Shown here: one piece after another, positions 1 to 64,000 of the stretch | Layout of the letters: the number at the start of each line of letters is the position of its first letter | How positions within the stretch are numbered: the stretch's first letter is position 1 | From: Natronosalvus amylolyticus | GTDB lineage: Archaea; Halobacteriota; Halobacteria; Halobacteriales; Natrialbaceae | Direction of reading: 5' to 3' | Length of the DNA stretch: 64,000 nucleotides | NCBI RefSeq assembly: GCF_024298845.1 | Contig: NZ_CP101156.1 | Location: 310,001-374,000 of the forward strand | Made by a program: the position numbers and the translations under genes | The notes under the pieces: generated by a model | Told to the model about the DNA's origin: nothing | Database searches by the model: none | The model's input: the letters and a program-made list of their open reading frames with translations, nothing else

Positions 1-1
1 G

Positions 2-583
2 CGCGCAGCAGCAGTGGTCGTCGTCGTCGACCAGCGTCACGAAACGGTCGTCGCTCGGGTTCCCGACGAACCGACCGGGAGGGAACTCACAACACATGCC
101 GGTGAGTGGCTTGCATCTGCCATGCTCGGGGAGAACAACCGAGTTGGGGTCACGCTGTACGGTGGGCGCGGGGATTACCTGTTGCCCCGAAGCGGGCGGG
201 ACCAACTGGCTCGCGTGAAGCGCTTACTCGACGGCGAGTGGTGTGGCTCGTTCGGTCGACCAGCCTGGTTGTCTCAGGGCGACCGCTCGGTCGACCGATT
301 CTGTCGACACCTCGCAGACGAGAAACAGATCGTGTTCGTGACACCGTTACTCGACGACGAACCGGTCGACTCAGCACAGCGGTTTCTGGCTCATGGACAC
401 GCTGTCACACTCGTGTGTCCGATGGTCGGCGCTCGAGCCGACGAGGCCGGGCTCGTCGACCGACTCGCGGTCGAGCGACGTCTGTCGACGCTTCGCTCCC
501 ATGGCGTTCGCGTCGTAGAATGGTCGCCCGACGAATCGTTACATGCAGCCGTTTCTCGCGGAAAACGGCGGTGGTCCGGATGA
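2..583 (+). CDS. DUF58-like protein, C-terminal part (5' end outside window)
   Basis: The frame is open to the window edge, so only the last 193 residues are visible and the true start lies upstream. The visible part begins with a hydrophobic strand followed by Asp (VVVVVDQRHE), the place where vWA-like DUF58 domains carry their metal site; the usual DxSxS is degenerate here (D-x-R). Proteins of this type are membrane-associated and are commonly encoded with MoxR ATPases and transglutaminase-like proteins (known of the family). It overlaps the next gene by four bases (ATGA at 580-583), so the two are very probably cotranscribed. The family assignment rests on overall pattern, not on a diagnostic motif. 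Confidence 0.6.
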   Translation, partial: RAAAVVVVVDQRHETVVARVPDEPTGRELTTHAGEWLASAMLGENNRVGVTLYGGRGDYLLPRSGRDQLARVKRLLDGEWCGSFGRPAWLSQGDRSVDRFCRHLADEKQIVFVTPLLDDEPVDSAQRFLAHGHAVTLVCPMVGARADEAGLVDRLAVERRLSTLRSHGVRVVEWSPDESLHAAVSRGKRRWSG

Positions 584-2214
584 CGGCAGCCACACGTGAT
601 GGCCGGCTGCTCACGCTCGGGCTTTTAGGCCTGCTGTGCCTCAGCGTTCTATGGGTCCTTGGTCCCGTCCATGGTGGGATACTCGCTCTCGCCGGTGGGT
701 ACGCAATCGTCGCTGGCCATCGGTTTATCATGGACGAAGGACTCGAGCGACAGCTCCTCGGGAGTGTGCTGACGAGTCTCGGTGCAGTGGCTGCAGTGAG
801 TGGAATCTCGAGCACGTCTGGCCTCGAGCAAATCGTTGCCAGTGTGTTCGTCCTTGCAATCGGTGGTGTCGGGTTCGGCCTTTCGGGTTCGATTTCACGG
901 CCCGCGAGACACACCAGAGCAGTCCGCGGGTCGGCACTGACTGGCGTAATAAGTGGCGTTGGGCTGGTGGCCGTCTTCACCGGGTACCTCGCTACGCTGG
1001 TGACGGTCAGTGTGACCGTTTTCGGCGGTATCACGGCGACTCCCGATAACAGTGTTGTGTCGCTACTCGTTCTCTCTCTGGTGACCATCGTCCTCGTCTC
1101 GTTCGTCGTTTCTATCGCGGAATCTGCTGGCCTCGAAGACCTGCCATTCGTCTCGTTTGGTACGCTGTACGACCACGTTCGGTCAGCATCTGAGTGGGCG
1201 TTTTATGTAGCGATTGTGCTGGGCTTCATCCTGCTTTCGTCCGGTAACGCGGGCATCTTTGGAGCGACCCTCGAGGTACTCGGTCCCGTTGGAACGCTAC
1301 TGGGGACGTTCCTCACGCTTGGCGTGGGACACCTCCTGGTCGGGGTGGTCGCAGGCGGTGCTGTCCTCATCTGCACGGGGTGGATCGGATATCCAATCGT
1401 GCGCGGACTGCTCGAGCCCTATCCCCTGCAGTCGCTCGCACTGGCTGGAGGTGGTCTGGTTGCGCTACTCGTTGCCCTTCCGAGTGCCGCTCTTCTCGGC
1501 TTCGACCCGGTTATCGCGACCGGACTCGTGTGTTTAACCCTTCTCGGCGTCGCTATCCTCGAGTCTGTTGGTAGATTCGGCGTGGCGCTGGTGGCACTTA
1601 CCACGAACCGACTCCGACACCTACAACTCGTTACTGGCTGTCTGGCTCTGTTTGGTGCGACCGTGGTCGCGTCTCAGGCGGGGCTCTCTCCGATTGGAGT
1701 GTTCCTCGGTATCGGGACTACACTATTCATCTGGGACGTCGGTACGACGACTCGAGAGCTCTCCGTTTTCGCCGGGAACGACATGCACACTCGCGAACCA
1801 ATCTTCGTTCGGGCAGCGGCCACGATTCCTGTTGGTCTCCTCGGCGTCGGCATTGCCACAGGGGCAATGTACGGTCTCGGTGCCGTGTCACCACCATCGA
1901 ATCGCTGGGAAGCGCTAGCGCCAGTGGCGATTGCGCTCGTCGCGTTCTTCGCTCTCGTGAGCGCGATCGTCCTCGAGACCGTCGACGGGCGATCGTGGTT
2001 CGGACACGCTTTCGGCTGGATTGAGCGGAACCGTCTCGTGACCATTCTCGGGCTGGTAGCGGCGTCCCTCGGCACGGCGCTCGTGTTCGACGGCGTTATT
2101 GGCGTTGGCGCTTCAGTTGGGTTGCTTATCGGTGTGCTCCTGTTCGTTCTGTGGTTGTTCAAACGTGTCGGATCGACCAGTCAGTTCGGCGATTTACGAC
2201 CACCGCCACCGTGA
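580..2214 (+). CDS. polytopic membrane protein, partner of DUF58-like gene
   Basis: 544 residues starting at the ATG that overlaps the previous stop codon; longer readings of this frame run through the DUF58-like gene and are not credible. The protein is almost entirely hydrophobic, with about 13-15 predicted membrane segments, short loops and a proline-rich tail (ending RPPPP). One loop near residue 385 carries the polar stretch WDVGTTTRELS. I recognise no catalytic motif. Haloarchaea often have a large uncharacterised membrane protein directly after a DUF58 gene (DUF7519-type; number from memory), and the tight coupling suggests a shared role at the membrane. Function unknown. Confidence 0.7.
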   Translation: MTAATRDGRLLTLGLLGLLCLSVLWVLGPVHGGILALAGGYAIVAGHRFIMDEGLERQLLGSVLTSLGAVAAVSGISSTSGLEQIVASVFVLAIGGVGFGLSGSISRPARHTRAVRGSALTGVISGVGLVAVFTGYLATLVTVSVTVFGGITATPDNSVVSLLVLSLVTIVLVSFVVSIAESAGLEDLPFVSFGTLYDHVRSASEWAFYVAIVLGFILLSSGNAGIFGATLEVLGPVGTLLGTFLTLGVGHLLVGVVAGGAVLICTGWIGYPIVRGLLEPYPLQSLALAGGGLVALLVALPSAALLGFDPVIATGLVCLTLLGVAILESVGRFGVALVALTTNRLRHLQLVTGCLALFGATVVASQAGLSPIGVFLGIGTTLFIWDVGTTTRELSVFAGNDMHTREPIFVRAAATIPVGLLGVGIATGAMYGLGAVSPPSNRWEALAPVAIALVAFFALVSAIVLETVDGRSWFGHAFGWIERNRLVTILGLVAASLGTALVFDGVIGVGASVGLLIGVLLFVLWLFKRVGSTSQFGDLRPPPP

Positions 2215-2274
2215 GCCAGATGCAAATCGGTTTGCGCTCGCTCGAGCAGGATGAACCACCGATTGACCAACGGC

Positions 2275-2322
2275 GTCCCGCTTTGCCACCCGTCGATCAA
2301 CCATGTCCCGCTTTGTCACCCG
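2275..2322. repeat. two-copy direct repeat upstream of rpl15e
   Basis: An 18-base unit of the form GTCCCGCTTTGYCACCCG occurs at 2275-2292 and again at 2305-2322, differing at one position and spaced exactly 30 bases start to start. Similar GATTGACCAA / GATCAACCAT sequence precedes each copy, so the repeating unit may be closer to 30 bases. It lies about 20 bases before the TATA-like box of rpl15e, where an activator or repressor could bind. This is the only clear structure in the 276-base gap 2215-2490. Confidence 0.6.
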
Positions 2323-2340
2323 CTTCGGGCGCTTCGAAGG

Positions 2341-2350
2341 CCTTATAGCC
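2341..2350 (+). promoter_or_regulatory. TATA-like box for rpl15e
   Basis: The sequence CCTTATAGCC is the best TATA match in the gap before rpl15e. It predicts a transcription start near 2370 and a leader of roughly 120 bases, unusually long for this window, so a second promoter closer to the gene cannot be excluded. Confidence 0.4.
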
Positions 2351-2490
2351 GCCACCTGAATACACTGTACCGACTCGTCGATCAGCGGGCGACGGCGGGC
2401 ACCTGTCCGGTTACCACCACAGGTATGGAATGTGGAACGCGCCTCGAGACTCGAGGTCGGTTCTGAACCAGGAAACGCCCGCAGACAACT

Positions 2491-3081
2491 ATGGCACGAA
2501 GCTTCTACTCCCACATCAAGGAGGCATGGAAGAACCCGGGCGACGGCAAGCTCGGTGAACTGCAGTGGCAACGAAAACAGGAGTGGCGCAAAGAGGGCGC
2601 AATCGAGCGCATCGAGCGTCCAACCCGTCTCGACAAGGCTCGAGAACTCGGCTACAAGGCCAAACAGGGAATCGTCCTCACCCGCGTTTCCGTTCGCAAA
2701 GGGAACGCACGTAAACAGCGACACAAAGCCGGTCGCCGAACGAAGCGTCAGGGCGTCAACCGCATTGGCCGCCGCAAGAACATCCAGCGCATCGGTGAAG
2801 AGCGCGTCTCGCGAAAGTACCCCAACCTTCGCGTGCTTGCCAGCTACTGGGTCGGTGAAGACGGCAGCCAGAAGTGGTTCGAAGTGATCCTCGTCGATCC
2901 GAACCACCCTGCCATCCAGAACGACGACGACCTCAACTGGATCTGTGACGACGCCCACACCAACCGTGCGTTCCGCGGTCTGACCAATGCCGGGAAATCC
3001 AACCGCGGTCTGCAAAACCGCGGCAAAGGCACTGAAAAGGTTCGTCCCTCGCTGAACAGCGGTAAACGAAGCTCCGACTAA
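2491..3081 (+). CDS. rpl15e: 50S ribosomal protein L15e
   Basis: 196 residues, full family length. The N-terminus MARSFYSHIKEAWK, the central basic stretch KGNARKQRHKAGRRTKRQGV and the C-terminal region with WICDDAHTNRAFRGLT are characteristic of archaeal and eukaryotic L15e, a component of the large ribosomal subunit that contacts 23S rRNA. The protein is far more basic than its neighbours, as expected for an RNA-binding ribosomal protein. It stands alone, flanked by a repeat-bearing leader upstream and a terminator-like hairpin downstream. Confidence 0.98.
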   Translation: MARSFYSHIKEAWKNPGDGKLGELQWQRKQEWRKEGAIERIERPTRLDKARELGYKAKQGIVLTRVSVRKGNARKQRHKAGRRTKRQGVNRIGRRKNIQRIGEERVSRKYPNLRVLASYWVGEDGSQKWFEVILVDPNHPAIQNDDDLNWICDDAHTNRAFRGLTNAGKSNRGLQNRGKGTEKVRPSLNSGKRSSD

Positions 3082-3123
3082 CGCGGTTCGCGTTTTCGGA
3101 CCCTCGTTCGATATCGATTTTTT
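3080..3123 (+). terminator. terminator-like hairpin and T-tract after rpl15e
   Basis: A perfect 6-base inverted repeat, AACGCG / CGCGTT with loop GTT (3080-3094), begins at the stop codon and is followed by a run of six Ts at 3118-3123. Archaeal termination depends mainly on T-runs, so the T-tract is the likely signal and the hairpin may protect the 3' end. Confidence 0.45.
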
Positions 3124-3170
3124 GACTCCTACGCCGATTAGTCACTTCCAATCAGTGGGAAAATCAGTTG

Positions 3171-3178
3171 GTATTTAG
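3171..3178 (+). promoter_or_regulatory. TATA-like box for the universal stress gene
   Basis: GTATTTAG lies about 29 bases before the ATG at 3204, the spacing expected for a leaderless or nearly leaderless haloarchaeal transcript. It supports 3204 as the start rather than upstream in-frame codons. Confidence 0.5.
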
Positions 3179-3203
3179 GTACCCCCGGCCCGTACGGTTG
3201 CGT

Positions 3204-3638
3204 ATGAGCAAACGAATCCTCGTCCCGGTCGACGAATCGGATCGTGCCACTGACGCGTTCGAGTTCACCCTCGAGGAATTCCCCGAGGCGACGATTATCG
3301 CGTTCCACGTTATCGACCCGGCCGATTTCTACGCTGCAACGGGCTTCGAAGGCGGCGCGATGGTCAACTACGACGAGATACGGGAGCGACACGAAGATAG
3401 AGGTGAGGCGTTGCTCGAGAAACTGGCCACACAGGCAGACGATGCTGGTGTCGACTGTGAAACCGAGCTGGCGATTGGAAGCGTTTCCCGGTCGATCCTC
3501 GAGTATACAGAGGATGACACGGTCGATCAGATCGTTATCGGCAGCCACGGCCGAACCGGTGCGAGTCGAATCCTGCTCGGCAGCGTCGCCGAATCGGTTG
3601 CCCGTCGGTCGCCCGTCCCGGTAACGATCGTTCGATAG
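3204..3638 (+). CDS. universal stress protein, UspA family
   Basis: 144 residues, typical for a single-domain Usp. It begins MSKRILVPVDES, the usual first strand and nucleotide-contacting Asp, and ends with the ATP-binding signature G-x2-G-x9-G-S (from GSHGRTG to LLGSVAES), so it is predicted to bind ATP. The start at 3204 is chosen because upstream in-frame residues do not look like protein and a TATA-like box sits at 3171-3178. Cytoplasmic; the specific stress role cannot be read from sequence. Confidence 0.93.
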   Translation: MSKRILVPVDESDRATDAFEFTLEEFPEATIIAFHVIDPADFYAATGFEGGAMVNYDEIRERHEDRGEALLEKLATQADDAGVDCETELAIGSVSRSILEYTEDDTVDQIVIGSHGRTGASRILLGSVAESVARRSPVPVTIVR

Positions 3639-3791
3639 TTCGGTTCTGGCTGATTCTCCACCCAAAACGCACTTTCTCAGTACCTTCCCACCGTCGACTG
3701 AGGCGTCGAACCGACACTCGCCAACTGGTTCGACTCGTCAGTACAGGCTTGGAAAGTCACTCGGTACCTTCTCCCTGAATAGCTACCAGTA

Positions 3792-4385
3792 TCAATACTT
3801 CGAGCGCTCTATTCGTTCGGGCGCTTCGAACGAGGTTGCAAGCTCGAGTAACTGGACGAGCATACGCCCCGTTGCGCCCCAGACGGTGTAGTCATCGACG
3901 TGGAAATAGTGAATAATAATGTCTCCGTAGTAGGGATGATCCCTCCGTTCGTACTCAAAATTGTCCGGATCTAAGAATCCTGAAAGTGGTAACACGACGA
4001 TTTCCGCGACCTCGTTTTCGTCCGGTTCGTAGACGCGATCCGGGATCTGCCCGACGAACGGCGTGACCCCGTACTCGGTCACCGTTCGAATATCGTCCAA
4101 CTGTCCAACGAGTTCGACGGTGTGGGGCTCGAGGCCAATTTCCTCGTCTGCCTCGCGAAGGGCCGTCTCAAGGATGGTCTCGTCTTCGGACTCTCGTCCG
4201 CCACCGGGGAAACTCATCTGTCCGGGGTGTTCGCCAAGATGGTCGGCCCGACGGGTAAAGAGTACGTGATCTTCGCCGTCGCGATCGATAATCGGAGCGA
4301 GCACGGCCGCTTCGTACGACTGATCAGTTACCCGTGTGGGTGTGTGGGTGGCGACCGGCTCGAGATCGAATCGTCGGGTCGTCAT
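3792..4385 (-). CDS. Nudix hydrolase, CoA pyrophosphatase-like
   Basis: 197 residues from the ATG at 4385; a longer reading would run into the neighbouring gene. It contains the Nudix box (GGGRESEDE...READEEIGLE) preceded by LFTRRADHLGEHPGQMSFPG, which matches the extra signature (R-x3-L-x2-H-x-GQ-x-x-FPGG) of the CoA pyrophosphatase branch. Such enzymes cleave CoA or its derivatives to 4'-phosphopantetheine and 3',5'-ADP, limiting damaged or excess CoA. It follows the gene at 4442 on the same strand with a 56-base gap, so cotranscription is plausible. Confidence 0.88.
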   Translation of the reverse strand: MTTRRFDLEPVATHTPTRVTDQSYEAAVLAPIIDRDGEDHVLFTRRADHLGEHPGQMSFPGGGRESEDETILETALREADEEIGLEPHTVELVGQLDDIRTVTEYGVTPFVGQIPDRVYEPDENEVAEIVVLPLSGFLDPDNFEYERRDHPYYGDIIIHYFHVDDYTVWGATGRMLVQLLELATSFEAPERIERSKY

Positions 4386-4441
4386 GTTCTGATTGTTGGT
4401 TACTCGTCGAGGTCGGTACTGACTCGTTCTCGTAATTTCCC

Positions 4442-4951
4442 TTATTCTTCGTCCAGTGCATCGGTGAGTCGGGCCCGTTCGTCGCTCAAATCGAGTGGGG
4501 CCCATGCCTCGAGGTCGTAACTCACGTCGACCAGGTGCTCGAGGTGGGCCGACTCAGTCTCGTTCCCAGAAAGCGAACTGTCGACGACGTCGATAAAGCG
4601 CTCCTGGGCCGCTTTCCCGGCGGCCTCTCGGTCGATCTGTCGTTCCGTAACGTCGAGGATGTGGGGGACGTCTTCGGCATGCTCAGGGGTACGCGGGAAC
4701 GCCGTCGGTCCAGCGATCAACAGCGGATCCTCCGTCGAACCGTCCTCTTCGGGGATTGCCCTCTGGTCCTCGTACCGAACGAGTGCAAACGATTCGAGAG
4801 CGCTATCGACGGCGGCTTCTGCGGCTGTCTCGTCGAGGTCCTGGCCGTCGGAACGGTACGCGATTTCAGTGAGCGCCTGCTCGAGTTCCGCTCGAGTGAG
4901 GCCACCGAACAGGTCGACGACCCCGGCCAGTTCGTCGGCGGTCCCATCCAT
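4442..4951 (-). CDS. conserved haloarchaeal hypothetical protein
   Basis: 169 residues, strongly acidic and without membrane segments. It opens MDGTADELAGVVDLFGGLTR, which looks like the start of a small helical domain, and contains a second helical region around residues 95-130. I recognise it only as a type of conserved haloarchaeal protein (possibly DUF7109; number from memory). It sits between the glycosyltransferase gene (27 bases upstream) and the Nudix gene on the same strand, and may belong to one operon with them. No function can be assigned. Confidence 0.75.
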   Translation of the reverse strand: MDGTADELAGVVDLFGGLTRAELEQALTEIAYRSDGQDLDETAAEAAVDSALESFALVRYEDQRAIPEEDGSTEDPLLIAGPTAFPRTPEHAEDVPHILDVTERQIDREAAGKAAQERFIDVVDSSLSGNETESAHLEHLVDVSYDLEAWAPLDLSDERARLTDALDEE

Positions 4952-4977
4952 AATCGGGGGAACGGGCGGGGTACAGA

Positions 4978-6159
4978 TTAGTCTTGTGTGGTGGGCTCCG
5001 AAAGTGGGGCTTGCCAGGGTGTCGACGCCGCCCGGACGGCATCGGAACCGAACGGAGTCTCTCGCCAGGCAGGGAGTCGTTCGTGACTCGCGGCTTCGAG
5101 GCGGGCCCGTTCTCCCCTCGATTCCGTTCCAGACGGGAAGAGTTCAGTTATTGCCGCTGCATACCGTTGGATCTGCGTCTGCTCGTCGCCCGGATCGTAT
5201 GCGAGACCATTAAATATCGCATCGGCCTCGTACTGCTCGACGAGGGACTCCGCTCGCGAGAGATACCTGGACGTGAGCGTCTCGTATTCGATGTCCACTC
5301 CCGACGATTCAATCACAGCAAACAGCGTCCGAGCCACTTCCTGACTCATGCTCTCGAGCCCGCCGCTACCACTCACCGGCCGATGGTCGTGTTGGTGTAC
5401 CCCGAGGTCGACCTGGGCAGTTCCGTCGAAACCAGCAAACGAGTACGCATCACCGAGTGTTGCGACCTCGAGCCCCCAGGTGCGAGGCGGGCGGAGCGTT
5501 CTCGCGAGTTCGGCCGTCATCGCAAACTCGCCTGCGAGGGCGTACCGAAAGGCGGCGAGATACGACAACAATGGGTCATCGTGGCTGTCTTGCAGTGTGC
5601 GAACCATGGGTTCATAAAAGAGCCGGCACAGACGTCCGTACAGGTTTCCGTCTTCGACGCGAGCGTAATACCCCTTAGAAAAGCAATATCCCATCGACAG
5701 CGGCGCGAGCAAGCGAGCGATGTGATCTGCGCGAAAGCTCGTGGCGTCGGCATCGTGGACCACCACGTACTCGGCCTCGTCAGCGGCTTCACCCAGGGCG
5801 AGCCACACGTCCCTGCCCTTTCCGTACGCACCCTCGAGGTCGTGTTTTCCGAGCAGTGTATCGACAGCTGGCGCGGTACACCAGCGAACGTGAATTGGCA
5901 GGGAAAACGACTCGAGCCACTCGCGAAACGGCTCGATTGTGTCCGAATCTGCACGGACGGGAACGATGACAGCAGCCGGTTCCGGTTCGAGGGTTTCGAG
6001 CGCCGAGAGGACACCAGCCGCCGCCGGACTCTCCTGTTCGCGGTCCGTCATGGGGACCACAATTGCCGTTTGCTCGAGAATTCCCTCGAGGCCGTCGAAC
6101 CCAACCGGCCCTGACGTCAACTGGTGGAGCGTGGCGATTCGCTCCTGGGTGTACTCCAT
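4978..6159 (-). CDS. glucosyl-3-phosphoglycerate synthase-like glycosyltransferase
   Basis: 393 residues from the ATG at 6159; the open frame extends further upstream but reads as non-coding. It has GT-A fold features of the GT81 family: an N-terminal strand (TAIVVPMTD), a GKGRD loop near residue 113 and the metal-binding HDAD at about 135-138. A C-terminal helical region follows. Members transfer glucose (or mannose) from a nucleotide sugar to 3-phosphoglycerate, first step to glucosylglycerate-type compatible solutes; the substrate here is inferred from family resemblance only. No phosphatase partner lies next to it. Confidence 0.7.
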   Translation of the reverse strand: MEYTQERIATLHQLTSGPVGFDGLEGILEQTAIVVPMTDREQESPAAAGVLSALETLEPEPAAVIVPVRADSDTIEPFREWLESFSLPIHVRWCTAPAVDTLLGKHDLEGAYGKGRDVWLALGEAADEAEYVVVHDADATSFRADHIARLLAPLSMGYCFSKGYYARVEDGNLYGRLCRLFYEPMVRTLQDSHDDPLLSYLAAFRYALAGEFAMTAELARTLRPPRTWGLEVATLGDAYSFAGFDGTAQVDLGVHQHDHRPVSGSGGLESMSQEVARTLFAVIESSGVDIEYETLTSRYLSRAESLVEQYEADAIFNGLAYDPGDEQTQIQRYAAAITELFPSGTESRGERARLEAASHERLPAWRETPFGSDAVRAASTPWQAPLSEPTTQD

Positions 6160-6335
6160 CGCTACGAACTTCGGCTGGAAAGGCAAAATAGCCACGACTC
6201 CGGTGATCGGTGCAGGTGGCTCTGTGATGTCCACCGATATGCGGGCTCTGGGGGACAATAGGCCATCTCCAATCGGTACGGAACTCACTCGAGTAGTGAG
6301 CTACCGTTCGGTTCGTCCGTCCTCCATTTCGCCAA

Positions 6336-7550
6336 TCAAGAATTATCTCCCTGCGGAAGCCAGCCAGCGCTGTAGCAGGCGATCAGGACGAACAACACGA
6401 GAGCGACACCGACTGCGAACCCGCGGAACACGCTGTGATATCCAAGGCCGGTTCCCAGCAAGGTCCCAAGGATCACGCTCCCAAAGGCCTGAATCGGCAT
6501 CGTCGCGCTACTGTAGAGGGCGTAGGAACTTCCCCGACTGTCATCTGGTAACGAGGCGAGGAGATAGGTGTCGATTGCGGGGAACATGCTGTGGATGACG
6601 TACCCTGTGATGGCAGTCATCGCGATGATTCCCACGAGGCTGTCTACGACTGTCAACCCGAGGAGCGCCAGCGAAAACGCCCCCATGATCGCGAAGAGTA
6701 GGGGAAGAAACCGAACGCGGTCAGCGATGCGGCCGGTAAAAAAGAACGCCGGCACGCCAGTTGCGAAAAGGAGCGTCAAAAACACCTGCGCGCGACCCTG
6801 CGAGAATCCGCGCGTTTCGACCAGAAACGAGACGTAAAAGTTGAATACGCCGTTCCAGACCAGGCCGACGAAGCTCATGACCGCGACCGCGGTGATGACT
6901 ATCTGCCACTGGGTGCGCAAAGCCGTACGCAGCCGTCTGTCAGCCATCCCTGCGTCGGGCAGTTCGGTCCGACGGGCCGTCACGTACAGCGCAAACGTCG
7001 AACACAGTGCAACTGCTGCGATCGTCAAGAAAACCACCCGCCAGGCGGCGATTGGCCAGACGATGAGGAAATAGCCCGCTACCAGCAGTGGAGCAGCAAC
7101 CGATGCAAGTTGACTCGAGGTCCCGTGAATACCGATCATTCGCCCGACACGGGTCGGAAACAGTTCACTAACGAGCGGATTGGCTGCGACGAAGTACATG
7201 CCACTGGCCATCCCCATCGCCAGTGCACCCAGATACAGGATCTCGAGCGTCTGTGCCGTTGCCGCGAAGATGGCCGAAGCAGTGAGGATAAGCCCCGTCA
7301 CGAGAACGATCCGATGGCGGGGAATTTTCGTTAAGAGATACCCGGTGGGAAGGCGCAAGGAGGCGCTCCCGATCCAGGCAAGCGTCGCAAGTAGTCCCAC
7401 GGCGGCCTCACTTGCCCCAAAAGTCGTGCGGAACGGTTCGAGCAAGGGCGCATAGATCACGCGCCCCAGATTCACCAGAAACACCATCGCCAGTAACGAT
7501 CCGAAGACTTGTGTCCGACCTGATGGCCGTCGGAGACTGGCAGGTGACAT
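6336..7550 (-). CDS. MFS transporter
   Basis: 404 residues from the ATG at 7550, giving about 12 membrane segments. The conserved MFS loop between segments 2 and 3 appears as G-Y-L-L-T-K-I-P-R-H-R, and a second similar loop, FTGRIADRVRF, occurs in the second half. The substrate is not evident; the general pattern fits a drug, sugar or anion exporter/importer. It is not tightly coupled to either neighbour: the gap to the next gene downstream is 176 bases and it is divergent from the small zinc finger gene. Confidence 0.88.
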   Translation of the reverse strand: MSPASLRRPSGRTQVFGSLLAMVFLVNLGRVIYAPLLEPFRTTFGASEAAVGLLATLAWIGSASLRLPTGYLLTKIPRHRIVLVTGLILTASAIFAATAQTLEILYLGALAMGMASGMYFVAANPLVSELFPTRVGRMIGIHGTSSQLASVAAPLLVAGYFLIVWPIAAWRVVFLTIAAVALCSTFALYVTARRTELPDAGMADRRLRTALRTQWQIVITAVAVMSFVGLVWNGVFNFYVSFLVETRGFSQGRAQVFLTLLFATGVPAFFFTGRIADRVRFLPLLFAIMGAFSLALLGLTVVDSLVGIIAMTAITGYVIHSMFPAIDTYLLASLPDDSRGSSYALYSSATMPIQAFGSVILGTLLGTGLGYHSVFRGFAVGVALVLFVLIACYSAGWLPQGDNS

Positions 7551-7612
7551 GGCTCTACCGAAGCGATGGGGCACATCAAGACTTTCGAAACGAAAAGGTG
7601 CTCGAGACACCG

Positions 7613-7622
7613 GTCTTTTTCT
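7613..7622 (+). promoter_or_regulatory. TATA-like box for the small zinc finger gene
   Basis: GTCTTTTTCT is centred about 29 bases before the ATG at 7647 and is consistent with a leaderless transcript. Confidence 0.4.
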
Positions 7623-7646
7623 CCCCCAGGTACGTACTGGGCGAAT

Positions 7647-7817
7647 ATGAAATCAGTCCGGAAGGCACTTCGAGAGGGCGAACTCACTAAAGACACCTAC
7701 GAACGAGTAGTCTGTGCCGAGTGTGAGAAGCCACTGAAGACCGAAAACGACCCGGACACCATCAGCACGATTCGGCGCTGTCCGGATTGCGATGCGGAGT
7801 GGGAAGAGATCCGGTAA
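7647..7817 (+). CDS. small zinc finger protein, HVO_0758 type
   Basis: 56 residues. Two zinc knuckles, CAEC and CPDC, are separated by about 23 residues and should bind one zinc ion. The opening MKSVRKALREGELTKDTYER and the segment PLKTENDPD match the haloarchaeal HVO_0758 family as I remember it. Such mini-proteins are common in haloarchaea and are thought to be regulatory, but the role is unknown. The start is set at 7647 by the family pattern and the TATA-like box. It converges on the aldo/keto reductase gene with only two bases between stop codons. Confidence 0.88.
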   Translation: MKSVRKALREGELTKDTYERVVCAECEKPLKTENDPDTISTIRRCPDCDAEWEEIR

Positions 7818-7819
7818 CG

Positions 7820-8908
7820 CTATTCGAACACGTCATCGAAAGTCTGGGCTCCGAGTGGGTCGTAACGCCCCGCGCCAACGTTTTCTTCGACGTGTGCCGG
7901 CCGACTCATACCGACCAGTGACGACGTAACTCCGGGGGCCGAGCGCGCGAAGTTAATCGCGCGCTGGACAGTGGTCTCCCCCTCGAGGACGGCGGCAACT
8001 CCCTCCGGTAACTCCTCGAGCAGTTCTCCCTGGGCGATACTCGCGCTGGTGAAGACGTCTAACCCCGCATTGGCGGCAAACCAGAGGACGCTCTGGGTTC
8101 CGTCAGCCCCGGCCTGGGATTCGACGGTGAAGGCATCGGCCATCGCGACGTTGAACGGCAGTTGAATTGCCCTGAAGTGTGTGCCGCCGGTTCCTGCTTC
8201 TCTTGCGGCCGCACGTGCACGGTCGACGATTTGCGCAATAGACAGGTGCGATGGATGGTCTGCCGGAACGCGAAAGGCGTCCCACGTCGCCAGCCCATAG
8301 TGGTCGATGTCGCCCACAGCTGCCCGTTTCTCGAGTCTGGTGAAGGTATCCTCGAGTTGGTCGTACACCGCTTCTGGTGAGCGCTCTCGGAGTTGGGTTT
8401 CGGGATTGTGAACGTAGTAGCAGTCGATACTGTCGAGGCCGAGATTTTCGAGTGATCGATCGAGTTGCCCCTCGATGTAGTTGGGGGCAATACAGTGACT
8501 GCCGGCAACCAGGTCATCACGCTCGATGGCACCCGTATCGACGTACGTTTCTTTGACGTACGCTCCAGGATTGTTCGGACGATCACGGTCGAAGGGAACG
8601 AATCCGCCTTTCGTCGACACGAAAATGGCGTCACGGTCGACATCGGTCTGCTCGACAGCGCGACCCACAGCGCGCTCGCTGCGCTGGTGTCGATAGTTGA
8701 TAGCCGTGTCGATGACGTTGCATCCCAACTCGAGTGCGTGCTCGATAGCGTGTACATATCGCTCGTCGACCTCGTCAGTGGGCGCACCGAGATACGTTCC
8801 AAGACCGATGCTCGAAACCAGTCCATCGCCGTACCGTCGGAAGTACGTCCGACCGAAGTCCTCGTAGAATCGATCGCGATAGTCCCAGGTCGCCGATTCA
8901 GTGACCAT
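7820..8908 (-). CDS. aldo/keto reductase
   Basis: 362 residues, a TIM-barrel NAD(P)H-dependent oxidoreductase. The catalytic tetrad is visible: Asp and Tyr in NVIDTAINYRHQRSE, Lys in FVSTKGG and His in CYYVHNPE. The cofactor-binding C-terminal part includes FARSAPGVTSSLVGMSRPAH. The carbonyl substrate cannot be inferred. A TATA-like box at 8931-8940 supports the start. Confidence 0.93.
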   Translation of the reverse strand: MVTESATWDYRDRFYEDFGRTYFRRYGDGLVSSIGLGTYLGAPTDEVDERYVHAIEHALELGCNVIDTAINYRHQRSERAVGRAVEQTDVDRDAIFVSTKGGFVPFDRDRPNNPGAYVKETYVDTGAIERDDLVAGSHCIAPNYIEGQLDRSLENLGLDSIDCYYVHNPETQLRERSPEAVYDQLEDTFTRLEKRAAVGDIDHYGLATWDAFRVPADHPSHLSIAQIVDRARAAAREAGTGGTHFRAIQLPFNVAMADAFTVESQAGADGTQSVLWFAANAGLDVFTSASIAQGELLEELPEGVAAVLEGETTVQRAINFARSAPGVTSSLVGMSRPAHVEENVGAGRYDPLGAQTFDDVFE

Positions 8909-8930
8909 GGCTGGGTTTTGGCCCTGCAGC

Positions 8931-8940
8931 GTATAAGTAC
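8931..8940 (-). promoter_or_regulatory. TATA-like box for the aldo/keto reductase
   Basis: On the minus strand GTACTTATAC is centred 27 bases before the ATG at 8908, fitting a leaderless transcript. Confidence 0.5.
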
Positions 8941-8977
8941 AGCTCTCGAGTTTTTCGGACGTGACGTTCCCAGCGTG

Positions 8978-10258
8978 TCAGGACCGTTCACCGGCCATCG
9001 CCGCGAACAACCGCTCTTCGAACTCCGTTTTACTGACACCATCGGACGGACCGATCCCGTTCATGTGGTCGACTGAGACCTGTCCACCACCCATTCGTGC
9101 GTGGCCACCAGCGTTCGCCATCGGAATATCGCTTACGGCGTGGCGAAGGGCTTCACCCATGTGTACCCTGTCGTCCCGCGAACGTCCCGAGAGGTGAATC
9201 GTTCCGTCGTGTTCGCCGTAGACGACGACCGCCGTCACCCCTTCGAGGTGCATCAACTCGTCTGCGGCCTGTGGAATCGCATCAACGTTGCCAATGTCGC
9301 CGACGTCACAGATTCCGAAGGCTCCCTGGATGCGCTTTTTCTGAATCGCTTCGGCTTTGATCTGGAGGACGTCATCGCTCACCTGTGGATTCGCGATGCG
9401 GTCCAGTTGGTCCTCGTCTATCGAAGGGAATAGATACGAAGCTGCCTCGAAATCAGCCGCCGAACACCCCTTCGTCAGATGATTCGTGTCGGATAAAATG
9501 CCATACAACAGCCCCGTCGCAATTTCGGCTGTGAGCAGGAGCCCGTTTCCGTCCGTCTCTTCGTCTTCTCGGCTTGCACCCATGTCCTCGAGGTACTCGA
9601 CGATGATCGTCGAGGCGGCCCCGTAATCGGTTCGGACGTCAGTAAACACCGTTCCGGCTCCGTTGCCCGGGTGGTGGTCGATAACCGCAATCGGTTCGAC
9701 CATCTGTGACCCGGTGAAGCCTCGAGGCGTATTGTGATCGACGAGGACGACGGCATCCGACTCGAGATCGGACGCGGATTCGACGCGATCGAGTTCGAGT
9801 TCGAGTACCGTCCTGAAGGCCCGATTTTCCTGGTGGCGAATCTCCCCGGGGAATTGGAGAGTTACGTCCGTGCCGACGGATTCAGCAATTGCCCCGACCC
9901 CCATTGCCGTTGCCATCGCATCGGGATCTGGATTCGGGTGCATCAGTATCGTCACTTCGTCCTGGTTCCCCAGTATCCGTTGGAGTCGATTCCCCGGTGC
10001 CCTGGTAAACCATCGAATCACCCACCAGCTTCCGAGAATCAGTCCGACCAGACCAATAACTGCGAGCGAGAGGACCAGCGGGTCCATTCCCTGTATCGTG
10101 TCAGTGATTGTCGGAACGAGTGCAGAATCGACGATAGATAACCGTGTGGCTTCGGTCTGTACGTGCAACTCGAGGGGTGTCGACAGACGTACGTCCCTCG
10201 ATAGCGCACGTTCAGTCCCGGTCAGGGAATCGATCACTAAACCTCCCCGGGTTCCCAT
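8978..10258 (-). CDS. membrane-anchored DHH/DHHA1 phosphoesterase
   Basis: 426 residues from the ATG at 10258 (a GTG at 10267 is an alternative). After about 55 polar residues comes one membrane segment (LVLSLAVIGLVGLILGSWWV) and then a DHH domain: HPNPDPDA (metal ligands), VDHN and the DHHPGNG signature. The C-terminal DHHA1 domain has GGHARMGGGQ. Related proteins hydrolyse short oligonucleotides (NrnA type) or cyclic dinucleotides (GdpP/DhhP type). The membrane anchor in front of DHH recalls GdpP, but no GGDEF or PAS domain is present, so c-di-AMP hydrolysis is only a possibility. Confidence 0.88.
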   Translation of the reverse strand: MGTRGGLVIDSLTGTERALSRDVRLSTPLELHVQTEATRLSIVDSALVPTITDTIQGMDPLVLSLAVIGLVGLILGSWWVIRWFTRAPGNRLQRILGNQDEVTILMHPNPDPDAMATAMGVGAIAESVGTDVTLQFPGEIRHQENRAFRTVLELELDRVESASDLESDAVVLVDHNTPRGFTGSQMVEPIAVIDHHPGNGAGTVFTDVRTDYGAASTIIVEYLEDMGASREDEETDGNGLLLTAEIATGLLYGILSDTNHLTKGCSAADFEAASYLFPSIDEDQLDRIANPQVSDDVLQIKAEAIQKKRIQGAFGICDVGDIGNVDAIPQAADELMHLEGVTAVVVYGEHDGTIHLSGRSRDDRVHMGEALRHAVSDIPMANAGGHARMGGGQVSVDHMNGIGPSDGVSKTEFEERLFAAMAGERS

Positions 10259-10265
10259 ACGCCAC

Positions 10266-10276
10266 ACTCAAAGTGA
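10266..10276 (-). promoter_or_regulatory. ACTCAAAGTGA motif, copy 1
   Basis: The 11-base sequence ACTCAAAGTGA (TCACTTTGAGT on the coding strand) lies just before the DHH gene start and recurs exactly at 11808-11818 before another minus-strand gene. On the coding strand the core here is CACT-TTG-AGTG, a short palindrome. Confidence 0.3.
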
Positions 10277-10332
10277 ATAACCAAGAAGGTTGCCCTCACC
10301 TTCACTGCCTTTGCAAATGATGATTTCAGGAA

Positions 10333-11232
10333 CTAGAGCCCCTGATTCGACCGAAAGTCATCTATGGCTTCTCGATATCCCTCTCTGAACGTCGGATACT
10401 CGAACCGATAGCCCAGTTCACGTAACCGCTCGTTCGAACACCGTTTACTCGTCAGAATTCGTCGCCGTGCCGCTTCAGAGAGGTCTCCCGCCTCGAGACG
10501 CTCCGATTTCGTTCGTTTCGGCGGGGTCTCGACCCCGCATTCGGCCGCCAGCCAATCGGCAAACGCCCACTTCGAAACGGGCTCGTCGTCAACAACCTGT
10601 ACCACTGCGTTTCGAGCCGCATTCTCTTCGAGCACGTACCGAACGGCCCCTGCAGCGTCGTCTCGATGAACCATGTTGAGGTAGCCTTCGGTCACCGGGC
10701 CCTCGAGATAGCGCTCGAGTCGATAACGATCGGGACCGTACAGCCCAGCATACCGCGCAACCGTTCCGTCGAAACCGTATTCTGCCGGTTTTTCGAGTGC
10801 GAGTCGCTCGGCTTCGGCGAGGACGGCGGTCTTTTCGGTCGTTGGCTCGATCGGTGTCGTTTCGTCGACCCACTGGCCGTCGTGATCCCCATGGACGCCA
10901 GTCGACGACGTGTAGACCAGTCGGTCGGGCGTCTCTTCACGGGTTCCGAACGCGTGGATAGCGGTCTCGAGCCCGTCGACGTAAATCTCGCGTGCTGCAT
11001 CGGCACCACGGCCACCACTGCTGGCCGCAAAGACGACGACATCCACGTCTGGCACACGCTCGAGGGCATCGCAATCGGTGATATCCGCTTGTACCGCCTC
11101 GAACCCTGTCTTTTCGATTGCCGCGATACCGTCATCTGATCGTCGAACGCCGTATGTGGTATGACCTCGCTCAGTCAACTGCCGGCCTAGCTCGAGACCG
11201 ACGTAGCCACAACCGAGAATAGCAACGTCCAT
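10333..11232 (-). CDS. NAD(P)-dependent epimerase/SDR-like protein
   Basis: 299 residues from the ATG at 11232. The N-terminus MDVAILGCGYVGLELGRQL is a Rossmann fold with G-x-G-x-x-G; strand 4 reads VVVFAAS and strand 5 LVYTSSTGVHGD. It resembles the extended SDR group that includes bacterial YeeZ, usually annotated as NAD-dependent epimerase/dehydratase of unknown substrate. A clear Y-x3-K catalytic pair after the TSSTGVHGD strand is not obvious, so it may be an atypical SDR. Gaps to both neighbours exceed 70 bases. Confidence 0.85.
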   Translation of the reverse strand: MDVAILGCGYVGLELGRQLTERGHTTYGVRRSDDGIAAIEKTGFEAVQADITDCDALERVPDVDVVVFAASSGGRGADAAREIYVDGLETAIHAFGTREETPDRLVYTSSTGVHGDHDGQWVDETTPIEPTTEKTAVLAEAERLALEKPAEYGFDGTVARYAGLYGPDRYRLERYLEGPVTEGYLNMVHRDDAAGAVRYVLEENAARNAVVQVVDDEPVSKWAFADWLAAECGVETPPKRTKSERLEAGDLSEAARRRILTSKRCSNERLRELGYRFEYPTFREGYREAIDDFRSNQGL

Positions 11233-11348
11233 ATTCGAAGTCGGGAGCCAACGAGTATAATGGCTCTGCTCTGGGCGAGGAGGGTCTGTGTTCTGCGGTG
11301 AGCTTTCAGGGAAGCAGGGAACCAATCCGCGGGCGGTAGAGAGATTCG

Positions 11349-11768
11349 CTATCTGGATCGACTGACGATCGCGTGTTGAACGTGCACGTACTCATCGAAC
11401 GTCATCGGTGCTCTGCGTTCGATTTTCTGTTGGACTTCCTTCGCATCGAGATCGGTCTCGAGTTCGCTAGCCAACGTATCGACGTCGAGCACGGCAGTCG
11501 TCATTCCCAACAGCAGGTGTTCGCAAGCAATTTCGACTATCGTATCCGGGTCGGGTTCACCGTCCTCGAGAGACTGGATTACTGCTGCATCCTCGAGTGA
11601 GAGGTCTGATGACTTCTCCTCGAAACGGGAGACGACGTCACCAATCACCACTGTCGTCTCGGCGACTGAAACCGTGTCCTGGGCGTCGAACGTTGCCGTC
11701 TCGAGTATGTCCTCGAGTTGGGTATCGTATTCCTCTCGAAGCGCGGCTGGTGTTTCAGGGACATCCAT
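11349..11768 (-). CDS. conserved haloarchaeal hypothetical protein
   Basis: About 139 residues from the ATG at 11768; ATG at 11786 and GTG at 11852 are alternatives. It is acidic, soluble and predicted mainly helical, with a repeated E-rich pattern and no cysteine cluster or catalytic motif that I recognise. It is divergent from the lipoprotein gene at 11912, and the two share an AT-rich intergenic region. The motif ACTCAAAGTGA at 11808-11818 lies upstream. Function unknown. Confidence 0.65.
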   Translation of the reverse strand: MDVPETPAALREEYDTQLEDILETATFDAQDTVSVAETTVVIGDVVSRFEEKSSDLSLEDAAVIQSLEDGEPDPDTIVEIACEHLLLGMTTAVLDVDTLASELETDLDAKEVQQKIERRAPMTFDEYVHVQHAIVSRSR

Positions 11769-11807
11769 CCGCTGGGCGTAGAACATACCGAACTTTCGAT
11801 TCGCCCA

Positions 11808-11818
11808 ACTCAAAGTGA
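11808..11818 (-). promoter_or_regulatory. ACTCAAAGTGA motif, copy 2
   Basis: Exact second copy of the 11-base motif found before the DHH phosphoesterase gene, again on the upstream side of a minus-strand gene (40 bases from the ATG at 11768, 22 from the ATG at 11786). Confidence 0.3.
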
Positions 11819-11877
11819 TTGCTATTGTGCCTCGAGTGGGGCTGACGACCATTCAAACCATCTTAATTTAATTCAAT

Positions 11878-11897
11878 AGTTACTTATCATAATAACT
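11878..11897. promoter_or_regulatory. palindrome overlapping the lipoprotein promoter
   Basis: AGTTACTTATCATAATAACT is an inverted repeat (AGTTA/TAACT outside, TTAT/ATAA inside) centred about 24 bases before the ATG at 11912, exactly where the TATA box should be. A protein bound here would block TBP, so it is a repressor-site candidate, though an AT-rich palindrome can also arise by chance around a TATA element. Confidence 0.4.
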
Positions 11898-11911
11898 CGA
11901 CTGAGCGTTTA

Positions 11912-13132
11912 ATGGTCGAACGGACACGACGACAGTGGCTTGCAACGTTCGCCGGTGCTGGAATTGGCTGTGTTGCCGGCTGCAGCAGTAGCGATGACTC
12001 GAGTACGAACAATTCGAGGACAGGCGAATCCGAGTCGCCGTTCAACGACGATGACGGGTCAGGAGGTGGTTCAGAGAACGTGTTTGATACCGGAAGCCAA
12101 CTCTCGAGTTCGGAATGGCCAATGGCAGGCGTCGACCTCGAGAATACGGGCTATCATCCAACCGCGACTGGTCCCACTGGTCCAGTGAGTGAGAAGTGGG
12201 TTTTTGAGACTGGCGATCGGGTAGTAGCCGGTGCAGCAGTTTCAGATGGTGTGGCGTATATTGGCTCTTTTGATGGCCATTTCTACGCGATAGATATAGA
12301 AACGGGTGAGGAAGTCTGGTCTACAGATTTGACGTATGGGTTCTTTGCAGGGACTGCAACAATTGTTGATGATCTCGTTGTTGTAAATGATGGAGCCAGT
12401 TCCCTGTATGCATTAAATCGCCATACCGGTGAAAAGGTCTGGGATACCAAGAGAATCGCGTTCCATGCAGTCGGGAGTCCAACTATAATCGAAAATAAGA
12501 TTTATACACATACTGAAGACGGCTACCTGACAACAATAACCTTAGATTCCGGAAAAGTTTCAAACGAAATATCTCTCGCCCCAACTGGTGCGGAAACAAC
12601 CGCTTTTTCTGAAAAACTTCTTTACACCATCGGCAGACCATACACGATTACCGCTGTTGATGTGGTTTCTGGAGAGAAAAAGTGGACTGCAGACACTGGT
12701 CGAGTAATGAAGGGGTTGGCAATAACTGATGAATTGGTGCTTACGGGGAGTCAGAAACCGAAGGCAGTCCATGCCGTGAGTAAGGCGAACGGTGAGATAC
12801 GCTGGGAATGTGAGGTCGAGACTCCTGTGTATTCATCGGTTTCCGTATCCAGCCAGTCGTTCTTTGTCTGTACAAAGACAAATATTACCAAGGGTAATTT
12901 AGCAGGTGAAATTGAGTGGACGATAGACAGAGCAGGGAGGCGAAGTAACCCTTCGCTGACAGACAAACATGTGTTCACAGGAACAACGGAAGGAATGGGG
13001 GCGTATGATCGAGATTCAAGTGAGGAGATGTGGTTTTATGAAACGGACAACGCTGTTGACTCACCACCCACAATTGTTAATGAGACACTCATATTTGGAG
13101 CCAAAAACGGGAATGTATATGCATTAGAGTGA
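11912..13132 (+). CDS. Tat-exported lipoprotein with PQQ-type beta-propeller
   Basis: 406 residues. The N-terminus RTRRQWLATFAGAGIG has a twin-arginine motif followed by the lipobox VAGC (Cys about residue 24), so it should be exported folded and lipid-anchored outside. A Ser/Asn/Asp-rich linker follows to about residue 65. The rest is repeated blades with the pattern G-x-V/I-Y-A-L/I-(D/N)-x2-T/S-G-E-x2-W, as in PQQ-dependent dehydrogenase and BamB propellers; no PQQ ligands are evident. From about residue 95 the DNA becomes clearly AT-richer than the rest of the window. It converges on the 1088-residue gene with eight bases between stops. Confidence 0.88.
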   Translation: MVERTRRQWLATFAGAGIGCVAGCSSSDDSSTNNSRTGESESPFNDDDGSGGGSENVFDTGSQLSSSEWPMAGVDLENTGYHPTATGPTGPVSEKWVFETGDRVVAGAAVSDGVAYIGSFDGHFYAIDIETGEEVWSTDLTYGFFAGTATIVDDLVVVNDGASSLYALNRHTGEKVWDTKRIAFHAVGSPTIIENKIYTHTEDGYLTTITLDSGKVSNEISLAPTGAETTAFSEKLLYTIGRPYTITAVDVVSGEKKWTADTGRVMKGLAITDELVLTGSQKPKAVHAVSKANGEIRWECEVETPVYSSVSVSSQSFFVCTKTNITKGNLAGEIEWTIDRAGRRSNPSLTDKHVFTGTTEGMGAYDRDSSEEMWFYETDNAVDSPPTIVNETLIFGAKNGNVYALE

Positions 13133-14060
13133 ATCACCCTCTAACATGTGTGACTTCCATTTTGGCTAACATATCCTGATTCTGGCCATCCCTCTGAACA
13201 TCGAACCCTTTCTCCAGTTCTATCACCCACTCCCCTTCCACCGGGGGGAACTACTATAACCACAACAGTTCGACTATTGAAAGCAATCGGCTCATTAGAA
13301 CCCAAAGTATGGACATCACCATCCAACTCTATGGTGATGTTCTTTTCCTCCCGAACGAATGTTGTACCTGTGGTAGAAGTGGGGCTCTCTACATTTGCAG
13401 TTACTTCGAATCGAGTGTATTGTGAGTTAATCCGTACGTCCCACACATTTCCTGTAGCAATCCAGTAGCCCGGCATTGGAAGAAGTGGAATACCTGCAGG
13501 AATTTGATTTGGTGAGTCACCCTCGAGCCAATCCATCTCGTCGGTAATAATGAGATCACCATCGTCGTCAATCATTTCTGCTTGTTCCAGTCGCTCTCGA
13601 AGCACATCGTCAGTGACGTTACCTATTTCTGACCGAATATCCATATCCAAATCTTCAATAGAATTTTCAACTGATACAGTCCTATCACTTATTTGATTAT
13701 TCACTGCTGGCCTTGCTATCGCTCTAACTTTAGCATCCCACGCAGTCTGTCGGTTATCGTAATTACGGGGATTTTCATCAGCCAGTGTTGATACAATCAA
13801 ATCAGTAATTGGTTCAGTGGCTTCACCATTTCCCAGAGCGATTGCCCGCTGATCTACTGAATCTCCCTTTTTTAATTCATCAAAAATATTCTCCTGCAAC
13901 CCTGTATGATGGTTTATATTTAATTCACGTTGAACATCCTCCTTTATATCTATGCTAAGGATATACATTGATGTATTTATTGAACTCTCTAGATCATCTA
14001 TTTCATTTCCAACGTCGGCCCCCAACTCTTCAGCCAACATCGCCGCTCGCAACGTCTCAC
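12200..14060. other. AT-rich block spanning the 3' parts of two convergent genes
   Basis: Between roughly 12200 and 14060 the base composition drops well below the GC level of both flanks, CTCGAG almost disappears and codons ending in A or T become common. The block begins inside the beta-propeller gene and ends inside the opposing gene at about its residue 785. Boundaries are judged by eye and may be off by about 100 bases. Confidence 0.6.
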
Positions 14061-16407
14061 CGGCCGTATGCATCGGTATCCGTTCTTCTTCATCACCCAT
14101 ATTCAACTTCGGAATCCTCGAGAGAATTCCCGTCATCACCGTATCGTACGGTATCGAGAAAAAGTTCGAGTTCTTGGTCGACATCGGGACGAACGTCTCG
14201 GTACCGTCGACGGCAGGCACATCTGTCGCCGTCACGTTCTCCGTGACGAGATACGAAGGCGAACCCGAAATTTCGTACTCGAGGTCGTCCAACAGCGGCA
14301 CATCGTCCATCTGTCCCGGCTGTGGATCCGACGCACTCATCGCCTCCTGCATATACTGTGTCGCGTCGCTGAGGGCAGAATTGGCGTCCGCGAGCTCGTC
14401 ATCCAGCCCAGTCATGACCTCGTTGTGGGCGTCGGCTACTCGCTCGAGGTCCTCGATCAACAGCTCGTAATACCCCAGTCGCGCCTCGTAGTGTGCTTTC
14501 TCCGCGGGATCTTCGTACGGACTCGAACGCTCGAGCATTGCGTCACGTTCGGCTTCGACGATTTCCAGTAGCTCTTCGACCGGTCCGCTTTCGTCCGGCC
14601 CTTTGATCATTTCGTGGCGCTCGAACGTCACTTCGATAGCCGCCAGTTCTGGCTGTAGGTCCACCAGATCCTCGACCACGTCTGCCTCGAGTTTTCCATA
14701 CTCGTAGTCGGCATCGATGCGTTCGGTGTCCGGGATATCGAGGGCCGCCTCGAACTCGGCTGCACTCGTTATCCCCCAGGCAGTTTCACCCAGCATGTCG
14801 CCAAAGTACTGGGTCGTCCGACCACCCACGAATTCGGCTGCGGCTTTGTCGGGAACGTCGCTAAAGTCGCTCGAGTACACGCCGATATCGGTACTGTTGT
14901 ACTTGGTCTTGATGCCATACTGCTCGGTGTTCCGCACCAGCGAGTGCGGGCTGTGGCTGTCCTCGTACAGCCGGATGTGGACATCGAACTCGTGCCAGGT
15001 AGACGCGTTCGTTACGATTCGCTCACGGGAATCCGTTCGCGTGTCGTTCCAGCTGGCTTTCCGTTCGAACTCGTTGACGACCGTTGCGTCGTAGGTGTAG
15101 TACGCCGATTCCTCGCCGTGGGCTGTGACGTTGGCGTATTCGACCGTCGTCTCGAGATATTCCGGCTCGGATATCCAGTAGCGTTCCCAGTAGTCGCCCT
15201 CATCCGGTGGTGTGGGTCGGTTCCTGGTCGTCGCTTCGGTAACGTCGACGCTCGAGGCGACGTCGACCGTATACACCCGCTCGAACGCGTTGGGGAGTCC
15301 GTGGGTATGCTGGTCGTCGAAGAGGTGTCGCATCGGAACGTACGCACTCTCGCTCACGGCAACGGTCAAGTCTTCGTCCATCCCCGGTGCGTGACCGGCG
15401 ATGTCTTGCAGTGACGGGGCATCGGGTGGGTCGCCGCCGACCTGATCACCGTAGACGTACTGGAGATTGTCACAGACGTCGTCGCTATCGATTCTGGGTG
15501 AGTCCCCGTCGTTGTAGCCGCCGTACAGTTCGTCGGCGTCGGTCGCCGCCAAACAGAGCCAGGCCTGGCGCATTGCATCGCTGCCATCTGGGTCCTTCGA
15601 TCCGAACACGGCTTCCTGTGTCGCAAACGAGGCACTGTTTGCGGTAACCTCGACGTGTCGATTACTAATGACTTCAGACACCGGCATCCCGCCGTACTGG
15701 GCGTAGCCGCGTACCCAGGCGATCGGATACAATCGTCCACTGAACTGTCGACCGAAACCGCTGCCATCGAGGACGTTGGTATTGAGGGCCGCTTCGTACT
15801 CGTCCGTCCGCGACTGTAGTTCGAAGATCGGTGTCGGTATCGTCACGGAATAAGCGTTCGTCTGGGACGCGATTTCCGACTCGTCTCGGTACACCGTCGT
15901 GGTCACGTTTTCGATGGTGACCTCGAGTAATCCCGAACTCGGCCGGACGAGGGTCGTTTGATTCATGCCGTCCTCGAGGGTCGATGCGTTCGTCGCCTGG
16001 GGAACGGAGACGACAGTTTGGGTCCCGCGAATGTCCTGACCTACGTTCTCGAGAGCGTCTTGCACCTCGAGATAGATGAGCAACCGGAGATAGTTCTCGA
16101 ACTGTTGGTCGTGGGTACTCGCGTTGAGGAGTGCTCCGTAGGAGTTGTTTGCGGGTTTATACACCGGGTTGCGGGCAGCGTCGTCAGTTGCTCGCCGCGT
16201 TGCGTCGCGAAGGGCGGTCTGGATTGCGGCGTTCGTGCGATCCATCGCGATAGATGGATCGACATCGGGTTGTGGTGTCGGCCTTGCCTCGAGGGCCCCC
16301 ACGAGGGTGATGCTGCTTACGAGCAACAATATACCAATCAGTGCAAACGGAATCCGGGCCCGGTCGTCGCTTGCCAGGGAGATGGTGTGTGGTTGCGTCA
16401 TTGTCAC
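13141..16407 (-). CDS. very large exported protein, third gene of a pseudopilin-like operon
   Basis: 1088 residues, starting at a GTG whose last bases overlap the previous stop (ATG at 16401 is an alternative). One N-terminal membrane segment (RIPFALIGILLLVSSITLVG) is followed by a long extracytoplasmic region. This includes an extended helical, probably coiled-coil stretch at about residues 640-740, with AERDAMLERSSPYEDPAEKA and alternating acidic/basic residues. Near the C-terminus is a proline/glycine loop (VVPPGGRGVGD) and two Cys residues. It resembles a haloarchaeal family of giant proteins (DUF7286-type; number from memory) of unknown function. The last ~300 residues are encoded by AT-rich DNA unlike the first two thirds. 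Confidence 0.8.
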   Translation of the reverse strand: MTMTQPHTISLASDDRARIPFALIGILLLVSSITLVGALEARPTPQPDVDPSIAMDRTNAAIQTALRDATRRATDDAARNPVYKPANNSYGALLNASTHDQQFENYLRLLIYLEVQDALENVGQDIRGTQTVVSVPQATNASTLEDGMNQTTLVRPSSGLLEVTIENVTTTVYRDESEIASQTNAYSVTIPTPIFELQSRTDEYEAALNTNVLDGSGFGRQFSGRLYPIAWVRGYAQYGGMPVSEVISNRHVEVTANSASFATQEAVFGSKDPDGSDAMRQAWLCLAATDADELYGGYNDGDSPRIDSDDVCDNLQYVYGDQVGGDPPDAPSLQDIAGHAPGMDEDLTVAVSESAYVPMRHLFDDQHTHGLPNAFERVYTVDVASSVDVTEATTRNRPTPPDEGDYWERYWISEPEYLETTVEYANVTAHGEESAYYTYDATVVNEFERKASWNDTRTDSRERIVTNASTWHEFDVHIRLYEDSHSPHSLVRNTEQYGIKTKYNSTDIGVYSSDFSDVPDKAAAEFVGGRTTQYFGDMLGETAWGITSAAEFEAALDIPDTERIDADYEYGKLEADVVEDLVDLQPELAAIEVTFERHEMIKGPDESGPVEELLEIVEAERDAMLERSSPYEDPAEKAHYEARLGYYELLIEDLERVADAHNEVMTGLDDELADANSALSDATQYMQEAMSASDPQPGQMDDVPLLDDLEYEISGSPSYLVTENVTATDVPAVDGTETFVPMSTKNSNFFSIPYDTVMTGILSRIPKLNMGDEEERIPMHTAGETLRAAMLAEELGADVGNEIDDLESSINTSMYILSIDIKEDVQRELNINHHTGLQENIFDELKKGDSVDQRAIALGNGEATEPITDLIVSTLADENPRNYDNRQTAWDAKVRAIARPAVNNQISDRTVSVENSIEDLDMDIRSEIGNVTDDVLRERLEQAEMIDDDGDLIITDEMDWLEGDSPNQIPAGIPLLPMPGYWIATGNVWDVRINSQYTRFEVTANVESPTSTTGTTFVREEKNITIELDGDVHTLGSNEPIAFNSRTVVVIVVPPGGRGVGDRTGERVRCSEGWPESGYVSQNGSHTC

Positions 16408-17327
16408 CAGACCTGGACGACGAGCGTTACATCGCCGATGGAAATTTCCTCCAGTGCCGCTTCGGGCGTGTCGTACTGTGCTTCAAGATCGATGACGAGT
16501 TGCTCGGTGAGGGCATCGGCAAGCAGTGCGTTGGCTTCGGTCGTGTTCGTCGTCGATTGTTCGAGATGATCCTCGAGATGTCGGGGTTCGATCCCGTCGA
16601 GGGCGTTGGCAAAACGCTCGTACCGATACACGGTTCGGTCGGCGTCAACCCCACCCCGTTCGATGGCAAGGGCAGTCTCTTCCGCTGGGAAGTAGCCTTC
16701 GACGATGGCGTCCGAGGTGTTCGAGGCGACCCATTCGAAGCCGGCCCGCTGTGATGGGGCCGCACTGAGATTGACACGGTCTGGTACGGGGGTCGAAGCG
16801 AACGAACTCGGGACGGTCAGCCTGACGGTGCTCACGTCGGCGTCGGTAGGCGGTGTTTCACCGACCGACAGTGTTCCCTCGAGCGGGGCATCGGGATACG
16901 GCATCCATACCGCCGCGACGGCGGTTTGGCCCGGTACCGCATGCAGTTCGTTTGCGAGCGGGCCTTCGATGGCGTCGTCGTATCCAACTGTCTCGTGCGT
17001 GATTCGATGCTCGTTGACCGAGAGATTGGTGACGGCTCCGTCGGCCAGCACGCCGGCAACAGGACCGTGAATCGTCCGCTCGAGTCCGTCATACTCACTC
17101 GGGTCGTCGAAAACGTGTCCTGCTGCAGCATCGACTCCGTCCTCGAGGGAGTATTCGACACTGACGGTCGTCGAACCGATAATCTCGACGGCGTGATCGG
17201 CCGTACGCGTATCGTGTGTCTTCCCATCAGAAGCGACATACATCCCAACGACGCCTACGGCAGCAGTCACGAAGAGGAGACAGAAGGCGACGTCGAGGAC
17301 GGTACTAATGGCACGCGTATCGATCAT
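16404..17327 (-). CDS. exported protein with single N-terminal membrane segment, pseudopilin-like operon
   Basis: 307 residues starting at an ATG that shares one base with the upstream stop (TAATG) and ending in a 4-base overlap with the next gene, so translation is coupled across all three genes. The start MIDTRAISTVLDVAFCLLFV followed by TAAVGVVGMYVAS is a short positive N-terminus plus one membrane helix, as in pilin-like and TadE-like proteins. The remaining 270 residues are acidic and presumably outside the cell, with a helical C-terminal region (ALLADALTEQLVIDLEAQ). No catalytic motif. Probably a member of a conserved haloarchaeal family (DUF7284-type; from memory). Confidence 0.78.
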   Translation of the reverse strand: MIDTRAISTVLDVAFCLLFVTAAVGVVGMYVASDGKTHDTRTADHAVEIIGSTTVSVEYSLEDGVDAAAGHVFDDPSEYDGLERTIHGPVAGVLADGAVTNLSVNEHRITHETVGYDDAIEGPLANELHAVPGQTAVAAVWMPYPDAPLEGTLSVGETPPTDADVSTVRLTVPSSFASTPVPDRVNLSAAPSQRAGFEWVASNTSDAIVEGYFPAEETALAIERGGVDADRTVYRYERFANALDGIEPRHLEDHLEQSTTNTTEANALLADALTEQLVIDLEAQYDTPEAALEEISIGDVTLVVQVW

Positions 17328-17785
17328 TAGTCCCAGACCTCCACCGTGAGGACGCCGGTCGAAACGGACCGTTCCCAGTCGACGACTGGGACTGGCCGGC
17401 TGTGGCTGTCGACCGTCGAGGGTCGCTCGAGGTCCGGATTGCCGGCAACTGTCGGGCCGACGTACTGGCCGCGGACGTATACGGCTGAGCCGACAGTCAC
17501 TGCTCGTTCGTCGCCGGTCGTTACCGTAATCGCGACGGTCTTTCCGTCCGGTAGTTGTTCGGGCCTGATCGTCTCGAGCGGGTCCGAGTCGTCGTGTGGG
17601 TTGTACGTGCCGTCACTGGCAACGGTTTGCCAGACCGTGTCGAGCGCCGGTTCGGCGAGTGTTCGATCAGAATTCGTCGAAACGCCGGTTAGGCTCCCCG
17701 CGTAGAGGCCCACCGCGAGGCAAACGACTGCTACTGCACCGAGTGCAGCTAGCGGCTCGGTCTGTCCACGGGCGTGTCCAGTCAT
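17327..17785 (-). CDS. pilin-like small exported protein, first gene of operon
   Basis: 152 residues from the ATG at 17785, which a TATA box 28 bases upstream makes leaderless. The N-terminus MTGHARGQTEPLAALGAVAV continues VCLAVGLYAG: a short charged segment, Q-x-E-P-L and a hydrophobic helix. This is close to the pattern of archaeal class III (pilin) signal sequences processed by a prepilin peptidase, but the cleavage site is inferred. The exported part is beta-rich with paired short strands. It leads the operon of three proteins sharing one-helix topology (DUF7283-type; from memory). Confidence 0.75.
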   Translation of the reverse strand: MTGHARGQTEPLAALGAVAVVCLAVGLYAGSLTGVSTNSDRTLAEPALDTVWQTVASDGTYNPHDDSDPLETIRPEQLPDGKTVAITVTTGDERAVTVGSAVYVRGQYVGPTVAGNPDLERPSTVDSHSRPVPVVDWERSVSTGVLTVEVWD

Positions 17786-17805
17786 GGTCGCCGCTGGCCG
17801 CGGCT

Positions 17806-17819
17806 TCCTATATAAACCA
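17806..17819. promoter_or_regulatory. shared TATA box between cetZ and the pseudopilin-like operon
   Basis: TTCCTATATAAACC reads as a TATA element on both strands. On the minus strand its centre is about 28 bases before the ATG at 17785 (leaderless start). On the plus strand it predicts a start near 17839, about 22 bases before the cetZ ATG. A weaker AATTAG at 17835-17840 could give cetZ a leaderless start instead. Confidence 0.55.
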
Positions 17820-17861
17820 TCATCCGGAACGTTCAATTAGGTGCCGCGGTATTCGAGTGAT

Positions 17862-18947
17862 ATGAAAGTAGCCCTGATTGGGGTGGGCCAGGCCGGCGGG
17901 AAAGTGGTCGAACGGCTCACCGAATTCGACGCGGAGATGGGTTTCAACGCCGTGCAGGGAGCGCTGGCGATCAACTCCGCGACCCCCGACCTCCAGTCGC
18001 TCGAGTGGGCGGAAACCCAGCTCATCGGTGCCGACCGGGTGAACGGACACGGTGTCGGCGGCGACAACGAACTGGGCGCAGAGATAATGCAATCGGATAT
18101 TCAGGAAGTACTGGGTGCTCTCGATGGGCACGTCACTTCCCGGGCAGAAGCAATCGTCGTCGTTGCCGGACTGGGAGGTGGAACCGGGAGCGGCGGTGCT
18201 CCGGTATTAGTCCACAACCTGAAGCAGGTGTACGACGTTCCCGTGTACGCGCTCGGTGTCCTCCCTGGTCGGAACGAAGGCTCGCTGTACCAGGCCAATG
18301 CGGGCCGATCGTTAAAAACAATCGTCAGAGAAGCTGATTCGACGATCCTCGTCGACAACGACGCCTGGCACCAACAGGGCGAGAGCGTCGAAGCCGGCTT
18401 CGCCTCCATCAACCAGCAAATTGCACAGCGATTCGGCCTGCTCTTTGCCTCGGGAGAGGCCGTCGAGGGCGTCGGCGAGAGCGTCGTCGACTCGAGCGAA
18501 GTGATCAACACACTCCGAAACGGCGGCATCGCCGCACTCGGCTATGCCAAGGCCGCAGCGAGCGAGGACAGCACGCAAAACATTCGAAGCGTCATGAGCG
18601 TCACCAGACAGGCGTTGCTCACGGGAACGAGCCTTCCGGAGGCCCGCGTTGGTGAGGGTGCCTTACTCGTCATCGCCGGCCGTCCGGAGTCCATTCCGAG
18701 AAAAGGCGTGGAAAAAGCGCGCCGCTGGCTCGAGGACGAAACCCAGAGCATGCAGGTCCGTGGTGGCGACTTCCCGCTCGAGAGCGACCAGATTGCCGCG
18801 CTGGTGTTGCTCGGCGGCGTCGAACGCTCGGACCGCATCGAGTCGTTCCTCGAGCGGGCACGAGCGGCTCAAAAGGCAGAGGACGAGTCCGAAAAGACGG
18901 ATCCTGCAGACCACTTTGCAGACGATAGACTGGATAACCTGTTTTAA
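17862..18947 (+). CDS. cetZ: CetZ, tubulin/FtsZ-like GTPase
   Basis: 361 residues from the ATG at 17862. GTPase features: MKVALIGVGQAGGK at the N-terminus, GHGVGGDNELGAE near residue 62-75 and the tubulin signature GGGTGSGGAP at about 105-114. CetZ proteins form cytoskeletal filaments that control cell shape and motility in haloarchaea. It lacks the glycine-rich insert I associate with the longer CetZ1 type and ends in a short DDRLDNLF tail, so it is probably a different CetZ group. It is divergent from the pseudopilin-like operon, sharing a 76-base promoter region. Confidence 0.93.
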   Translation: MKVALIGVGQAGGKVVERLTEFDAEMGFNAVQGALAINSATPDLQSLEWAETQLIGADRVNGHGVGGDNELGAEIMQSDIQEVLGALDGHVTSRAEAIVVVAGLGGGTGSGGAPVLVHNLKQVYDVPVYALGVLPGRNEGSLYQANAGRSLKTIVREADSTILVDNDAWHQQGESVEAGFASINQQIAQRFGLLFASGEAVEGVGESVVDSSEVINTLRNGGIAALGYAKAAASEDSTQNIRSVMSVTRQALLTGTSLPEARVGEGALLVIAGRPESIPRKGVEKARRWLEDETQSMQVRGGDFPLESDQIAALVLLGGVERSDRIESFLERARAAQKAEDESEKTDPADHFADDRLDNLF

Positions 18948-19055
18948 CCGTCCTCACAGAGTGACGTCCGTTTTCGACGTTGGATCGGAACTGGGGATGG
19001 AGACAAATGTTGCGAAAAGTCGTCAGATTACCGCCGTCTATCCCCCACAATCATC

Positions 19056-19065
19056 CGTTAAAGTC
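19056..19065 (+). promoter_or_regulatory. TATA-like box for the mutase small subunit operon
   Basis: CGTTAAAGTC lies about 33 bases before the ATG at 19093, predicting a leader of only a few bases. Confidence 0.4.
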
Positions 19066-19092
19066 AAACACTCTGCCGGGAAATGGGGAGGT

Positions 19093-19506
19093 ATGAGCGA
19101 ACAACAGGGACGGTCGATCAGATGTCTCGTAGCTAAAGTCGGACTCGACGGACACGACCGTGGCGCTCACGTGATTGCTCGGGCGTTCCGTGATGCCGGC
19201 TTCGAAGTCATCTATTCGGGGCTACACAAAGCACCGGAGGACATCGTCCAGGCAGCTGTCCAGGAGGACGTCGACGTGCTCGGAATTTCGATTCTCTCCG
19301 GCGCACACAACACCCTCGTCCCCAAAATCATGGCCGGTCTCGAGGAGTACGGTGCGAAAGACGATACGCTGGTTCTCGTGGGTGGCGTGATTCCGGAAGA
19401 GGACAAACCGGGTCTGAAAGAGGAGGGCGTTGCTGCCGTCTTCGGGCCGGGGACCTCCATGGAAGAGACCATCGAATTCGTCCGCTCGAACGCCCCTGAC
19501 AGATGA
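19093..19506 (+). CDS. methylmalonyl-CoA mutase, B12-binding (small) subunit
   Basis: 137 residues, a stand-alone cobalamin-binding domain. The D-x-H-x2-G motif is GLDGHDRGAHVIA, where His provides the lower cobalt ligand, followed by GISILSGAHNTLVP and VLVGGVIPEED. It combines with the separately encoded catalytic subunit (53028-54728) to interconvert methylmalonyl-CoA and succinyl-CoA. It overlaps the MeaB gene by four bases (ATGA), consistent with the GTPase loading or protecting the cofactor. Confidence 0.95.
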   Translation: MSEQQGRSIRCLVAKVGLDGHDRGAHVIARAFRDAGFEVIYSGLHKAPEDIVQAAVQEDVDVLGISILSGAHNTLVPKIMAGLEEYGAKDDTLVLVGGVIPEEDKPGLKEEGVAAVFGPGTSMEETIEFVRSNAPDR

Positions 19507-20576
19507 GCGAGGGACACGAGCAGTTACTCGAGGACCTTCTCGAGGGCAAACACCGGGCACTGGCGCGAGTCATCTCGAAGATCGAAAATCGAGCACCGGG
19601 CTATCGGGAGCTGGTGTCGTCGCTGTACGAACACACCGGCGATGCGAACGTCATCGGCATCACGGGGAGTCCCGGCGCCGGGAAATCGACGCTGGTGGAC
19701 AAACTGGCTGAATCGTACCGCGAGCAGGGACAGACCGTCGGTGTTATCGCTATCGACCCGTCCTCGCCGTTTACCGGCGGTGCGGTCCTCGGCGACCGTA
19801 TTCGGATGGCCTCGACTATCGGCGACATGGACGTTTTCGTCCGTTCGATGAGTGCTCGAGGCACGCTCGGAGGGCTCTCGACGGCGACGGCTGATGCAGT
19901 GAAAGCGATGGACGCCTTCGGAAAGGACACGATTATCATCGAGACCGTCGGTGCCGGACAGAACGAGATCGACATCGTTCGGACGGCCGACACGGTCGCG
20001 GTACTCGTCCCGCCCGGCTCTGGCGATTCGATTCAGACGCTGAAAGCAGGCATTCTCGAGATTGCAGACGTTTTCATCGTGAACAAGGCAGACCGACCGG
20101 GCGCGAATCGAACGGTTCAGGAACTTCTCGAGATGATCGAACTCGGCGAAGGTGGGCAACCGGCCAGCACGGGTCATCATGGCCCTGACGAGATGGCCGA
20201 AGTGACCGACTCGTCGTCGAGGGAAGGGGCACGGACCTGGACGCCGCCGGTCGTCGAAACCGTCGCGACCGAGGGAACCGGTGTCGGAGATGCCATCGAC
20301 GAATTCGATGCACACAGGACGTATCTCGAGTCGTCCGGTAAACTCGCCGACCGCCAGCAGATGCGTTACGCGGAAGAAATCAGAACGCTGCTTCGCGAGG
20401 ACGTGCACACGCTGCTCGAGCGAGAACTCGCGGCTGCTGGGGGTATCGATGCGCTAGCTGAAGCCGTCCGAACTGGTGCAACTGATCCTTACACCATCGC
20501 CGATACTGCACTCGACTCGGTCGAAACCTGTCTCGATGAACTCGAGTTAGACGGACTCGAGATCGCTTCGAAGTAA
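19503..20576 (+). CDS. meaB: methylmalonyl-CoA mutase-associated GTPase MeaB
   Basis: 357 residues. The G3E-type P-loop reads GITGSPGAGKST (about residues 51-62), followed by VIAIDPSSPFTGGAVLGDRI, ETVGAGQNE and the guanine-specificity NKAD. MeaB/ArgK proteins chaperone cobalamin transfer to the mutase and protect it from inactivation. The overlap with the B12 subunit gene supports this role over the older ArgK kinase annotation. An acidic/Ser-rich insert around residues 213-243 is longer than in typical bacterial MeaB. Confidence 0.95.
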   Translation: MSEGHEQLLEDLLEGKHRALARVISKIENRAPGYRELVSSLYEHTGDANVIGITGSPGAGKSTLVDKLAESYREQGQTVGVIAIDPSSPFTGGAVLGDRIRMASTIGDMDVFVRSMSARGTLGGLSTATADAVKAMDAFGKDTIIIETVGAGQNEIDIVRTADTVAVLVPPGSGDSIQTLKAGILEIADVFIVNKADRPGANRTVQELLEMIELGEGGQPASTGHHGPDEMAEVTDSSSREGARTWTPPVVETVATEGTGVGDAIDEFDAHRTYLESSGKLADRQQMRYAEEIRTLLREDVHTLLERELAAAGGIDALAEAVRTGATDPYTIADTALDSVETCLDELELDGLEIASK

Positions 20577-20719
20577 ACCGTTCGATGTTCCCTTCGCAAC
20601 TTTCGTATTCGTCTCTCATTCACGAGTCTGGATTTTGCCTGCGATGTGCGGTGATTCCAATGCGTATATTCGTGTCGCCAATCCGCACGGCTAAGAGTCT
20701 CGCCGTCTAACGTGGTGAC

Positions 20720-21652
20720 ATGAAGGTCCGAACACTCCTCGGCGCGACCGTCGGCGCTGTCGCTGGCGCAGCTATCGGGAACCGATTGTTGACCGCTCGA
20801 GCAGGGCCGCTGGAGAATCCCCTCCCCGGTGTCGAACATAGCTATCGCTGGCGCGGGATGAACGTCCAGTACACCGTCGCTGGCGAGCCTGACGCGCCGG
20901 ACTTGCTGTTAGTCCACAGCGTCCATGCTGGTGCGAGCAGCCAGGAGTTCGCGTCCGTTATGGAGGAACTGGCCGAGTCGTATCGGGTCGTGGCGGTCGA
21001 CCTTCCAGGGTTCGGTCGCTCCGACAGACCACCGCTCGTGTACTCGAGTGGGCTGTACGCCGAGTTCCTGCGCGATTTCAGCCGGGATGTAACTGACGAA
21101 CCAATCGTTATCGCCTCTTCACTCTCCGGTTCTTTTGCTGTCGAAGCGTCAGATAACGCCGAGTTCGAGCAACTGGTACTGATCTGTCCCCTAGCCGATA
21201 CCGGCGAGCAACGCCCCTGGGTTCGCACCCTGCTCCGGACGCCGGTCGTCGGCACGGCGCTATTTAACCTCCTCGCGAGTTCGCCGGCGATCCGGTACTT
21301 CTACGAGCGAGACGGCTACTACAACGCCAGTCGTATCGATCAGGAAGAGATCGAATACGCCTGGCGAAGTGCACACCAGCCTGGCGCGAAGTACGCCCCG
21401 GCGTCGTTCGCCTCCGGCATGCTCGACCCCGATTTCGACCTGGCGACCGAACTGGCGAGCCTCGAGATACCCGTCACCCTCGTCTGGGGCCGTGACGCCG
21501 AACTCGTTCCGCTCCGGGACGGACGGGAACTGGCAGAGGCGGCCAACCTCGAACTGGTAGTCATCGATTACGCGACGCAGTTGCCACACGGCGAGCATCC
21601 CGAGACGTTCCTCGAGTACGTCGAAGCCGAACTCCCTCGAGCGGATTCCTGA
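20720..21652 (+). CDS. alpha/beta hydrolase with N-terminal membrane segment
   Basis: 310 residues. A hydrophobic N-terminus (LLGATVGAVAGAAIGNRLL) may anchor it in the membrane. The fold then follows: oxyanion region LLVHSVHAG, nucleophile elbow IVIASSLSGSFA (ASSLS in place of the usual G-x-S-x-G), acid in WGRDAELVP and His in LPHGEHPE. The substrate is unknown. It ends 12 bases before the dioxygenase gene on the same strand, so it may belong to that aromatic or quinone-handling cluster. Confidence 0.88.
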   Translation: MKVRTLLGATVGAVAGAAIGNRLLTARAGPLENPLPGVEHSYRWRGMNVQYTVAGEPDAPDLLLVHSVHAGASSQEFASVMEELAESYRVVAVDLPGFGRSDRPPLVYSSGLYAEFLRDFSRDVTDEPIVIASSLSGSFAVEASDNAEFEQLVLICPLADTGEQRPWVRTLLRTPVVGTALFNLLASSPAIRYFYERDGYYNASRIDQEEIEYAWRSAHQPGAKYAPASFASGMLDPDFDLATELASLEIPVTLVWGRDAELVPLRDGRELAEAANLELVVIDYATQLPHGEHPETFLEYVEAELPRADS

Positions 21653-21664
21653 ACTTCGGCTGTA

Positions 21665-22594
21665 ATGCTCTCTAATACACCCGGTATTCACCACGTCACG
21701 ACCATCGCGGCCACCGCCCAGGAAAACGTGGACTTTTATGCGTACACTCTGGGCATGCGCCTGGTGTGTCGAACGGTCAACTTCGAGGATATTCTGACAC
21801 CACACCTGTATTACGGCGACGAGTCCGGGACACCCGGGACAGTTCTGACGAGCTTTCCCTACGGTGAAACTGACCCTGGCCGCGTGGGGACACCACAACC
21901 CACGGCGACCGCGTTCGTCGTTCCTCCCGGGTCGCTCTCGTATTGGCGAGACCGCCTCGAGGCCCAATCGGTCGAGGTTTCGGAGCCGAAAACCCGGTTC
22001 GACGAGCGCGTTCTCGAATGTACCGACCCCGATGGGACGCCGGTCGAACTCGTCACCGGGTCCTCGTCAGTCGACCCGTGGGATGGCGGGCCGGTTCCCG
22101 CGAATGTCGGAATTCGTGGGCTTCACGGCGTAACGCTGACGTCGGTGAACCCGTTTGCAACCGCGAGCGTCCTCGAGACGCTCGGATTCGACCGAGTTGG
22201 ACAGGAGGATGACCGAATTCGGTACCGGGCAGACGGCGACCGAGCGACGATCGTCGACCTTCACGACCGCGACGTGCCGTTCGGCCGAGAAGGGCCGGGA
22301 ACGATTCACCACGTCGCGGTGCGTGTCGACGGCGTCGACGCGCTGTATGCGTGGCACGACCTGTTTCGAGAGCGGGGCTACGAAACCTCCCGCGTCAAAG
22401 ACAGACACGTCTTTCACTCGCTGTACGTTCGCGAACCGGGTGGTATCCTATTCGAACTCGCGACCGAATCCCCCGGACTACCCACGGAGGCAGCCGATGG
22501 CCACGAACTCTATCTTCCGGACCACTTCGAGGACGACCGGTCGTTGATCGAGAGCCAGTTCCCGCCGCTAGAGGTGCCCGGTTCGAGCCGATGA
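21665..22594 (+). CDS. VOC-family ring-cleaving dioxygenase, MhqO-like
   Basis: 309 residues with two vicinal-oxygen-chelate halves. Each half begins with a metal-ligand His: GIHHVTTIAATAQENVDFY in the first, and GTIHHVAVRVDG in the second; the C-terminal ligand Glu is in GGILFELATE. The opening and the LYYGDESGTPGTVLTSFPYG segment match bacterial MhqO/YkcA-type proteins, linked to hydroquinone and quinone detoxification. It overlaps the following esterase gene by four bases, the same pairing seen with MhqD. The actual substrate is untested. Confidence 0.85.
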   Translation: MLSNTPGIHHVTTIAATAQENVDFYAYTLGMRLVCRTVNFEDILTPHLYYGDESGTPGTVLTSFPYGETDPGRVGTPQPTATAFVVPPGSLSYWRDRLEAQSVEVSEPKTRFDERVLECTDPDGTPVELVTGSSSVDPWDGGPVPANVGIRGLHGVTLTSVNPFATASVLETLGFDRVGQEDDRIRYRADGDRATIVDLHDRDVPFGREGPGTIHHVAVRVDGVDALYAWHDLFRERGYETSRVKDRHVFHSLYVREPGGILFELATESPGLPTEAADGHELYLPDHFEDDRSLIESQFPPLEVPGSSR

Positions 22595-23334
22595 GCGAGG
22601 GGGATCAGTCACCGACGACCGACGGTGAGCAGTCTACACAGGTAGACGCCAATCGAGACCCCATTGGCCACGAGACACAGTCGATTCTGACAGCAGGAGC
22701 ACCTGCTCGAGGGGCCGAAATTGCACTCGTGTTACTCCACGGGCGCGGTGCGACCGCGCAAGGCGTCATCAATCTGTTCGAGCCCCTGTACCGACACGGC
22801 CTCACGGTTCTCGCGCCCGAAGCGTACCGCGGACGCTGGTTCCCACGGAGTCCGACAGCGCCACTCGAGGCTAACGAACCCTGGCTTACCGCGAGCGTCG
22901 AACGGGTCGAAACCTGTCTCGAGCGGGTGCAACAAATAGGCGTTCCGCCTGAGAGAACGGTCGTCGTCGGTTTCTCCCAGGGAGCCTGTGTCGCGGCGAC
23001 CTGGGCGGTTCGACACCCTCGACGCTACGGCGCAATTGGGGTCCTCTCCGGCGTGGTACCCGGTGCTGTGGAGGGGCGTGCCGACGCCGAACACGAGAAA
23101 ACCCGCTCTCGGGAAGCGGTCGGTTCACTCGAGAACACGCCGGTGTACGTTGGATGTGGGGATGCCGACCCAAACCTTTCACTCGAACACGTCGAAGCCA
23201 CCGCCGATACACTCGGTGAGGCGGGTGGCGCTGTCGACCTCGAAATCATACCCGGTGTGGGACATGCGGTTAGTGAGGAAGCGTTCGCGTGGCTCGAGTC
23301 CGTTATCGACCGTCTGAAAGAAACCGAAACCTGA
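22591..23334 (+). CDS. phospholipase/carboxylesterase, MhqD-like
   Basis: 247 residues from the ATG overlapping the dioxygenase stop. After a polar N-terminus of about 35 residues, it shows LLHGRGATAQGVINL (oxyanion region), GFSQGAC (nucleophile Ser), CGDADP (Asp) and GVGHAV (His), a full triad of the carboxylesterase 2 group. Translational coupling to the MhqO-like gene suggests it hydrolyses a product or conjugate formed in the same pathway; this is inference. Confidence 0.88.
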   Translation: MSEGDQSPTTDGEQSTQVDANRDPIGHETQSILTAGAPARGAEIALVLLHGRGATAQGVINLFEPLYRHGLTVLAPEAYRGRWFPRSPTAPLEANEPWLTASVERVETCLERVQQIGVPPERTVVVGFSQGACVAATWAVRHPRRYGAIGVLSGVVPGAVEGRADAEHEKTRSREAVGSLENTPVYVGCGDADPNLSLEHVEATADTLGEAGGAVDLEIIPGVGHAVSEEAFAWLESVIDRLKETET

Positions 23335-23385
23335 GCGTTTTTCCCACCGTGTGCGTCGTCACAGCTTCTTGTCTCGGCCGCGTCG

Positions 23386-23667
23386 TCACATACCCATATC
23401 AGCAGCGGCGTCGGGAACCGGCACCTCGTGTGGAGCCACACCAAGCAACTCACCGACGTGGTCGAGTGCCATATCGAACCCGTAGTAGCGCTCGAGTTCG
23501 TCGCCCTCGATAGTCGGTCTAACTTTGAGCATGGCATACCCCTCGAGGTTCTGGGCGACGGCAGCCGTCTTGCCGTTCCCCTCGAACGCGAGCACTCGTT
23601 CGGCCTCCGTCTCGTGATAGGTTGCAGTGATATCGCCGTCCGTCACAACCCGCTCGTCGTCGGTCAT
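23386..23667 (-). CDS. conserved haloarchaeal hypothetical protein
   Basis: 93 residues. It reads as a small antiparallel beta domain (DGDITATYHETEAERVLAFE) followed by a helix with YYGFDMALDHVGELLGV. The sequence looks protein-like throughout and lies between a convergent esterase gene (51-base gap) and a divergent membrane protease gene. I recognise it as a conserved haloarchaeal type but no function is known to me. Confidence 0.7.
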   Translation of the reverse strand: MTDDERVVTDGDITATYHETEAERVLAFEGNGKTAAVAQNLEGYAMLKVRPTIEGDELERYYGFDMALDHVGELLGVAPHEVPVPDAAADMGM

Positions 23668-23774
23668 GTGCCGTGGTTACGGCTGGGGGGTCTGGTAGCT
23701 GTCGGTTTCGGCCAGCGTCTCCCCCAAAGGAATCGACATTCCTAACCACTCGAGGCGATTCGATGTGAATAGCT

Positions 23775-24659
23775 GTGTGCGAGTCGGAACCGACTGTGAC
23801 GTCCTACAAGCAACTGGCGAGTATCCGCTCAACCCGGTCGGTTGCCGGACGCTGGTCCGTGCTGGCTGCAACCTCGTTCCTGGGGTTCACCTACGCGTTT
23901 GCTGGCGTGTATGCCTGGCTTCTGGGAGCATCATTCGACCCGATCATCATCTCACCTGCCACGATTCCTGGTCCGCTCGAGATGGTCGCCCTCGTCATAC
24001 TTGCCATCGTGCTCATCGCGATTCCTCACGAACTGCTTCACGGACTCGTCCTGACCGCCTTCGACGGAAAACCGGGCTACGGAGTGACGCTCGCCTACGG
24101 CGTCTTCCCGTATGCGTACGTCGAAACTCGCGGTAGTTACACCCGTAACCAGATGCTCGTCGTCCTCCTGACGCCGTTCGTCGTCATCTCCCTCGCTGGC
24201 TTGGCAACCGCTCTGGTCACACGCTCGTACTGGCCGCTGGTCCTCGCCGCGGCGAACGGGGCTGGGTCGACTGGTGACCTCTGGACAGCCTGTCGGCTTT
24301 TCGCTTACCCCTCGAGCGTCCGCGTTGGCCCAACGCAAACCGATGGGGGCGAGGCGTTCGGCATTTACGGGCGGGAAGAGGTGCTGCCAGACCGAACGCT
24401 CACCGCCATCGTAACCGGTGCAGTCGGTACGTTCACTGTCGTCGTCACTTCGCTGATCGCCCTCGTCTTCGTCTCGCTCGCCTTCGACTCCGGAACGGTC
24501 CACCTTGGCGACAGCGATAGCTGGTGGTTCCTGCTTCGCCACGAACGCCATCCATCGGGACAGGGAGCGGTACTCGAGGTCGGTTCCGTCGCTATTTCGG
24601 TCCTCTCGTTACTCGGTGGACTCGCGTGGGCGTTCCTCGAAGGAGTGGGCAACGAGTGA
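23775..24659 (+). CDS. M50-like membrane metalloprotease, DUF3267 type
   Basis: 294 residues starting at a GTG (a second GTG at 23796 is equally possible). It has about six membrane segments. Within one of them lies the zinc-binding H-E-x-x-H as PHELLHG, and a later segment carries NGAGSTGDLW, the third-ligand motif of the DUF3267 group of site-2-like proteases. A probable soluble insert at about residues 178-210 separates the two halves. Such proteins may cleave membrane-anchored regulators, but no partner is encoded next to it. Confidence 0.82.
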   Translation: MCESEPTVTSYKQLASIRSTRSVAGRWSVLAATSFLGFTYAFAGVYAWLLGASFDPIIISPATIPGPLEMVALVILAIVLIAIPHELLHGLVLTAFDGKPGYGVTLAYGVFPYAYVETRGSYTRNQMLVVLLTPFVVISLAGLATALVTRSYWPLVLAAANGAGSTGDLWTACRLFAYPSSVRVGPTQTDGGEAFGIYGREEVLPDRTLTAIVTGAVGTFTVVVTSLIALVFVSLAFDSGTVHLGDSDSWWFLLRHERHPSGQGAVLEVGSVAISVLSLLGGLAWAFLEGVGNE

Positions 24660-24792
24660 GGGTTCCGCGGAATCACCATCGGTCATCGAAGCCCTCTCTG
24701 GAGTGGTTTCCTAACCCTGTGTAGAGAGTTGATACCGAACGGTTCGCGTACGAATCCGTTCAATTGTTACCCTGGCGGCCGAACAGGTGCGT

Positions 24793-25092
24793 ATGGGAAA
24801 GTGGCTACAAAGCGGACGACGTCGAGATATCTGTGTGTTACTCGCCGCCGAAGGGCCAGTACGTGGACAACAGCTGAAGTCCGCGCTCGAGGACCATTAC
24901 GACGAGCGTCTCGAGCCACGCGCGTTTTACGGCTCGTTATCTGCGCTGGTCGATGCCGGTTTCGTCGAGAAACGCGTCGAAGGACTTCACGACGTGTATG
25001 CGCTGACCGACGCTGGTGAAAATCGTGTTCGGCGACACGGCGAGTGGATGCAGTCGTGTCTCGAGGGAGCAGGAGAGATGGACGACTCTTGA
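24793..25092 (+). CDS. PadR-type winged-helix regulator
   Basis: 99 residues, one winged-helix domain: RRRDICVLLAAEGPVRGQQL (helices 1-2), then RAFYGSLSALVDAGFVEKR (recognition helix and wing) and DVYALTDAGENRV. PadR proteins are small transcriptional repressors that usually have an additional dimerising C-terminal helix; here the protein stops about 20 residues after the wing. Its TGA is the first three bases of an IS200/IS605-like end, so the C-terminus could have been cut by an insertion. No obvious target gene lies next to it. Confidence 0.8.
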   Translation: MGKWLQSGRRRDICVLLAAEGPVRGQQLKSALEDHYDERLEPRAFYGSLSALVDAGFVEKRVEGLHDVYALTDAGENRVRRHGEWMQSCLEGAGEMDDS

Positions 25093-25135
25093 CATCCTCC
25101 ACACGACTGAAGTCGTGGGCTTTCTCCTTGTATTC
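25089..25135. mobile_element. solo IS200/IS605-type end (hairpin relic)
   Basis: The sequence starting TGACATCCTCC and continuing CACGACTGAAGTCGTG then GGCTTTCTCC has the form of the ends of haloarchaeal IS200/IS605 (TnpB-type) elements: a fixed TGACATCCTCC leader, a perfect 7-base stem (CACGACT/AGTCGTG, loop GA) and a pyrimidine-rich tail. No transposase gene remains nearby, so this is a solo end, an excision scar or a palindrome-associated miniature element. Recognition is from memory of such ends. Confidence 0.55.
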
Positions 25136-25190
25136 TGTAACCGTTCAATATCGGTCGGAGAATGATCGCCACTCCAAAGAGCAGTGAATC

Positions 25191-26333
25191 TTACTGCATC
25201 AGCCGGTCGCCGATGGTGTTTCGCAGGATTTCGCTCGTCCCCTCGTAAATCTCGTTGAGTTTGGCGTCCCGGTAGAAGCGCTCGGCGGGGAAGTCTTTGG
25301 TGTAGCCGTAGCCGCCGTGGATTTGAATGCCCTCGTTGGCGACCTCGCGGGAGACTTCGCTGGCGTAGAGTTTGGCCTGCGCGGCTTCGGTGATGTAATC
25401 TTCGCCGCGTATTTTGTTGTCGGCTGCTTTGTGCATGAGAAGTTTTGCAGCCTGGATTTTGGTGTCCATGTCCGCGAGTTTGTGTTTGATCGACTGGAAT
25501 TCGCCGATTGGCTGGCCGAACTGCTCGCGTTCGGTGGCGTAGTCTCGAGCCTCCTCGAACGCTGCTCGAGCGATACCGACGCCACGGGCGGCGATGGTGA
25601 TGCGGCCGCCGTTGAGCGTTTTGAGTGCCTGAACGAACCCATTGCCCTCGTCGCCGAGCCGTCGGTCGGCCGGAATTCGAAGGTCGTCGAACCGAAGTTC
25701 GGCGGTCGGACAGCCTTTGTCACCCAGCTTTTCCTCCGTGCCCTCGACGTAGAACCCGTCGTCTTCCTCGGGACGCACGATGAACGAAGAGATGCCGCGG
25801 TTGCCCGCCTCTTCGTCGGTTTTGGCGAAGACGGTGACGGTATCGGCGACGGATCCGTTCGAAATCCAGAGTTTACTGCCGTTGATCACGTACTCGTCGG
25901 AGTCGCGTTCCGCGGTGGTCGTCATCGACGGCACGTCGCTTCCGGCACCGGCTTCAGAGAGGGCAAACGCACCGATGTCGGTCCCTTCGGCCAACGGCGT
26001 CAGGTACTCCGTTTTTTGTGCCTCGTTCCCGAATTCGTAGATCATGTTGCCCGCAAGCGAAATGTGAGCGGCGACGACCGTCCCGAGTCCGCCGGAGCCT
26101 CGAGCGATCTCTTCGATACCGATCGCATACGAGTGGTAATCGAGGCCTGCGCCACCGTACTCTTCGGGGAAAGGCATCCCCATCAGCCCGAGCTCGGCCA
26201 TTTCGTCGACGATATCCTGGGGGAACTCGTCTTCGTGGTCGATCTCGCTCGCGACGGGGACGATCTCTTCGTCGACGAATTCAGCGACCATATCACGGAT
26301 CTGGGCCTGTTCGGGCGAGTGGCTAAAGTCCAT
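25191..26333 (-). CDS. acyl-CoA dehydrogenase
   Basis: 380 residues from the ATG at 26333, full family length. Signatures: FALSEAGAGSD (FAD contact), WISNGSVADT, FGQPIGEFQSIKHKLADM and the catalytic-base region IYEGTSEILRNTIGDRL with Glu. It oxidises acyl-CoA to 2-enoyl-CoA in fatty-acid or branched-chain amino-acid breakdown, passing electrons to ETF. Chain specificity cannot be told. It stands alone with its own TATA-like box; the hydroxyacyl-CoA dehydrogenase of the same pathway lies 2 kb away. Confidence 0.95.
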   Translation of the reverse strand: MDFSHSPEQAQIRDMVAEFVDEEIVPVASEIDHEDEFPQDIVDEMAELGLMGMPFPEEYGGAGLDYHSYAIGIEEIARGSGGLGTVVAAHISLAGNMIYEFGNEAQKTEYLTPLAEGTDIGAFALSEAGAGSDVPSMTTTAERDSDEYVINGSKLWISNGSVADTVTVFAKTDEEAGNRGISSFIVRPEEDDGFYVEGTEEKLGDKGCPTAELRFDDLRIPADRRLGDEGNGFVQALKTLNGGRITIAARGVGIARAAFEEARDYATEREQFGQPIGEFQSIKHKLADMDTKIQAAKLLMHKAADNKIRGEDYITEAAQAKLYASEVSREVANEGIQIHGGYGYTKDFPAERFYRDAKLNEIYEGTSEILRNTIGDRLMQ

Positions 26334-26355
26334 ACCGGGATATACGGTGGACGGT

Positions 26356-26367
26356 TCTTTATTATTG
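26356..26367 (-). promoter_or_regulatory. TATA-like box for acyl-CoA dehydrogenase
   Basis: On the minus strand an AATAATAAAG stretch is centred about 27 bases before the ATG at 26333. It supports a leaderless start at the MDFSHSPEQ methionine, not the longer upstream reading. Confidence 0.5.
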
Positions 26368-26511
26368 TTATCGCGGGTCTCCGTCCCCCTCAACCTGTTC
26401 CGAATCAGACACTCGTACACAGTATCCGTCCGTAGGCAATCAAAAACTGGTTGGTCACATCGACCGGGACCGGGGTGTTTTTCCGGAATGAATACGAAAG
26501 GGTCTCATTAG

Positions 26512-27558
26512 ATGACTCCCGGTCACACCTCCCCTACTACCGAAAGCGACCTCGAGTGGTGTTACGAGGCCGTTCACGGCGTTTCGCGGACTTTCTCCAT
26601 TACCATCGATCGCCTCGAGGAACCGATGGCCAAACACATCTGTCTCGGCTACCTCTTGTGTCGGGTTGCTGATACAGTTGAAGATGCGGGTCATATCCCT
26701 CCGGACGAGCAAACATCCTTGCTCGAAACGTACGACGACGTTCTCGACCCTGAATCGGACGTGACAGCCGAGGACTTTCTGGAACAGGTCGAGCCCTGGC
26801 TGCCGGCCGAGCGGTCCGCCGACTGGAAAGTCGTCGCTCAGACACCACGTGTCGTCCGCACATTCGAAGCGCTCGAAGACGAACCGCGCGAGATTATGCG
26901 GGAGCCGGTGCGTGAACTGGTCGACGGCATGGCCATGTTCACCGACCGCTACGCCGAGGAGGGTGGACTGCGATTGCAGACGCTGGAAGAACTCGAGGAG
27001 TATTGCTGGTACGCCGCCGGGACGGTTGGCACGCTCATCACGGGACTGGTCGCCCGTGGAACGTCGCCGGACAAAGCCGAAGTGCTTCGGGAGAACGCCC
27101 GCGCGTTCGCGCTATTGTTGCAACTGGTAAACATCGCCAAAGACGTCGAGACGGACTATCACGAGGAGAACAACGTCTATCTACCGGCCGAGTGGCTCGA
27201 GGAAGAAGACGTGGCGATGGACGCCGTAACCGACGAATCGAACCAGCGGGGTGTGACCAACGTTATTCGCCGGGTGACGGGCCGAGCAGAGGGGTACCTC
27301 GATGGCGCACAACAGTATCTCGAGGTCGTGCCCGAACGCCACGGCAACACCCTTTCGGCATGGGCGATCCCGTATCTGCTCGCCGTAGGAACGCTCCGAG
27401 AACTTCGAGAGCGGCCGGAGGACGTCGTCGAAGAAGGTAACGTCAAGATCTCACGAGCGGAAGTGTTCGCCGTCATCCAGCACTTCGAGCAAGATGTCTC
27501 ACGATCGGCGCTCGAGGAACTCCGCCTCGAGATGTCCGAAAAACCGTTGCACAAGTAA
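26512..27558 (+). CDS. squalene/phytoene synthase family, probably squalene synthase
   Basis: 348 residues. The two aspartate-rich prenyl-diphosphate motifs are DTVED (about residue 54) and DVETD (about 210), with VSRTFSITID near the N-terminus and EEYCWYAAGTVG in the middle. These enzymes condense two C15 or C20 diphosphates head to head. The sequence lacks the N-terminal pattern I expect of haloarchaeal phytoene synthase CrtB (GRTFHLATRLLP) and has no carotenoid genes beside it, so farnesyl-diphosphate farnesyltransferase (squalene, membrane isoprenoids) is more likely. Confidence 0.88.
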   Translation: MTPGHTSPTTESDLEWCYEAVHGVSRTFSITIDRLEEPMAKHICLGYLLCRVADTVEDAGHIPPDEQTSLLETYDDVLDPESDVTAEDFLEQVEPWLPAERSADWKVVAQTPRVVRTFEALEDEPREIMREPVRELVDGMAMFTDRYAEEGGLRLQTLEELEEYCWYAAGTVGTLITGLVARGTSPDKAEVLRENARAFALLLQLVNIAKDVETDYHEENNVYLPAEWLEEEDVAMDAVTDESNQRGVTNVIRRVTGRAEGYLDGAQQYLEVVPERHGNTLSAWAIPYLLAVGTLRELRERPEDVVEEGNVKISRAEVFAVIQHFEQDVSRSALEELRLEMSEKPLHK

Positions 27559-27663
27559 TCACGCCGCCACAAACCGACGAACGAGCGTCGTGATCAGCGG
27601 CTGAGTAGTGGACTGCCTCGAGTCGGGGAGGGCTCGAGGGCGGTGCGGAAAGGACACCGGTTC

Positions 27664-28110
27664 TCAGGAGTACGCTTCAACAGCAATTTCGAGTTCGTGC
27701 TCAGGAGTCACGAGGATTTCGATTACCGCCTGTTGGGGGCCGAAACGGCTGTCGAGTTCGCCGATAAGGGCTTCGTTAGAGCGTACCAGCGTATCGTCCG
27801 CTGTCTTTGCGGACACACTGTATGGTTTCGGGTATTTGAGCCACGGGCCGTTGACGTGTTGTTCTGACCGCTCCTCTCCCTTCGGAGCGAGCCACTGTGT
27901 CGTCTCGGCTGTGCGCTCGAGATCAGTCCCGACGGTCAGTGCGAGTCGAACCGTTTCGGTCGTTTCGTTTCGACAGCGAAGCGAGCGAATCCGTAGCTCG
28001 TGGCGTCTCGAGTACCGATTCCAGGCGTAGGTTCCGGTCAGAAACGCCCCGACGCCACCGAGGCCGCCAGCGAGCACTGTTCGTCGACGCAGTCGCTTCG
28101 TGGAGGGCAT
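27664..28110 (-). CDS. putative Tat-exported or membrane-anchored hypothetical protein
   Basis: 148 residues. The N-terminus KRLRRRTVLAGGLGGVGAFL has a twin-arginine-like stretch and a hydrophobic region, then a beta-rich domain (HELRIRSLRCRNETTETVRL) resembling small extracellular beta-sandwich proteins. No lipobox Cys is present. The promoter is unusual: a 7-base palindrome abuts the TATA box and the transcript should be leaderless. Function unknown. Confidence 0.68.
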   Translation of the reverse strand: MPSTKRLRRRTVLAGGLGGVGAFLTGTYAWNRYSRRHELRIRSLRCRNETTETVRLALTVGTDLERTAETTQWLAPKGEERSEQHVNGPWLKYPKPYSVSAKTADDTLVRSNEALIGELDSRFGPQQAVIEILVTPEHELEIAVEAYS

Positions 28111-28132
28111 AATCCTGGTTTCATCACCACGA

Positions 28133-28140
28133 AATATATA
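28133..28140 (-). promoter_or_regulatory. TATA box of the 27664-28110 gene
   Basis: TATATATT on the minus strand lies about 27 bases before the ATG at 28110, giving a leaderless transcript. Confidence 0.55.
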
Positions 28141-28160
28141 ATTGTTGGATTTACAACAAT
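28141..28160. promoter_or_regulatory. perfect palindrome next to a TATA box (operator candidate)
   Basis: ATTGTTG-GATTTA-CAACAAT is a perfect 7-base inverted repeat with a 6-base spacer, directly upstream of the TATA box of the minus-strand gene at 28110, in the position of an activator site or a BRE-overlapping operator. Confidence 0.5.
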
Positions 28161-28265
28161 GGTTCCTCGAGATCAGTGCCTTCCCACCGTGAACCCGTGG
28201 TAAAATCGTGTACTACCGTTCGATTTCAGTCAGTAGTCGACGCTTGAGAAGGGAGTAGCAATATA

Positions 28266-29120
28266 TTACTCGTAGTCGTAGAACCCGCGACCGGTCTTCT
28301 TTCCGAGGTCGCCGGCTTCGACCTTTCGTTTGAGGAGATACGCCGGTTTGTACCGATCACCGAGTTCCTCGTACATGGTCTGGGAGGCGTGCAGACAGAC
28401 GTCGAGGCCGATGTGGTCGGCGAGGGTGAGTGGACCCATCGGAACGTTCGTGCCGAGTTCCATGCCGGCATCTATGTCCTCCTTGCTCGCAACACCTTCG
28501 TCGTACGCCCGAATGCCCTCGTTGAGCCACGGCATCAGAATCCGGTTAGTGACGAATCCCGGTTTGTCGTCGGACTCCCAGGTGGTTTTCCCGAGGCCCT
28601 CGGCGATATCGTGCGCTAGGTCGGTCACGTCGTCGGTCGTTTTCTCGCCCACGACGATTTCGACGCCTTCCATAATCGGGACTGGATTCATGAAGTGTAA
28701 GCCAACGACCCGCTCAGGGTGCTCGAGCGGAGCGGCAATCGACGTTATCGAGAGCGTGCTGGTGTTCGTGGCGAGCACCACATCGGTCCCGCAGTGGGCC
28801 TCGAGGCCCTGGAAGATGTCCTGCTTGACGGCCATGTCTTCGACAGCGGCTTCGACGACGAGGTCGGCATCGCCGAGGTCCTCGAGAGCTGTCGTTCCGG
28901 TGATACGGCCGCGAATCGTTTCGGCCGATTCCTCGAGCGCATCCTTCCGCTCGAGACGAGCGAGGCTGTCCTCGATGGTATCGAATCCGTTTTCGACGTA
29001 CTCCGGTTCGATGTCGCGCATGACGACGTCGTAGCCACGGGTTGCGGCGACCTGGGCGATGCCGCTTCCCATCGTGCCTGCACCGACGACGCCGATTCGC
29101 TCGATATCCTGACGTACCAT
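28266..29120 (-). CDS. 3-hydroxyacyl-CoA dehydrogenase
   Basis: 284 residues from the ATG at 29120. The NAD-binding start is [18 protein letters not shown]. Family signatures include [23 protein letters not shown] (catalytic His) and [19 protein letters not shown]. It oxidises (S)-3-hydroxyacyl-CoA to 3-ketoacyl-CoA in beta-oxidation, or 3-hydroxybutyryl-CoA in short-chain metabolism. It is a stand-alone subunit with no fused enoyl-CoA hydratase. Confidence 0.95.
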
Positions 29121-29279
29121 ATCTCGCGGTTTGTTGCAGGCGGTGGTAAACCTGCCGAAAGACCGTGTAAGATGGTGGCCAGGCCCAGGGAGGAGCAATC
29201 ACTGAGGCGACACTATTCCCGGAGAGGGGGAACGTTCAAGGGGAGCCACTCCGAGATACGGATAGCATCGGTGAGGCCT

Positions 29280-29837
29280 GTGAGCAACGAAAACGTGATC
29301 GAATCGACCGACAGTACGGCGCCGGGACTCGAGGAGCCGGCCCGAGGTGCGCTCGAGGAAGCCGGTATCGAACCGTCAGTCGTCTCGAAAAAAGATTGCT
29401 CGTATCGGATGTTGCTCGATGCCGGTGTCGAGGAATCTGTCGCAGACACGCTTCGCCGTCAGTTTTCGCTCCCGTGGTCGTTCGAATCCGATGGCGATCT
29501 CGACCGTCGCTCCAGTGAAGTCCGTGGACTCGGTGCGGCAGAGCGAGAGTGGGTGGCTGCAAGCGCGGATTCGACCTGGCAGGCCTTCGAGTCTGCGTCC
29601 TCGAGGGCAGCCGAAACGGAGTCCGAACTGGATACCGAACGGCCCTGGCCGAAACCCACGCCGATTACGAAGGTTGCCGGCATCAGTCCGGAGAAGGCAC
29701 AGACGCTGGCCAAAGCGGGTATCACGTCCGCCGAACGGTTGGCGACGATTCCGGCTCGAGACGTTGCCGCGGCGCTTGACCTCAACGTGTTGCACGTCAG
29801 GACGTGGCGACACAACGCGCGGGAACTGCTCAAGTAG
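29280..29837 (+). CDS. helix-hairpin-helix domain protein, haloarchaeal
   Basis: 185 residues starting at a GTG; no ATG in the same frame fits. The N-terminal 60 residues form a small helical domain (LEEPARGALEEAGIEPSVV), then an acidic linker, and the C-terminal 60 residues form tandem HhH-like turns (ITKVAGISPEKAQTLAKAGI, then SAERLATIPARDVAAAL) of the kind used for non-specific DNA or protein contacts. A nuclease or polymerase domain is absent. It probably belongs to a conserved haloarchaeal family (DUF7409-type; from memory). Confidence 0.7.
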   Translation: MSNENVIESTDSTAPGLEEPARGALEEAGIEPSVVSKKDCSYRMLLDAGVEESVADTLRRQFSLPWSFESDGDLDRRSSEVRGLGAAEREWVAASADSTWQAFESASSRAAETESELDTERPWPKPTPITKVAGISPEKAQTLAKAGITSAERLATIPARDVAAALDLNVLHVRTWRHNARELLK

Positions 29838-29960
29838 CCCGGCAACTCCCCTCCAAACAGACGCCAAGTAGGTGATACGTACTCGAGACCGAGTGACAGC
29901 TACGTCAGCATAACACACGTTTGTACGCGTTTACCGGCCGAATTTACTACTCGAGAAAGT

Positions 29961-29970
29961 ACTTTTTAGC
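29961..29970 (+). promoter_or_regulatory. TATA-like box for the aldolase-FBPase operon
   Basis: ACTTTTTAGC predicts a transcription start near 29990 and a leader of about 28 bases before the aldolase ATG. Confidence 0.45.
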
Positions 29971-30018
29971 TTACAAGATCGCCAGTGCTATATGTGGCGC
30001 TGTTGGACACCATATCAG

Positions 30019-30807
30019 ATGCTCCCCATCGACGACACGCCAATCGTTCGCGACGGAAACGCCTTGATTCTCGCGATGGACCACGGTCTCGAGCACGGTC
30101 CGGTCGATTTCGAAGACGTGCCGGAAAAGCTCGACCCGGCTACGGTGTTCGAGACGGCAACTCACGATGCCGTTACCTGTATCGCCGTCCAGAAAGGGAT
30201 CGCCGAAGGATACTACCCGAGTTACGAGGACGACGTAAACCTCCTCGTCAAACTCAACGGCACCTCCAACCTCTGGATGGGTGAACCCGACTCGTCGGTC
30301 AACTGTTCAGTCGAGTACGCAGCCGAAATCGGCGCTGATGCGGTCGGATTTACGCTCTATGGCGGTTCGAACCACGAAGTCGAAATGGCCGAAGAATTCC
30401 GCGAGATTCACGAAGCCGCTCGCGAGTACGACCTCCCGGTCGTCATGTGGTCGTACCCGCGTGGACAGGGTGTCAAAAACGACACCAAACCGAGTACGAT
30501 CTCGTACGCGTCCCGTCTGGCACTCGAACTCGGGGCTGACATCGCGAAGGTCAAATACCCCGGCAGCCGCGATGCGATGGCACACGCGGTCAAATCCGCC
30601 GGCGACATGAAGGTCGTGATGAGTGGCGGTTCGAAGAAAGACGACCTCGAGTTCCTCTCGAGTGTCGAAGCAGTCATCGACGCGGGTGCAAACGGGCTTG
30701 CAGTCGGTCGAAACGTCTGGCAACGTCAGGACCCGTCTCGAATCCTCGACGCCCTCGAAAAAGTCATTTACGAGGGGGAAACGGCGGATGCCGCCCTCGG
30801 TGAGTGA
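30019..30807 (+). CDS. archaeal class I fructose-bisphosphate aldolase family
   Basis: 262 residues from the ATG at 30019 (an earlier ATG at 29992 reads through the predicted leader). TIM barrel with LAMDHGLEHGP near the N-terminus, the Schiff-base Lys in ADIAKVKYPG, and VVMSGGSK for phosphate binding, as in DhnA-type aldolases. The related enzyme 2-amino-3,7-dideoxyheptulosonate synthase (aromatic biosynthesis) has the same fold, but overlap or near-overlap with a fructose-1,6-bisphosphatase gene favours the aldolase of gluconeogenesis and glycolysis. Confidence 0.9.
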   Translation: MLPIDDTPIVRDGNALILAMDHGLEHGPVDFEDVPEKLDPATVFETATHDAVTCIAVQKGIAEGYYPSYEDDVNLLVKLNGTSNLWMGEPDSSVNCSVEYAAEIGADAVGFTLYGGSNHEVEMAEEFREIHEAAREYDLPVVMWSYPRGQGVKNDTKPSTISYASRLALELGADIAKVKYPGSRDAMAHAVKSAGDMKVVMSGGSKKDDLEFLSSVEAVIDAGANGLAVGRNVWQRQDPSRILDALEKVIYEGETADAALGE

Positions 30808-30809
30808 GT

Positions 30810-31682
30810 ATGGGGGCATCGGCTGCCCGGCGATCGGACGCCATCGAGTCCATCGTAAACGTCATCGCCCGATCTGCCGCTGAAATCAGGCAAGGCCTGG
30901 TCGGTCGTCGCGGTGCCGTTGAAGCCGAAAATCCAAGCGGTGAGGTACAGATGGAAGCGGACGTGTGGGCCGACGGCATCCTCCGGCGGCGACTATCGGC
31001 GATCGATGGCGTCGCCCAGTACGCGAGCGAGGAAGAACCAGACGTGTTCGAGTGCGGCGATATCGAGGAGGGATTCGCCGTCGCGGTCGACCCGCTCGAT
31101 GGTTCGTCGAACCTGCAATCGAACAACACCATGGGAACCATCTTCGGCGTCTACGACCAGCCACTGCCAGCTCCCGGTCGGTCGCTGGTCACCGCAGGAT
31201 TCGTCCTCTACGGTCCAATCATCACCATGGCGGTCGCCACCGAGGAGGGCGTCAGCGAGTACGAACTCTCCGGCGGGGAGCGGACGCTCATCACTGACGA
31301 CCTCACGCTCCCCGGGGACCCCGTCGTCTTCGGGTTCGGCGGCCGCGCCCAGCACTGGCCACCCGCAATCGAATCGTACGTCGAGACGATTAGAACCGAA
31401 CTCAAACTCCGCTACGGCGGGGCGATGATTGGGGACGTCAATCAGGTCCTCAGCTACGGCGGGATTTTTGCCTATCCAACCCTCGAGACCCACGAAAACG
31501 GCAAACTACGACTCCAGTTCGAAGGAAACCCGATCGGGTACGTCCTCGAGCAAGCCGGCGGTCGTTCTTCTGATGGCACCCAGTCGTTGCTCGACGTTGA
31601 AGCGACCGAGCTACACCAGCGAACGCCCGTGTACATCGGGTCGACAGAGTATGTGGACCGACTCGAGGCCACCCTCGAGTAA
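30810..31682 (+). CDS. fructose-1,6-bisphosphatase, class I type
   Basis: 290 residues from the ATG at 30810; a GTG at 30804 overlapping the aldolase stop is an alternative. Metal and substrate motifs: YASEEEPDVF and VDPLDGSSN (about residues 95-103), GTIFGVY, and KLRLQFEGNPIGYVLEQAGG, as in bacterial/eukaryotic class I FBPases rather than the bifunctional archaeal FBPA/P. It removes the 1-phosphate of fructose 1,6-bisphosphate, driving gluconeogenesis. It converges on the next gene with two bases between stops. Confidence 0.92.
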   Translation: MGASAARRSDAIESIVNVIARSAAEIRQGLVGRRGAVEAENPSGEVQMEADVWADGILRRRLSAIDGVAQYASEEEPDVFECGDIEEGFAVAVDPLDGSSNLQSNNTMGTIFGVYDQPLPAPGRSLVTAGFVLYGPIITMAVATEEGVSEYELSGGERTLITDDLTLPGDPVVFGFGGRAQHWPPAIESYVETIRTELKLRYGGAMIGDVNQVLSYGGIFAYPTLETHENGKLRLQFEGNPIGYVLEQAGGRSSDGTQSLLDVEATELHQRTPVYIGSTEYVDRLEATLE

Positions 31683-31684
31683 CA

Positions 31685-31966
31685 TCAGTTCGAGGGTTTT
31701 TCTCGAGCACCCGTCCATGGCACGGTAATGGAGACGTACACGAGGACACCGCCAAGCAACAGTAAATAGTACAACCAGCCAGGCCATCCCCTGGCGAGGA
31801 CCAACAGCGTGACGAACAGCGTCCACAGTCCGAGGGCGAGCGCGTCGCCAAGCAATCGCCCGACGACGGTGATGGGCGCTCGGAATCGTTTCTTTCCACG
31901 AGCCGGGTCGCTCCGTGTGGTTGTACCGTTGGCGTTTTCCGATTCTGCGTTTTGTGAGCGTGTCAT
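31685..31966 (-). CDS. small membrane protein, hypothetical
   Basis: 93 residues. A polar, Ser/Thr/Asn-rich N-terminus of about 30 residues precedes two membrane helices (LGDALALGLWTLFVTLLVLA and WLYYLLLLGGVLVYVSITV) and a short basic tail. No motif suggests a function. It follows the trypsin-like gene on the same strand after a 55-base gap and may be cotranscribed with it. Confidence 0.62.
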   Translation of the reverse strand: MTRSQNAESENANGTTTRSDPARGKKRFRAPITVVGRLLGDALALGLWTLFVTLLVLARGWPGWLYYLLLLGGVLVYVSITVPWTGAREKPSN

Positions 31967-32021
31967 CGATCTCGATATGGGTTTCGGCGTCTGTGTTCGG
32001 TCTTCCTGGTTCTGGCTCGAG

Positions 32022-33191
32022 TCAGAAGTGCAGGCCGTGGCGATCGGTGAGGGCGTACGCGCTGATACCCCAGACGTAACTCTGTCCTGGCCACCAGGTA
32101 CGCGCGTTGTTGAAGCCGGCGATAAGGACGCTCCCGTCGTCTGCCTGCTCGTCTCGGTGAAAGCTTACCGAGCCGCTGTCACCATCGGTCATGTCGGTTT
32201 CGGTCCCCCAGCGGAGCTGTCCGCGCCGGCAGGTTCGGCTGGTGAGACAGGAGACGGCATCGATTCCCTGAATCATGCCGCTCGTTTGACCGGTCATCGC
32301 ACCGACCTTTTGTAGCGGTTCACTGCGAGCCACGAGGTCGGCCAGCCCAAACCGGGTGTACTGCCCACGAACCTCGTACGTAGACTTGCCTGCAATGACG
32401 CTACTCGGCTGGTGGAAGCCAGTCGGTTCGATAGTGGCGACGTCGGCTACCTCGTAACTGCCAGCGACACGCCCCAGTTCGCTTCGCTCGCCGTTTTCGA
32501 AGGGTAACGACACAGGACTTCCGAGGGTTTCGTCGGCCGCGTGGAAAGCGTGTTGGGCCGTCGAAAAGTAACGCGTGCGGCTTTCGGCGTCGTACAACGG
32601 TGCGCCAAGGGTTGCAATACTGTGTTCGGATTCACAGACGACGCCGGCCGGAACCGCTGGCTGTCCTGGGTTCCGTACGTAGCGTGGCTCGCCGACAGGC
32701 CGTTCTTCAGAAAAGTCGTCCGGATTGACCGACTCGATGTCGATCAGTATCCCATCGGCGAGTCGCTCGAGCGTCTCTCGAAGTTCGGTTGGATCGACCG
32801 ATACCTCGACGGTGATTCGAGCACCCCCGGAATCGTAGGAACCTGGAACGACGGCACTTCCGAGATAGCCAGTAATCGTCGACCTGGCGAGCATCTCGTT
32901 GAGTTCGAACGCCTTTCTTACCCTCGCATACCAGGGTGCCGGGACGTTCCTCGTCCGCGGCTCGAGCGACCACGGGTCCTCCGGGTCCGATCGGACGACG
33001 GCGGTGACGACCGGGACCTCACCATTGTCAGCATCGAACACGTCGTCTACGCCCAGCCACCGAGCGAGACCGAGCGTGTATCCCGCGCCGACGAGCGTTC
33101 GCAGGACTTCGCGGCGGTCCATCCCGTATTCGAGGCGCTCGCGGACGGACGCCAGTCGCTGGTCGGTCGGCCTATCGGGTGAAGACGACAT
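32022..33191 (-). CDS. trypsin-like serine protease-fold protein with Tat-like signal
   Basis: 389 residues. Residues 24-45 (MDRREVLRTLVGAGYTLGLA) carry a twin-arginine-like pair and a weak hydrophobic stretch. The C-terminal half has chymotrypsin-fold marks in correct order: His214 in FSTAQHAFH, Asp250 in YEVADVATIE and Ser339 in DGDSGSVSF, plus KVGAMTGQTSG, a segment common before the active Ser in bacterial trypsin-like proteins. All three catalytic residues are therefore present. The N-terminal ~180 residues look like a separate domain, possibly a pro-region. The protease activity is inferred. Confidence 0.7.
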   Translation of the reverse strand: MSSSPDRPTDQRLASVRERLEYGMDRREVLRTLVGAGYTLGLARWLGVDDVFDADNGEVPVVTAVVRSDPEDPWSLEPRTRNVPAPWYARVRKAFELNEMLARSTITGYLGSAVVPGSYDSGGARITVEVSVDPTELRETLERLADGILIDIESVNPDDFSEERPVGEPRYVRNPGQPAVPAGVVCESEHSIATLGAPLYDAESRTRYFSTAQHAFHAADETLGSPVSLPFENGERSELGRVAGSYEVADVATIEPTGFHQPSSVIAGKSTYEVRGQYTRFGLADLVARSEPLQKVGAMTGQTSGMIQGIDAVSCLTSRTCRRGQLRWGTETDMTDGDSGSVSFHRDEQADDGSVLIAGFNNARTWWPGQSYVWGISAYALTDRHGLHF

Positions 33192-33417
33192 GAGAATCGG
33201 CGGGTGTCTCGAGTGGGTGCTGGATGCGGTTAGCTAATTCTCCCATACACCGACCGTTTCGGTCGAACGGTTCGATAATGCGTGATTGTGTACTCGAGAC
33301 GGTGACACGAGGAGGACGATCAGGCGTGTGCAGCCGGCTACTAACCCGATTAGTCGAAACCGATGTGTGCCATCACAAAGGGAAAACGGTTTTGTCCCCC
33401 TCCTCGCAGAATTTGCC

Positions 33418-35175
33418 ATGAACGTTCGTATCGGACCGGGTGCGTCCGAAGAAGAAGCGTCAGCCATCGCGACTGCGCTGGCAGAATACGTCGGTAACGA
33501 AGTACAGGTGTACGTCGGCGAGGCCGACGAGCCGACGGCAACCGTATCGCCGCCGGAGACGACCGACGAGGACGATACACCCGTCGAAAAAGGAGGCCTG
33601 GAACGGTCCGGAGCCGCCGAAGAACTGGGCCCAACCGACCGCGAGGAACGGTTGCTCGAGGAGATCGAGGAAATCTACGAGGGTGGACACGAGAAGTACA
33701 AAGCGCAGTTACCCGACGAAGGGAAACTGTTCGTACGCGATCGAATCGACCTCTGGTTCGACGGCGACGACAGTTCGTTCCTGTTTGAGGACGGCCGCTT
33801 CGCTGAGTTCGACGCCGACGACCGGTTGCCCGCCGACGCCCTGATCACGGGCGCGGCAACTTTTGATGGCCGGGACCTGCACTTCATGGCCAACGACTAC
33901 ACCGTCAAGCGCGGGTCGATGGCCGCGAAAGGCGTCGAGAAGTTCCTCCGGATGCAACAGCGTGCACTCAAGACCGGCCAGCCGGTGTTGTACCTGATGG
34001 ATTCCTCTGGGGGACGAATCGACCAGCAAACGGGCTTTTTCGCCAACCGCGAGGGAATCGGCAAGTACTACTACAACCACTCGATGCTCTCGGGCCGCGT
34101 CCCACAGATCTGTGTCCTCTATGGCCCCTGCATCGCCGGCGCAGCTTACACGCCCGTATTCGCGGATTTCACCATCATGGTCGAAGGGATGTCTGCGATG
34201 GCGATTGCCTCTCCGCGGATGGTCCAGATGGTAACCGGCGAAGACATCAGCATGCAAGAACTCGGCGGGGCAACGGTTCACGCTCGAGAATCCGGTTCCG
34301 CCGACCTCGTCGCGAAAGACGAGGAACACGCTCGAGAACTCGTCGCACAACTCATCACGTACTTGCCCGACAACGCGGACGAAACGCCACCGATGACCGA
34401 GACCAAGCCGCCAGCACTCCCGCCAAAGGGTATCGACTCGATCATCCCACAGGAGCCAAACCGCGGCTACGATATGGTCGACCTGATCGACCGGATCGTC
34501 GACGCGAGCTCGTACTTCGAATTACGCCCGGAGTACGGCCAGGAAATCATCACGGCCTACGCTCGAATCGACGGTCGGCCGGTCGGCATCGTCGCCAACC
34601 AGCCAGCCCACCGGGCGGGTGCTATCTTCCCCGACGCCGCAGAGAAGGCCGCGGAATTCATCTGGAAGTCGGACGCGTTCAACATTCCATTACTCTATCT
34701 GTGTGACACGCCGGGATTCATGGCCGGCTCCCAGGTGGAAAAGGACGCCATCCTCGAGAAAGGCAAGAAGATGATCTACGCGACGTCGTCGGCCACGGTG
34801 CCGAAACAGACCGTCGTCGTCCGGAAAGCCTACGGCGCGGGAATTTACGCCATGGGTGGGCCTGCCTACGACCCCGAGAGCGTAATCGGCCTCCCCTCCG
34901 GTGAAATCGCCATCATGGGTCCGGAAGCGGCGATCAACGCCGTCTACGCCCGCAAACTCTCCGAGGTCGACGACCCCGACGAACGTGCCGAGATGGAAGC
35001 CGAACTGCGTGCAGAGTACCGCGAAGACATCGATATTCATCGAATGGCAAGTGAGGTCGTCATCGACGAAATCGTGCCACCGAGTTCGCTTCGTGAGGAA
35101 CTCGCTGCGCGGTTTGCGTTCTACGAAGGGATCGAAAAGTCACTGCCGAGCAAAAAACACGGAACGATTCTGTGA
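33418..35175 (+). CDS. acyl-CoA carboxylase carboxyltransferase (beta) subunit with N-terminal epsilon-like extension
   Basis: 585 residues from the ATG at 33418. Residues from about 75 on are a complete biotin-dependent carboxyltransferase: YTVKRGSMAAKGVEKFLRMQ, LMDSSGGRIDQQTGFF, CIAGAAYTPVFADF in the N-half and FNIPLLYLCDTPGFMAGSQV with KAYGAGIYAMGGPAYDP in the C-half. These use carboxybiotin to carboxylate propionyl- or acetyl-CoA. The first ~40 residues (MNVRIGPGASEEEASAIATA, then LAEYVGNEVQVYV) resemble the small acyl-CoA carboxylase epsilon/PccX subunits, followed by an acidic linker. The biotin carboxylase/BCCP subunit is not in this window. Confidence 0.9.
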   Translation: MNVRIGPGASEEEASAIATALAEYVGNEVQVYVGEADEPTATVSPPETTDEDDTPVEKGGLERSGAAEELGPTDREERLLEEIEEIYEGGHEKYKAQLPDEGKLFVRDRIDLWFDGDDSSFLFEDGRFAEFDADDRLPADALITGAATFDGRDLHFMANDYTVKRGSMAAKGVEKFLRMQQRALKTGQPVLYLMDSSGGRIDQQTGFFANREGIGKYYYNHSMLSGRVPQICVLYGPCIAGAAYTPVFADFTIMVEGMSAMAIASPRMVQMVTGEDISMQELGGATVHARESGSADLVAKDEEHARELVAQLITYLPDNADETPPMTETKPPALPPKGIDSIIPQEPNRGYDMVDLIDRIVDASSYFELRPEYGQEIITAYARIDGRPVGIVANQPAHRAGAIFPDAAEKAAEFIWKSDAFNIPLLYLCDTPGFMAGSQVEKDAILEKGKKMIYATSSATVPKQTVVVRKAYGAGIYAMGGPAYDPESVIGLPSGEIAIMGPEAAINAVYARKLSEVDDPDERAEMEAELRAEYREDIDIHRMASEVVIDEIVPPSSLREELAARFAFYEGIEKSLPSKKHGTIL

Positions 35176-35187
35176 TGAACGCCGAAG

Positions 35188-35211
35188 ACTCCCTCGCGTT
35201 GGCGAGTCTGG
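35188..35211 (+). terminator. hairpin after the carboxylase gene
   Basis: A stem CTCGC-GTTG-GCGAG extended by AGA/TCT across a bulge starts 13 bases after the stop codon. No strong T-run follows, so termination is uncertain. The rest of 35212-35471 shows only a TATA-like GATTTTATCG near 35408-35417 and a short tRNA T-arm-like stretch that I do not call a gene. Confidence 0.25.
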
Positions 35212-35471
35212 CTAGCACTCTCGCAAGACGACGTCGGGATAGGTGTGTAAATCGTTTCAGTGGCTACTATAGTTCGAGATGTCCGTCTCGAGGGAGGATG
35301 CAGTAGTGCCCTCGAGTACCCCGTAGGGGTCATTGGACGGTGCATACCCCTTTTGTATCCGTCCCTTACCACCGGTACAGACTCGCTATTGCTGGCATAA
35401 CAATACGAGATTTTATCGAACCCTCGAACGCTCTCGGTGGCAGTCCTCGGTTCGACTCCGGGGGAGGGCGT

Positions 35472-35831
35472 ATGGGTACCGACCAGGTGCGCTGGCACTT
35501 CCCGTTCACGGCCAGCGTCGAGGAAATGACCGACCTCGAGCGCTGGTTCTGGGTCGTCGTCGGTTTTTCCCTCGTCGGCGATATCGTCACGACGTTCGTC
35601 GGATTGCACCTCGGACTCACCGAATCGAACCCGATTGCACGGAACGCAATCGAGGGCTGGGGACTGCTTGGCATGCTTGCCCTGAAAGGATTCGCGGTTA
35701 CGGTTGCATTGGTGTGTCGGGGTGTCCTCGAGCGACCGTATCGACCGATTATCCCTGCTGCACTGGCTATTCCCTGGCTCGCGGCCGTCGTGATCAACAC
35801 GATTGCTATCGGGACGGTTCTCTTTTACTGA
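35472..35831 (+). CDS. small membrane protein, DUF5658-like
   Basis: 119 residues from the ATG at 35472, with three membrane helices. The pattern FSLVGDIVTTFVGLHLGL followed by TESNPIARNAIEGWG and a Lys in the next helix (LALKGFAVTV) is that of DUF5658-type membrane proteins: Asp and Thr in helix 1, Asn-Pro in the loop. Function unknown. The chosen start gives the first 20 residues as a polar cytoplasmic segment; earlier in-frame codons read as leader. Confidence 0.7.
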   Translation: MGTDQVRWHFPFTASVEEMTDLERWFWVVVGFSLVGDIVTTFVGLHLGLTESNPIARNAIEGWGLLGMLALKGFAVTVALVCRGVLERPYRPIIPAALAIPWLAAVVINTIAIGTVLFY

Positions 35832-35999
35832 GTACTCTCAAGCGTCGACGTGTGAACCGTACCTGCAACTGCTACCGGTTGGCCCACACGTTCAGGCGTG
35901 ACGGATCACTGAGTCGGCAGGGCTCTTCGCTCGAGATACTGTCAATGATAATGTTATTCAATCACAACAGCTATTGACACACCAACGAAAGGCCTGGTT

Positions 36000-37811
36000 A
36001 TGGCCGATTCCTCGTCACCAAAACCGCTGGTCTACGTCAGCGTTGACGAGGAGCACGTCGCTTCTATCAGCGACGCGCTGGGTGCTCGCGGTGACTTCGA
36101 AGTTTGTCCTGCTCGGGCCGTCTCTGGGGCGCTCGAGCAACTAGAAACGGAGCCGACGCCAGTTTGTGTTCTCAGCGACACCAGGTTTTCAGACGGTGAC
36201 TGGCGCGAGTTGCTCGAGGCGGTCCGAGGGGCGTATCCGACACTTCCATTTATTTTATATCCGAAACCAAACGACGAGGTACAGTTCGAGGTTGCCTTCG
36301 ATGCGGGTGTGACGGGCTATCTCCAACAGGGGACGGGGAGAGCACACATCACCGATCTCTGTGGGGCGATACAGGCGGCGATCAACACCGATCGGACGAG
36401 GGAGTCACTCACCGAGCGGCAAAAGGAGTTACGGACGATTCAAGAGATTACGACGATACTGGAGTCCGGAGAATGGTCACTCCGGGCGATGCTCTACTCT
36501 ATCGTCCAGGTTATTCCGGAGGGGTTTCAACACCCTGATCGAACACATGCGCGACTCGCCGTCGATGACGCAATTGCCGAAACTGACGGATTCACTCATG
36601 GTGAGACAGCTGCCACAGTACGGACGACGACAACTAACAGGAACATTGTTCTCACCGTTTCCGTCGAATCGAGCCCCGACGATACCGAGCCAATTATTTT
36701 TCCCGAAGAACACGAGTTTCTCGAGACGATCGTAACGCTGTTGTCCGGGGACATAGAGCGGCGGACCTATGTCGAACGGCTCGAGGAGACTGAGAACCGA
36801 TTCAACCAGATCACCGAGAATATCTCCGAGGTCGTCTGGATAACCGATCCCGACCAGTCGGAAATGATCTACGTCAACCCGGCTTACGAAGACGTTTGGA
36901 AACGGTCTCTCGAATCACTGTACGATGATCCAACCTCGTTTCTCGAGAGCGTCCACCCGGACGACCGAGAGCGCGTCGAACGCGCTGTGTTCGAAGAGCA
37001 GTCACGGGGCACCTACGACCTGGAGTACCGAATCGTCCTCCCGAGTGGCGAACTGCGCTGGATCCACGATCGTGGCGTTCCCGTCGAAAGCGGTGACGGG
37101 TCCGTGTATCGGATTGTCGGCCTCTCTGAAGATGTTACCGACCGAAAAGAACGTGAACAGCAACTGACAGTGTTGGATCGAGTGCTTCGCCACAACTTGC
37201 GAAATGACATGAACGTCATCATCGGTAACGCCGAAGAAATCATCCGAAACGGGGAATCGGCGAGTGCTGCACACGGCCAAACGATCATTGCGGTTGCCGA
37301 GGAGTTGCTCGACCTGGCGAACAAACAGCGCAAACTGTCCCGGTTGCTCATCGCGCCCCGAGACCCGAAGAGCCAGGATATCGTCGACCTCATCGAGGGT
37401 GTTTGTGACCCGATCGAAGCGGCGACACCGACGGCATCTATCGAGATTTCTACCAGTGTTGCCGGGAAGGAGGTAATCCGAACCACACCACATCTCTATA
37501 TCGCCCTCAGGGAACTGGTCGAGAACGCCATCGAACACGGTGGTAACGGCGTGTCGGCGGTGGCGATTGACGCGACAGTAACTGACTCCGGCGTCGAGAT
37601 TTGTGTCAGTGACAACGGTTCGGGGATTCCCCTCGAGGAGCAGGCCGTCCTCGAGAGCGGTGAGAGCCAACTGATTCACGGGAGCGGGTTGGGCCTGTGG
37701 CTCGTTCACTGGGTCGTGACCCAAGCCGGTGGCTCGGTGTCGTTCGAACCAAACGAGGAAGAGGGAACCACGGTCACGCTGTGGCTTCCACACGTCCCGG
37801 AAGCCGCCTGA
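36000..37811 (+). CDS. PAS-domain sensor histidine kinase with divergent receiver domain
   Basis: 603 residues. The N-terminal ~125 residues resemble a receiver: acidic start (VDEE), a likely phospho-Asp in CVLSDTRF and a Lys-Pro segment (LYPKPND). A GAF/PAS-like region follows to about 265, then a PAS domain (about 268-385, ending VGLSEDVTDRKE). The kinase has H-box LRHNLRNDMNVIIG, N-box ELVENAIEH, DNGSGIP and GSGLGLWLV. Cytoplasmic, no membrane segment. No separate response regulator is nearby, which is common in haloarchaea. Confidence 0.9.
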   Translation: MADSSSPKPLVYVSVDEEHVASISDALGARGDFEVCPARAVSGALEQLETEPTPVCVLSDTRFSDGDWRELLEAVRGAYPTLPFILYPKPNDEVQFEVAFDAGVTGYLQQGTGRAHITDLCGAIQAAINTDRTRESLTERQKELRTIQEITTILESGEWSLRAMLYSIVQVIPEGFQHPDRTHARLAVDDAIAETDGFTHGETAATVRTTTTNRNIVLTVSVESSPDDTEPIIFPEEHEFLETIVTLLSGDIERRTYVERLEETENRFNQITENISEVVWITDPDQSEMIYVNPAYEDVWKRSLESLYDDPTSFLESVHPDDRERVERAVFEEQSRGTYDLEYRIVLPSGELRWIHDRGVPVESGDGSVYRIVGLSEDVTDRKEREQQLTVLDRVLRHNLRNDMNVIIGNAEEIIRNGESASAAHGQTIIAVAEELLDLANKQRKLSRLLIAPRDPKSQDIVDLIEGVCDPIEAATPTASIEISTSVAGKEVIRTTPHLYIALRELVENAIEHGGNGVSAVAIDATVTDSGVEICVSDNGSGIPLEEQAVLESGESQLIHGSGLGLWLVHWVVTQAGGSVSFEPNEEEGTTVTLWLPHVPEAA

Positions 37812-37886
37812 TTGGGTTTGCCGGAAGCGATATCCGGCTTTCGATGCTCGAAAGATCGTCGGTCGCCCGACGAGGATTTCTCGAGG

Positions 37887-38531
37887 TCAGGACTCGAACC
37901 CCGGAAAGCGAACCGACGCCGTCTGTGGGTCACTCTCGAGATACGCATCGCGAGAGACGGTGTAGCGGTAGACATCCGCAGGCTCATCGCCGATACCGGC
38001 TCCATTTCGAACGAGGCCGTCACGACCACCGCCGTGACGTTCGGTGTAGCGTTCGATTGCCACGTTCGATTTCTCGTTTGCGACGTCGGCGGTGGCTGCG
38101 ACTAACTCGAGGTCGAGTACCTCGAACGCGAGTTGCATGAACGCGGCCGCTCGCTCGCCGGAGTAGCCCCGGCCCCAGTAGCGTTTTCGTAACCAGCAGC
38201 CAAGCGTCATCGTCCTGGCCTCCCAGTCGACGCCAAACCCGGCACCGCCGGCGATTTCACCGGCTCCGGCTTCGCCCTCGCGCGGATAGATGAGGTACGA
38301 CGTGCCCTCGTTCTCGTCTCGCTTGTCGCTCACGGCTTCGACGAACTCGAGCGTCTCTTTCGGCGATGCGTGTGGGTCCCAGGTGACGTACTGGGTCACT
38401 TCGTCGATGTCGGGGTCACTCGAACAGATGTCGTAAAACTCGAAGAGGGTGGCGGTCTCGAGACTGTCACGGTGGATCGCCTCGAGTCGTAACCGCTCGG
38501 TTTCGATCGTTCGGGGAAACAGTTCGACCAT
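37887..38531 (-). CDS. GNAT-family N-acetyltransferase
   Basis: 214 residues. It opens with ETERLRLEAI, typical of the RimJ/RimL-like group (RL-R-x), followed by TMTLGCWLRKRYWGRGYSGE, the acetyl-CoA pyrophosphate-binding region (R/Q-x2-G-x-G/A), and VANEKSNVAIERYTERHGG near the C-terminus. It transfers an acetyl group to an amine, perhaps a protein N-terminus or a small molecule; the substrate is unknown. A TATA-like box gives a leaderless start. Confidence 0.9.
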   Translation of the reverse strand: MVELFPRTIETERLRLEAIHRDSLETATLFEFYDICSSDPDIDEVTQYVTWDPHASPKETLEFVEAVSDKRDENEGTSYLIYPREGEAGAGEIAGGAGFGVDWEARTMTLGCWLRKRYWGRGYSGERAAAFMQLAFEVLDLELVAATADVANEKSNVAIERYTERHGGGRDGLVRNGAGIGDEPADVYRYTVSRDAYLESDPQTASVRFPGFES

Positions 38532-38550
38532 ACCTCGAGTGCTCGAGCGA

Positions 38551-38560
38551 GCGTAAAAAG
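38551..38560 (-). promoter_or_regulatory. TATA-like box for the GNAT gene
   Basis: CTTTTTACGC on the minus strand is centred about 25 bases before the ATG at 38531. Upstream of it, 38570-38700 is notably AT-rich without a recognisable gene; CCTCCGGAGG at 38708-38717 is a perfect palindrome just past the ligase stop. Confidence 0.45.
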
Positions 38561-38729
38561 GGTATTTCCGGTTTGTCTCTCGTTATCACGGCCAGTTTCC
38601 AAGTTGCGTTTTTATCAGGCGTTTAATAGTGTCTAAATAGCAAATGGATATGGTATCAATAGTATTAACTTCGTTTCCGGTACCAAAACCTTCGGTGGCG
38701 TCTGCAATCCTCCGGAGGCCTACCGGTGT

Positions 38730-40403
38730 TCACTGCCCGGACAGTCGTTCGACTCGCTCGAGGGTATCCGGGTCGTCGCTATCTGAGCGGACCTCGATAA
38801 ACCGTGGGAATCGCAATGCATAGCCTGAACTATACGTGGGCGAGGTCTGGATTTCCTCGTAGCCGACCTCGAAGACGACCGCTGGCTCGAGGTCGATGGT
38901 TTTCCCGGATTCGGACCGAACGTGTGGCTCGAGCAACTCGGTCAGTTCGACCAGTTGCTCGTCGGTGATCCCCGTCGCCACTTTGCCGATGGTCTCGTCG
39001 TCCTCACCGTCTCGCACCGACAGCAAGAACGTCCCAAAGTAGTTCGCTCGACGACCTTCACCCCACTCCGCGCCGGTGACGACACAGTCCAACGTTTCGA
39101 CGTCCGGCTTGCGTTTGAGCCAGTGCTTTCCGCGCCTGCCGGGCGAATACGTCGACTTCGGGGCTTTGAGCATGATCCCTTCGTGCCCGGCAGCGAGTGC
39201 GTCGGCGTCGATCGCTTCGATTTTCTCGGGGTCGTCCGTGAGCCACTGTCCGGAGGTCGCTTCGCCCCCACCGCCCACACACGAGAGCACCTGCTCGAGG
39301 CGAGCGTGTCGTTCGGTCAGCGGTGTCTCGAGCAAGTCTTCGCCGTCGGCGTGGAGACAGTCGAAGAACTTCGGCCGAACCTCGATGGCCTCCCTGGTTT
39401 TTGCGACGTCGTGTTTCCGGCGAAACCGGCGCAAGACTGCCTGAAACGGGAGTGGATCGCCGTCGTCGTCGACCGCAACGACCTCGCCGTCGAGAATAAC
39501 CGGTTCGGGGATCGTCGCGGCAAACTCGACTACCTCGGGGAGGGCGTCCGTCACGGGTTCCATATTCCGCGAGAAGATCCGTGTTTCGCCGTCCGGGTCG
39601 TGATGCAGTTGGATCCGTGCGCCATCGTACTTCCACTCGACGGCCGCCTTGTCCCATGCCTCGAGCGCCTCGCGTGCAGTTCCGGCCTGAGCGAGCATCG
39701 CCTGTACCGGACGGCCAACGGCGAGGGAGAGCGATTCGAGTCCGACCACGCCGTCGGTACGAGCGACGACGGCGACGTCTCCGTAATCGTTCGAGACCTG
39801 CAACGCCCGTTCGACGTCGTCGGCCGGTACCTCGAACGCGCTCGCGATGGCGTCTCGGACCGTCCCTTCACCGACGCCAATGCGCATCTCCGAGAGGACG
39901 AGTCGGGCGAGATACCGTGCCTCTTCCGGCGCACATCGGTTGAACAGCGAGAACAGCAAGTCGACTTTCGTGTCGTGGCTTCCGGACCCGTCCGCACTCG
40001 CCACGGCCTCGAGGGTTTCGTACACATCTGTAACGGTGAGGTCGTCGATACTCGAGGCCGCTCCGCCGCCGAAGGCCCCGAGTCCTCGCTGGGTCCCAAA
40101 CTCGTAACTCGCCGCGACGGCGCCGATATCTCCGTGTTCGGCGACCGACGTTTCGACGTCGTCAGCACTCACGTTCTGACCCGCCGCTCGAGCGATGGCT
40201 TCGTAACACGTTCGCGGGCCGATATCGAGTTTGGTGCTGTCCCACGCGGGGAAAACGCGTCCCTGGACGAACCGGGCAACTCGCTCGAGGTCGGCGTCGC
40301 TCGCTGTTTCCTCGAAGAGGGTCGCGACGTGAGTGATGATCTCGAGGTCGGCTGTCTCGGCTTCGATGGTGGCGGCCTGGTCGGCGAACGCGGCGAACTG
40401 CAT
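38730..40403 (-). CDS. lig: ATP-dependent DNA ligase
   Basis: 557 residues, standard archaeal length. The nucleotidyltransferase motif I with the adenylated Lys is EWKYDGARIQ (about residue 250), followed by VILDGEVVAVDDDG (motif III/IIIa), HEGIMLKAPKSTY (motif IV), WLKRKPD (motif V), and an OB-fold. The N-terminal ~220 residues form the DNA-binding domain. It seals nicks in Okazaki fragment joining and repair using ATP. Monocistronic, with a TATA-like box 30 bases before the start. Confidence 0.96.
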   Translation of the reverse strand: MQFAAFADQAATIEAETADLEIITHVATLFEETASDADLERVARFVQGRVFPAWDSTKLDIGPRTCYEAIARAAGQNVSADDVETSVAEHGDIGAVAASYEFGTQRGLGAFGGGAASSIDDLTVTDVYETLEAVASADGSGSHDTKVDLLFSLFNRCAPEEARYLARLVLSEMRIGVGEGTVRDAIASAFEVPADDVERALQVSNDYGDVAVVARTDGVVGLESLSLAVGRPVQAMLAQAGTAREALEAWDKAAVEWKYDGARIQLHHDPDGETRIFSRNMEPVTDALPEVVEFAATIPEPVILDGEVVAVDDDGDPLPFQAVLRRFRRKHDVAKTREAIEVRPKFFDCLHADGEDLLETPLTERHARLEQVLSCVGGGGEATSGQWLTDDPEKIEAIDADALAAGHEGIMLKAPKSTYSPGRRGKHWLKRKPDVETLDCVVTGAEWGEGRRANYFGTFLLSVRDGEDDETIGKVATGITDEQLVELTELLEPHVRSESGKTIDLEPAVVFEVGYEEIQTSPTYSSGYALRFPRFIEVRSDSDDPDTLERVERLSGQ

Positions 40404-40427
40404 TGGCTGGCTGTAGGTGACGGACGT

Positions 40428-40439
40428 GGCTTAAACGGT
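40428..40439 (-). promoter_or_regulatory. TATA-like box for DNA ligase
   Basis: ACCGTTTAAGCC on the minus strand is centred about 30 bases before the ATG at 40403, fitting a nearly leaderless message. Confidence 0.5.
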
Positions 40440-40509
40440 TCGAGATGGGGAGCGTTCTGGGACTGTGGGTACTGTGTACCGGTCAACGACCGGCTCGGTC
40501 CGTCAGCGG

Positions 40510-40737
40510 TTACGGCTTATGCGTAAACAGGACCGGTTTCCCGTCTTCGACGGCCGTACAGATATCGAGAGGTATCGTCTGATTGAGACTCGTGTACTCG
40601 TCTTTGCAGACGACCATATCGTCGAACGGTTCGTCACAGGCGGGGCAGGTGAGTCCTACCGTGTTCTGGTACAGTTTGATCGACGGGTTCTCTTCACGAA
40701 GCGTGGCCGACGAGACGAATTTGTCGAACTGTTCCAT
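40510..40737 (-). CDS. small conserved protein with one CxxC (DUF7385-like)
   Basis: 75 residues. One CPAC knuckle lies in the middle (GLTCPACDEPFDDMVVCKDE), with another Cys shortly after and one further on (DICTAVE). The C-terminal VEDGKPVLFTHKP is distinctive. The arrangement recalls a small haloarchaeal family sometimes labelled flagella cluster protein (DUF7385; from memory). It may bind a zinc ion alone or as a dimer. Function unknown; it is not next to archaellum genes here. Confidence 0.7.
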   Translation of the reverse strand: MEQFDKFVSSATLREENPSIKLYQNTVGLTCPACDEPFDDMVVCKDEYTSLNQTIPLDICTAVEDGKPVLFTHKP

Positions 40738-40860
40738 ATGCTACAGTGGGGGCAACTGGTGGTAAAGTGTTTCCCCGGGTCAGAACTCGAGAGAACGTTG
40801 GCGGGCCGTCACTATCATCCTCTATGCTCGCTCATTATGCAACCTCGGGAGCGGGCACAA

Positions 40861-40868
40861 TTATTATG
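40861..40868 (+). promoter_or_regulatory. TATA-like box for the receiver-PAS-kinase gene
   Basis: TTATTATG is centred 27 bases before the ATG at 40892, indicating a leaderless transcript and supporting that start over an in-frame ATG at 40868. Confidence 0.55.
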
Positions 40869-40891
40869 TGCGTAACCCCGAGTCTGTACCT

Positions 40892-43084
40892 ATGGATACC
40901 ACAATCCACGTTTTGCACGTGGATGATGAGCCCTCGTTGGCCGATCTGGCCGCCACCTTTCTCGAGCGCCACGATAGCCGGTTTTCGGTCCAGACGGCGA
41001 CCAGCGTCGATGCGGGCCTCGAAGCACTCGAGGAGCACTCTTACGATTGCGTTATCTCCGATTACGATATGCCGGGATCGAACGGTATCGAGTTCCTGGA
41101 GACCGTTCGGGAACGATACGATGACATCCCCTTTATTCTGTTCACCGGGAAGGGGAGCGAAGAAGTCGCGAGTCAGGCGATTTCGGCCGGCGTTACCGAT
41201 TATTTGCAAAAAGAATCCGGCACCGAACAGTACGAAGTGCTGGCAAATCGAATCGGGAACGTGGTCGATCAGTCCCGAACCGAACGCGAGCTCGTTCAAC
41301 AACAGACCATCTTCGAGACGTTGATCGAAAACCTGCCGGTGGGCGTCCTCGTCGAAGACGAATCGCGGCAAGTCCTCGCCGCCAACTCCACGCTGACGAA
41401 CATGTTTTCCGAAGACCTCGAGCCGGATTCGATGATTGGGAAGGACTGTGGTCGACTTTTACACGAGTTGAAAGACGTCTTTCACGACCCGGAGGAGTTC
41501 ATCGACTCCATCGAGGACTGCCTCGAGTCCCGAACACCCAACGAAGGAGAGGAATTCGTCCTCGAAGATGGGCGGATTATCGAACGCGACTATATCCCGT
41601 ACCAGCTGGCAGATGGGGAGGCAAACCTCTGGGTGTACGACGACGTTACCGAGGACCGCGAACAACAGAGACTGCTCACCGGCCTGTTCGAAGAATCCCT
41701 GGATGGAATCGGGATCAAGGAAGTCATTACGGACGACGACGGGAACCCGGTCGATTACCGGTATCTGCAACTGAACGAGAAGTTCGAGGAACTCACTGGT
41801 CTCGACGCCGACCAGGTCGAGGGTCGACGAGCAACCGAGGCGATAGACGGCATCGAGGAGACACCGTTCATCGAAATCTTCGGCGAAGTGGCTCTCGAGG
41901 GGACGACTGCCCAGTTCGAGCAGTACTCCGCGCCGCTGGATCGATATTACAAAATTTCGGCGTTCTCTCCACGACCTCGGCAGGTCATCACCATCTTTTC
42001 GGATATCACCGAACAGAAAGAACGAGAACGAGAACTCCAGCGGTTCAAATTCTTCATCGAACACACGCCGGACTTCATGGTCATCATGGACGAGGACCTC
42101 AGCGTTCGCTACCAGAGTCCTGCCTCGCCGATGTTGGACTTCACACCGTTGCACGTCGTCGGAGACAATCCACTCGAGCACATCCATCCGGACGACCGCG
42201 AACGGGTGCTGGAAAACATCCAGCGCCTCCTCGAGAACCCAGACACCGTCTCGAGTTCGGAGTACCGGGCCAAAGACGCCGATGGGAACTGGCGGTGGTT
42301 CGAAGACCGCGGACAGAACTACATCGGCACCGAACCGATCGACGGGTTGGCCATCTCAATCCGTGATATTACTGATCGAAAACGCCAGGAACAAGAGCTC
42401 AAACGACAGAACGACAGACTCGAAGAGTTCGCGAGTATCGTTTCACACGACCTCCGAAACCCGTTGAACATCGCCAAAGGCAACGTCGATCAGGCACGAA
42501 CGGAGTGTGAAAGCGACTACCTCGAGGAAATCGAGTATGCCCACGACCGCATGGAAACGCTTATCGAGGACCTCCTGACGCTGGCCCGTAAAGGGGACGC
42601 GGTCAGTGATAAAGAGCCGGTTGATCTGGGCGAGTTGAGCGATAACTGCTGGCGAAACATCGAGTCCTCGGACGCGTCCCTGGTCGTCGAAAGTGAGAGT
42701 GTGATCCTCGCCGACAGGAGCCGGCTTCGACAGCTGCTGGAGAACCTGTTTCGAAACGCCGTCGAACACGGCCCCCCGACTGACGAGTCCGGGGCGGTCC
42801 TGGAATCTTTCGACGAACTCATCGTGTCGGTCGGCGACCTCGAGGACGGCTTTTTCGTCGAAGATACGGGGCAGGGAATTCCGGCTGAAAAACAGTCGGC
42901 GGTGTTCGAACCCGGCCATACGACAATTGAGGACGGAACCGGGCTGGGATTGCGTATCGTCCAACAGATCGTCGATGCTCACGGCTGGGAGATACGGCTC
43001 GCCGCGGGAGACGATGGCGGCGCCCGATTCGAAATCACCGGCGTCGACAGTGTGGAATCTGGGGAACGTTTCGACGACCAATAG
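40892..43084 (+). CDS. hybrid receiver-PAS-PAS-PAS histidine kinase
   Basis: 730 residues. Domain order: receiver (1-125, VLHVDDEPSLADLA, phospho-Asp in VISDYDMPG, Lys in LFTGKGSEE); three PAS-like regions (about 137-255, 260-380 and 385-500; the last ends ISIRDITDRKRQEQ); then HisKA/HATPase with H-box FASIVSHDLRNPLNIAKGN, N-box LLENLFRNAVEHG, EDTGQGIP and GTGLGLRIVQQIV. It has no membrane segments, so it probably senses an intracellular signal. Each PAS may bind a cofactor, but none can be identified from sequence. Confidence 0.93.
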   Translation: MDTTIHVLHVDDEPSLADLAATFLERHDSRFSVQTATSVDAGLEALEEHSYDCVISDYDMPGSNGIEFLETVRERYDDIPFILFTGKGSEEVASQAISAGVTDYLQKESGTEQYEVLANRIGNVVDQSRTERELVQQQTIFETLIENLPVGVLVEDESRQVLAANSTLTNMFSEDLEPDSMIGKDCGRLLHELKDVFHDPEEFIDSIEDCLESRTPNEGEEFVLEDGRIIERDYIPYQLADGEANLWVYDDVTEDREQQRLLTGLFEESLDGIGIKEVITDDDGNPVDYRYLQLNEKFEELTGLDADQVEGRRATEAIDGIEETPFIEIFGEVALEGTTAQFEQYSAPLDRYYKISAFSPRPRQVITIFSDITEQKERERELQRFKFFIEHTPDFMVIMDEDLSVRYQSPASPMLDFTPLHVVGDNPLEHIHPDDRERVLENIQRLLENPDTVSSSEYRAKDADGNWRWFEDRGQNYIGTEPIDGLAISIRDITDRKRQEQELKRQNDRLEEFASIVSHDLRNPLNIAKGNVDQARTECESDYLEEIEYAHDRMETLIEDLLTLARKGDAVSDKEPVDLGELSDNCWRNIESSDASLVVESESVILADRSRLRQLLENLFRNAVEHGPPTDESGAVLESFDELIVSVGDLEDGFFVEDTGQGIPAEKQSAVFEPGHTTIEDGTGLGLRIVQQIVDAHGWEIRLAAGDDGGARFEITGVDSVESGERFDDQ

Positions 43085-43248
43085 GCAGCGTTCATTCGAG
43101 TGGGTGCTGACTCGAGACGTCGACTCGAGAACACTGAACCGAGAACTGAACTCGGGGACACCGGGAATCGTCCTCGTAGACGTGGAATCGGTAGGCGGTT
43201 TGGGTTCAGGTCCATGATAGCGCCTCACGCAAACGCCTCGAGTGACGG

Positions 43249-43256
43249 GTTTTAAC
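43249..43256 (+). promoter_or_regulatory. TATA-like box for the ligase-like gene at 43281
   Basis: GTTTTAAC is centred about 28 bases before the ATG at 43281 and supports that start. Confidence 0.5.
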
Positions 43257-43280
43257 CGCCTGGCCGCGCGAGTCGTCGCC

Positions 43281-44852
43281 ATGGGAGCCGAGGAACTCAC
43301 GTTACGTCTCGAGGACGTCCTCGCCGTCGACGCCGATGCCTTTCAGCGTCGGGCGATGGCGGAAGCCGACGACATCGTCGACGCAATCGAATCCGGTGCG
43401 TTCGATAACCACCAGGCAATCGTCGGTTTCGAGTACGAGTTTTACGCCGTCGACCGTGATACGGGTGCGCTACGACGGGTTCCTCGGCGTTTGCTCGAGT
43501 TGATGGGCTTCGAGAAGGAACTAGGATTACACAACGCGGAGATGACGACCAGTCCACAACCGCTCAATGCGGATGGGCTTCGGGCGCAGGAAGCAGAGAT
43601 TTGTGCCAGACTCCGGGCCGCCCAGAGCGTCGCGAACGCTGAAGGGATGCAACTGGTCAGTGACGCCCTCTGGACCCTCCCGCCGGCCGGCGAGAGCGCT
43701 CGTGCGTATCTGACCGATAGCGTCGAGCGGACAATTGGCGAAGGCGGGGAAGGGAGTGACGAAACACCGCAAGAACGGACGGTAACGCTCGCCGCAAACA
43801 TGAGTGACGCCGCCCGGTACCATGCCATGGCGAACACCGACCGGGCCGACGCGGCGGGAATGGTACTCGATTGCCCGAACGTGTCACTCGAGGCCCAGAC
43901 GGTGATGCCGGAAAGCCTTATCACCTCGATTCAGCCACATTACCAGGTGCCTCACGCCCCCGATCTGCCGGCGTATTTCACCTACGCGCTTCGAATTGCC
44001 GGTCCATTGCTCGCCCTCGGGGTGAACGCGCCGTTCCTGCCGGCCGACCTCTACGACGACGAGGTAACTCCGGAAACGATCCTCGAGGACGCCTGGATGG
44101 AACACCGAATCAGCATCTTCGAGACGGTTCTCAACGACCCTTCCGCGGGGGCTGGCAAAGTTCGGTTCCCGCGTGATATCGACAGCGTTGGCGATGCAGT
44201 CGCCCGAATCGCCAGCGACGATACCATCGTTCCGATGCCGGTCGAAACTGGACACCGATTCGACGACGACTTCGCTCACTTCAGACGCAAACACGGTACC
44301 TACTGGCGATGGGTCAGACCGGTGTTCGACGGGGCTTCGCGCTCGGCGGCCAACGCCCGTATCGAGTTCCGTCCGATTCCTGCTCAGCCCACCGTCCGAG
44401 ACTCGGTTGCCTTCCTGGCCACCTTTGCGGGGCTCCTCGAGAGTTTGACTCGACTCGAACATCCGGTCCGTGAACTCGACTGGGCCGTCGCCCGGGAGAA
44501 CTTCTATGCCGCCATGCGCGACGGACTCGAGGCAGAAATTCACTGGATCACGAACGACGGGCAGGAGACGACCGATATCGACGCACTCTACGAGGACCTG
44601 TTCGCCCATGCCGAGGAAGGTCTCTCGAGTCAGGGGCTTTCCGAGGACGAAATCGCAGCCTACCTGTATCCGCTGCGCCGACGTGTTCGTCAGCGCCAGA
44701 CGCCAGCGGCCTGGAAACACGACCGCGTCGCGGAGGAAATCGAGAACGGCCAACCGTTCGATTCAGCCCTCGAGTCGATGCAACGGGCGTACATCGAGCG
44801 CCAGCGAGAGACCCTGTTCGGGGGGAGCTTTTCGGAGTGGAAGGGCGAGTGA
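43281..44852 (+). CDS. glutamate-cysteine-ligase-like (GCS2-type) enzyme
   Basis: 523 residues from the ATG at 43281. VGFEYEFYAV near residue 53 is the glutamate/Mg-binding E-x-E of the GCS fold; further conserved-looking segments are LGLHNAEMTTSPQPL, TLAANMSDAARYHA and ANARIEFRPIPAQPTVRDSV (late Arg/Glu/Arg site). Family members join glutamate to cysteine or another amine using ATP. At 523 residues it is longer than the ~360-residue gamma-glutamylcysteine ligase I remember from haloarchaea, so the acceptor may differ. It ends 53 bases before cofD but each gene has its own TATA-like box. Confidence 0.7.
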   Translation: MGAEELTLRLEDVLAVDADAFQRRAMAEADDIVDAIESGAFDNHQAIVGFEYEFYAVDRDTGALRRVPRRLLELMGFEKELGLHNAEMTTSPQPLNADGLRAQEAEICARLRAAQSVANAEGMQLVSDALWTLPPAGESARAYLTDSVERTIGEGGEGSDETPQERTVTLAANMSDAARYHAMANTDRADAAGMVLDCPNVSLEAQTVMPESLITSIQPHYQVPHAPDLPAYFTYALRIAGPLLALGVNAPFLPADLYDDEVTPETILEDAWMEHRISIFETVLNDPSAGAGKVRFPRDIDSVGDAVARIASDDTIVPMPVETGHRFDDDFAHFRRKHGTYWRWVRPVFDGASRSAANARIEFRPIPAQPTVRDSVAFLATFAGLLESLTRLEHPVRELDWAVARENFYAAMRDGLEAEIHWITNDGQETTDIDALYEDLFAHAEEGLSSQGLSEDEIAAYLYPLRRRVRQRQTPAAWKHDRVAEEIENGQPFDSALESMQRAYIERQRETLFGGSFSEWKGE

Positions 44853-44875
44853 ACACACAGGTACCGGCCGCAACA

Positions 44876-44883
44876 GATTAAGT
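44876..44883 (+). promoter_or_regulatory. TATA-like box for cofD
   Basis: GATTAAGT is centred 27 bases before the ATG at 44906, fitting a leaderless transcript. Confidence 0.5.
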
Positions 44884-44905
44884 ACCCCCGACGATAGGTG
44901 CACAT

Positions 44906-45898
44906 ATGGTCACGTTTTGCTCCGGAGGGACCGGCACACCGAAGCTCCTCGACGGTGCGGGGGCGGTGTTTTCGCCGGAGGAAATAACGGTCGTTGCAAA
45001 CACCGGGGACGACATCGAACTCGGTGGTCTTTTCGTCTCTCCTGACGTCGACACGCTGCTCTTTCAGGGCGGTGGCGTCCTCGACCGCGAGAAGTGGTGG
45101 GGAATCAGAGGCGACACCCATCGAACGAACACGGCGTTGCACGATATCGCCAAGGCAGCGGGCCTCGAGACCGGGCCACAGTACCTCCCGGAAGAGAAAC
45201 AAACGGACGGGCGACGATTAGCTCGCTGGCGACGCTTTTCGGGCGTTGGCGAGTTCATGACGATCGGTGACCGTGACCGGGCGGTACATCTCACCAGGAC
45301 CAGCCTGCTCGATCAGGGGCACACACTGACTGAGGTAACCGAGACGCTCGCTGACGCATTCGGTGTCAGTATCGAACTCCTTCCGATGAGCAATGACCCG
45401 GTAGCCAGCCTCATCCATACCGAAGACGGCCTGATGCATTTTCAGGAGTACTGGATCGCCAATCGTGGCGATCCAACGGTGACGAACGTCGAATTCCGCG
45501 GTTCGTCCGCCGCCAAGCCGGCTCCGGGCGTGCTCGAGGCGCTGTCGGAGACGGTTATCATCGGTCCGTCCAACCCGGTTACGAGCATCGGACCACTGCT
45601 CTCGCTTCCCGGTGTTGCGAAGGCATTGATGGAGACGACGGTGATTGCCGTCTCGCCGTTCGTCGGCTCGAAGGCGTTTTCGGGACCTGCAGGCGACCTC
45701 ATGGCCGCCGTGGGGGCCCAACCGAGTACGGCGGGGCTGGCGACGGCCTATCCCTTCGCCGACGCGTTCGTCATCGACAGACAAGACGACACCACCTTCG
45801 ACCGACCGACGATTCAGACCGACATCTCCCTCGATTCGAGAGAGGACGCCGCTCGCGTGATCAAAGCCATCGACGAGGCGCGGGCACTCGTCGCCTGA
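44906..45898 (+). CDS. cofD: 2-phospho-L-lactate (or phosphoenolpyruvate) transferase, coenzyme F420 synthesis
   Basis: 330 residues. [20 protein letters not shown] is the nucleotide-binding N-terminus of CofD, followed by [19 protein letters not shown] and [15 protein letters not shown]. It transfers a phospholactyl-type group from the guanosine-diphosphate intermediate to the deazaflavin Fo, the step that makes F420-0. Haloarchaea contain F420. The next gene starts five bases later, encoding a Dus-like protein, and the two are surely cotranscribed. Confidence 0.95.
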
Positions 45899-45903
45899 CC
45901 CCA

Positions 45904-46644
45904 ATGTTTTCACCACCACTCGCGCTCGCGAGCCTCAGCGGTCAGTCGGACGCCGACTGGGCTCGAGCGGGTGCCGACTGGGCCGGTTGTGCCGTTCTCG
46001 GCGGAATCGCCCTCGACCAGCCGTCCAGAGAAGCCGCCCGCGCACTGGTCGCCCGCGACCGGACGGAGTTCCTCCCGGATGACCCCTTTGCCTTCGTCGA
46101 CGACCAGTTAGCCCGCCTCGAGGGGGTACCGATCCAGGCGGCGTTCAACGTCAGGAGCGCCAGCGTCGACCCTATCAGACGGGTCGCTCGAATTTGCCGT
46201 GACCGGAACGCACTGCTGGAGATCAACGCTCACTGTCGTCAGCCCGAACTGTGTGCGGCTGGCTGTGGCGAAACGTTGCTTGCCGACAGCGAGCGCCTCT
46301 GCAGATACGTCGAGGCAGCCGACACCACTGGCGTGACCGTCGGCGTAAAAGTCCGGGCCGAAGTCCCGGACGTCTCCCTGTCTTCGCTCTGTCCCAGACT
46401 CGAGGCCGCGGGCGCATCGTTCGTCCACGTCGACGCGATGGACTCCGAAGCCGTTATCGAAGAAATCGTCGACAGCTGCGAGCTGTTCGTCATCGCGAAC
46501 AACGGCGTGCGAGACGGGGCGAGCGTTCGCACCTACCTCGAGTACGGAGCCGACGCCGTCAGCGTCGGTCGACCGAGCGATAATCCGGTCGTCCTCGAGC
46601 GCGTGGCTCGAGCGCTCGAGAGCGAGTTCGTGACAAGGTGGTAG
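45904..46644 (+). CDS. Dus-like flavin TIM-barrel protein coupled to cofD
   Basis: 246 residues. The sequence resembles a shortened tRNA-dihydrouridine synthase barrel: IQAAFNVRSASVDPI, NALLEINAHCRQPELC with a following AAGCGETLL, VGVKVRAEVPDVSL and VIANNGVRDG (FMN phosphate region). The Cys cluster C-R-Q-P-E-x-C-x2-G-C-G is unlike true Dus enzymes, which have a single catalytic Cys, and lacks the C-terminal tRNA-binding helix domain. The five-base gap to cofD points to a role linked to F420 rather than tRNA modification; this is inference. Confidence 0.75.
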   Translation: MFSPPLALASLSGQSDADWARAGADWAGCAVLGGIALDQPSREAARALVARDRTEFLPDDPFAFVDDQLARLEGVPIQAAFNVRSASVDPIRRVARICRDRNALLEINAHCRQPELCAAGCGETLLADSERLCRYVEAADTTGVTVGVKVRAEVPDVSLSSLCPRLEAAGASFVHVDAMDSEAVIEEIVDSCELFVIANNGVRDGASVRTYLEYGADAVSVGRPSDNPVVLERVARALESEFVTRW

Positions 46645-46660
46645 GGAACGAAATCGCCAG

Positions 46661-47491
46661 TCAGAGCTGTCGATACGGGCCCAGGCGCGTCCCGTCGAGC
46701 AAATAGGCCTCCGTGTTCGCGAACCCCTCGGGAAAGAACGGGGCGAGAAACGACTGCCCCTCGAGATTCGTCCAGGTGCCGCCGACGAGGTCGTTGAACG
46801 CCGGGACGACGACGACCTCGGGCGGGTCGGTTTCACCGTCGAGCCACCCCATCCCCTGGTATTCTTTGCGTTTTCGAAAGGGACCCGGGTCGAGTTTCCC
46901 GCGGAGCCATACCCGTTCGATACGCGCGCCACCGACCTCGTCTTCGAGACGAACGCACGGGTGCTCGTGTCCGAGACAGACGGTGGCCGCCCCGAGAACT
47001 GATCGGTCGGGCCAGGTATGGCCGTGACAGCAGCCGAGTCCGTCGAGCCGGATCCCCGTTCCGTCGGTGATCTGGATGTGGGTGCCACCGATCCGTCGCT
47101 CGAGTTCGCCGTTTTCGCTCTTCTCAGCCTCGACATCACCCTCGAGCCATCGCTCGATGGCACCGTCGTGGTTGCCTCGTACCAACGTCACCTCGACGCC
47201 ACGGGGGAGCGATTCGAACAGCACCTCGAGTTCACCCCGCTCGGCCCCGCCCGGGTCGCCGATCGAGTGCATGAGGTCTCCAAGGACAATGAGGCGGTCG
47301 ACCCCGGTTCGTTCGAGCAACGAACACAATCGCTCTCGTCGGTTTATGGCCCGGCTCGGCACCTCGACACCACGCTCCTGACGCAAGCCAACCTCGTATC
47401 CTGCGTGGTAATCAGCGATAACGAGCGCTCGCTCTGCCTCGAGTGTTACCACGGCTGCCGGTTCGTCGGGAATCGGCTCGAGGGTGGCCAT
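46661..47491 (-). CDS. rpe: RPA-associated phosphoesterase (metallophosphoesterase)
   Basis: 276 residues from the ATG at 47491, five bases after the rpap1 stop. Calcineurin-like motifs: VIADYHAGYE (D-x-H), LVLGDL within DRLIVLGDLMHSIGD (GD), VRGNHDG (GNHD) and CCHGHTW / CLGHEHP (two GH-type ligands). This matches the phosphoesterase encoded third in the haloarchaeal rpa1-rpap1-rpe operon. The substrate is unproven; nucleic-acid ends or nucleotides are the reasonable candidates given RPA context. Confidence 0.9.
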   Translation of the reverse strand: MATLEPIPDEPAAVVTLEAERALVIADYHAGYEVGLRQERGVEVPSRAINRRERLCSLLERTGVDRLIVLGDLMHSIGDPGGAERGELEVLFESLPRGVEVTLVRGNHDGAIERWLEGDVEAEKSENGELERRIGGTHIQITDGTGIRLDGLGCCHGHTWPDRSVLGAATVCLGHEHPCVRLEDEVGGARIERVWLRGKLDPGPFRKRKEYQGMGWLDGETDPPEVVVVPAFNDLVGGTWTNLEGQSFLAPFFPEGFANTEAYLLDGTRLGPYRQL

Positions 47492-47496
47492 CGCGG

Positions 47497-49125
47497 TTAG
47501 ATGGCTTTCAGCGTCTCGTCTCCTGGTTCGTAACACTGGCCGCCCATGAGCGCATCCTGAATCGCCTCCTCGACGGCATCGGCGTCGGCACCCGCTTCCT
47601 CGACGACAGCGTCGATAACTGCCTGGCGATCCGCACCGTCGCCGTCGTCCAGGTCACGCATGGTTTCGACGGCCAGTGACTCGAGGTCGACGTCTGCGGT
47701 CGTTTCCTCGGCCTCCTCAGCTTCGGCCGCTTCGTCGTCGATATCCGTTGGCTCGTCGTCGGCCGCTCCGGTTGCCTCTTCTTCGGCCGCCTCTTCAGTC
47801 GTGTCGCTCGCTTCGTCCTCGATGGCCGTCTCCGTCTCGGGCACGTCGATATCGGCTTCGCCCGGCTCTTCGACTTCGTCACCGGTGGCGAAGTCGGTGC
47901 CAAACTCGGCCTCGAGTTCGGCCCGCTCTTCGTCGTCCATCTCGTACATTCCGGCGGCAACGTCTTCGGAATCCTCCGTCGCTGGTGCGTCCGCTGCACC
48001 CTCGGTATCGGCCCCACCGGCGTCGAAGTCACCGAGGGTATCGTCGCTGTCGGTGTCCGTCACGTCGTCCACCGGGTCGTCGCCTGGGGCATCGAAATCG
48101 CCGAGATCGTCGGTCGATTCAGGCGTTTCCGTTGTCGCCGTCTCCGCCGAACTCGAGGGTCTGTCCTCGGTATCCTCGGCCAGCGGTTCGGTGTCCTCAG
48201 CCGACGGTTCGCTGTCATCCGTCGTCGTAGCGACCGGTTCCTCGAGTTCCGCTTCGGCTTCAGCCGTCGCCTGGGAGGCTGTCGATGGGGCCTCGGTCGA
48301 CGTCTCTGCCACCCCCATCGTGTCCCCTGTCGATACCGCATCGGCCGGAGCCTCGAGCGACCCATCCACCTCGAGGTCCAGGTCGACCAGTTCGGCAGCG
48401 AGCGATGCAAGCGACGGAGCGGTTTCGCTCGAGCCGTTCGGTCGCCGGCCGAGTCCTCGAACTTCATCACGCTCGCCAGCAACGACTCGCGCGCTATCTA
48501 GCGCGAGATCGCGGATGCTCTCCAGATACGCGGCGGTGGTTCCGTAATGCTCGAGGGCCAGTGGAATACCTGTGGCCAACCCGCGTTCGACACCGGCCTC
48601 GAGTAAGGCTTCCTCGAGTGCGTCGTCATCGAGTGTTGGGGCGATATCGGCTGCCGCCGCCATCGTCCCGGCACGCTCGAGGGTCTGTTCGGCCGCCGAG
48701 ACGACCCAGCGCTCTCGCGTGTCTGCATCGACCAGGGCGAGGCTTTCGGGTCGTATCGAGGTGTAGACGACCTCAGAATCCTCGGGCTGGTAGGTTCGGG
48801 CTTTCCCCGTCACGGCGACGAACGCGGGCGGGTCGGTTCGCTCGAGGAACGCAAGCGCCTCCGGCTGATACTGGCCAGCGTACACGACAAATGCGCCCGT
48901 CGGGTCGACGATGCGGGCTCGAAGCATCTCCTCGTTGACCGACGTCACTTCGGTCAGCGCACCGACGACGAACACACGGTTGAGTCTGGCCCCAGTCGGC
49001 GTAATCACGTAGTTCGGTGCCCGTTCTTCGTCGCTTTCGGAGTACGAGAGGGTTGCGTCGTCAAATTCGGCTGCAAACAGCCGATAGGCGACCTCTCGTC
49101 CCGGGATTTCCTCCTCTGCGCTCAT
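47497..49125 (-). CDS. rpap1: RPA-associated protein (RpaP) with long acidic linker
   Basis: 542 residues. The N-terminal ~215 residues form an OB-fold plus helical region (RLFAAEFDDATLSY, RLNRVFVVGALTEVTSVNEE, FVVYAGQYQPEAL). Residues about 230-478 are an extremely acidic, Ser/Thr/Ala-rich, presumably disordered linker, in which LGDFDA occurs twice (341-346 and 364-369). The last ~60 residues look like a winged-helix-type domain. RpaP proteins associate with their cognate RPA in haloarchaea. The gene overlaps rpa1 by four bases. Confidence 0.92.
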   Translation of the reverse strand: MSAEEEIPGREVAYRLFAAEFDDATLSYSESDEERAPNYVITPTGARLNRVFVVGALTEVTSVNEEMLRARIVDPTGAFVVYAGQYQPEALAFLERTDPPAFVAVTGKARTYQPEDSEVVYTSIRPESLALVDADTRERWVVSAAEQTLERAGTMAAAADIAPTLDDDALEEALLEAGVERGLATGIPLALEHYGTTAAYLESIRDLALDSARVVAGERDEVRGLGRRPNGSSETAPSLASLAAELVDLDLEVDGSLEAPADAVSTGDTMGVAETSTEAPSTASQATAEAEAELEEPVATTTDDSEPSAEDTEPLAEDTEDRPSSSAETATTETPESTDDLGDFDAPGDDPVDDVTDTDSDDTLGDFDAGGADTEGAADAPATEDSEDVAAGMYEMDDEERAELEAEFGTDFATGDEVEEPGEADIDVPETETAIEDEASDTTEEAAEEEATGAADDEPTDIDDEAAEAEEAEETTADVDLESLAVETMRDLDDGDGADRQAVIDAVVEEAGADADAVEEAIQDALMGGQCYEPGDETLKAI

Positions 49126-50414
49126 GCTTCTACCTCCTGGCCCTCGAATGTCCCAAGCAGTTCCCTCGCGCGGTCTGCAGGCGAGTCATCACTCTCCTCG
49201 AAGTGACTCGCATCGAGGTTCGCGCCGTACTCGTCGATCGAGAGGTGGCCACGGACGCGATACTCGGTGCCGACGATTCGCGAACGAATCGTATCGGCCA
49301 CCGCTTCCTGATCCATGGCGTCTCGAGCCTCCTCTTTGGCGTCTTCGACGTCGCCGCCGTACACCGCCTCGGTGAGTTCGTCGTCGAGAATCGCGGTCAC
49401 GGCTCCGGTTCCGTCGTCGAGGATGGCTTTCACTCGGAGGTCGTCGATGCCGTCGACAGAACCGTGCGTTCGACACTGGCCTTTCTGGATCACGCGGTTA
49501 CACTCCGGACAGCGCTGAATCAAACCGGAGCCGTCTCTGACCGCAAGCAGATTTCCGACGAGTTCGACGTCGTACATCCCGCCGCTCGCGATGGCGTCGC
49601 CGATGCCGAGCCTCGGTGCGTCAGTGCCGACGTCGATACTCCGTTCGAGAGTCGTCACCGTCGAGAATTCGGAGACGTTCACTTCGGGGACGCCACGGAA
49701 TTCTCGCACGTAGGCGTTCTCGATACGAACCGAAGTACCCGCCTCGATTTCGGGGGCCGGATCCCAGTTCGTAAACGGCAGACGGCCACTCTCGTCGCCG
49801 AACACGCCGCTGAGAATCGTCGTCTCGCCATCACGGCCGTCGATCGTTCGTTCCTCACACTCGAGAACTTGGACCTCGACGGCTTTCGCCCGGTCACCCG
49901 TCCGGAGACTCGCAAGATCGGCTTCCCCGCCGACTTCGTAGGGAATATCGAGTGTTTCCTCGAGTTTCGACAACGAGGTGCTCTCCCCGAGGTTGAGTTC
50001 GGGTTGCCCGTCCCACTCGCGGACGCCGGCGTTGCCCGCCGTGATCGTATCGCCGGGGACCAGTCCAAAGTCTTCCCAGGCGGTAAAGTCGATAACGCCG
50101 GTGTCGTCGGCGAGTTCGCCCTCGACGATTTCCTGGTCTGATCCCTGGTAACGAATCGAACGCTTGCCAGCCGTCAGGACGCGAGCGGTCACCGTCACCG
50201 AGCCGTCATCGGGCGTAATGTCGGCGATGTCCCTCGCTTTGGGGGCGCCGCCACCACCGCCGCTCGAGCCGTCGCCGTACTTACGCCGAAGACTCTGTGT
50301 CGCTTCATCGAGTGGGACGGAGTACTCGAGTAAATTCTCCAGGTCTGCTTTGACCTCCTCTTTGTCAACACCGAGATCGGAGGCAAGATCCTCGGCATGG
50401 GTATCGATATCCAT
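49122..50414 (-). CDS. rpa1: replication protein A, single-stranded DNA-binding
   Basis: 430 residues from the ATG at 50414. After a helical N-terminus (1-45) and a Gly-rich linker come three OB-folds (about 64-155, 170-260, 278-420), the last containing a zinc finger C302-x2-C305-x8-C314-x2-H317. This is the architecture of haloarchaeal Rpa1. It coats single-stranded DNA in replication and repair. It leads the rpa1-rpap1-rpe operon, and is divergent from the riboflavin-pathway reductase with 78 bases between starts. Confidence 0.94.
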   Translation of the reverse strand: MDIDTHAEDLASDLGVDKEEVKADLENLLEYSVPLDEATQSLRRKYGDGSSGGGGGAPKARDIADITPDDGSVTVTARVLTAGKRSIRYQGSDQEIVEGELADDTGVIDFTAWEDFGLVPGDTITAGNAGVREWDGQPELNLGESTSLSKLEETLDIPYEVGGEADLASLRTGDRAKAVEVQVLECEERTIDGRDGETTILSGVFGDESGRLPFTNWDPAPEIEAGTSVRIENAYVREFRGVPEVNVSEFSTVTTLERSIDVGTDAPRLGIGDAIASGGMYDVELVGNLLAVRDGSGLIQRCPECNRVIQKGQCRTHGSVDGIDDLRVKAILDDGTGAVTAILDDELTEAVYGGDVEDAKEEARDAMDQEAVADTIRSRIVGTEYRVRGHLSIDEYGANLDASHFEESDDSPADRARELLGTFEGQEVEA

Positions 50415-50492
50415 CACTGGCCCTTCGTCCGGATGGGTAAAAAACGTTCGCGCAACGGAGGATTCTTTGGCCGCGCTCGCACACGGGCAGAT

Positions 50493-51155
50493 ATGCACGT
50501 CGTCGTCAACGCGGCCATGAGTGCGGATGGCAAACTGTCGAGTCGACGCCGCGAACAGGTCCGTATCAGTGGCGACGAAGATTTCGACCGTATGGACGCC
50601 CTTCGAGCGGCCAGCGACGCGGTCGTCGTCGGCGTCGGGACCGTGCTGGCGGACGACCCGCACCTGACGGTCAAAGACGAAGCGCGCTCGAGCGAACGGG
50701 TCGACGCTGGTGAGGCCCCCTGTCCCGCTCGAGTCGTCATCGATTCACGGGGACGGACACCCACTGAGGCCGCGATTCTCGACGGCACCGCCGAGACGTT
50801 CGTCTGTGTCAGCGAGGACGCGCCCACGAGCGCCCGTGAGCGACTCGGCGAGCGAGCCACGGTTATCACTGCCGGGAGCGGCCGCGTCTCGCTCGTCGAC
50901 GCCTTCGAAGGGCTCGAGCAGGCGGGTCTCGAGCGGTTGATGGTCGAAGGCGGCGGCGAACTCATCTTTTCACTGTTCGAAGCCGGTCTGGTCGACGAAC
51001 TGTGCGTATTCGTCGGCCCGCAGATCATCGGCGGTCGAGACGCCCCGACGCTGGCCGACGGCGACGGCTTCGTCGAGGATTTTCCCGCACTTACACTCGA
51101 GGCCGTCGAACGTCTCGATGATGGGGTCGTCCTTCGGTGGCAGGTTCGGTCCTGA
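50493..51155 (+). CDS. 2,5-diamino-6-(ribosylamino)pyrimidinone 5'-phosphate reductase, riboflavin pathway
   Basis: 220 residues from the ATG at 50493. HVVVNAAMSADGKLSSRRRE at the start, RISGDEDFDRMDALRAASDA and VVVGVGTVLADDPHLTVK, then LMVEGGGELIFSLF and GPQIIGGRDAPTLADG, follow the RibD C-terminal/DHFR-like reductase of archaea. It reduces the ribosyl side chain with NADPH in the archaeal order of riboflavin synthesis, feeding both flavins and the F420 chromophore. Not coupled to its neighbours. Confidence 0.92.
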   Translation: MHVVVNAAMSADGKLSSRRREQVRISGDEDFDRMDALRAASDAVVVGVGTVLADDPHLTVKDEARSSERVDAGEAPCPARVVIDSRGRTPTEAAILDGTAETFVCVSEDAPTSARERLGERATVITAGSGRVSLVDAFEGLEQAGLERLMVEGGGELIFSLFEAGLVDELCVFVGPQIIGGRDAPTLADGDGFVEDFPALTLEAVERLDDGVVLRWQVRS

Positions 51156-51274
51156 TCGATGTTCGCTGACAAGTACGCCCCTGATCGAGATTCGCCCCAG
51201 GAGAGTCGGGTTCGACGGCAGTGAGACGCCCGGAAACCGATACGTTATCTACCCTGCCTCGAACACTCGAGGGT

Positions 51275-51979
51275 ATGGTCCTCGAGCGAGTTCGCCCGAT
51301 TGCACGGTCGTATTTCGACGAGCGCGTGGCTCCCGCCCACGACTGGCACCACGTGAAACGCGTCGAGACGAACGCGAAGCGCCTCGTTCAGTCGCACTCG
51401 GAGGCGGACGAACAGACGGTGTTTCTGGCGGTCTTGCTCCACGACATCGGTCGCCCTGCTGAAGATGCCGGGACCGTCGACGACCACGCCGAGTGGGGTG
51501 CCCGTGAAGCCAGAACGATCCTCGAGGAACTGGAGGCCGACGTCGAATCGGAGCGAATCGATGCCGTCGCCCACTGCATTCGCGCCCACCGATTTTCGAA
51601 CGACGTCGAGCCGCGAACGCTCGAGGCCCGGATTCTCTCCGATGCCGACAATCTGGATGCGCTGGGCGCAATTGGCCTGGCACGGACGTTTTCGTACGGC
51701 GGCGAGCGTGGTACGACGATCTATGACTCCTCGTTGCCGCCCGAAGCCGACGGCTCGAGTGCCGGTAAAACGAGTGTCAATCACGTCCATAAGAAACTAC
51801 TCGCTTTGCCAGACCGGATGTACACCGAGGCTGGCCGGACGCTCGCAGAAGAGCGGTGTGCATTCATCGAATCGTTTCTCGAAACCCTCGAGGGTGAGGT
51901 TGGCAACCGTGGTGGAACCGCTGACGGGCGCGAACACGGTAGCGATGTCGAGGGTGGCCCAGCGCATAGCGATCGATAG
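51275..51979 (+). CDS. HD-domain phosphohydrolase
   Basis: 234 residues from the ATG at 51275 (a GTG at 51221 is a longer alternative). Metal-site motifs in order: HDWHHVKRVETNAKRL (H), VLLHDIGRP (HD), AHCIRAHRF, and ILSDADNLDALGAIG (D). The family includes YedJ-like phosphohydrolases acting on nucleotides. The C-terminal ~35 residues are polar and low-complexity. It is followed 43 bases later by a methyltransferase gene on the same strand. Confidence 0.9.
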   Translation: MVLERVRPIARSYFDERVAPAHDWHHVKRVETNAKRLVQSHSEADEQTVFLAVLLHDIGRPAEDAGTVDDHAEWGAREARTILEELEADVESERIDAVAHCIRAHRFSNDVEPRTLEARILSDADNLDALGAIGLARTFSYGGERGTTIYDSSLPPEADGSSAGKTSVNHVHKKLLALPDRMYTEAGRTLAEERCAFIESFLETLEGEVGNRGGTADGREHGSDVEGGPAHSDR

Positions 51980-52022
51980 CCGAACGACCACTGGTATATC
52001 CATCGACGGTGTTTGTCCAGCC

Positions 52023-52640
52023 GTGACAGCGGACGAACGCCAACGCTGGGAGTCGCGCTACGAGCGGACCGCGTTTCGCTCGCCGGAAGACCCGTCGCCG
52101 ATTCTCGAGGCGACCCTCGAGTCGGTAGAACCGGGGCGGGCGCTCGATATTGCAACGGGCCTCGGCCGAAACGCCCGATTGCTGGCAGATCGCGGGTGGA
52201 CGGTCGATGCCATCGACATTTCACGGACGGCCCTCGAGCGGGGGCGGTCCCGTTCTGCCAGGGAGCAACGTTCCGATTCGTCGTCGATCAACTGGATACT
52301 CGCCGACGTGGACACCTACTGCTTTCGAGCATCGCGGTACGACCTGATTACGATCAGTTTTTTCGATGCACGGACGCGATTGTCCGCGATTCTCGAGGCA
52401 CTTGCTCCGGGTGGGGTACTCGTGTACGAACACTATCTGCACTCGATCGATGCTGTGTGTGAGGACGACTCGAGCAATGTTGACCGGAAGGGTGGGCCTA
52501 GCGACCAGTACCGGTTCGCACCGAACGAGTTGCTCGAGGCCTGTTCTTCCCTTCGAATTCGGTTCTACGACGAACGTCCGGTTCGTGGGGAACGGCGGGT
52601 CGTACTCGTGGGTGAGCGCCTCGAGTCTGCTTCTGAGTGA
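52023..52640 (+). CDS. class I SAM-dependent methyltransferase
   Basis: 205 residues starting at a GTG; no ATG fits. SAM-binding motif I is ALDIATGLGRNARLLADRG, the acidic end of strand 2 is VDAIDIS, and motif IV-like YDLITISFFD and post-motif LAPGGVLVYEH are present, like the TehB/UbiE-type small-molecule methyltransferases. The substrate cannot be told. It may share a transcript with the HD-domain gene. Confidence 0.87.
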   Translation: MTADERQRWESRYERTAFRSPEDPSPILEATLESVEPGRALDIATGLGRNARLLADRGWTVDAIDISRTALERGRSRSAREQRSDSSSINWILADVDTYCFRASRYDLITISFFDARTRLSAILEALAPGGVLVYEHYLHSIDAVCEDDSSNVDRKGGPSDQYRFAPNELLEACSSLRIRFYDERPVRGERRVVLVGERLESASE

Positions 52641-52784
52641 CCGTCATCGTTCGATGTCACTGCACAGAGGCGTCAGCACACCGTTTCATAGGAATTCGTA
52701 GCCAGCCGGCGGTTTCGAAGGACGGCTGTCGACGCTGTGCCTCGGTTCTTCCTCGGTACCGATGAACGCCGACGATAATCCTAA

Positions 52785-52958
52785 TCAGTTCACACCGCGT
52801 ACCATCCCCCAGAACAGCGCGCCACCCAGTGTGAGGACGAAAAGCAGGATAGCGACCACGATGGCTGGCGACACGATCGGCCACAACAAGATGGCGATAA
52901 TGGCAATGAGGAGGCCGATTATCAGATTTAGTCGATACAAAATCGCATCGTCGGACAT
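52785..52958 (-). CDS. 57-residue membrane miniprotein
   Basis: An ATG at 52958 opens a frame of 57 codons ending in TGA at 52785. The product begins MSDDAILYRLNLIIGLLIAI and forms two hydrophobic helices separated by a Pro-containing turn (LLWPIVSPAIVVAILL), ending with GMVRGVN. Strong hydrophobicity with charge only at the ends, and synonymous codons typical of the genome, support it as a real gene although it is very short. Function unknown. Confidence 0.65.
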   Translation of the reverse strand: MSDDAILYRLNLIIGLLIAIIAILLWPIVSPAIVVAILLFVLTLGGALFWGMVRGVN

Positions 52959-53027
52959 GACAAATGCTGCTAGGTCGACATGTGAATAGCTTTGGACGGG
53001 ATTCGAGACCGAAAACGTACAAACCGA

Positions 53028-54728
53028 TCAGGCCAGCCCGATCTGTTCGGTGTACGCGCCGTAGTGGTCTTCGAACACCTGCATGATTTCGCCCATCGTC
53101 GCGTAGGCCTTCACCGCCTCGACGATGGCTGGAATGGTGTTTTCGTCGTTTTCGATCGCCGACTCGACCGCCTCGAGCGCCGCGGTGACTGTCTCCTCGT
53201 CACGTTCAGCTTTCGTCCGCTCGAGGCGCTCGAGTTGGGTCTCCTGGGCGGTTTCATCGACGTGCAGAATGTCCGGGGAGGTGTCCTCGTCGATGGTGAA
53301 CTTGTTGACGCCGACGACGATTTCTTCCTCGCGTTCGACGCGTTCCTGGTACTCGTAGGATGCTTCCTGGATTTCCCGCAGGAAGTAGCCGTCGTCGATC
53401 CCGTTGAGGATCCCGTCACGGACCGACCCGTCGCCCATCTCGCGAATTTCCTCGATGTAGGCCATCGCCTCCTGCTCGACTTCGTTCGTCAGAGCCTCGA
53501 CCGCGAAGGAGCCACCGAGCGGGTCGACGATGTCGGCTGCTCCTGACTCTTCGGCGATGATCTGCTGCGTTCGCAACGCGACGCGAACGGCCTTCTCGCT
53601 TGGCAGTGCCAGCGCCTCGTCGAAACTGTTCGTGTGCAGCGACTGGGTGCCTCCGAGCACACCCGCCAACGCCTGCATCGTCACTCGAGCGACGTTGTTG
53701 ATCGGCTGCTGGGCGGTCAGCGATTGGCCAGCGGTCTGGGTGTGGAACTTCAGCCGTTTGGATTCGGCTCGTTCGGCGTCGTACCACTCGTCCATCACGC
53801 GGGCGTAAATACGTCTGGCCGCGCGGAACTTCGCAATCTCCTCGAAAAACGAGTTGTGACAGTTGAAGAAAAAGGAGAGTCGCGGGGCGAACTCGTCTAC
53901 CTCGAGGCCGCGGTCCATTGCATCCTCGACGTAGCCGAAGCCGTCGGCGAGCGTGAACGCGAGTTCCTGAATCGCGGTCGACCCGGCTTCGCGGATGTGG
54001 TAGCCGGAAACAGAGATGGGGTGAAACTTCGGCGTCTGCTCGGTCGAGAATTCGACGACGTCGGTCACGAGTTTGAGCGCCGGTTCGGGGGGAATCACCC
54101 ACTCTTTCTGGGCGATAAACTCTTTGAACATGTCGTTTTGCAGCGTTCCACGAACCTGCTCTCGAGGAACTCCCTGTTGATCGGCCAGTGCGACGTACAT
54201 CGCGTAAATGACCGGGGCGGAGGGATTGATGGTGAAACTCGTCGAGACGTCGCCGACGTCGATCCCGTCGAACAGAATCTCCATATCTCGTAAGGTGTCG
54301 ACGGCAACACCCTCCTTGCCGACTTCGCCGTCACTCATCGGATCGTCAGAATCCAGGCCCATCAGCGTCGGCATGTCGAACGCCGTCGACAGTCCGGTCT
54401 GTCCCTGCTCGATCAGGTAGTGAAACCGCTCGTTAGTCTCCTCTGCAGTGCCGAAGCCGGCGAACTGGCGCATCGTCCACGTCCGCCCCCGGTACATCGT
54501 TGGATAGGGGCCGCGAGTGTAGGGCTCCTCGCCGGGAAAGCCCAGATCCTCGAGGAAATCGAGCTCATCGACGTCGTTGGGCGTGTACAGCCGGTCGACC
54601 TCGAGGTTCGAGATCGTCGCAAAGCGGTCTTTGCGCTCGCCAAACCGATCGAGTACCGGCTCGAGGGTCTCCGATTCCCAGTCCTCCCCGGCGGACTGTA
54701 TCGACTCGAGTTCGTCGTCATCGTACAT
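53028..54728 (-). CDS. methylmalonyl-CoA mutase, catalytic (large) subunit
   Basis: 566 residues, a catalytic TIM-barrel domain without the B12-binding C-terminal domain. Signatures: YTRGPYPTMYRGRTWTMRQF, GQTGLSTAFDMPTLMGLDSD, FKEFIAQKEWVIPPEPAL, PISVSGYHIREAG and LTAQQPINNVARVTMQAL. It needs the separate B12-binding subunit at 19093-19506 to isomerise (R)-methylmalonyl-CoA to succinyl-CoA, the exit of propionyl-CoA into the TCA cycle. Monocistronic with its own TATA-like box. Confidence 0.96.
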   Translation of the reverse strand: MYDDDELESIQSAGEDWESETLEPVLDRFGERKDRFATISNLEVDRLYTPNDVDELDFLEDLGFPGEEPYTRGPYPTMYRGRTWTMRQFAGFGTAEETNERFHYLIEQGQTGLSTAFDMPTLMGLDSDDPMSDGEVGKEGVAVDTLRDMEILFDGIDVGDVSTSFTINPSAPVIYAMYVALADQQGVPREQVRGTLQNDMFKEFIAQKEWVIPPEPALKLVTDVVEFSTEQTPKFHPISVSGYHIREAGSTAIQELAFTLADGFGYVEDAMDRGLEVDEFAPRLSFFFNCHNSFFEEIAKFRAARRIYARVMDEWYDAERAESKRLKFHTQTAGQSLTAQQPINNVARVTMQALAGVLGGTQSLHTNSFDEALALPSEKAVRVALRTQQIIAEESGAADIVDPLGGSFAVEALTNEVEQEAMAYIEEIREMGDGSVRDGILNGIDDGYFLREIQEASYEYQERVEREEEIVVGVNKFTIDEDTSPDILHVDETAQETQLERLERTKAERDEETVTAALEAVESAIENDENTIPAIVEAVKAYATMGEIMQVFEDHYGAYTEQIGLA

Positions 54729-54752
54729 GATCGTAATTTTTGCCGGACTGCC

Positions 54753-54760
54753 GGTTAAGC
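54753..54760 (-). promoter_or_regulatory. TATA-like box for methylmalonyl-CoA mutase large subunit
   Basis: GCTTAACC on the minus strand is centred about 28 bases before the ATG at 54728. Confidence 0.5.
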
Positions 54761-54814
54761 ATTCCGGGACGGCCCCTCGAGTCGTCTGACGACGGACTGG
54801 GAGTGGCGACCGAG

Positions 54815-55597
54815 TTAATAGTGTCCCATCACACCGAGTTTTCGTGCCCGCCGAACGAGGAGGTGGAAGACGGCGTACCCACCAAGGAGGTACGCGGTTC
54901 CGTTACCCACCAGGGCAACCAGTAGCCACCCATCGAGTTGCCACAGGTGCACGCCCTCGATCATCGCCTGTGAGAGCAGTCCGCTCCCGAGACTGAACGG
55001 TACGACGAGCAAGACCGTCGAATCGATTGCCCCGGGTGCGGCAATCAGCCCGATGAACCCGAACTGCAGCAGTTGTTGCACGTTTTCGATCCGCTTGTAC
55101 AACAACGAGAGGCCAGCGAAGAGAAAGCCGAGGCCAATCGCCGGTAAAATCGTGATCAAGAGGATCGGAACGATGGTCACCGGATCGATCGTCAGCGTTC
55201 GGTCCGTCGTGATCAACATTACGGCTAGCAATGCGAAAGCGATGAGTACGCTGAAAACGATATTGAACACCGTCTTCGCTAACAGCACGCGTCCGATTCC
55301 GAACGGTGACATGAAAAGCTGCTCGAGGGTCCCCCACTGGGCTTCCCGCATCACGTTCCCGGCCACGTCGAAATACGCGGCAGTGACGCCGATAAACAGG
55401 AAAAAGCCGACGACGAGGCCATCGAGCGTTCCATCGAGGCTGTCGCCAGCGGCGGCCTGACCGCCGAAGAACATCAGGGCGAAAAAGAGGTAGAAGCCGA
55501 CGAGCAACATCGCGGTGTTGATCCAGTAGCGTTTGAGCAGTATCAGTTGCTTCTCGAAGACAGCCGCGAGTAACCCGAGATGACCGGTTCGACTCAT
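54815..55597 (-). CDS. ABC-2 type transporter permease
   Basis: 260 residues with six membrane helices and the ABC-2 signature region around GTLEQLFMSPFGIGRVLLAKTV, where the segment LEQLFMSP is typical. It starts within the stop of the ATPase gene (ATGA at 55594-55597), so the pair forms one exporter. The exported substrate (drug, lipid or polysaccharide) is not apparent. Confidence 0.92.
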   Translation of the reverse strand: MSRTGHLGLLAAVFEKQLILLKRYWINTAMLLVGFYLFFALMFFGGQAAAGDSLDGTLDGLVVGFFLFIGVTAAYFDVAGNVMREAQWGTLEQLFMSPFGIGRVLLAKTVFNIVFSVLIAFALLAVMLITTDRTLTIDPVTIVPILLITILPAIGLGFLFAGLSLLYKRIENVQQLLQFGFIGLIAAPGAIDSTVLLVVPFSLGSGLLSQAMIEGVHLWQLDGWLLVALVGNGTAYLLGGYAVFHLLVRRARKLGVMGHY

Positions 55598-56703
55598 CGG
55601 TCCGCCTCCGATGTGTTTGGTGGGACATCTGCGTCGGTATCACTCCCTTCTGTCCGTTCAGTCGTCGAACGGTCGCTTGCTGCGCTCGTCGAATGTGCCT
55701 TCCCTTCCACTCTCATCGAATGTGTATCTCCCGCATCGGTCACCTCGAGGAACACGTCCTCGAGGTCGATTTCAGTCGTCTCGACGGCCAGTAACCGACA
55801 GTCACTGCCGCGAAGGACGTCCATCAGTTCGTAAAAGTCGCTATCCTGTACGTGTGGAACGTCGAACAACAGTTTCGGTCCGCGTTCGATCCACTCGGTA
55901 GCGGCGAATTCCTCCTCGAGGCGGCGTTTTCGTGCTGCTTCGAGGCGTCCCTCGAGCGTAATCCGGTACGCTTGCGTTCGAAACACATCGATCAGGTCCT
56001 CGAGGGCGTCGTCTGCAACCACTCGACCCTCGTTCATGATGATCACCCGGTCACAGACGGCCTCGATGACGTCCATATCGTGACTCGAGAGCACGACCGT
56101 ACGCGATTCGCGTTCGACCAGGTCACGCAGTTGTCGGCGTAACTCGAGTGAGCTCTCCACGTCGAGACCGAGCGTCGGTTCGTCGAGAAACGACAGCGGC
56201 GTGTCCCGAATCAGCGTGCATGCAAGCGACGCTTTCTGTTTCATCCCTCTCGAGAGCTCGTTCACCGTCGTATCGGCCTTTGCCGTCAGGCCAACCTGCT
56301 CGATGAGAGCGTCGATCCGATCATTGTCGGCAGGTTTGTCGGCGAGTCTGGCGAAAAAACGCAGGTTTTCCCGAACGGTCAATCGCCAGTAGATGTTGCG
56401 TGCCCCCTCGAGCATCGCACTGACGGATCGATATCCCTCGCTCGGGGCAGCGATCGGATCGACGCCATCGATTCGAACCTCACCCGTATCCGGTTCGATT
56501 AATCCGAGCAGTATTTTGATCGTCGTGGTCTTTCCCGCCCCGTTCGGTCCGAGGACACCGACGACGGTGCCTCGCTCGATCTCCAGCGAGAGGTCGTCGA
56601 CTGCTGTAACTTTCCCGTCCCCGCTCCCGTAGGTTTTCGAGAGGCCTGTGGCTCGAAGAATCGCGTCTCTCGAGTTGTCGGGTGACAACTCCTGTTGCTC
56701 CAT
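55594..56703 (-). CDS. ABC transporter ATP-binding protein
   Basis: 369 residues from the ATG at 56703. Walker A GPNGAGKTTT, signature ELSRGMKQK, Walker B LSFLDEPTLGLD and switch His in VVLSSHD are all intact. After the ATPase (to about 235) is a C-terminal domain and a Ser/Thr/Asp-rich tail of about 50 residues not usual in such ATPases. It energises the permease encoded next. Confidence 0.95.
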   Translation of the reverse strand: MEQQELSPDNSRDAILRATGLSKTYGSGDGKVTAVDDLSLEIERGTVVGVLGPNGAGKTTTIKILLGLIEPDTGEVRIDGVDPIAAPSEGYRSVSAMLEGARNIYWRLTVRENLRFFARLADKPADNDRIDALIEQVGLTAKADTTVNELSRGMKQKASLACTLIRDTPLSFLDEPTLGLDVESSLELRRQLRDLVERESRTVVLSSHDMDVIEAVCDRVIIMNEGRVVADDALEDLIDVFRTQAYRITLEGRLEAARKRRLEEEFAATEWIERGPKLLFDVPHVQDSDFYELMDVLRGSDCRLLAVETTEIDLEDVFLEVTDAGDTHSMRVEGKAHSTSAASDRSTTERTEGSDTDADVPPNTSEADR

Positions 56704-56726
56704 TGACTGAAGATATGCTACCACGC

Positions 56727-56736
56727 AGTAAAAAGT
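56727..56736 (-). promoter_or_regulatory. TATA-like box for the ABC exporter operon
   Basis: The stretch ACTTTTTACT on the minus strand is centred about 28 bases before the ATG at 56703, consistent with a leaderless operon. Confidence 0.5.
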
Positions 56737-56781
56737 TCTCCATCGAACGGTGATGGAATAAACGACCACCTCCGGAGAATC

Positions 56782-59520
56782 CTATTCCGTGAGGAGGCGG
56801 CGCAACACGAGGTGAAGGACGCCACCGTTCTCGACGTACTTCACTGCGGCCGGCGTGCCGACCTGGGCAGTCACGTCGAACTCGGTCGTTTCGCCGTCCT
56901 CGTCTTCGGCAACCACGGTGAGTTCCTGGTTTGTCTCGAGGCCGTCCTCGAGGCCGCGGATTTCGAAGTATTCGGAGCCGTCGAGGCCGAGCTCTTCCCA
57001 GCCCTCGCCGTCTTCGAACTGCAGCGGCAGAACACCCATGCCGACGAGGTTGTCGCGGTAAATGCGCTCGTAGCTCTCGCCGATGGTTGCGCGGATGCCG
57101 AGCAGGTCGGTCCCTTTCGCGGCCCAGTCACGACTCGAGCCGGTCCCGAGTTCGATACCGGCCATGACGATGAGCGGGGTGTCCTCGTCCTGATACCGCA
57201 TGCTGGCGTCGTAGACGGTCGTCTCCTCACCGGTCGGATGGTGGATGGTGTAGCCGCCTTCCTTTCCATCGAGCATCTCGTTCTGGATACGGACGTTCGC
57301 GAAGGTCCCGCGCATCATGACCTCGTGGTTGCCACGGCGTGAGCCGTAGGTGTTGAACTCGTAGGGTTCGACACCCTGCTCCATGAGCCACTGCCCAGCA
57401 GGCAGGTCCTCACTGAAGGGGCCGGCGGGGCTGATGTGGTCGGTCGTCACGGTGTCACCCAGCGTGAGCAGACAGCGAGCGTTCGCGATGTCCTCGACGC
57501 CCGGTTCCTCGAGCGGGAAGTCCTGGAAAAACGGTGGCTCGCGGATGTACGTCGATTCCGAATCCCACTCGTAGACGTCTCCCGTGGGCGCTTCGAGGGC
57601 CTCCCAGCGTTCGTCCCCTTCGAAGATACTGGCGTACTTCTCCTCGAACATCTCGGGCGAGACGTTGTCGTGGATGGTCTGGCGAATCTCTTCCGGGTCG
57701 GGCCAGATGTCCTCGAGGTAGACTTCTTCGCCATCGTCGGTCGTACCGATGGGCTCGTTCTCGAGGTCGATGTCCATCTTGCCAGCGAGGCCGTAGGCGA
57801 CGACGAGCGGCGGGCTAGCGAGGTAGTTCGCGCGGATTTTCGGGTGAATTCGGGCCTCGAAGTTGCGGTTGCCCGAGAGGACGCTGGTCGTCCAGAGGTC
57901 GTACTCGTCGATGGCGGCTTCGATTGGCTCGGCCAGCGGGCCAGCGTTGCCGATACAGGTCGTACAGCCGTAGCCGACGACGTGGTAGCCCAGTTCCTCG
58001 AGGTCGTCGAGCAGGTCGGCCTGTTTCAGGTACTCCGTGACGACTTTACTGCCGGGGGCGAGGCTGGTCTTGACGTATTCGGGCACCTCGAGGCCGTACT
58101 CGGCGGCGTTGCGCGCGAGCAGACCGGCGGCAACCATCACCGACGGGTTCGAGGTGTTCGTACAGGAGGTGATCGCGCTCACGAGCACGGAGCCGTGGCC
58201 GATCTCGACCTCGGTGCCGTCCTCGAGTGTGACGGGCACCTTCTCGCCAAGGCCGGGTTGACGTTCGGCGACGAGGCCGCCGTCGCTCTCCGCCGCTCCG
58301 GAGTCGATTACCCCTTGCTCCTCGAGCAGTGTCGGGAAGTGCTCGTCGAGGTCGCCCATCGGGATGCGGGCGTGGGGTTTCTTGTGACCGGCGAGGCTCG
58401 GCTCGACGTCGCCGAGGTCGAACTCGACCGTCTCGGTGAACTCGGGGTCGTGCTTGCCGAAGAGCCCCTGGGCCTCGAGGTACTCTTTCACCAGTTCGAT
58501 GTGGTCCTCGTCGCGACCAGTCAACTCGAGGTAGTCGAGCGTCTTGTCGTCGACGGGGAACATGCTGATGGTACAGCCGTGCTCGGGCGACATGTTCGAA
58601 ATCGTTGCGCGGTCGGCGACCGAAAGCTGGGAGACTCCTTCACCGTAGAACTCGACGAACTTGTCGACGACGCCAACCTGGCGGAGCTTCTCGGTGATGT
58701 GTAACACGAGGTCGGTCGCAGTCGCTCCCTCTGGGAGTTCGCCCGTGAGTTCGACCCCGACCACTTCGGGCAGGGTCATCGTGATCGGCTGGCCGAGCAG
58801 CGCGGCTTCGGCTTCGATACCGCCGACACCCCAGCCGACGACACCGATGCCGTTGATCATCGGCGTGTGGCTGTCAGTGCCGACGAGGGTGTCTGGCAGG
58901 AGCCACTGTTCGCCGTCGACCTCGCGGTCGTGCACGACCTGGCCGAGGTACTCGAGGTTGACCTGGTGGACGATACCGGTCCCCGGTGGGACGACGTTGA
59001 AGTCCTCGAAGGCCTGTTCGGCCCACTTGATCGCGCGGTAGCGTTCCTCGTTGCGCTCGTACTCGATTTCGACGTTCTTCTCGTATGCGTCCTCGCTTCC
59101 GAAGTAGTCGACCTGGACGCTGTGGTCGATCACGAGGTCACAGGGAACCTCGGGCTCGACGATGGTTGGGTCCTCGCCTGCGCGGTCGGCCGCTGAGCGA
59201 AGTGCCGCGAGGTCGACGACGGCCGGGACGCCGGTGAGGTCCTGCAGGACCACGCGGGAGGGGCTGAAGGGTACTTCGACGTCAGGGACGTCGGGTTCCC
59301 AGGAGGCCGCGTTTTTCACGTCGTCTTCGGTTACCATCTCGCCGTCGACGTTTCGGAGGACGGACTCGAGCAGCACGCGGATACTCACTGGCAGTTTCTC
59401 CAGTTCGCAGAGTCCTTGTTCTTCGAGGACGGTGAGATCAGCGTACGTATACGTTTCGCCGTCTCGCTCGAGTTCGCTAATCGCCCCGAACGGATCGGCA
59501 GTGGTTGAATTGTTCGTCAT
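56782..59520 (-). CDS. acnA: aconitate hydratase
   Basis: 912 residues from the ATG at 59520, the length of AcnA/IRP-type aconitases. The [4Fe-4S] ligands are in AITSCTNTSNPSVMV and VGYGCTTCIGNAGPL; other active-site regions are TGVPAVVDLAALR, GVVGWGVGGIEAEA and the C-terminal swivel domain with GSSRDWAAKGTDLLG. It interconverts citrate and isocitrate in the TCA cycle. The N-terminus before TADPFGAISELE is short and no leader is obvious. Monocistronic. Confidence 0.97.
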   Translation of the reverse strand: MTNNSTTADPFGAISELERDGETYTYADLTVLEEQGLCELEKLPVSIRVLLESVLRNVDGEMVTEDDVKNAASWEPDVPDVEVPFSPSRVVLQDLTGVPAVVDLAALRSAADRAGEDPTIVEPEVPCDLVIDHSVQVDYFGSEDAYEKNVEIEYERNEERYRAIKWAEQAFEDFNVVPPGTGIVHQVNLEYLGQVVHDREVDGEQWLLPDTLVGTDSHTPMINGIGVVGWGVGGIEAEAALLGQPITMTLPEVVGVELTGELPEGATATDLVLHITEKLRQVGVVDKFVEFYGEGVSQLSVADRATISNMSPEHGCTISMFPVDDKTLDYLELTGRDEDHIELVKEYLEAQGLFGKHDPEFTETVEFDLGDVEPSLAGHKKPHARIPMGDLDEHFPTLLEEQGVIDSGAAESDGGLVAERQPGLGEKVPVTLEDGTEVEIGHGSVLVSAITSCTNTSNPSVMVAAGLLARNAAEYGLEVPEYVKTSLAPGSKVVTEYLKQADLLDDLEELGYHVVGYGCTTCIGNAGPLAEPIEAAIDEYDLWTTSVLSGNRNFEARIHPKIRANYLASPPLVVAYGLAGKMDIDLENEPIGTTDDGEEVYLEDIWPDPEEIRQTIHDNVSPEMFEEKYASIFEGDERWEALEAPTGDVYEWDSESTYIREPPFFQDFPLEEPGVEDIANARCLLTLGDTVTTDHISPAGPFSEDLPAGQWLMEQGVEPYEFNTYGSRRGNHEVMMRGTFANVRIQNEMLDGKEGGYTIHHPTGEETTVYDASMRYQDEDTPLIVMAGIELGTGSSRDWAAKGTDLLGIRATIGESYERIYRDNLVGMGVLPLQFEDGEGWEELGLDGSEYFEIRGLEDGLETNQELTVVAEDEDGETTEFDVTAQVGTPAAVKYVENGGVLHLVLRRLLTE

Positions 59521-59618
59521 CGATATTGTATAAACTGACGCGAAGGGGCGGTGTGAACCTATCGATATCCCTCGCAATACCTGCCGGGTTTGCCCGATAT
59601 CGTGGCCTGAGAAGCCAC

Positions 59619-60482
59619 TTAATACCCCAACCGCTCGAGGGTCGACTCGAGTTCTTCGACGTAGCCACCGCCGAACAGGTGGACGTGGACGAGCAACGGG
59701 TACACTCGATAGACGAACCGGCGTCGCTCCCAGAACCCATCTCGAATCGACCGTTCTCGCTCGTAGGCGTCGAAAAACGCCGGTCCGAACGTGTCCGTCC
59801 AGTCGATGTATGCCAGTTCGATCTCCGGGTCGGCGTAGTACGTTGCGGGGTCGAGGAAAGCGGTCACGCGTTCGTCTCGAGCCAGGACGTTCGTTCGCCA
59901 GACGTCACCGTGAATCAGTGATGGCCGTGTCGGTTCCTCGAGCACCGACTCGAGGCCAGCAATGCATTTTTCGAGGCGGTCGGCCAGATACGTTGGAAGC
60001 GTTCCAGTGCCGGAGTCGGGATTTGCGGCGATGGCTCCTGCGTGTTGCAGCCGTTGTGTTCGATAGAACTCGACCCAGGACTCCGTCCACGGGTTCGGCT
60101 GGCGAACGGGACCAGTGAGGGTGTCCCGGGGAAACCCGTAGTCCGGCCCCTCGATTTCGTGAAGGGAAGCCACGTGCTTCGCGGCGTCTCGAGCCACTGA
60201 CTCGTCGTGGGTCGTGGAACCATCGACGTGTTCGATCACCAGCAGATCGTCGTTCGCGTGGAACACGGCTGGAACGGGCAGGTGACTCTCTTCGGCGAGG
60301 TACTCGAGCATGAACGCTTCCGTCTCCAGTGGCGTGTTCCCGGTTTTGGCCACCACGGTGCGTCCGTTCGCGAGAGAGACACGAAACACCGAACCGATCT
60401 GACCGCCCTCGAGTTCGACGATGCGTTCCGGTGTCGTTCCGAGGACGTCGATCAGGGTTTCCTCGAGTGCAGTCCCGGTCAC
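59619..60482 (-). CDS. fructosamine kinase family protein
   Basis: 287 residues. Kinase-like fold of the aminoglycoside phosphotransferase group: EGGQIGSVFRVSLANGRTVV (ATP loop and Lys strand), SLIHGDVWRTNVLA (catalytic Asp) and FLDPATYYADPEIELAYIDW (metal Asp), all diagnostic of fructosamine-3-kinases. These phosphorylate ketosamines on glycated proteins or metabolites, promoting deglycation. Single gene; the 98-base gap to aconitase holds no clear feature. Confidence 0.92.
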   Translation of the reverse strand: MTGTALEETLIDVLGTTPERIVELEGGQIGSVFRVSLANGRTVVAKTGNTPLETEAFMLEYLAEESHLPVPAVFHANDDLLVIEHVDGSTTHDESVARDAAKHVASLHEIEGPDYGFPRDTLTGPVRQPNPWTESWVEFYRTQRLQHAGAIAANPDSGTGTLPTYLADRLEKCIAGLESVLEEPTRPSLIHGDVWRTNVLARDERVTAFLDPATYYADPEIELAYIDWTDTFGPAFFDAYERERSIRDGFWERRRFVYRVYPLLVHVHLFGGGYVEELESTLERLGY

Positions 60483-60507
60483 GATAATTTCTCACCCCGC
60501 AAAGCCA

Positions 60508-61125
60508 TCATCGTCGGACGTACTCGAGGAACGAAAATCCCTCGTGTTCCTCGCGTTCGACTTCCTCCCACTCGTCGCGGACCCAGTCCGGAAACGAGGT
60601 GTCACCCTCGGGTCGGTCGTGAATCTCCGTGATGACTAACCGATCCAGGGCGGGAAGAAACTGCTCGTAGACCGTTGCACCGCCAGCGACAAATGCGCGT
60701 TCGGTCCCGCCGTGTCGATCCCCAGCGGCGTGTTCGGCTGCCGCCACCGCTTCCACGAGACTCGAGGCGACGACGGCGTTTTCGGGTGTCTCGAGGTCAC
60801 GGCTGGTGATCACGATCGAGGTTCGCTCTGGGAGTGGCTCCCCGAGTGCCTCGACGATGCCCTCGTAGGTAACTCGCCCCATAATGACGGGATGGCCCGT
60901 CGTTTTGCGCTTGAAGTGAGCCAGATCTTCGGGGACGTGCCAGGGCATCTCGCCATCCCGTCCGATGATCCCGTTTTCGGCGACTGCGACGATGCCGACG
61001 AGTTCGAGATCCGTCCCAGAGACAGCCACAGGCACATCACGAGTTTCGTGTGCAACCTGGGTCCCATCCAGGTCTATAGCCCCGTTCGCATCCTGGGCCC
61101 CGGTATTCGGTTCGTCCCCCGTCAT
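60508..61125 (-). CDS. dihydrofolate reductase with N-terminal extension
   Basis: 205 residues. The reductase domain starts near residue 41 (LELVGIVAVAENGIIGRDGE), continues MPWHVPEDLAHFKRKTTGHP, VIMGRVTYEGI and ends with AFVAGGATVYEQFLPALDRL. It regenerates tetrahydrofolate from the dihydrofolate made by thymidylate synthase. The preceding ~40 residues are polar and not part of the fold; the start is fixed by a 4-base overlap with the thymidylate synthase gene. Confidence 0.94.
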   Translation of the reverse strand: MTGDEPNTGAQDANGAIDLDGTQVAHETRDVPVAVSGTDLELVGIVAVAENGIIGRDGEMPWHVPEDLAHFKRKTTGHPVIMGRVTYEGIVEALGEPLPERTSIVITSRDLETPENAVVASSLVEAVAAAEHAAGDRHGGTERAFVAGGATVYEQFLPALDRLVITEIHDRPEGDTSFPDWVRDEWEEVEREEHEGFSFLEYVRR

Positions 61126-62138
61126 TCGGCTACCGAAAACCGCAGTCCGTCGTACGACTCGTACTCCCGAAGTTCGACGTCGTCGTGGCTGAATTCGTCG
61201 ATGGAAACGTCAGCAACCTCGAGCGTCGGTCGCTCGAGTGGGTCGCGCGTACACTGAGTCAGCAGGTTCGGTACGTGGTCGAACCGTTCCTCCCCGTCGG
61301 CCTCGGCCGGTGCTTCTTCGACAAGCCACTCGCAAACCTCGGCGTAGTCCTCCCGGCCTTCGACGCCGTCGAGGCGCTTCTGGAGTCGCTCGAGGTTGTC
61401 TCCGTACCAGGAGCCTCGCTCGCCGGTGCCGCAGTAGACGTGGGCGTCGACGATTGTGTGCCCGAAGGTGCCCGGTTCGAGGCCAACCTGTCCGGCCACG
61501 AGTTTCGTCAGCAAGGCGTAGGCAGCGATGTTGAACGGAATCCCGAGCGCCACGTCGCCCGACCGCTGAGTGAGGTGGCAGTTGAGTCGGTCGCCCTGAA
61601 CGTTGAACACGAAGCTGTAGTGACACGGCGGGAGCGTCGAGACGGCGGCGTTCGCCGGATGCCAGGCGTTGACCACCAGCCGTCTCGAGTTGGGGCGATC
61701 CGAGAGCGTGTCGATGACGTACTGAAGCTGGTCGAACGTCCGGCGACCGTCTGCCTCAGTATTCACCCAGCGATGGGCCTCCTCGGGCCAGGACTCTCCC
61801 TCGAGGCGACCGTCGGCCTCTGGAATCGGAAAGCGCCGCCAGAAGCGCCCGTAGGCGGTATCGAGCTGTCCCTCGTCGTCGGCCCAGGCGTTCCAGATTT
61901 TCGTCTCCTCGCGCAAATCGCGGATGTGCTCGTCGCCCGAGAGATACCAGCACATCTCGTGGATCATCGAGTTCCAGCGGTAGCCGTCCATCTTTTTCGT
62001 CGTCAACAGAGGATAGCCCGACTCGAGGTCGATTTCGTAGTGCTGGCTGAACGACGAGATGGTGTCGACGCCGGTTCGATTGGGTTTGTAGGCACCCTCC
62101 GAGAGGACCGCGTCGACGAGGTCGAGATACTGTTGCAT
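61122..62138 (-). CDS. thyA: thymidylate synthase, folate-dependent (ThyA type)
   Basis: 338 residues from the ATG at 62138 (start of MQQYLDLVDAVLSEG). The active Cys is in VSTLPPCHYSFVF; other signatures are NRTGVDTISSFSQHYEIDL, RRLVVNAWHPAN, THLTQRSGDVALGIPFN-type (here CHLTQRSGDVALGIPFNIAA) and DAHVYCGTG. It methylates dUMP using methylene-tetrahydrofolate, producing dihydrofolate, which the downstream overlapping DHFR recycles. The same pairing of genes is known from other haloarchaea. Confidence 0.96.
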   Translation of the reverse strand: MQQYLDLVDAVLSEGAYKPNRTGVDTISSFSQHYEIDLESGYPLLTTKKMDGYRWNSMIHEMCWYLSGDEHIRDLREETKIWNAWADDEGQLDTAYGRFWRRFPIPEADGRLEGESWPEEAHRWVNTEADGRRTFDQLQYVIDTLSDRPNSRRLVVNAWHPANAAVSTLPPCHYSFVFNVQGDRLNCHLTQRSGDVALGIPFNIAAYALLTKLVAGQVGLEPGTFGHTIVDAHVYCGTGERGSWYGDNLERLQKRLDGVEGREDYAEVCEWLVEEAPAEADGEERFDHVPNLLTQCTRDPLERPTLEVADVSIDEFSHDDVELREYESYDGLRFSVAE

Positions 62139-62237
62139 ACTGTGTCCGTTCCGAGTGAACCCACACATAGGTACCGATGTCGAGAACCACGCCATGGAGG
62201 CCGTGAGTTCATGTTGGTTGATGGCGTTTTATGCAGT

Positions 62238-62663
62238 ATGGCAGAACTTGTCTCGAGTGAATTTGCCGAATCGCTCGTGAGCACCAGCAGAGTCACCGTC
62301 GGTGACACGCTCAGATCGGTTATTTACTTCACCCCCGAGGATTTCGAAGTGCTGTACGTTCGCTCCGATCTTTACGGCGGTGACGAGGACCTGATGCGCG
62401 AGGCAAAATCGACGATGGTCGAGAGTGAACGCGTCGGTTTCCAGGAGACAGAGCGGTATAACAAACAATCCCGAAACGGGACGACTGCCGAACCAACCGT
62501 GGGAGAGTACGAGTTCACCGTTCGCGTCTTCTCAGAGGGATTCATCAGCCGCGTCATCGTCGGCGACAGCGGGGTCATCATTACGAGCGACGGGATCGAC
62601 ATCGGTTCGTTCGAGGATATGTCCGTTGCGATCCGGAAAATGCTTGCCGAACCGCACGTCTAA
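62238..62663 (+). CDS. conserved haloarchaeal hypothetical protein (DUF7522-like)
   Basis: 141 residues, soluble, alpha/beta. Regions DTLRSVIYFTPEDFEVLYVR, DLYGGDEDLMREAKSTMVES and GEYEFTVRVFSEGFISRVIV are well formed strands and helices. It is divergent from thymidylate synthase with a 99-base gap. I recognise it only as a conserved haloarchaeal family; no activity known. Confidence 0.75.
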   Translation: MAELVSSEFAESLVSTSRVTVGDTLRSVIYFTPEDFEVLYVRSDLYGGDEDLMREAKSTMVESERVGFQETERYNKQSRNGTTAEPTVGEYEFTVRVFSEGFISRVIVGDSGVIITSDGIDIGSFEDMSVAIRKMLAEPHV

Positions 62664-62748
62664 TACCCCCGTACCGAGGGGCGTTTGTCCCCTGACTGTC
62701 GCAGTAAGTCGACGGTGCTGTCGGTTCGAGTCGGTGAAATCGCCGAAT

Positions 62749-64000
62749 TCAGGGCTCCACGTACTCGAGCCCCAGTTCTTCGAAGACGAACGACCAGGTG
62801 TCGAGGGCCTCCTCGACGACCATCCAGGTCGGTTTGCCCGTTCCGTGGCCGGTGTCTCGAGCCGTCTTGCAGAGGATCGGGTGCTCACCTGTGTTGTATG
62901 CTTGCATCCGGGCAGCCATCTTCCAGGCGTGGACGGGATGGACGCGTGTGTCGCTCTCGGCGGTTTTGAACAGGACGGCTGGATAGCCTCGCTCCTCGAG
63001 GTTGTGATAGGGTGAGTACTCGTAGATCCACTCGAACGCCGCCTCGTCCTCGGGTGACCCGTACTCGGTGGTCCACGATTCGCCGAGCAAGAAGGTGTGA
63101 AACTGGAGCATATCGAGCAGTGGGACGTGACACAACACCGCACGCACCAGGTCTGGTCGCTGTGTCATCACCGCACCAACGGTCAGGCCGCCGTTCGACC
63201 CACCCTGGATCGCGAGCCGATCACTCGAGGTGTACCCGCGCTCGATCAGTGACGCTGCAGCGGCGATCATGTCGTCGAACGTGTGTTGTTTCCGCTCGTG
63301 GCGTGCGGCCCGATGCCACTCCTTCCCAAACTCTCCGCCACCGCGGAAGTTGCCGACAGCGTAGACCCCACCCGAGCGCAAGAACGCCTGTCCGAAACGG
63401 GTGTACGACGGTGTCACGCTGATCTCGAAGCCACCGTACCCGTACAGCAACGCGGGATTGTCGCCGTCTAACTCGAGGCCCTCGCGATGGATGACGAACA
63501 TGGGGACTTCGGCTCCGTCCGTCGAGTCGTACCTGACCTGTTTCACCTCGAGGTCGACCGCAGCCTGGAGGTCGGGTCGGTCCAGTTCCTCGAGGGTTGC
63601 ACCGCTCTCGTCGGCGGCCGTCATCGTGGTGTTGTCATCTTCGTCCGCCGGCAGGGCCGCACGAAACACCGCAGGCGGCTGATCGAACGACTCGTAGCCG
63701 AAGAACGCCTCGGGGGCATCACGGTTGCCAGAGAGGCCCGTGACTGTACCGAGCCCCGGCAAGGGGATACGTCCCTGGGAGGCCCCCTCGAGGTCGAAGA
63801 CCTCGAGTTCTGAGACTGCAGCCGTCTCGTACCGACAGAGGAGTCGCTCACCGGCAATCGTGGAGTTCTGTAAAATCCCCTCGCGAGGTGCGAGTACCTC
63901 CGGTAGTGTCGTGGGGTCGACGGGGCCGTCTATCTCTGCCAGGTCGAGCGAGAGCAGTCGATAGGTCGGTGCCTCGAGATTCGTTCGCAGGTAGGCGGTA
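62749..64000 (-). CDS. prolyl oligopeptidase, C-terminal part (5' end outside window)
   Basis: About 416 residues are visible; the frame stays open to the window edge, so the N-terminus lies beyond it (the family is about 650-720 residues). The catalytic Ser is in IQGGSNGGLTVGAVM and the His in ARDTGHGTGKPTW, with DTRVHPVHAWKMAARM carrying the Asp region. The visible upstream part reads as beta-propeller blades (LLCRYETAAVSELEVFDLEG). It cleaves short proline-containing peptides in the cytoplasm. Confidence 0.93.
   Translation of the reverse strand, partial: TAYLRTNLEAPTYRLLSLDLAEIDGPVDPTTLPEVLAPREGILQNSTIAGERLLCRYETAAVSELEVFDLEGASQGRIPLPGLGTVTGLSGNRDAPEAFFGYESFDQPPAVFRAALPADEDDNTTMTAADESGATLEELDRPDLQAAVDLEVKQVRYDSTDGAEVPMFVIHREGLELDGDNPALLYGYGGFEISVTPSYTRFGQAFLRSGGVYAVGNFRGGGEFGKEWHRAARHERKQHTFDDMIAAAASLIERGYTSSDRLAIQGGSNGGLTVGAVMTQRPDLVRAVLCHVPLLDMLQFHTFLLGESWTTEYGSPEDEAAFEWIYEYSPYHNLEERGYPAVLFKTAESDTRVHPVHAWKMAARMQAYNTGEHPILCKTARDTGHGTGKPTWMVVEEALDTWSFVFEELGLEYVEP

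Follow-up and report, generated by a model that had tools for sequence, protein, structure and literature searches.

Little is understood of the small helper subunits of acyl-CoA carboxylases, and a carboxyltransferase gene of the haloarchaeon Natronosalvus amylolyticus raises the question whether such a helper can be built into the enzyme itself. The gene lies in a stretch of 64,000 nucleotides (contig NZ_CP101156.1, positions 310,001 to 374,000), which is called the window here. An earlier note had proposed that the front of the protein is an epsilon/PccX-like domain, tethered to a carboxylase beta subunit through an acidic linker. Such a gene is annotated by NCBI as plain 'acyl-CoA carboxylase subunit beta', and our literature search found no paper describing a fused epsilon or PccX domain. 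The available text of PMC3199775 treats haloarchaeal carboxyltransferases solely as possible acquisitions by transfer; that of PMC6491548 deals with other domain fusions.

The reading frame is uninterrupted from the ATG at 33418 to the stop codon at 35173-35175, and residues 1-76 correspond to 33418-33645, just as had been noted. An alternative TTG start upstream at 33286 is possible. Relatives give no support for it, and the start aligned to the window ATG is ATG or GTG in most of 80 relatives. PF01039 matches the protein with 456.4 bits (E 1.5e-136, profile positions 4-493 of 493, above the curated cut-off). Because this match covers residues 100-584 and the best-aligning solved carboxyltransferases in the PDB begin at residues 74-93, an onset of the carboxyltransferase at about residue 75, as suggested before, is upheld. 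Pfam and NCBIfam scans gave no named family for residues 1-39; scattered weak matches (SPOR at 0.031, and others) were rejected. The parts of the gene are as follows.

33418..35175 (+): coding sequence of 585 aa, acyl-CoA carboxylase carboxyltransferase (beta) with N-terminal module; single open frame, PF01039
33418..33534 (+): PccX-like N-terminal module, residues 1-39; from alignment, models and hhalign to PccX
33535..33633 (+): acidic linker of variable length, residues 40-72; from charge, length spread and low pLDDT
33634..35172 (+): carboxyltransferase domain, residues 73-585; from PF01039 and PDB alignments
34828..34869 (+): acyl-CoA pocket motif AYGAGIYAMGGPAY, residues 471-484; from alignment with MCC and PCC/ACC beta subunits

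Conservation of the module was followed in the best 80 of 261 relatives from a genome scan, which were kept as loci and are all haloarchaeal by title. The module stands at the front of the carboxyltransferase in 80/80 of them. For the alignment, 62 of the 80 relatives were combined with the window protein (63 proteins); near-duplicates were omitted, as were L029, L031, L050 and L079, whose aligned start is shifted. M1, A14 and A20 never vary, and conservation is 90% or more at E13, A16, I17, A18 and A22. The window protein reads R4 I5 x x G8 xxx E12 E13 xx A16 I17 xx A20 L21, so that the epsilon-type pattern pointed out earlier is present, with a spacer one residue shorter than was claimed. 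The adjoining linker is indeed acidic: it has a net charge of -7 in the window protein, and in 81 proteins it varies in sequence and in length (16-55 residues), with 24% D+E and 3.6% K+R. Module dN was 0.14-0.35 and dS 0.6-1.2 (12 pairs with the window gene, one saturated), which indicates that purifying selection acts on the module.

AlphaFold2 predicted a beta-alpha-beta fold for the module (strand 2-5, helix 11-25, strand 29-33), with pLDDT of 86-91 over residues 1-40 in the full chain and 87.5 when folded alone; in the linker it fell below 50 at residues 49-70. Structural modelling of the fusion thus gave a confident module, but the carboxyltransferase part of the full-chain model is poor (mean pLDDT 62.8) and the packing of module against enzyme is unreadable from it. 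Foldseek with the 39-residue model returned 895 matches at E <= 10 and none at E <= 0.001, which for so small a fold is uninformative, and the best VIA-align match (Z 4.3) was to a designed mini-protein. Among the matches listed by either program there was no epsilon chain, and PDB sequence searches with module and PccX profiles gave chance-level matches. Taken together, invariant residues beside a variable linker, dN below dS and a confident fold make the module more than chance.

The resemblance of residues 1-40 to actinobacterial epsilon subunits did not hold. PF13822 (ACC epsilon) found no match in the window protein, the 63 modules or 12 PccX proteins, and its five matches over the genome of the window (E 0.5-6.5) lie neither in the fused gene nor in PccX. 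In hhalign the module scored 12.8 against an epsilon profile of six sequences only, a score reached by 16/200 shuffles. PccX scored 17.5 against the same small profile, with 1/200 shuffles as high, but decoys reached up to 21.7. Homology of either to actinobacterial epsilon is therefore not claimed. What they have in common is a short motif seen by eye and the enzyme class, whereas the epsilon subunits (AccE5, AccE, PccE) are encoded by separate genes, mostly just downstream of beta and in one case upstream. According to the available text of PMC7835884, the Thermobifida fusca epsilon binds beta and not alpha, promotes assembly of the A6B6E6 holoenzyme and increases Vmax/Km by as much as about 20-fold. 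In Streptomyces a single alpha set combines with alternative beta/epsilon modules, as far as the available text of PMC13118682 describes it.

The genome of the window has a second, non-fused carboxyltransferase. It is, like the window protein, a PF01039 beta subunit, with 37% identity to it, but it is without the module. Directly behind it lies the gene of a separate 108-residue protein (C1:1308502-1308825), which we take to be PccX, from its position and from work on Haloferax mediterranei. PccX of propionyl-CoA carboxylase, the subject of Hou et al. in 2015, is reportedly required for carboxylase activity in that species. The sole biotin carboxylase-carrier gene of the genome is found further on in the same canonical PCC locus, and no biotin carboxylase lies near the fused gene in the window. 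The search of the genome that the earlier note had advised thus found a complete, separate PccX in the PCC locus with the biotin carboxylase, which the note would have counted against its reading. This PccX belongs to the non-fused carboxyltransferase, however, and therefore its presence leaves the tethered-helper idea standing.

The relation of the module to PccX was then examined by profile comparison, with 12 PccX proteins in the PccX alignment (PccX was recovered from 21/30 loci). In hhalign the module profile scored 36.3 against the PccX profile (Prob 93.4), aligning module 3-28 with PccX 32-57 over 26 columns; 200 column shuffles reached 17.2 at most, and among 89 decoy windows, taken from neighbouring haloarchaeal families, the top score was 16.5. 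A module-profile search of 294 genomes of the phylum placed 42/42 fused genes on top (E <= 1.9e-11), followed by 31 weaker matches (1.1e-5 to 0.01), of which the best 11 are all PccX. In total 21 of the 31 are PccX and 10 are others; 15 were assigned by overlap with the PccX search and 6 by position behind a non-fused carboxyltransferase. Outside the class, 8 non-haloarchaeal genomes gave weak matches, the best of them at E 0.0016, which were taken as chance. When 21 genomes were searched with the module profile, PccX was matched in 12/17 PccX-bearing genomes and was the top non-fused match in 10; neither search matched the PccX encoded in the genome of the window. Conversely, the PccX profile retrieved the 17 PccX genes of the 21 genomes first and then 29 weaker matches. 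Among the weaker ones are 11 N-termini of fused proteins, and the top two are of this kind (G031, 0.0015; G445, 0.004). The PccX profile matches fused proteins mainly at PccX positions 27-61.

These reciprocal searches and the hhalign score make homology of the module to the N-terminal half of PccX well supported. Both have the strand and helix segment, both are acidic there, and both belong to the same enzyme class. In contrast, PccX is a separate protein of about 100 residues encoded behind a non-fused carboxyltransferase, and its C-terminal half is basic, with WxxxxW...R...W conserved in 12/12 PccX, whereas the module is an in-frame N-terminal fusion to the carboxyltransferase. The basic Trp/Arg half is absent from the fused proteins, and because of this the earlier description of the module as epsilon/PccX-like stands for the N-terminal half of PccX and not for a complete PccX or epsilon. 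The result suggests that the helper role is partly built into the carboxylase subunit. No Pfam or NCBIfam model covers PccX. In one PccX (L002:3042-3368) the N-terminal 66 residues carry a charge of -16 and the C-terminal 42 residues +7.

In a tree of the carboxyltransferase domain (62 rows), made by a quick search and with long branches flagged, the fused enzymes group in a single clade (34/34 rows, SH-aLRT 99). Canonical haloarchaeal PccB, which is accompanied by the separate PccX, stands apart from it, among archaeal and actinobacterial PCC-type enzymes. The deepest two fused rows (G443, G445) also have the module (5.0e-11 and 1.3e-4), and it is absent from the 11 carboxyltransferases from outside the haloarchaea and the 6 further haloarchaeal ones that were examined. 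A third, long-branched haloarchaeal clade (L211, L212 and L213, from G028 and G025) is without the module and begins at about window residue 100. Of 53 haloarchaeal genomes, 42 carry the fused gene, a further 7 only the non-fused one, and 4 neither of the two. Every genome that has a non-fused carboxyltransferase also has PccX (48/48), and none of the others does (0/5; co-occurrence counted without kinship correction). Genome G031 (99% complete) has one carboxyltransferase only, which is fused, with one unlinked biotin carboxylase and no PccX. G445 (92% complete) has two fused genes, one of them directly behind its biotin carboxylase; no PccX and no non-fused carboxyltransferase were found in it. 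From this pattern and these two genomes, PccX accompanies the non-fused enzyme, and the fused enzyme can do without it. The two G031 loci (L216, L217) offer a natural test case for a fused enzyme without PccX.

The neighbourhood of the fused gene was compared over the 80 loci. A biotin carboxylase-carrier gene directly precedes it in 26/80, and therefore the fused protein is a true carboxylase beta subunit there; in 54/80 none is nearby. Within 5 kb of the 26 linked loci were found AMP-ligase (22), acyl-CoA dehydrogenase (20), MaoC hydratase (18) and CitE-like lyase (10) genes, and within 5 kb of the other 54, MaoC (38) and CitE-like (18). The neighbour families were named from one representative, L022, and these names agree with those annotated on a Haloarcula plasmid. 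The RipC/CitE-like lyase occurs in 41/42 fused-positive vs 2/11 fused-negative genomes (Fisher p about 1e-7, kinship uncorrected). These data point to a haloarchaeal carboxylase that is widespread and as yet uncharacterised, with a link to a leucine/isovalerate-like operon.

The acyl-CoA pocket motif AYGAGIYAMGGPAY is closer to the MCC motif GAGNYGMCGRAY than to the PCC motif GGAYDVMGSKH. The MCC pattern GAGxYxMxGxAY is matched by GAGIYAMGGPAY in the window protein, as by GAGNYGMCGRAY in the beta subunit of a Sphingobium MCC operon; a second MCC reference (Pseudosulfitobacter) has the looser GAGYLAMLGRPF, and PCC/ACC beta subunits have GGAYxVMxSK. With the mycobacterial MCC operon, which contains accA1, accD1 and citE, the haloarchaeal loci share the grouping of acyl-CoA dehydrogenase, biotin carboxylase-carrier, carboxyltransferase, MaoC and CitE-like genes, besides the MCC-like pocket motif. 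On the other hand, the haloarchaeal sequence lies outside the MCC reference clade: the fused clade is separate from the three MCC/terpenoid reference rows, which are long-branched outgroups in the 62-row tree. In the PDB search PCC-type structures rank above MCC by overall score, with the 12S transcarboxylase at rank 2. The available text of PMC4347857 assigns AccD1-AccA1 of the mycobacterial citE-scoA operon as methylcrotonyl-CoA carboxylase and describes these complexes as working without epsilon, and therefore a helper on an MCC-like enzyme is unexpected. For these reasons a branched-chain, 3-methylcrotonyl-CoA-like substrate is a reasoned guess.

The reading that we favour, to which we give a probability of about 0.55, is that the fused gene encodes the beta subunit of a second acyl-CoA carboxylase of haloarchaea, an MCC-like one, with a tethered, truncated PccX-like accessory module acting in cis. 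The flexible acidic linker would tether the 39-residue beta-alpha-beta mini-domain to the carboxyltransferase. By analogy with the separate PccX/epsilon of the other enzyme, whose task it may take over for the fused one, the module would most likely stabilise the beta hexamer or its docking to the biotin carboxylase-carrier (alpha) subunit in molar salt. The single alpha subunit of the window's own genome would then serve both beta subunits.

Alternatively, the module may share ancestry with the N-terminal half of PccX and yet do another job, as a docking or oligomerisation tag that keeps beta trimers together or binds downstream enzymes such as the MaoC hydratase and the CitE-like lyase, the assembly or activating function of PccX residing in the missing C-terminal half. 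That only the N-terminal half is present in the fusion fits this explanation, as do the conserved neighbourhood (MaoC in 56/80 loci, CitE-like lyase in 28/80) and the co-occurrence of the lyase gene. Genomic linkage need not mean physical binding, however, and in the genome of the window PccX has the shared segment without a MaoC/CitE neighbourhood; we regard a tag as rather unlikely. Where the alpha subunit is concerned, the window protein might be an orphan, a biotin-dependent transcarboxylase or decarboxylase in its own genome with the module as partner-selector, considering that the only biotin carboxylase of the genome stands beside the other carboxyltransferase and that the 12S transcarboxylase ranks so high. 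Close relatives directly behind their own biotin carboxylase, and G031 with no other pair of carboxyltransferase and biotin carboxylase than the fused gene and the unlinked one, make this improbable. It was already unlikely, and receives the least credence here, that the module is a functionless acidic haloarchaeal N-terminal extension whose Ala/Glu-rich helix resembles PccX by composition. The segment is short and acidic, it aligns over 26 columns, and its fold is generic, with no informative structural match; but 0/200 shuffles and 0/89 decoys reach the hhalign score, the reciprocal genome searches agree, and invariant residues adjoin a variable linker in a module with dN well below dS.

The reading of the module as an accessory part acting in cis can be extended, tentatively and at somewhat less than even odds, to two parallel haloarchaeal acyl-CoA carboxylases, which could share one alpha subunit; one of the two would use PccX in trans and the other would have internalised the N-terminal half of the helper in cis. 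The fused enzyme would be a minimal two-component MCC-like carboxylase that needs its built-in assembly module, and PccX would contact beta through its N-terminal half. A natural fusion of half a helper may show which half works alone or contacts the beta subunit; it also supplies a single-chain construct for testing helper function, and it points to one alpha subunit common to two beta subunits.

Other genes around the fused gene recur as well. Class I fructose-bisphosphate aldolase-like and FBPase/inositol-monophosphatase-like genes, named by sequence resemblance, lie at window 29992-31682, and such genes are also found upstream of the fused gene in 28/54 and 29/54, respectively, of the loci without biotin carboxylase. 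The minus strand at window 32022-33191 encodes a conserved protein whose start is twin-arginine-like; it is the divergent neighbour of the fused gene in 20/54 of these loci.
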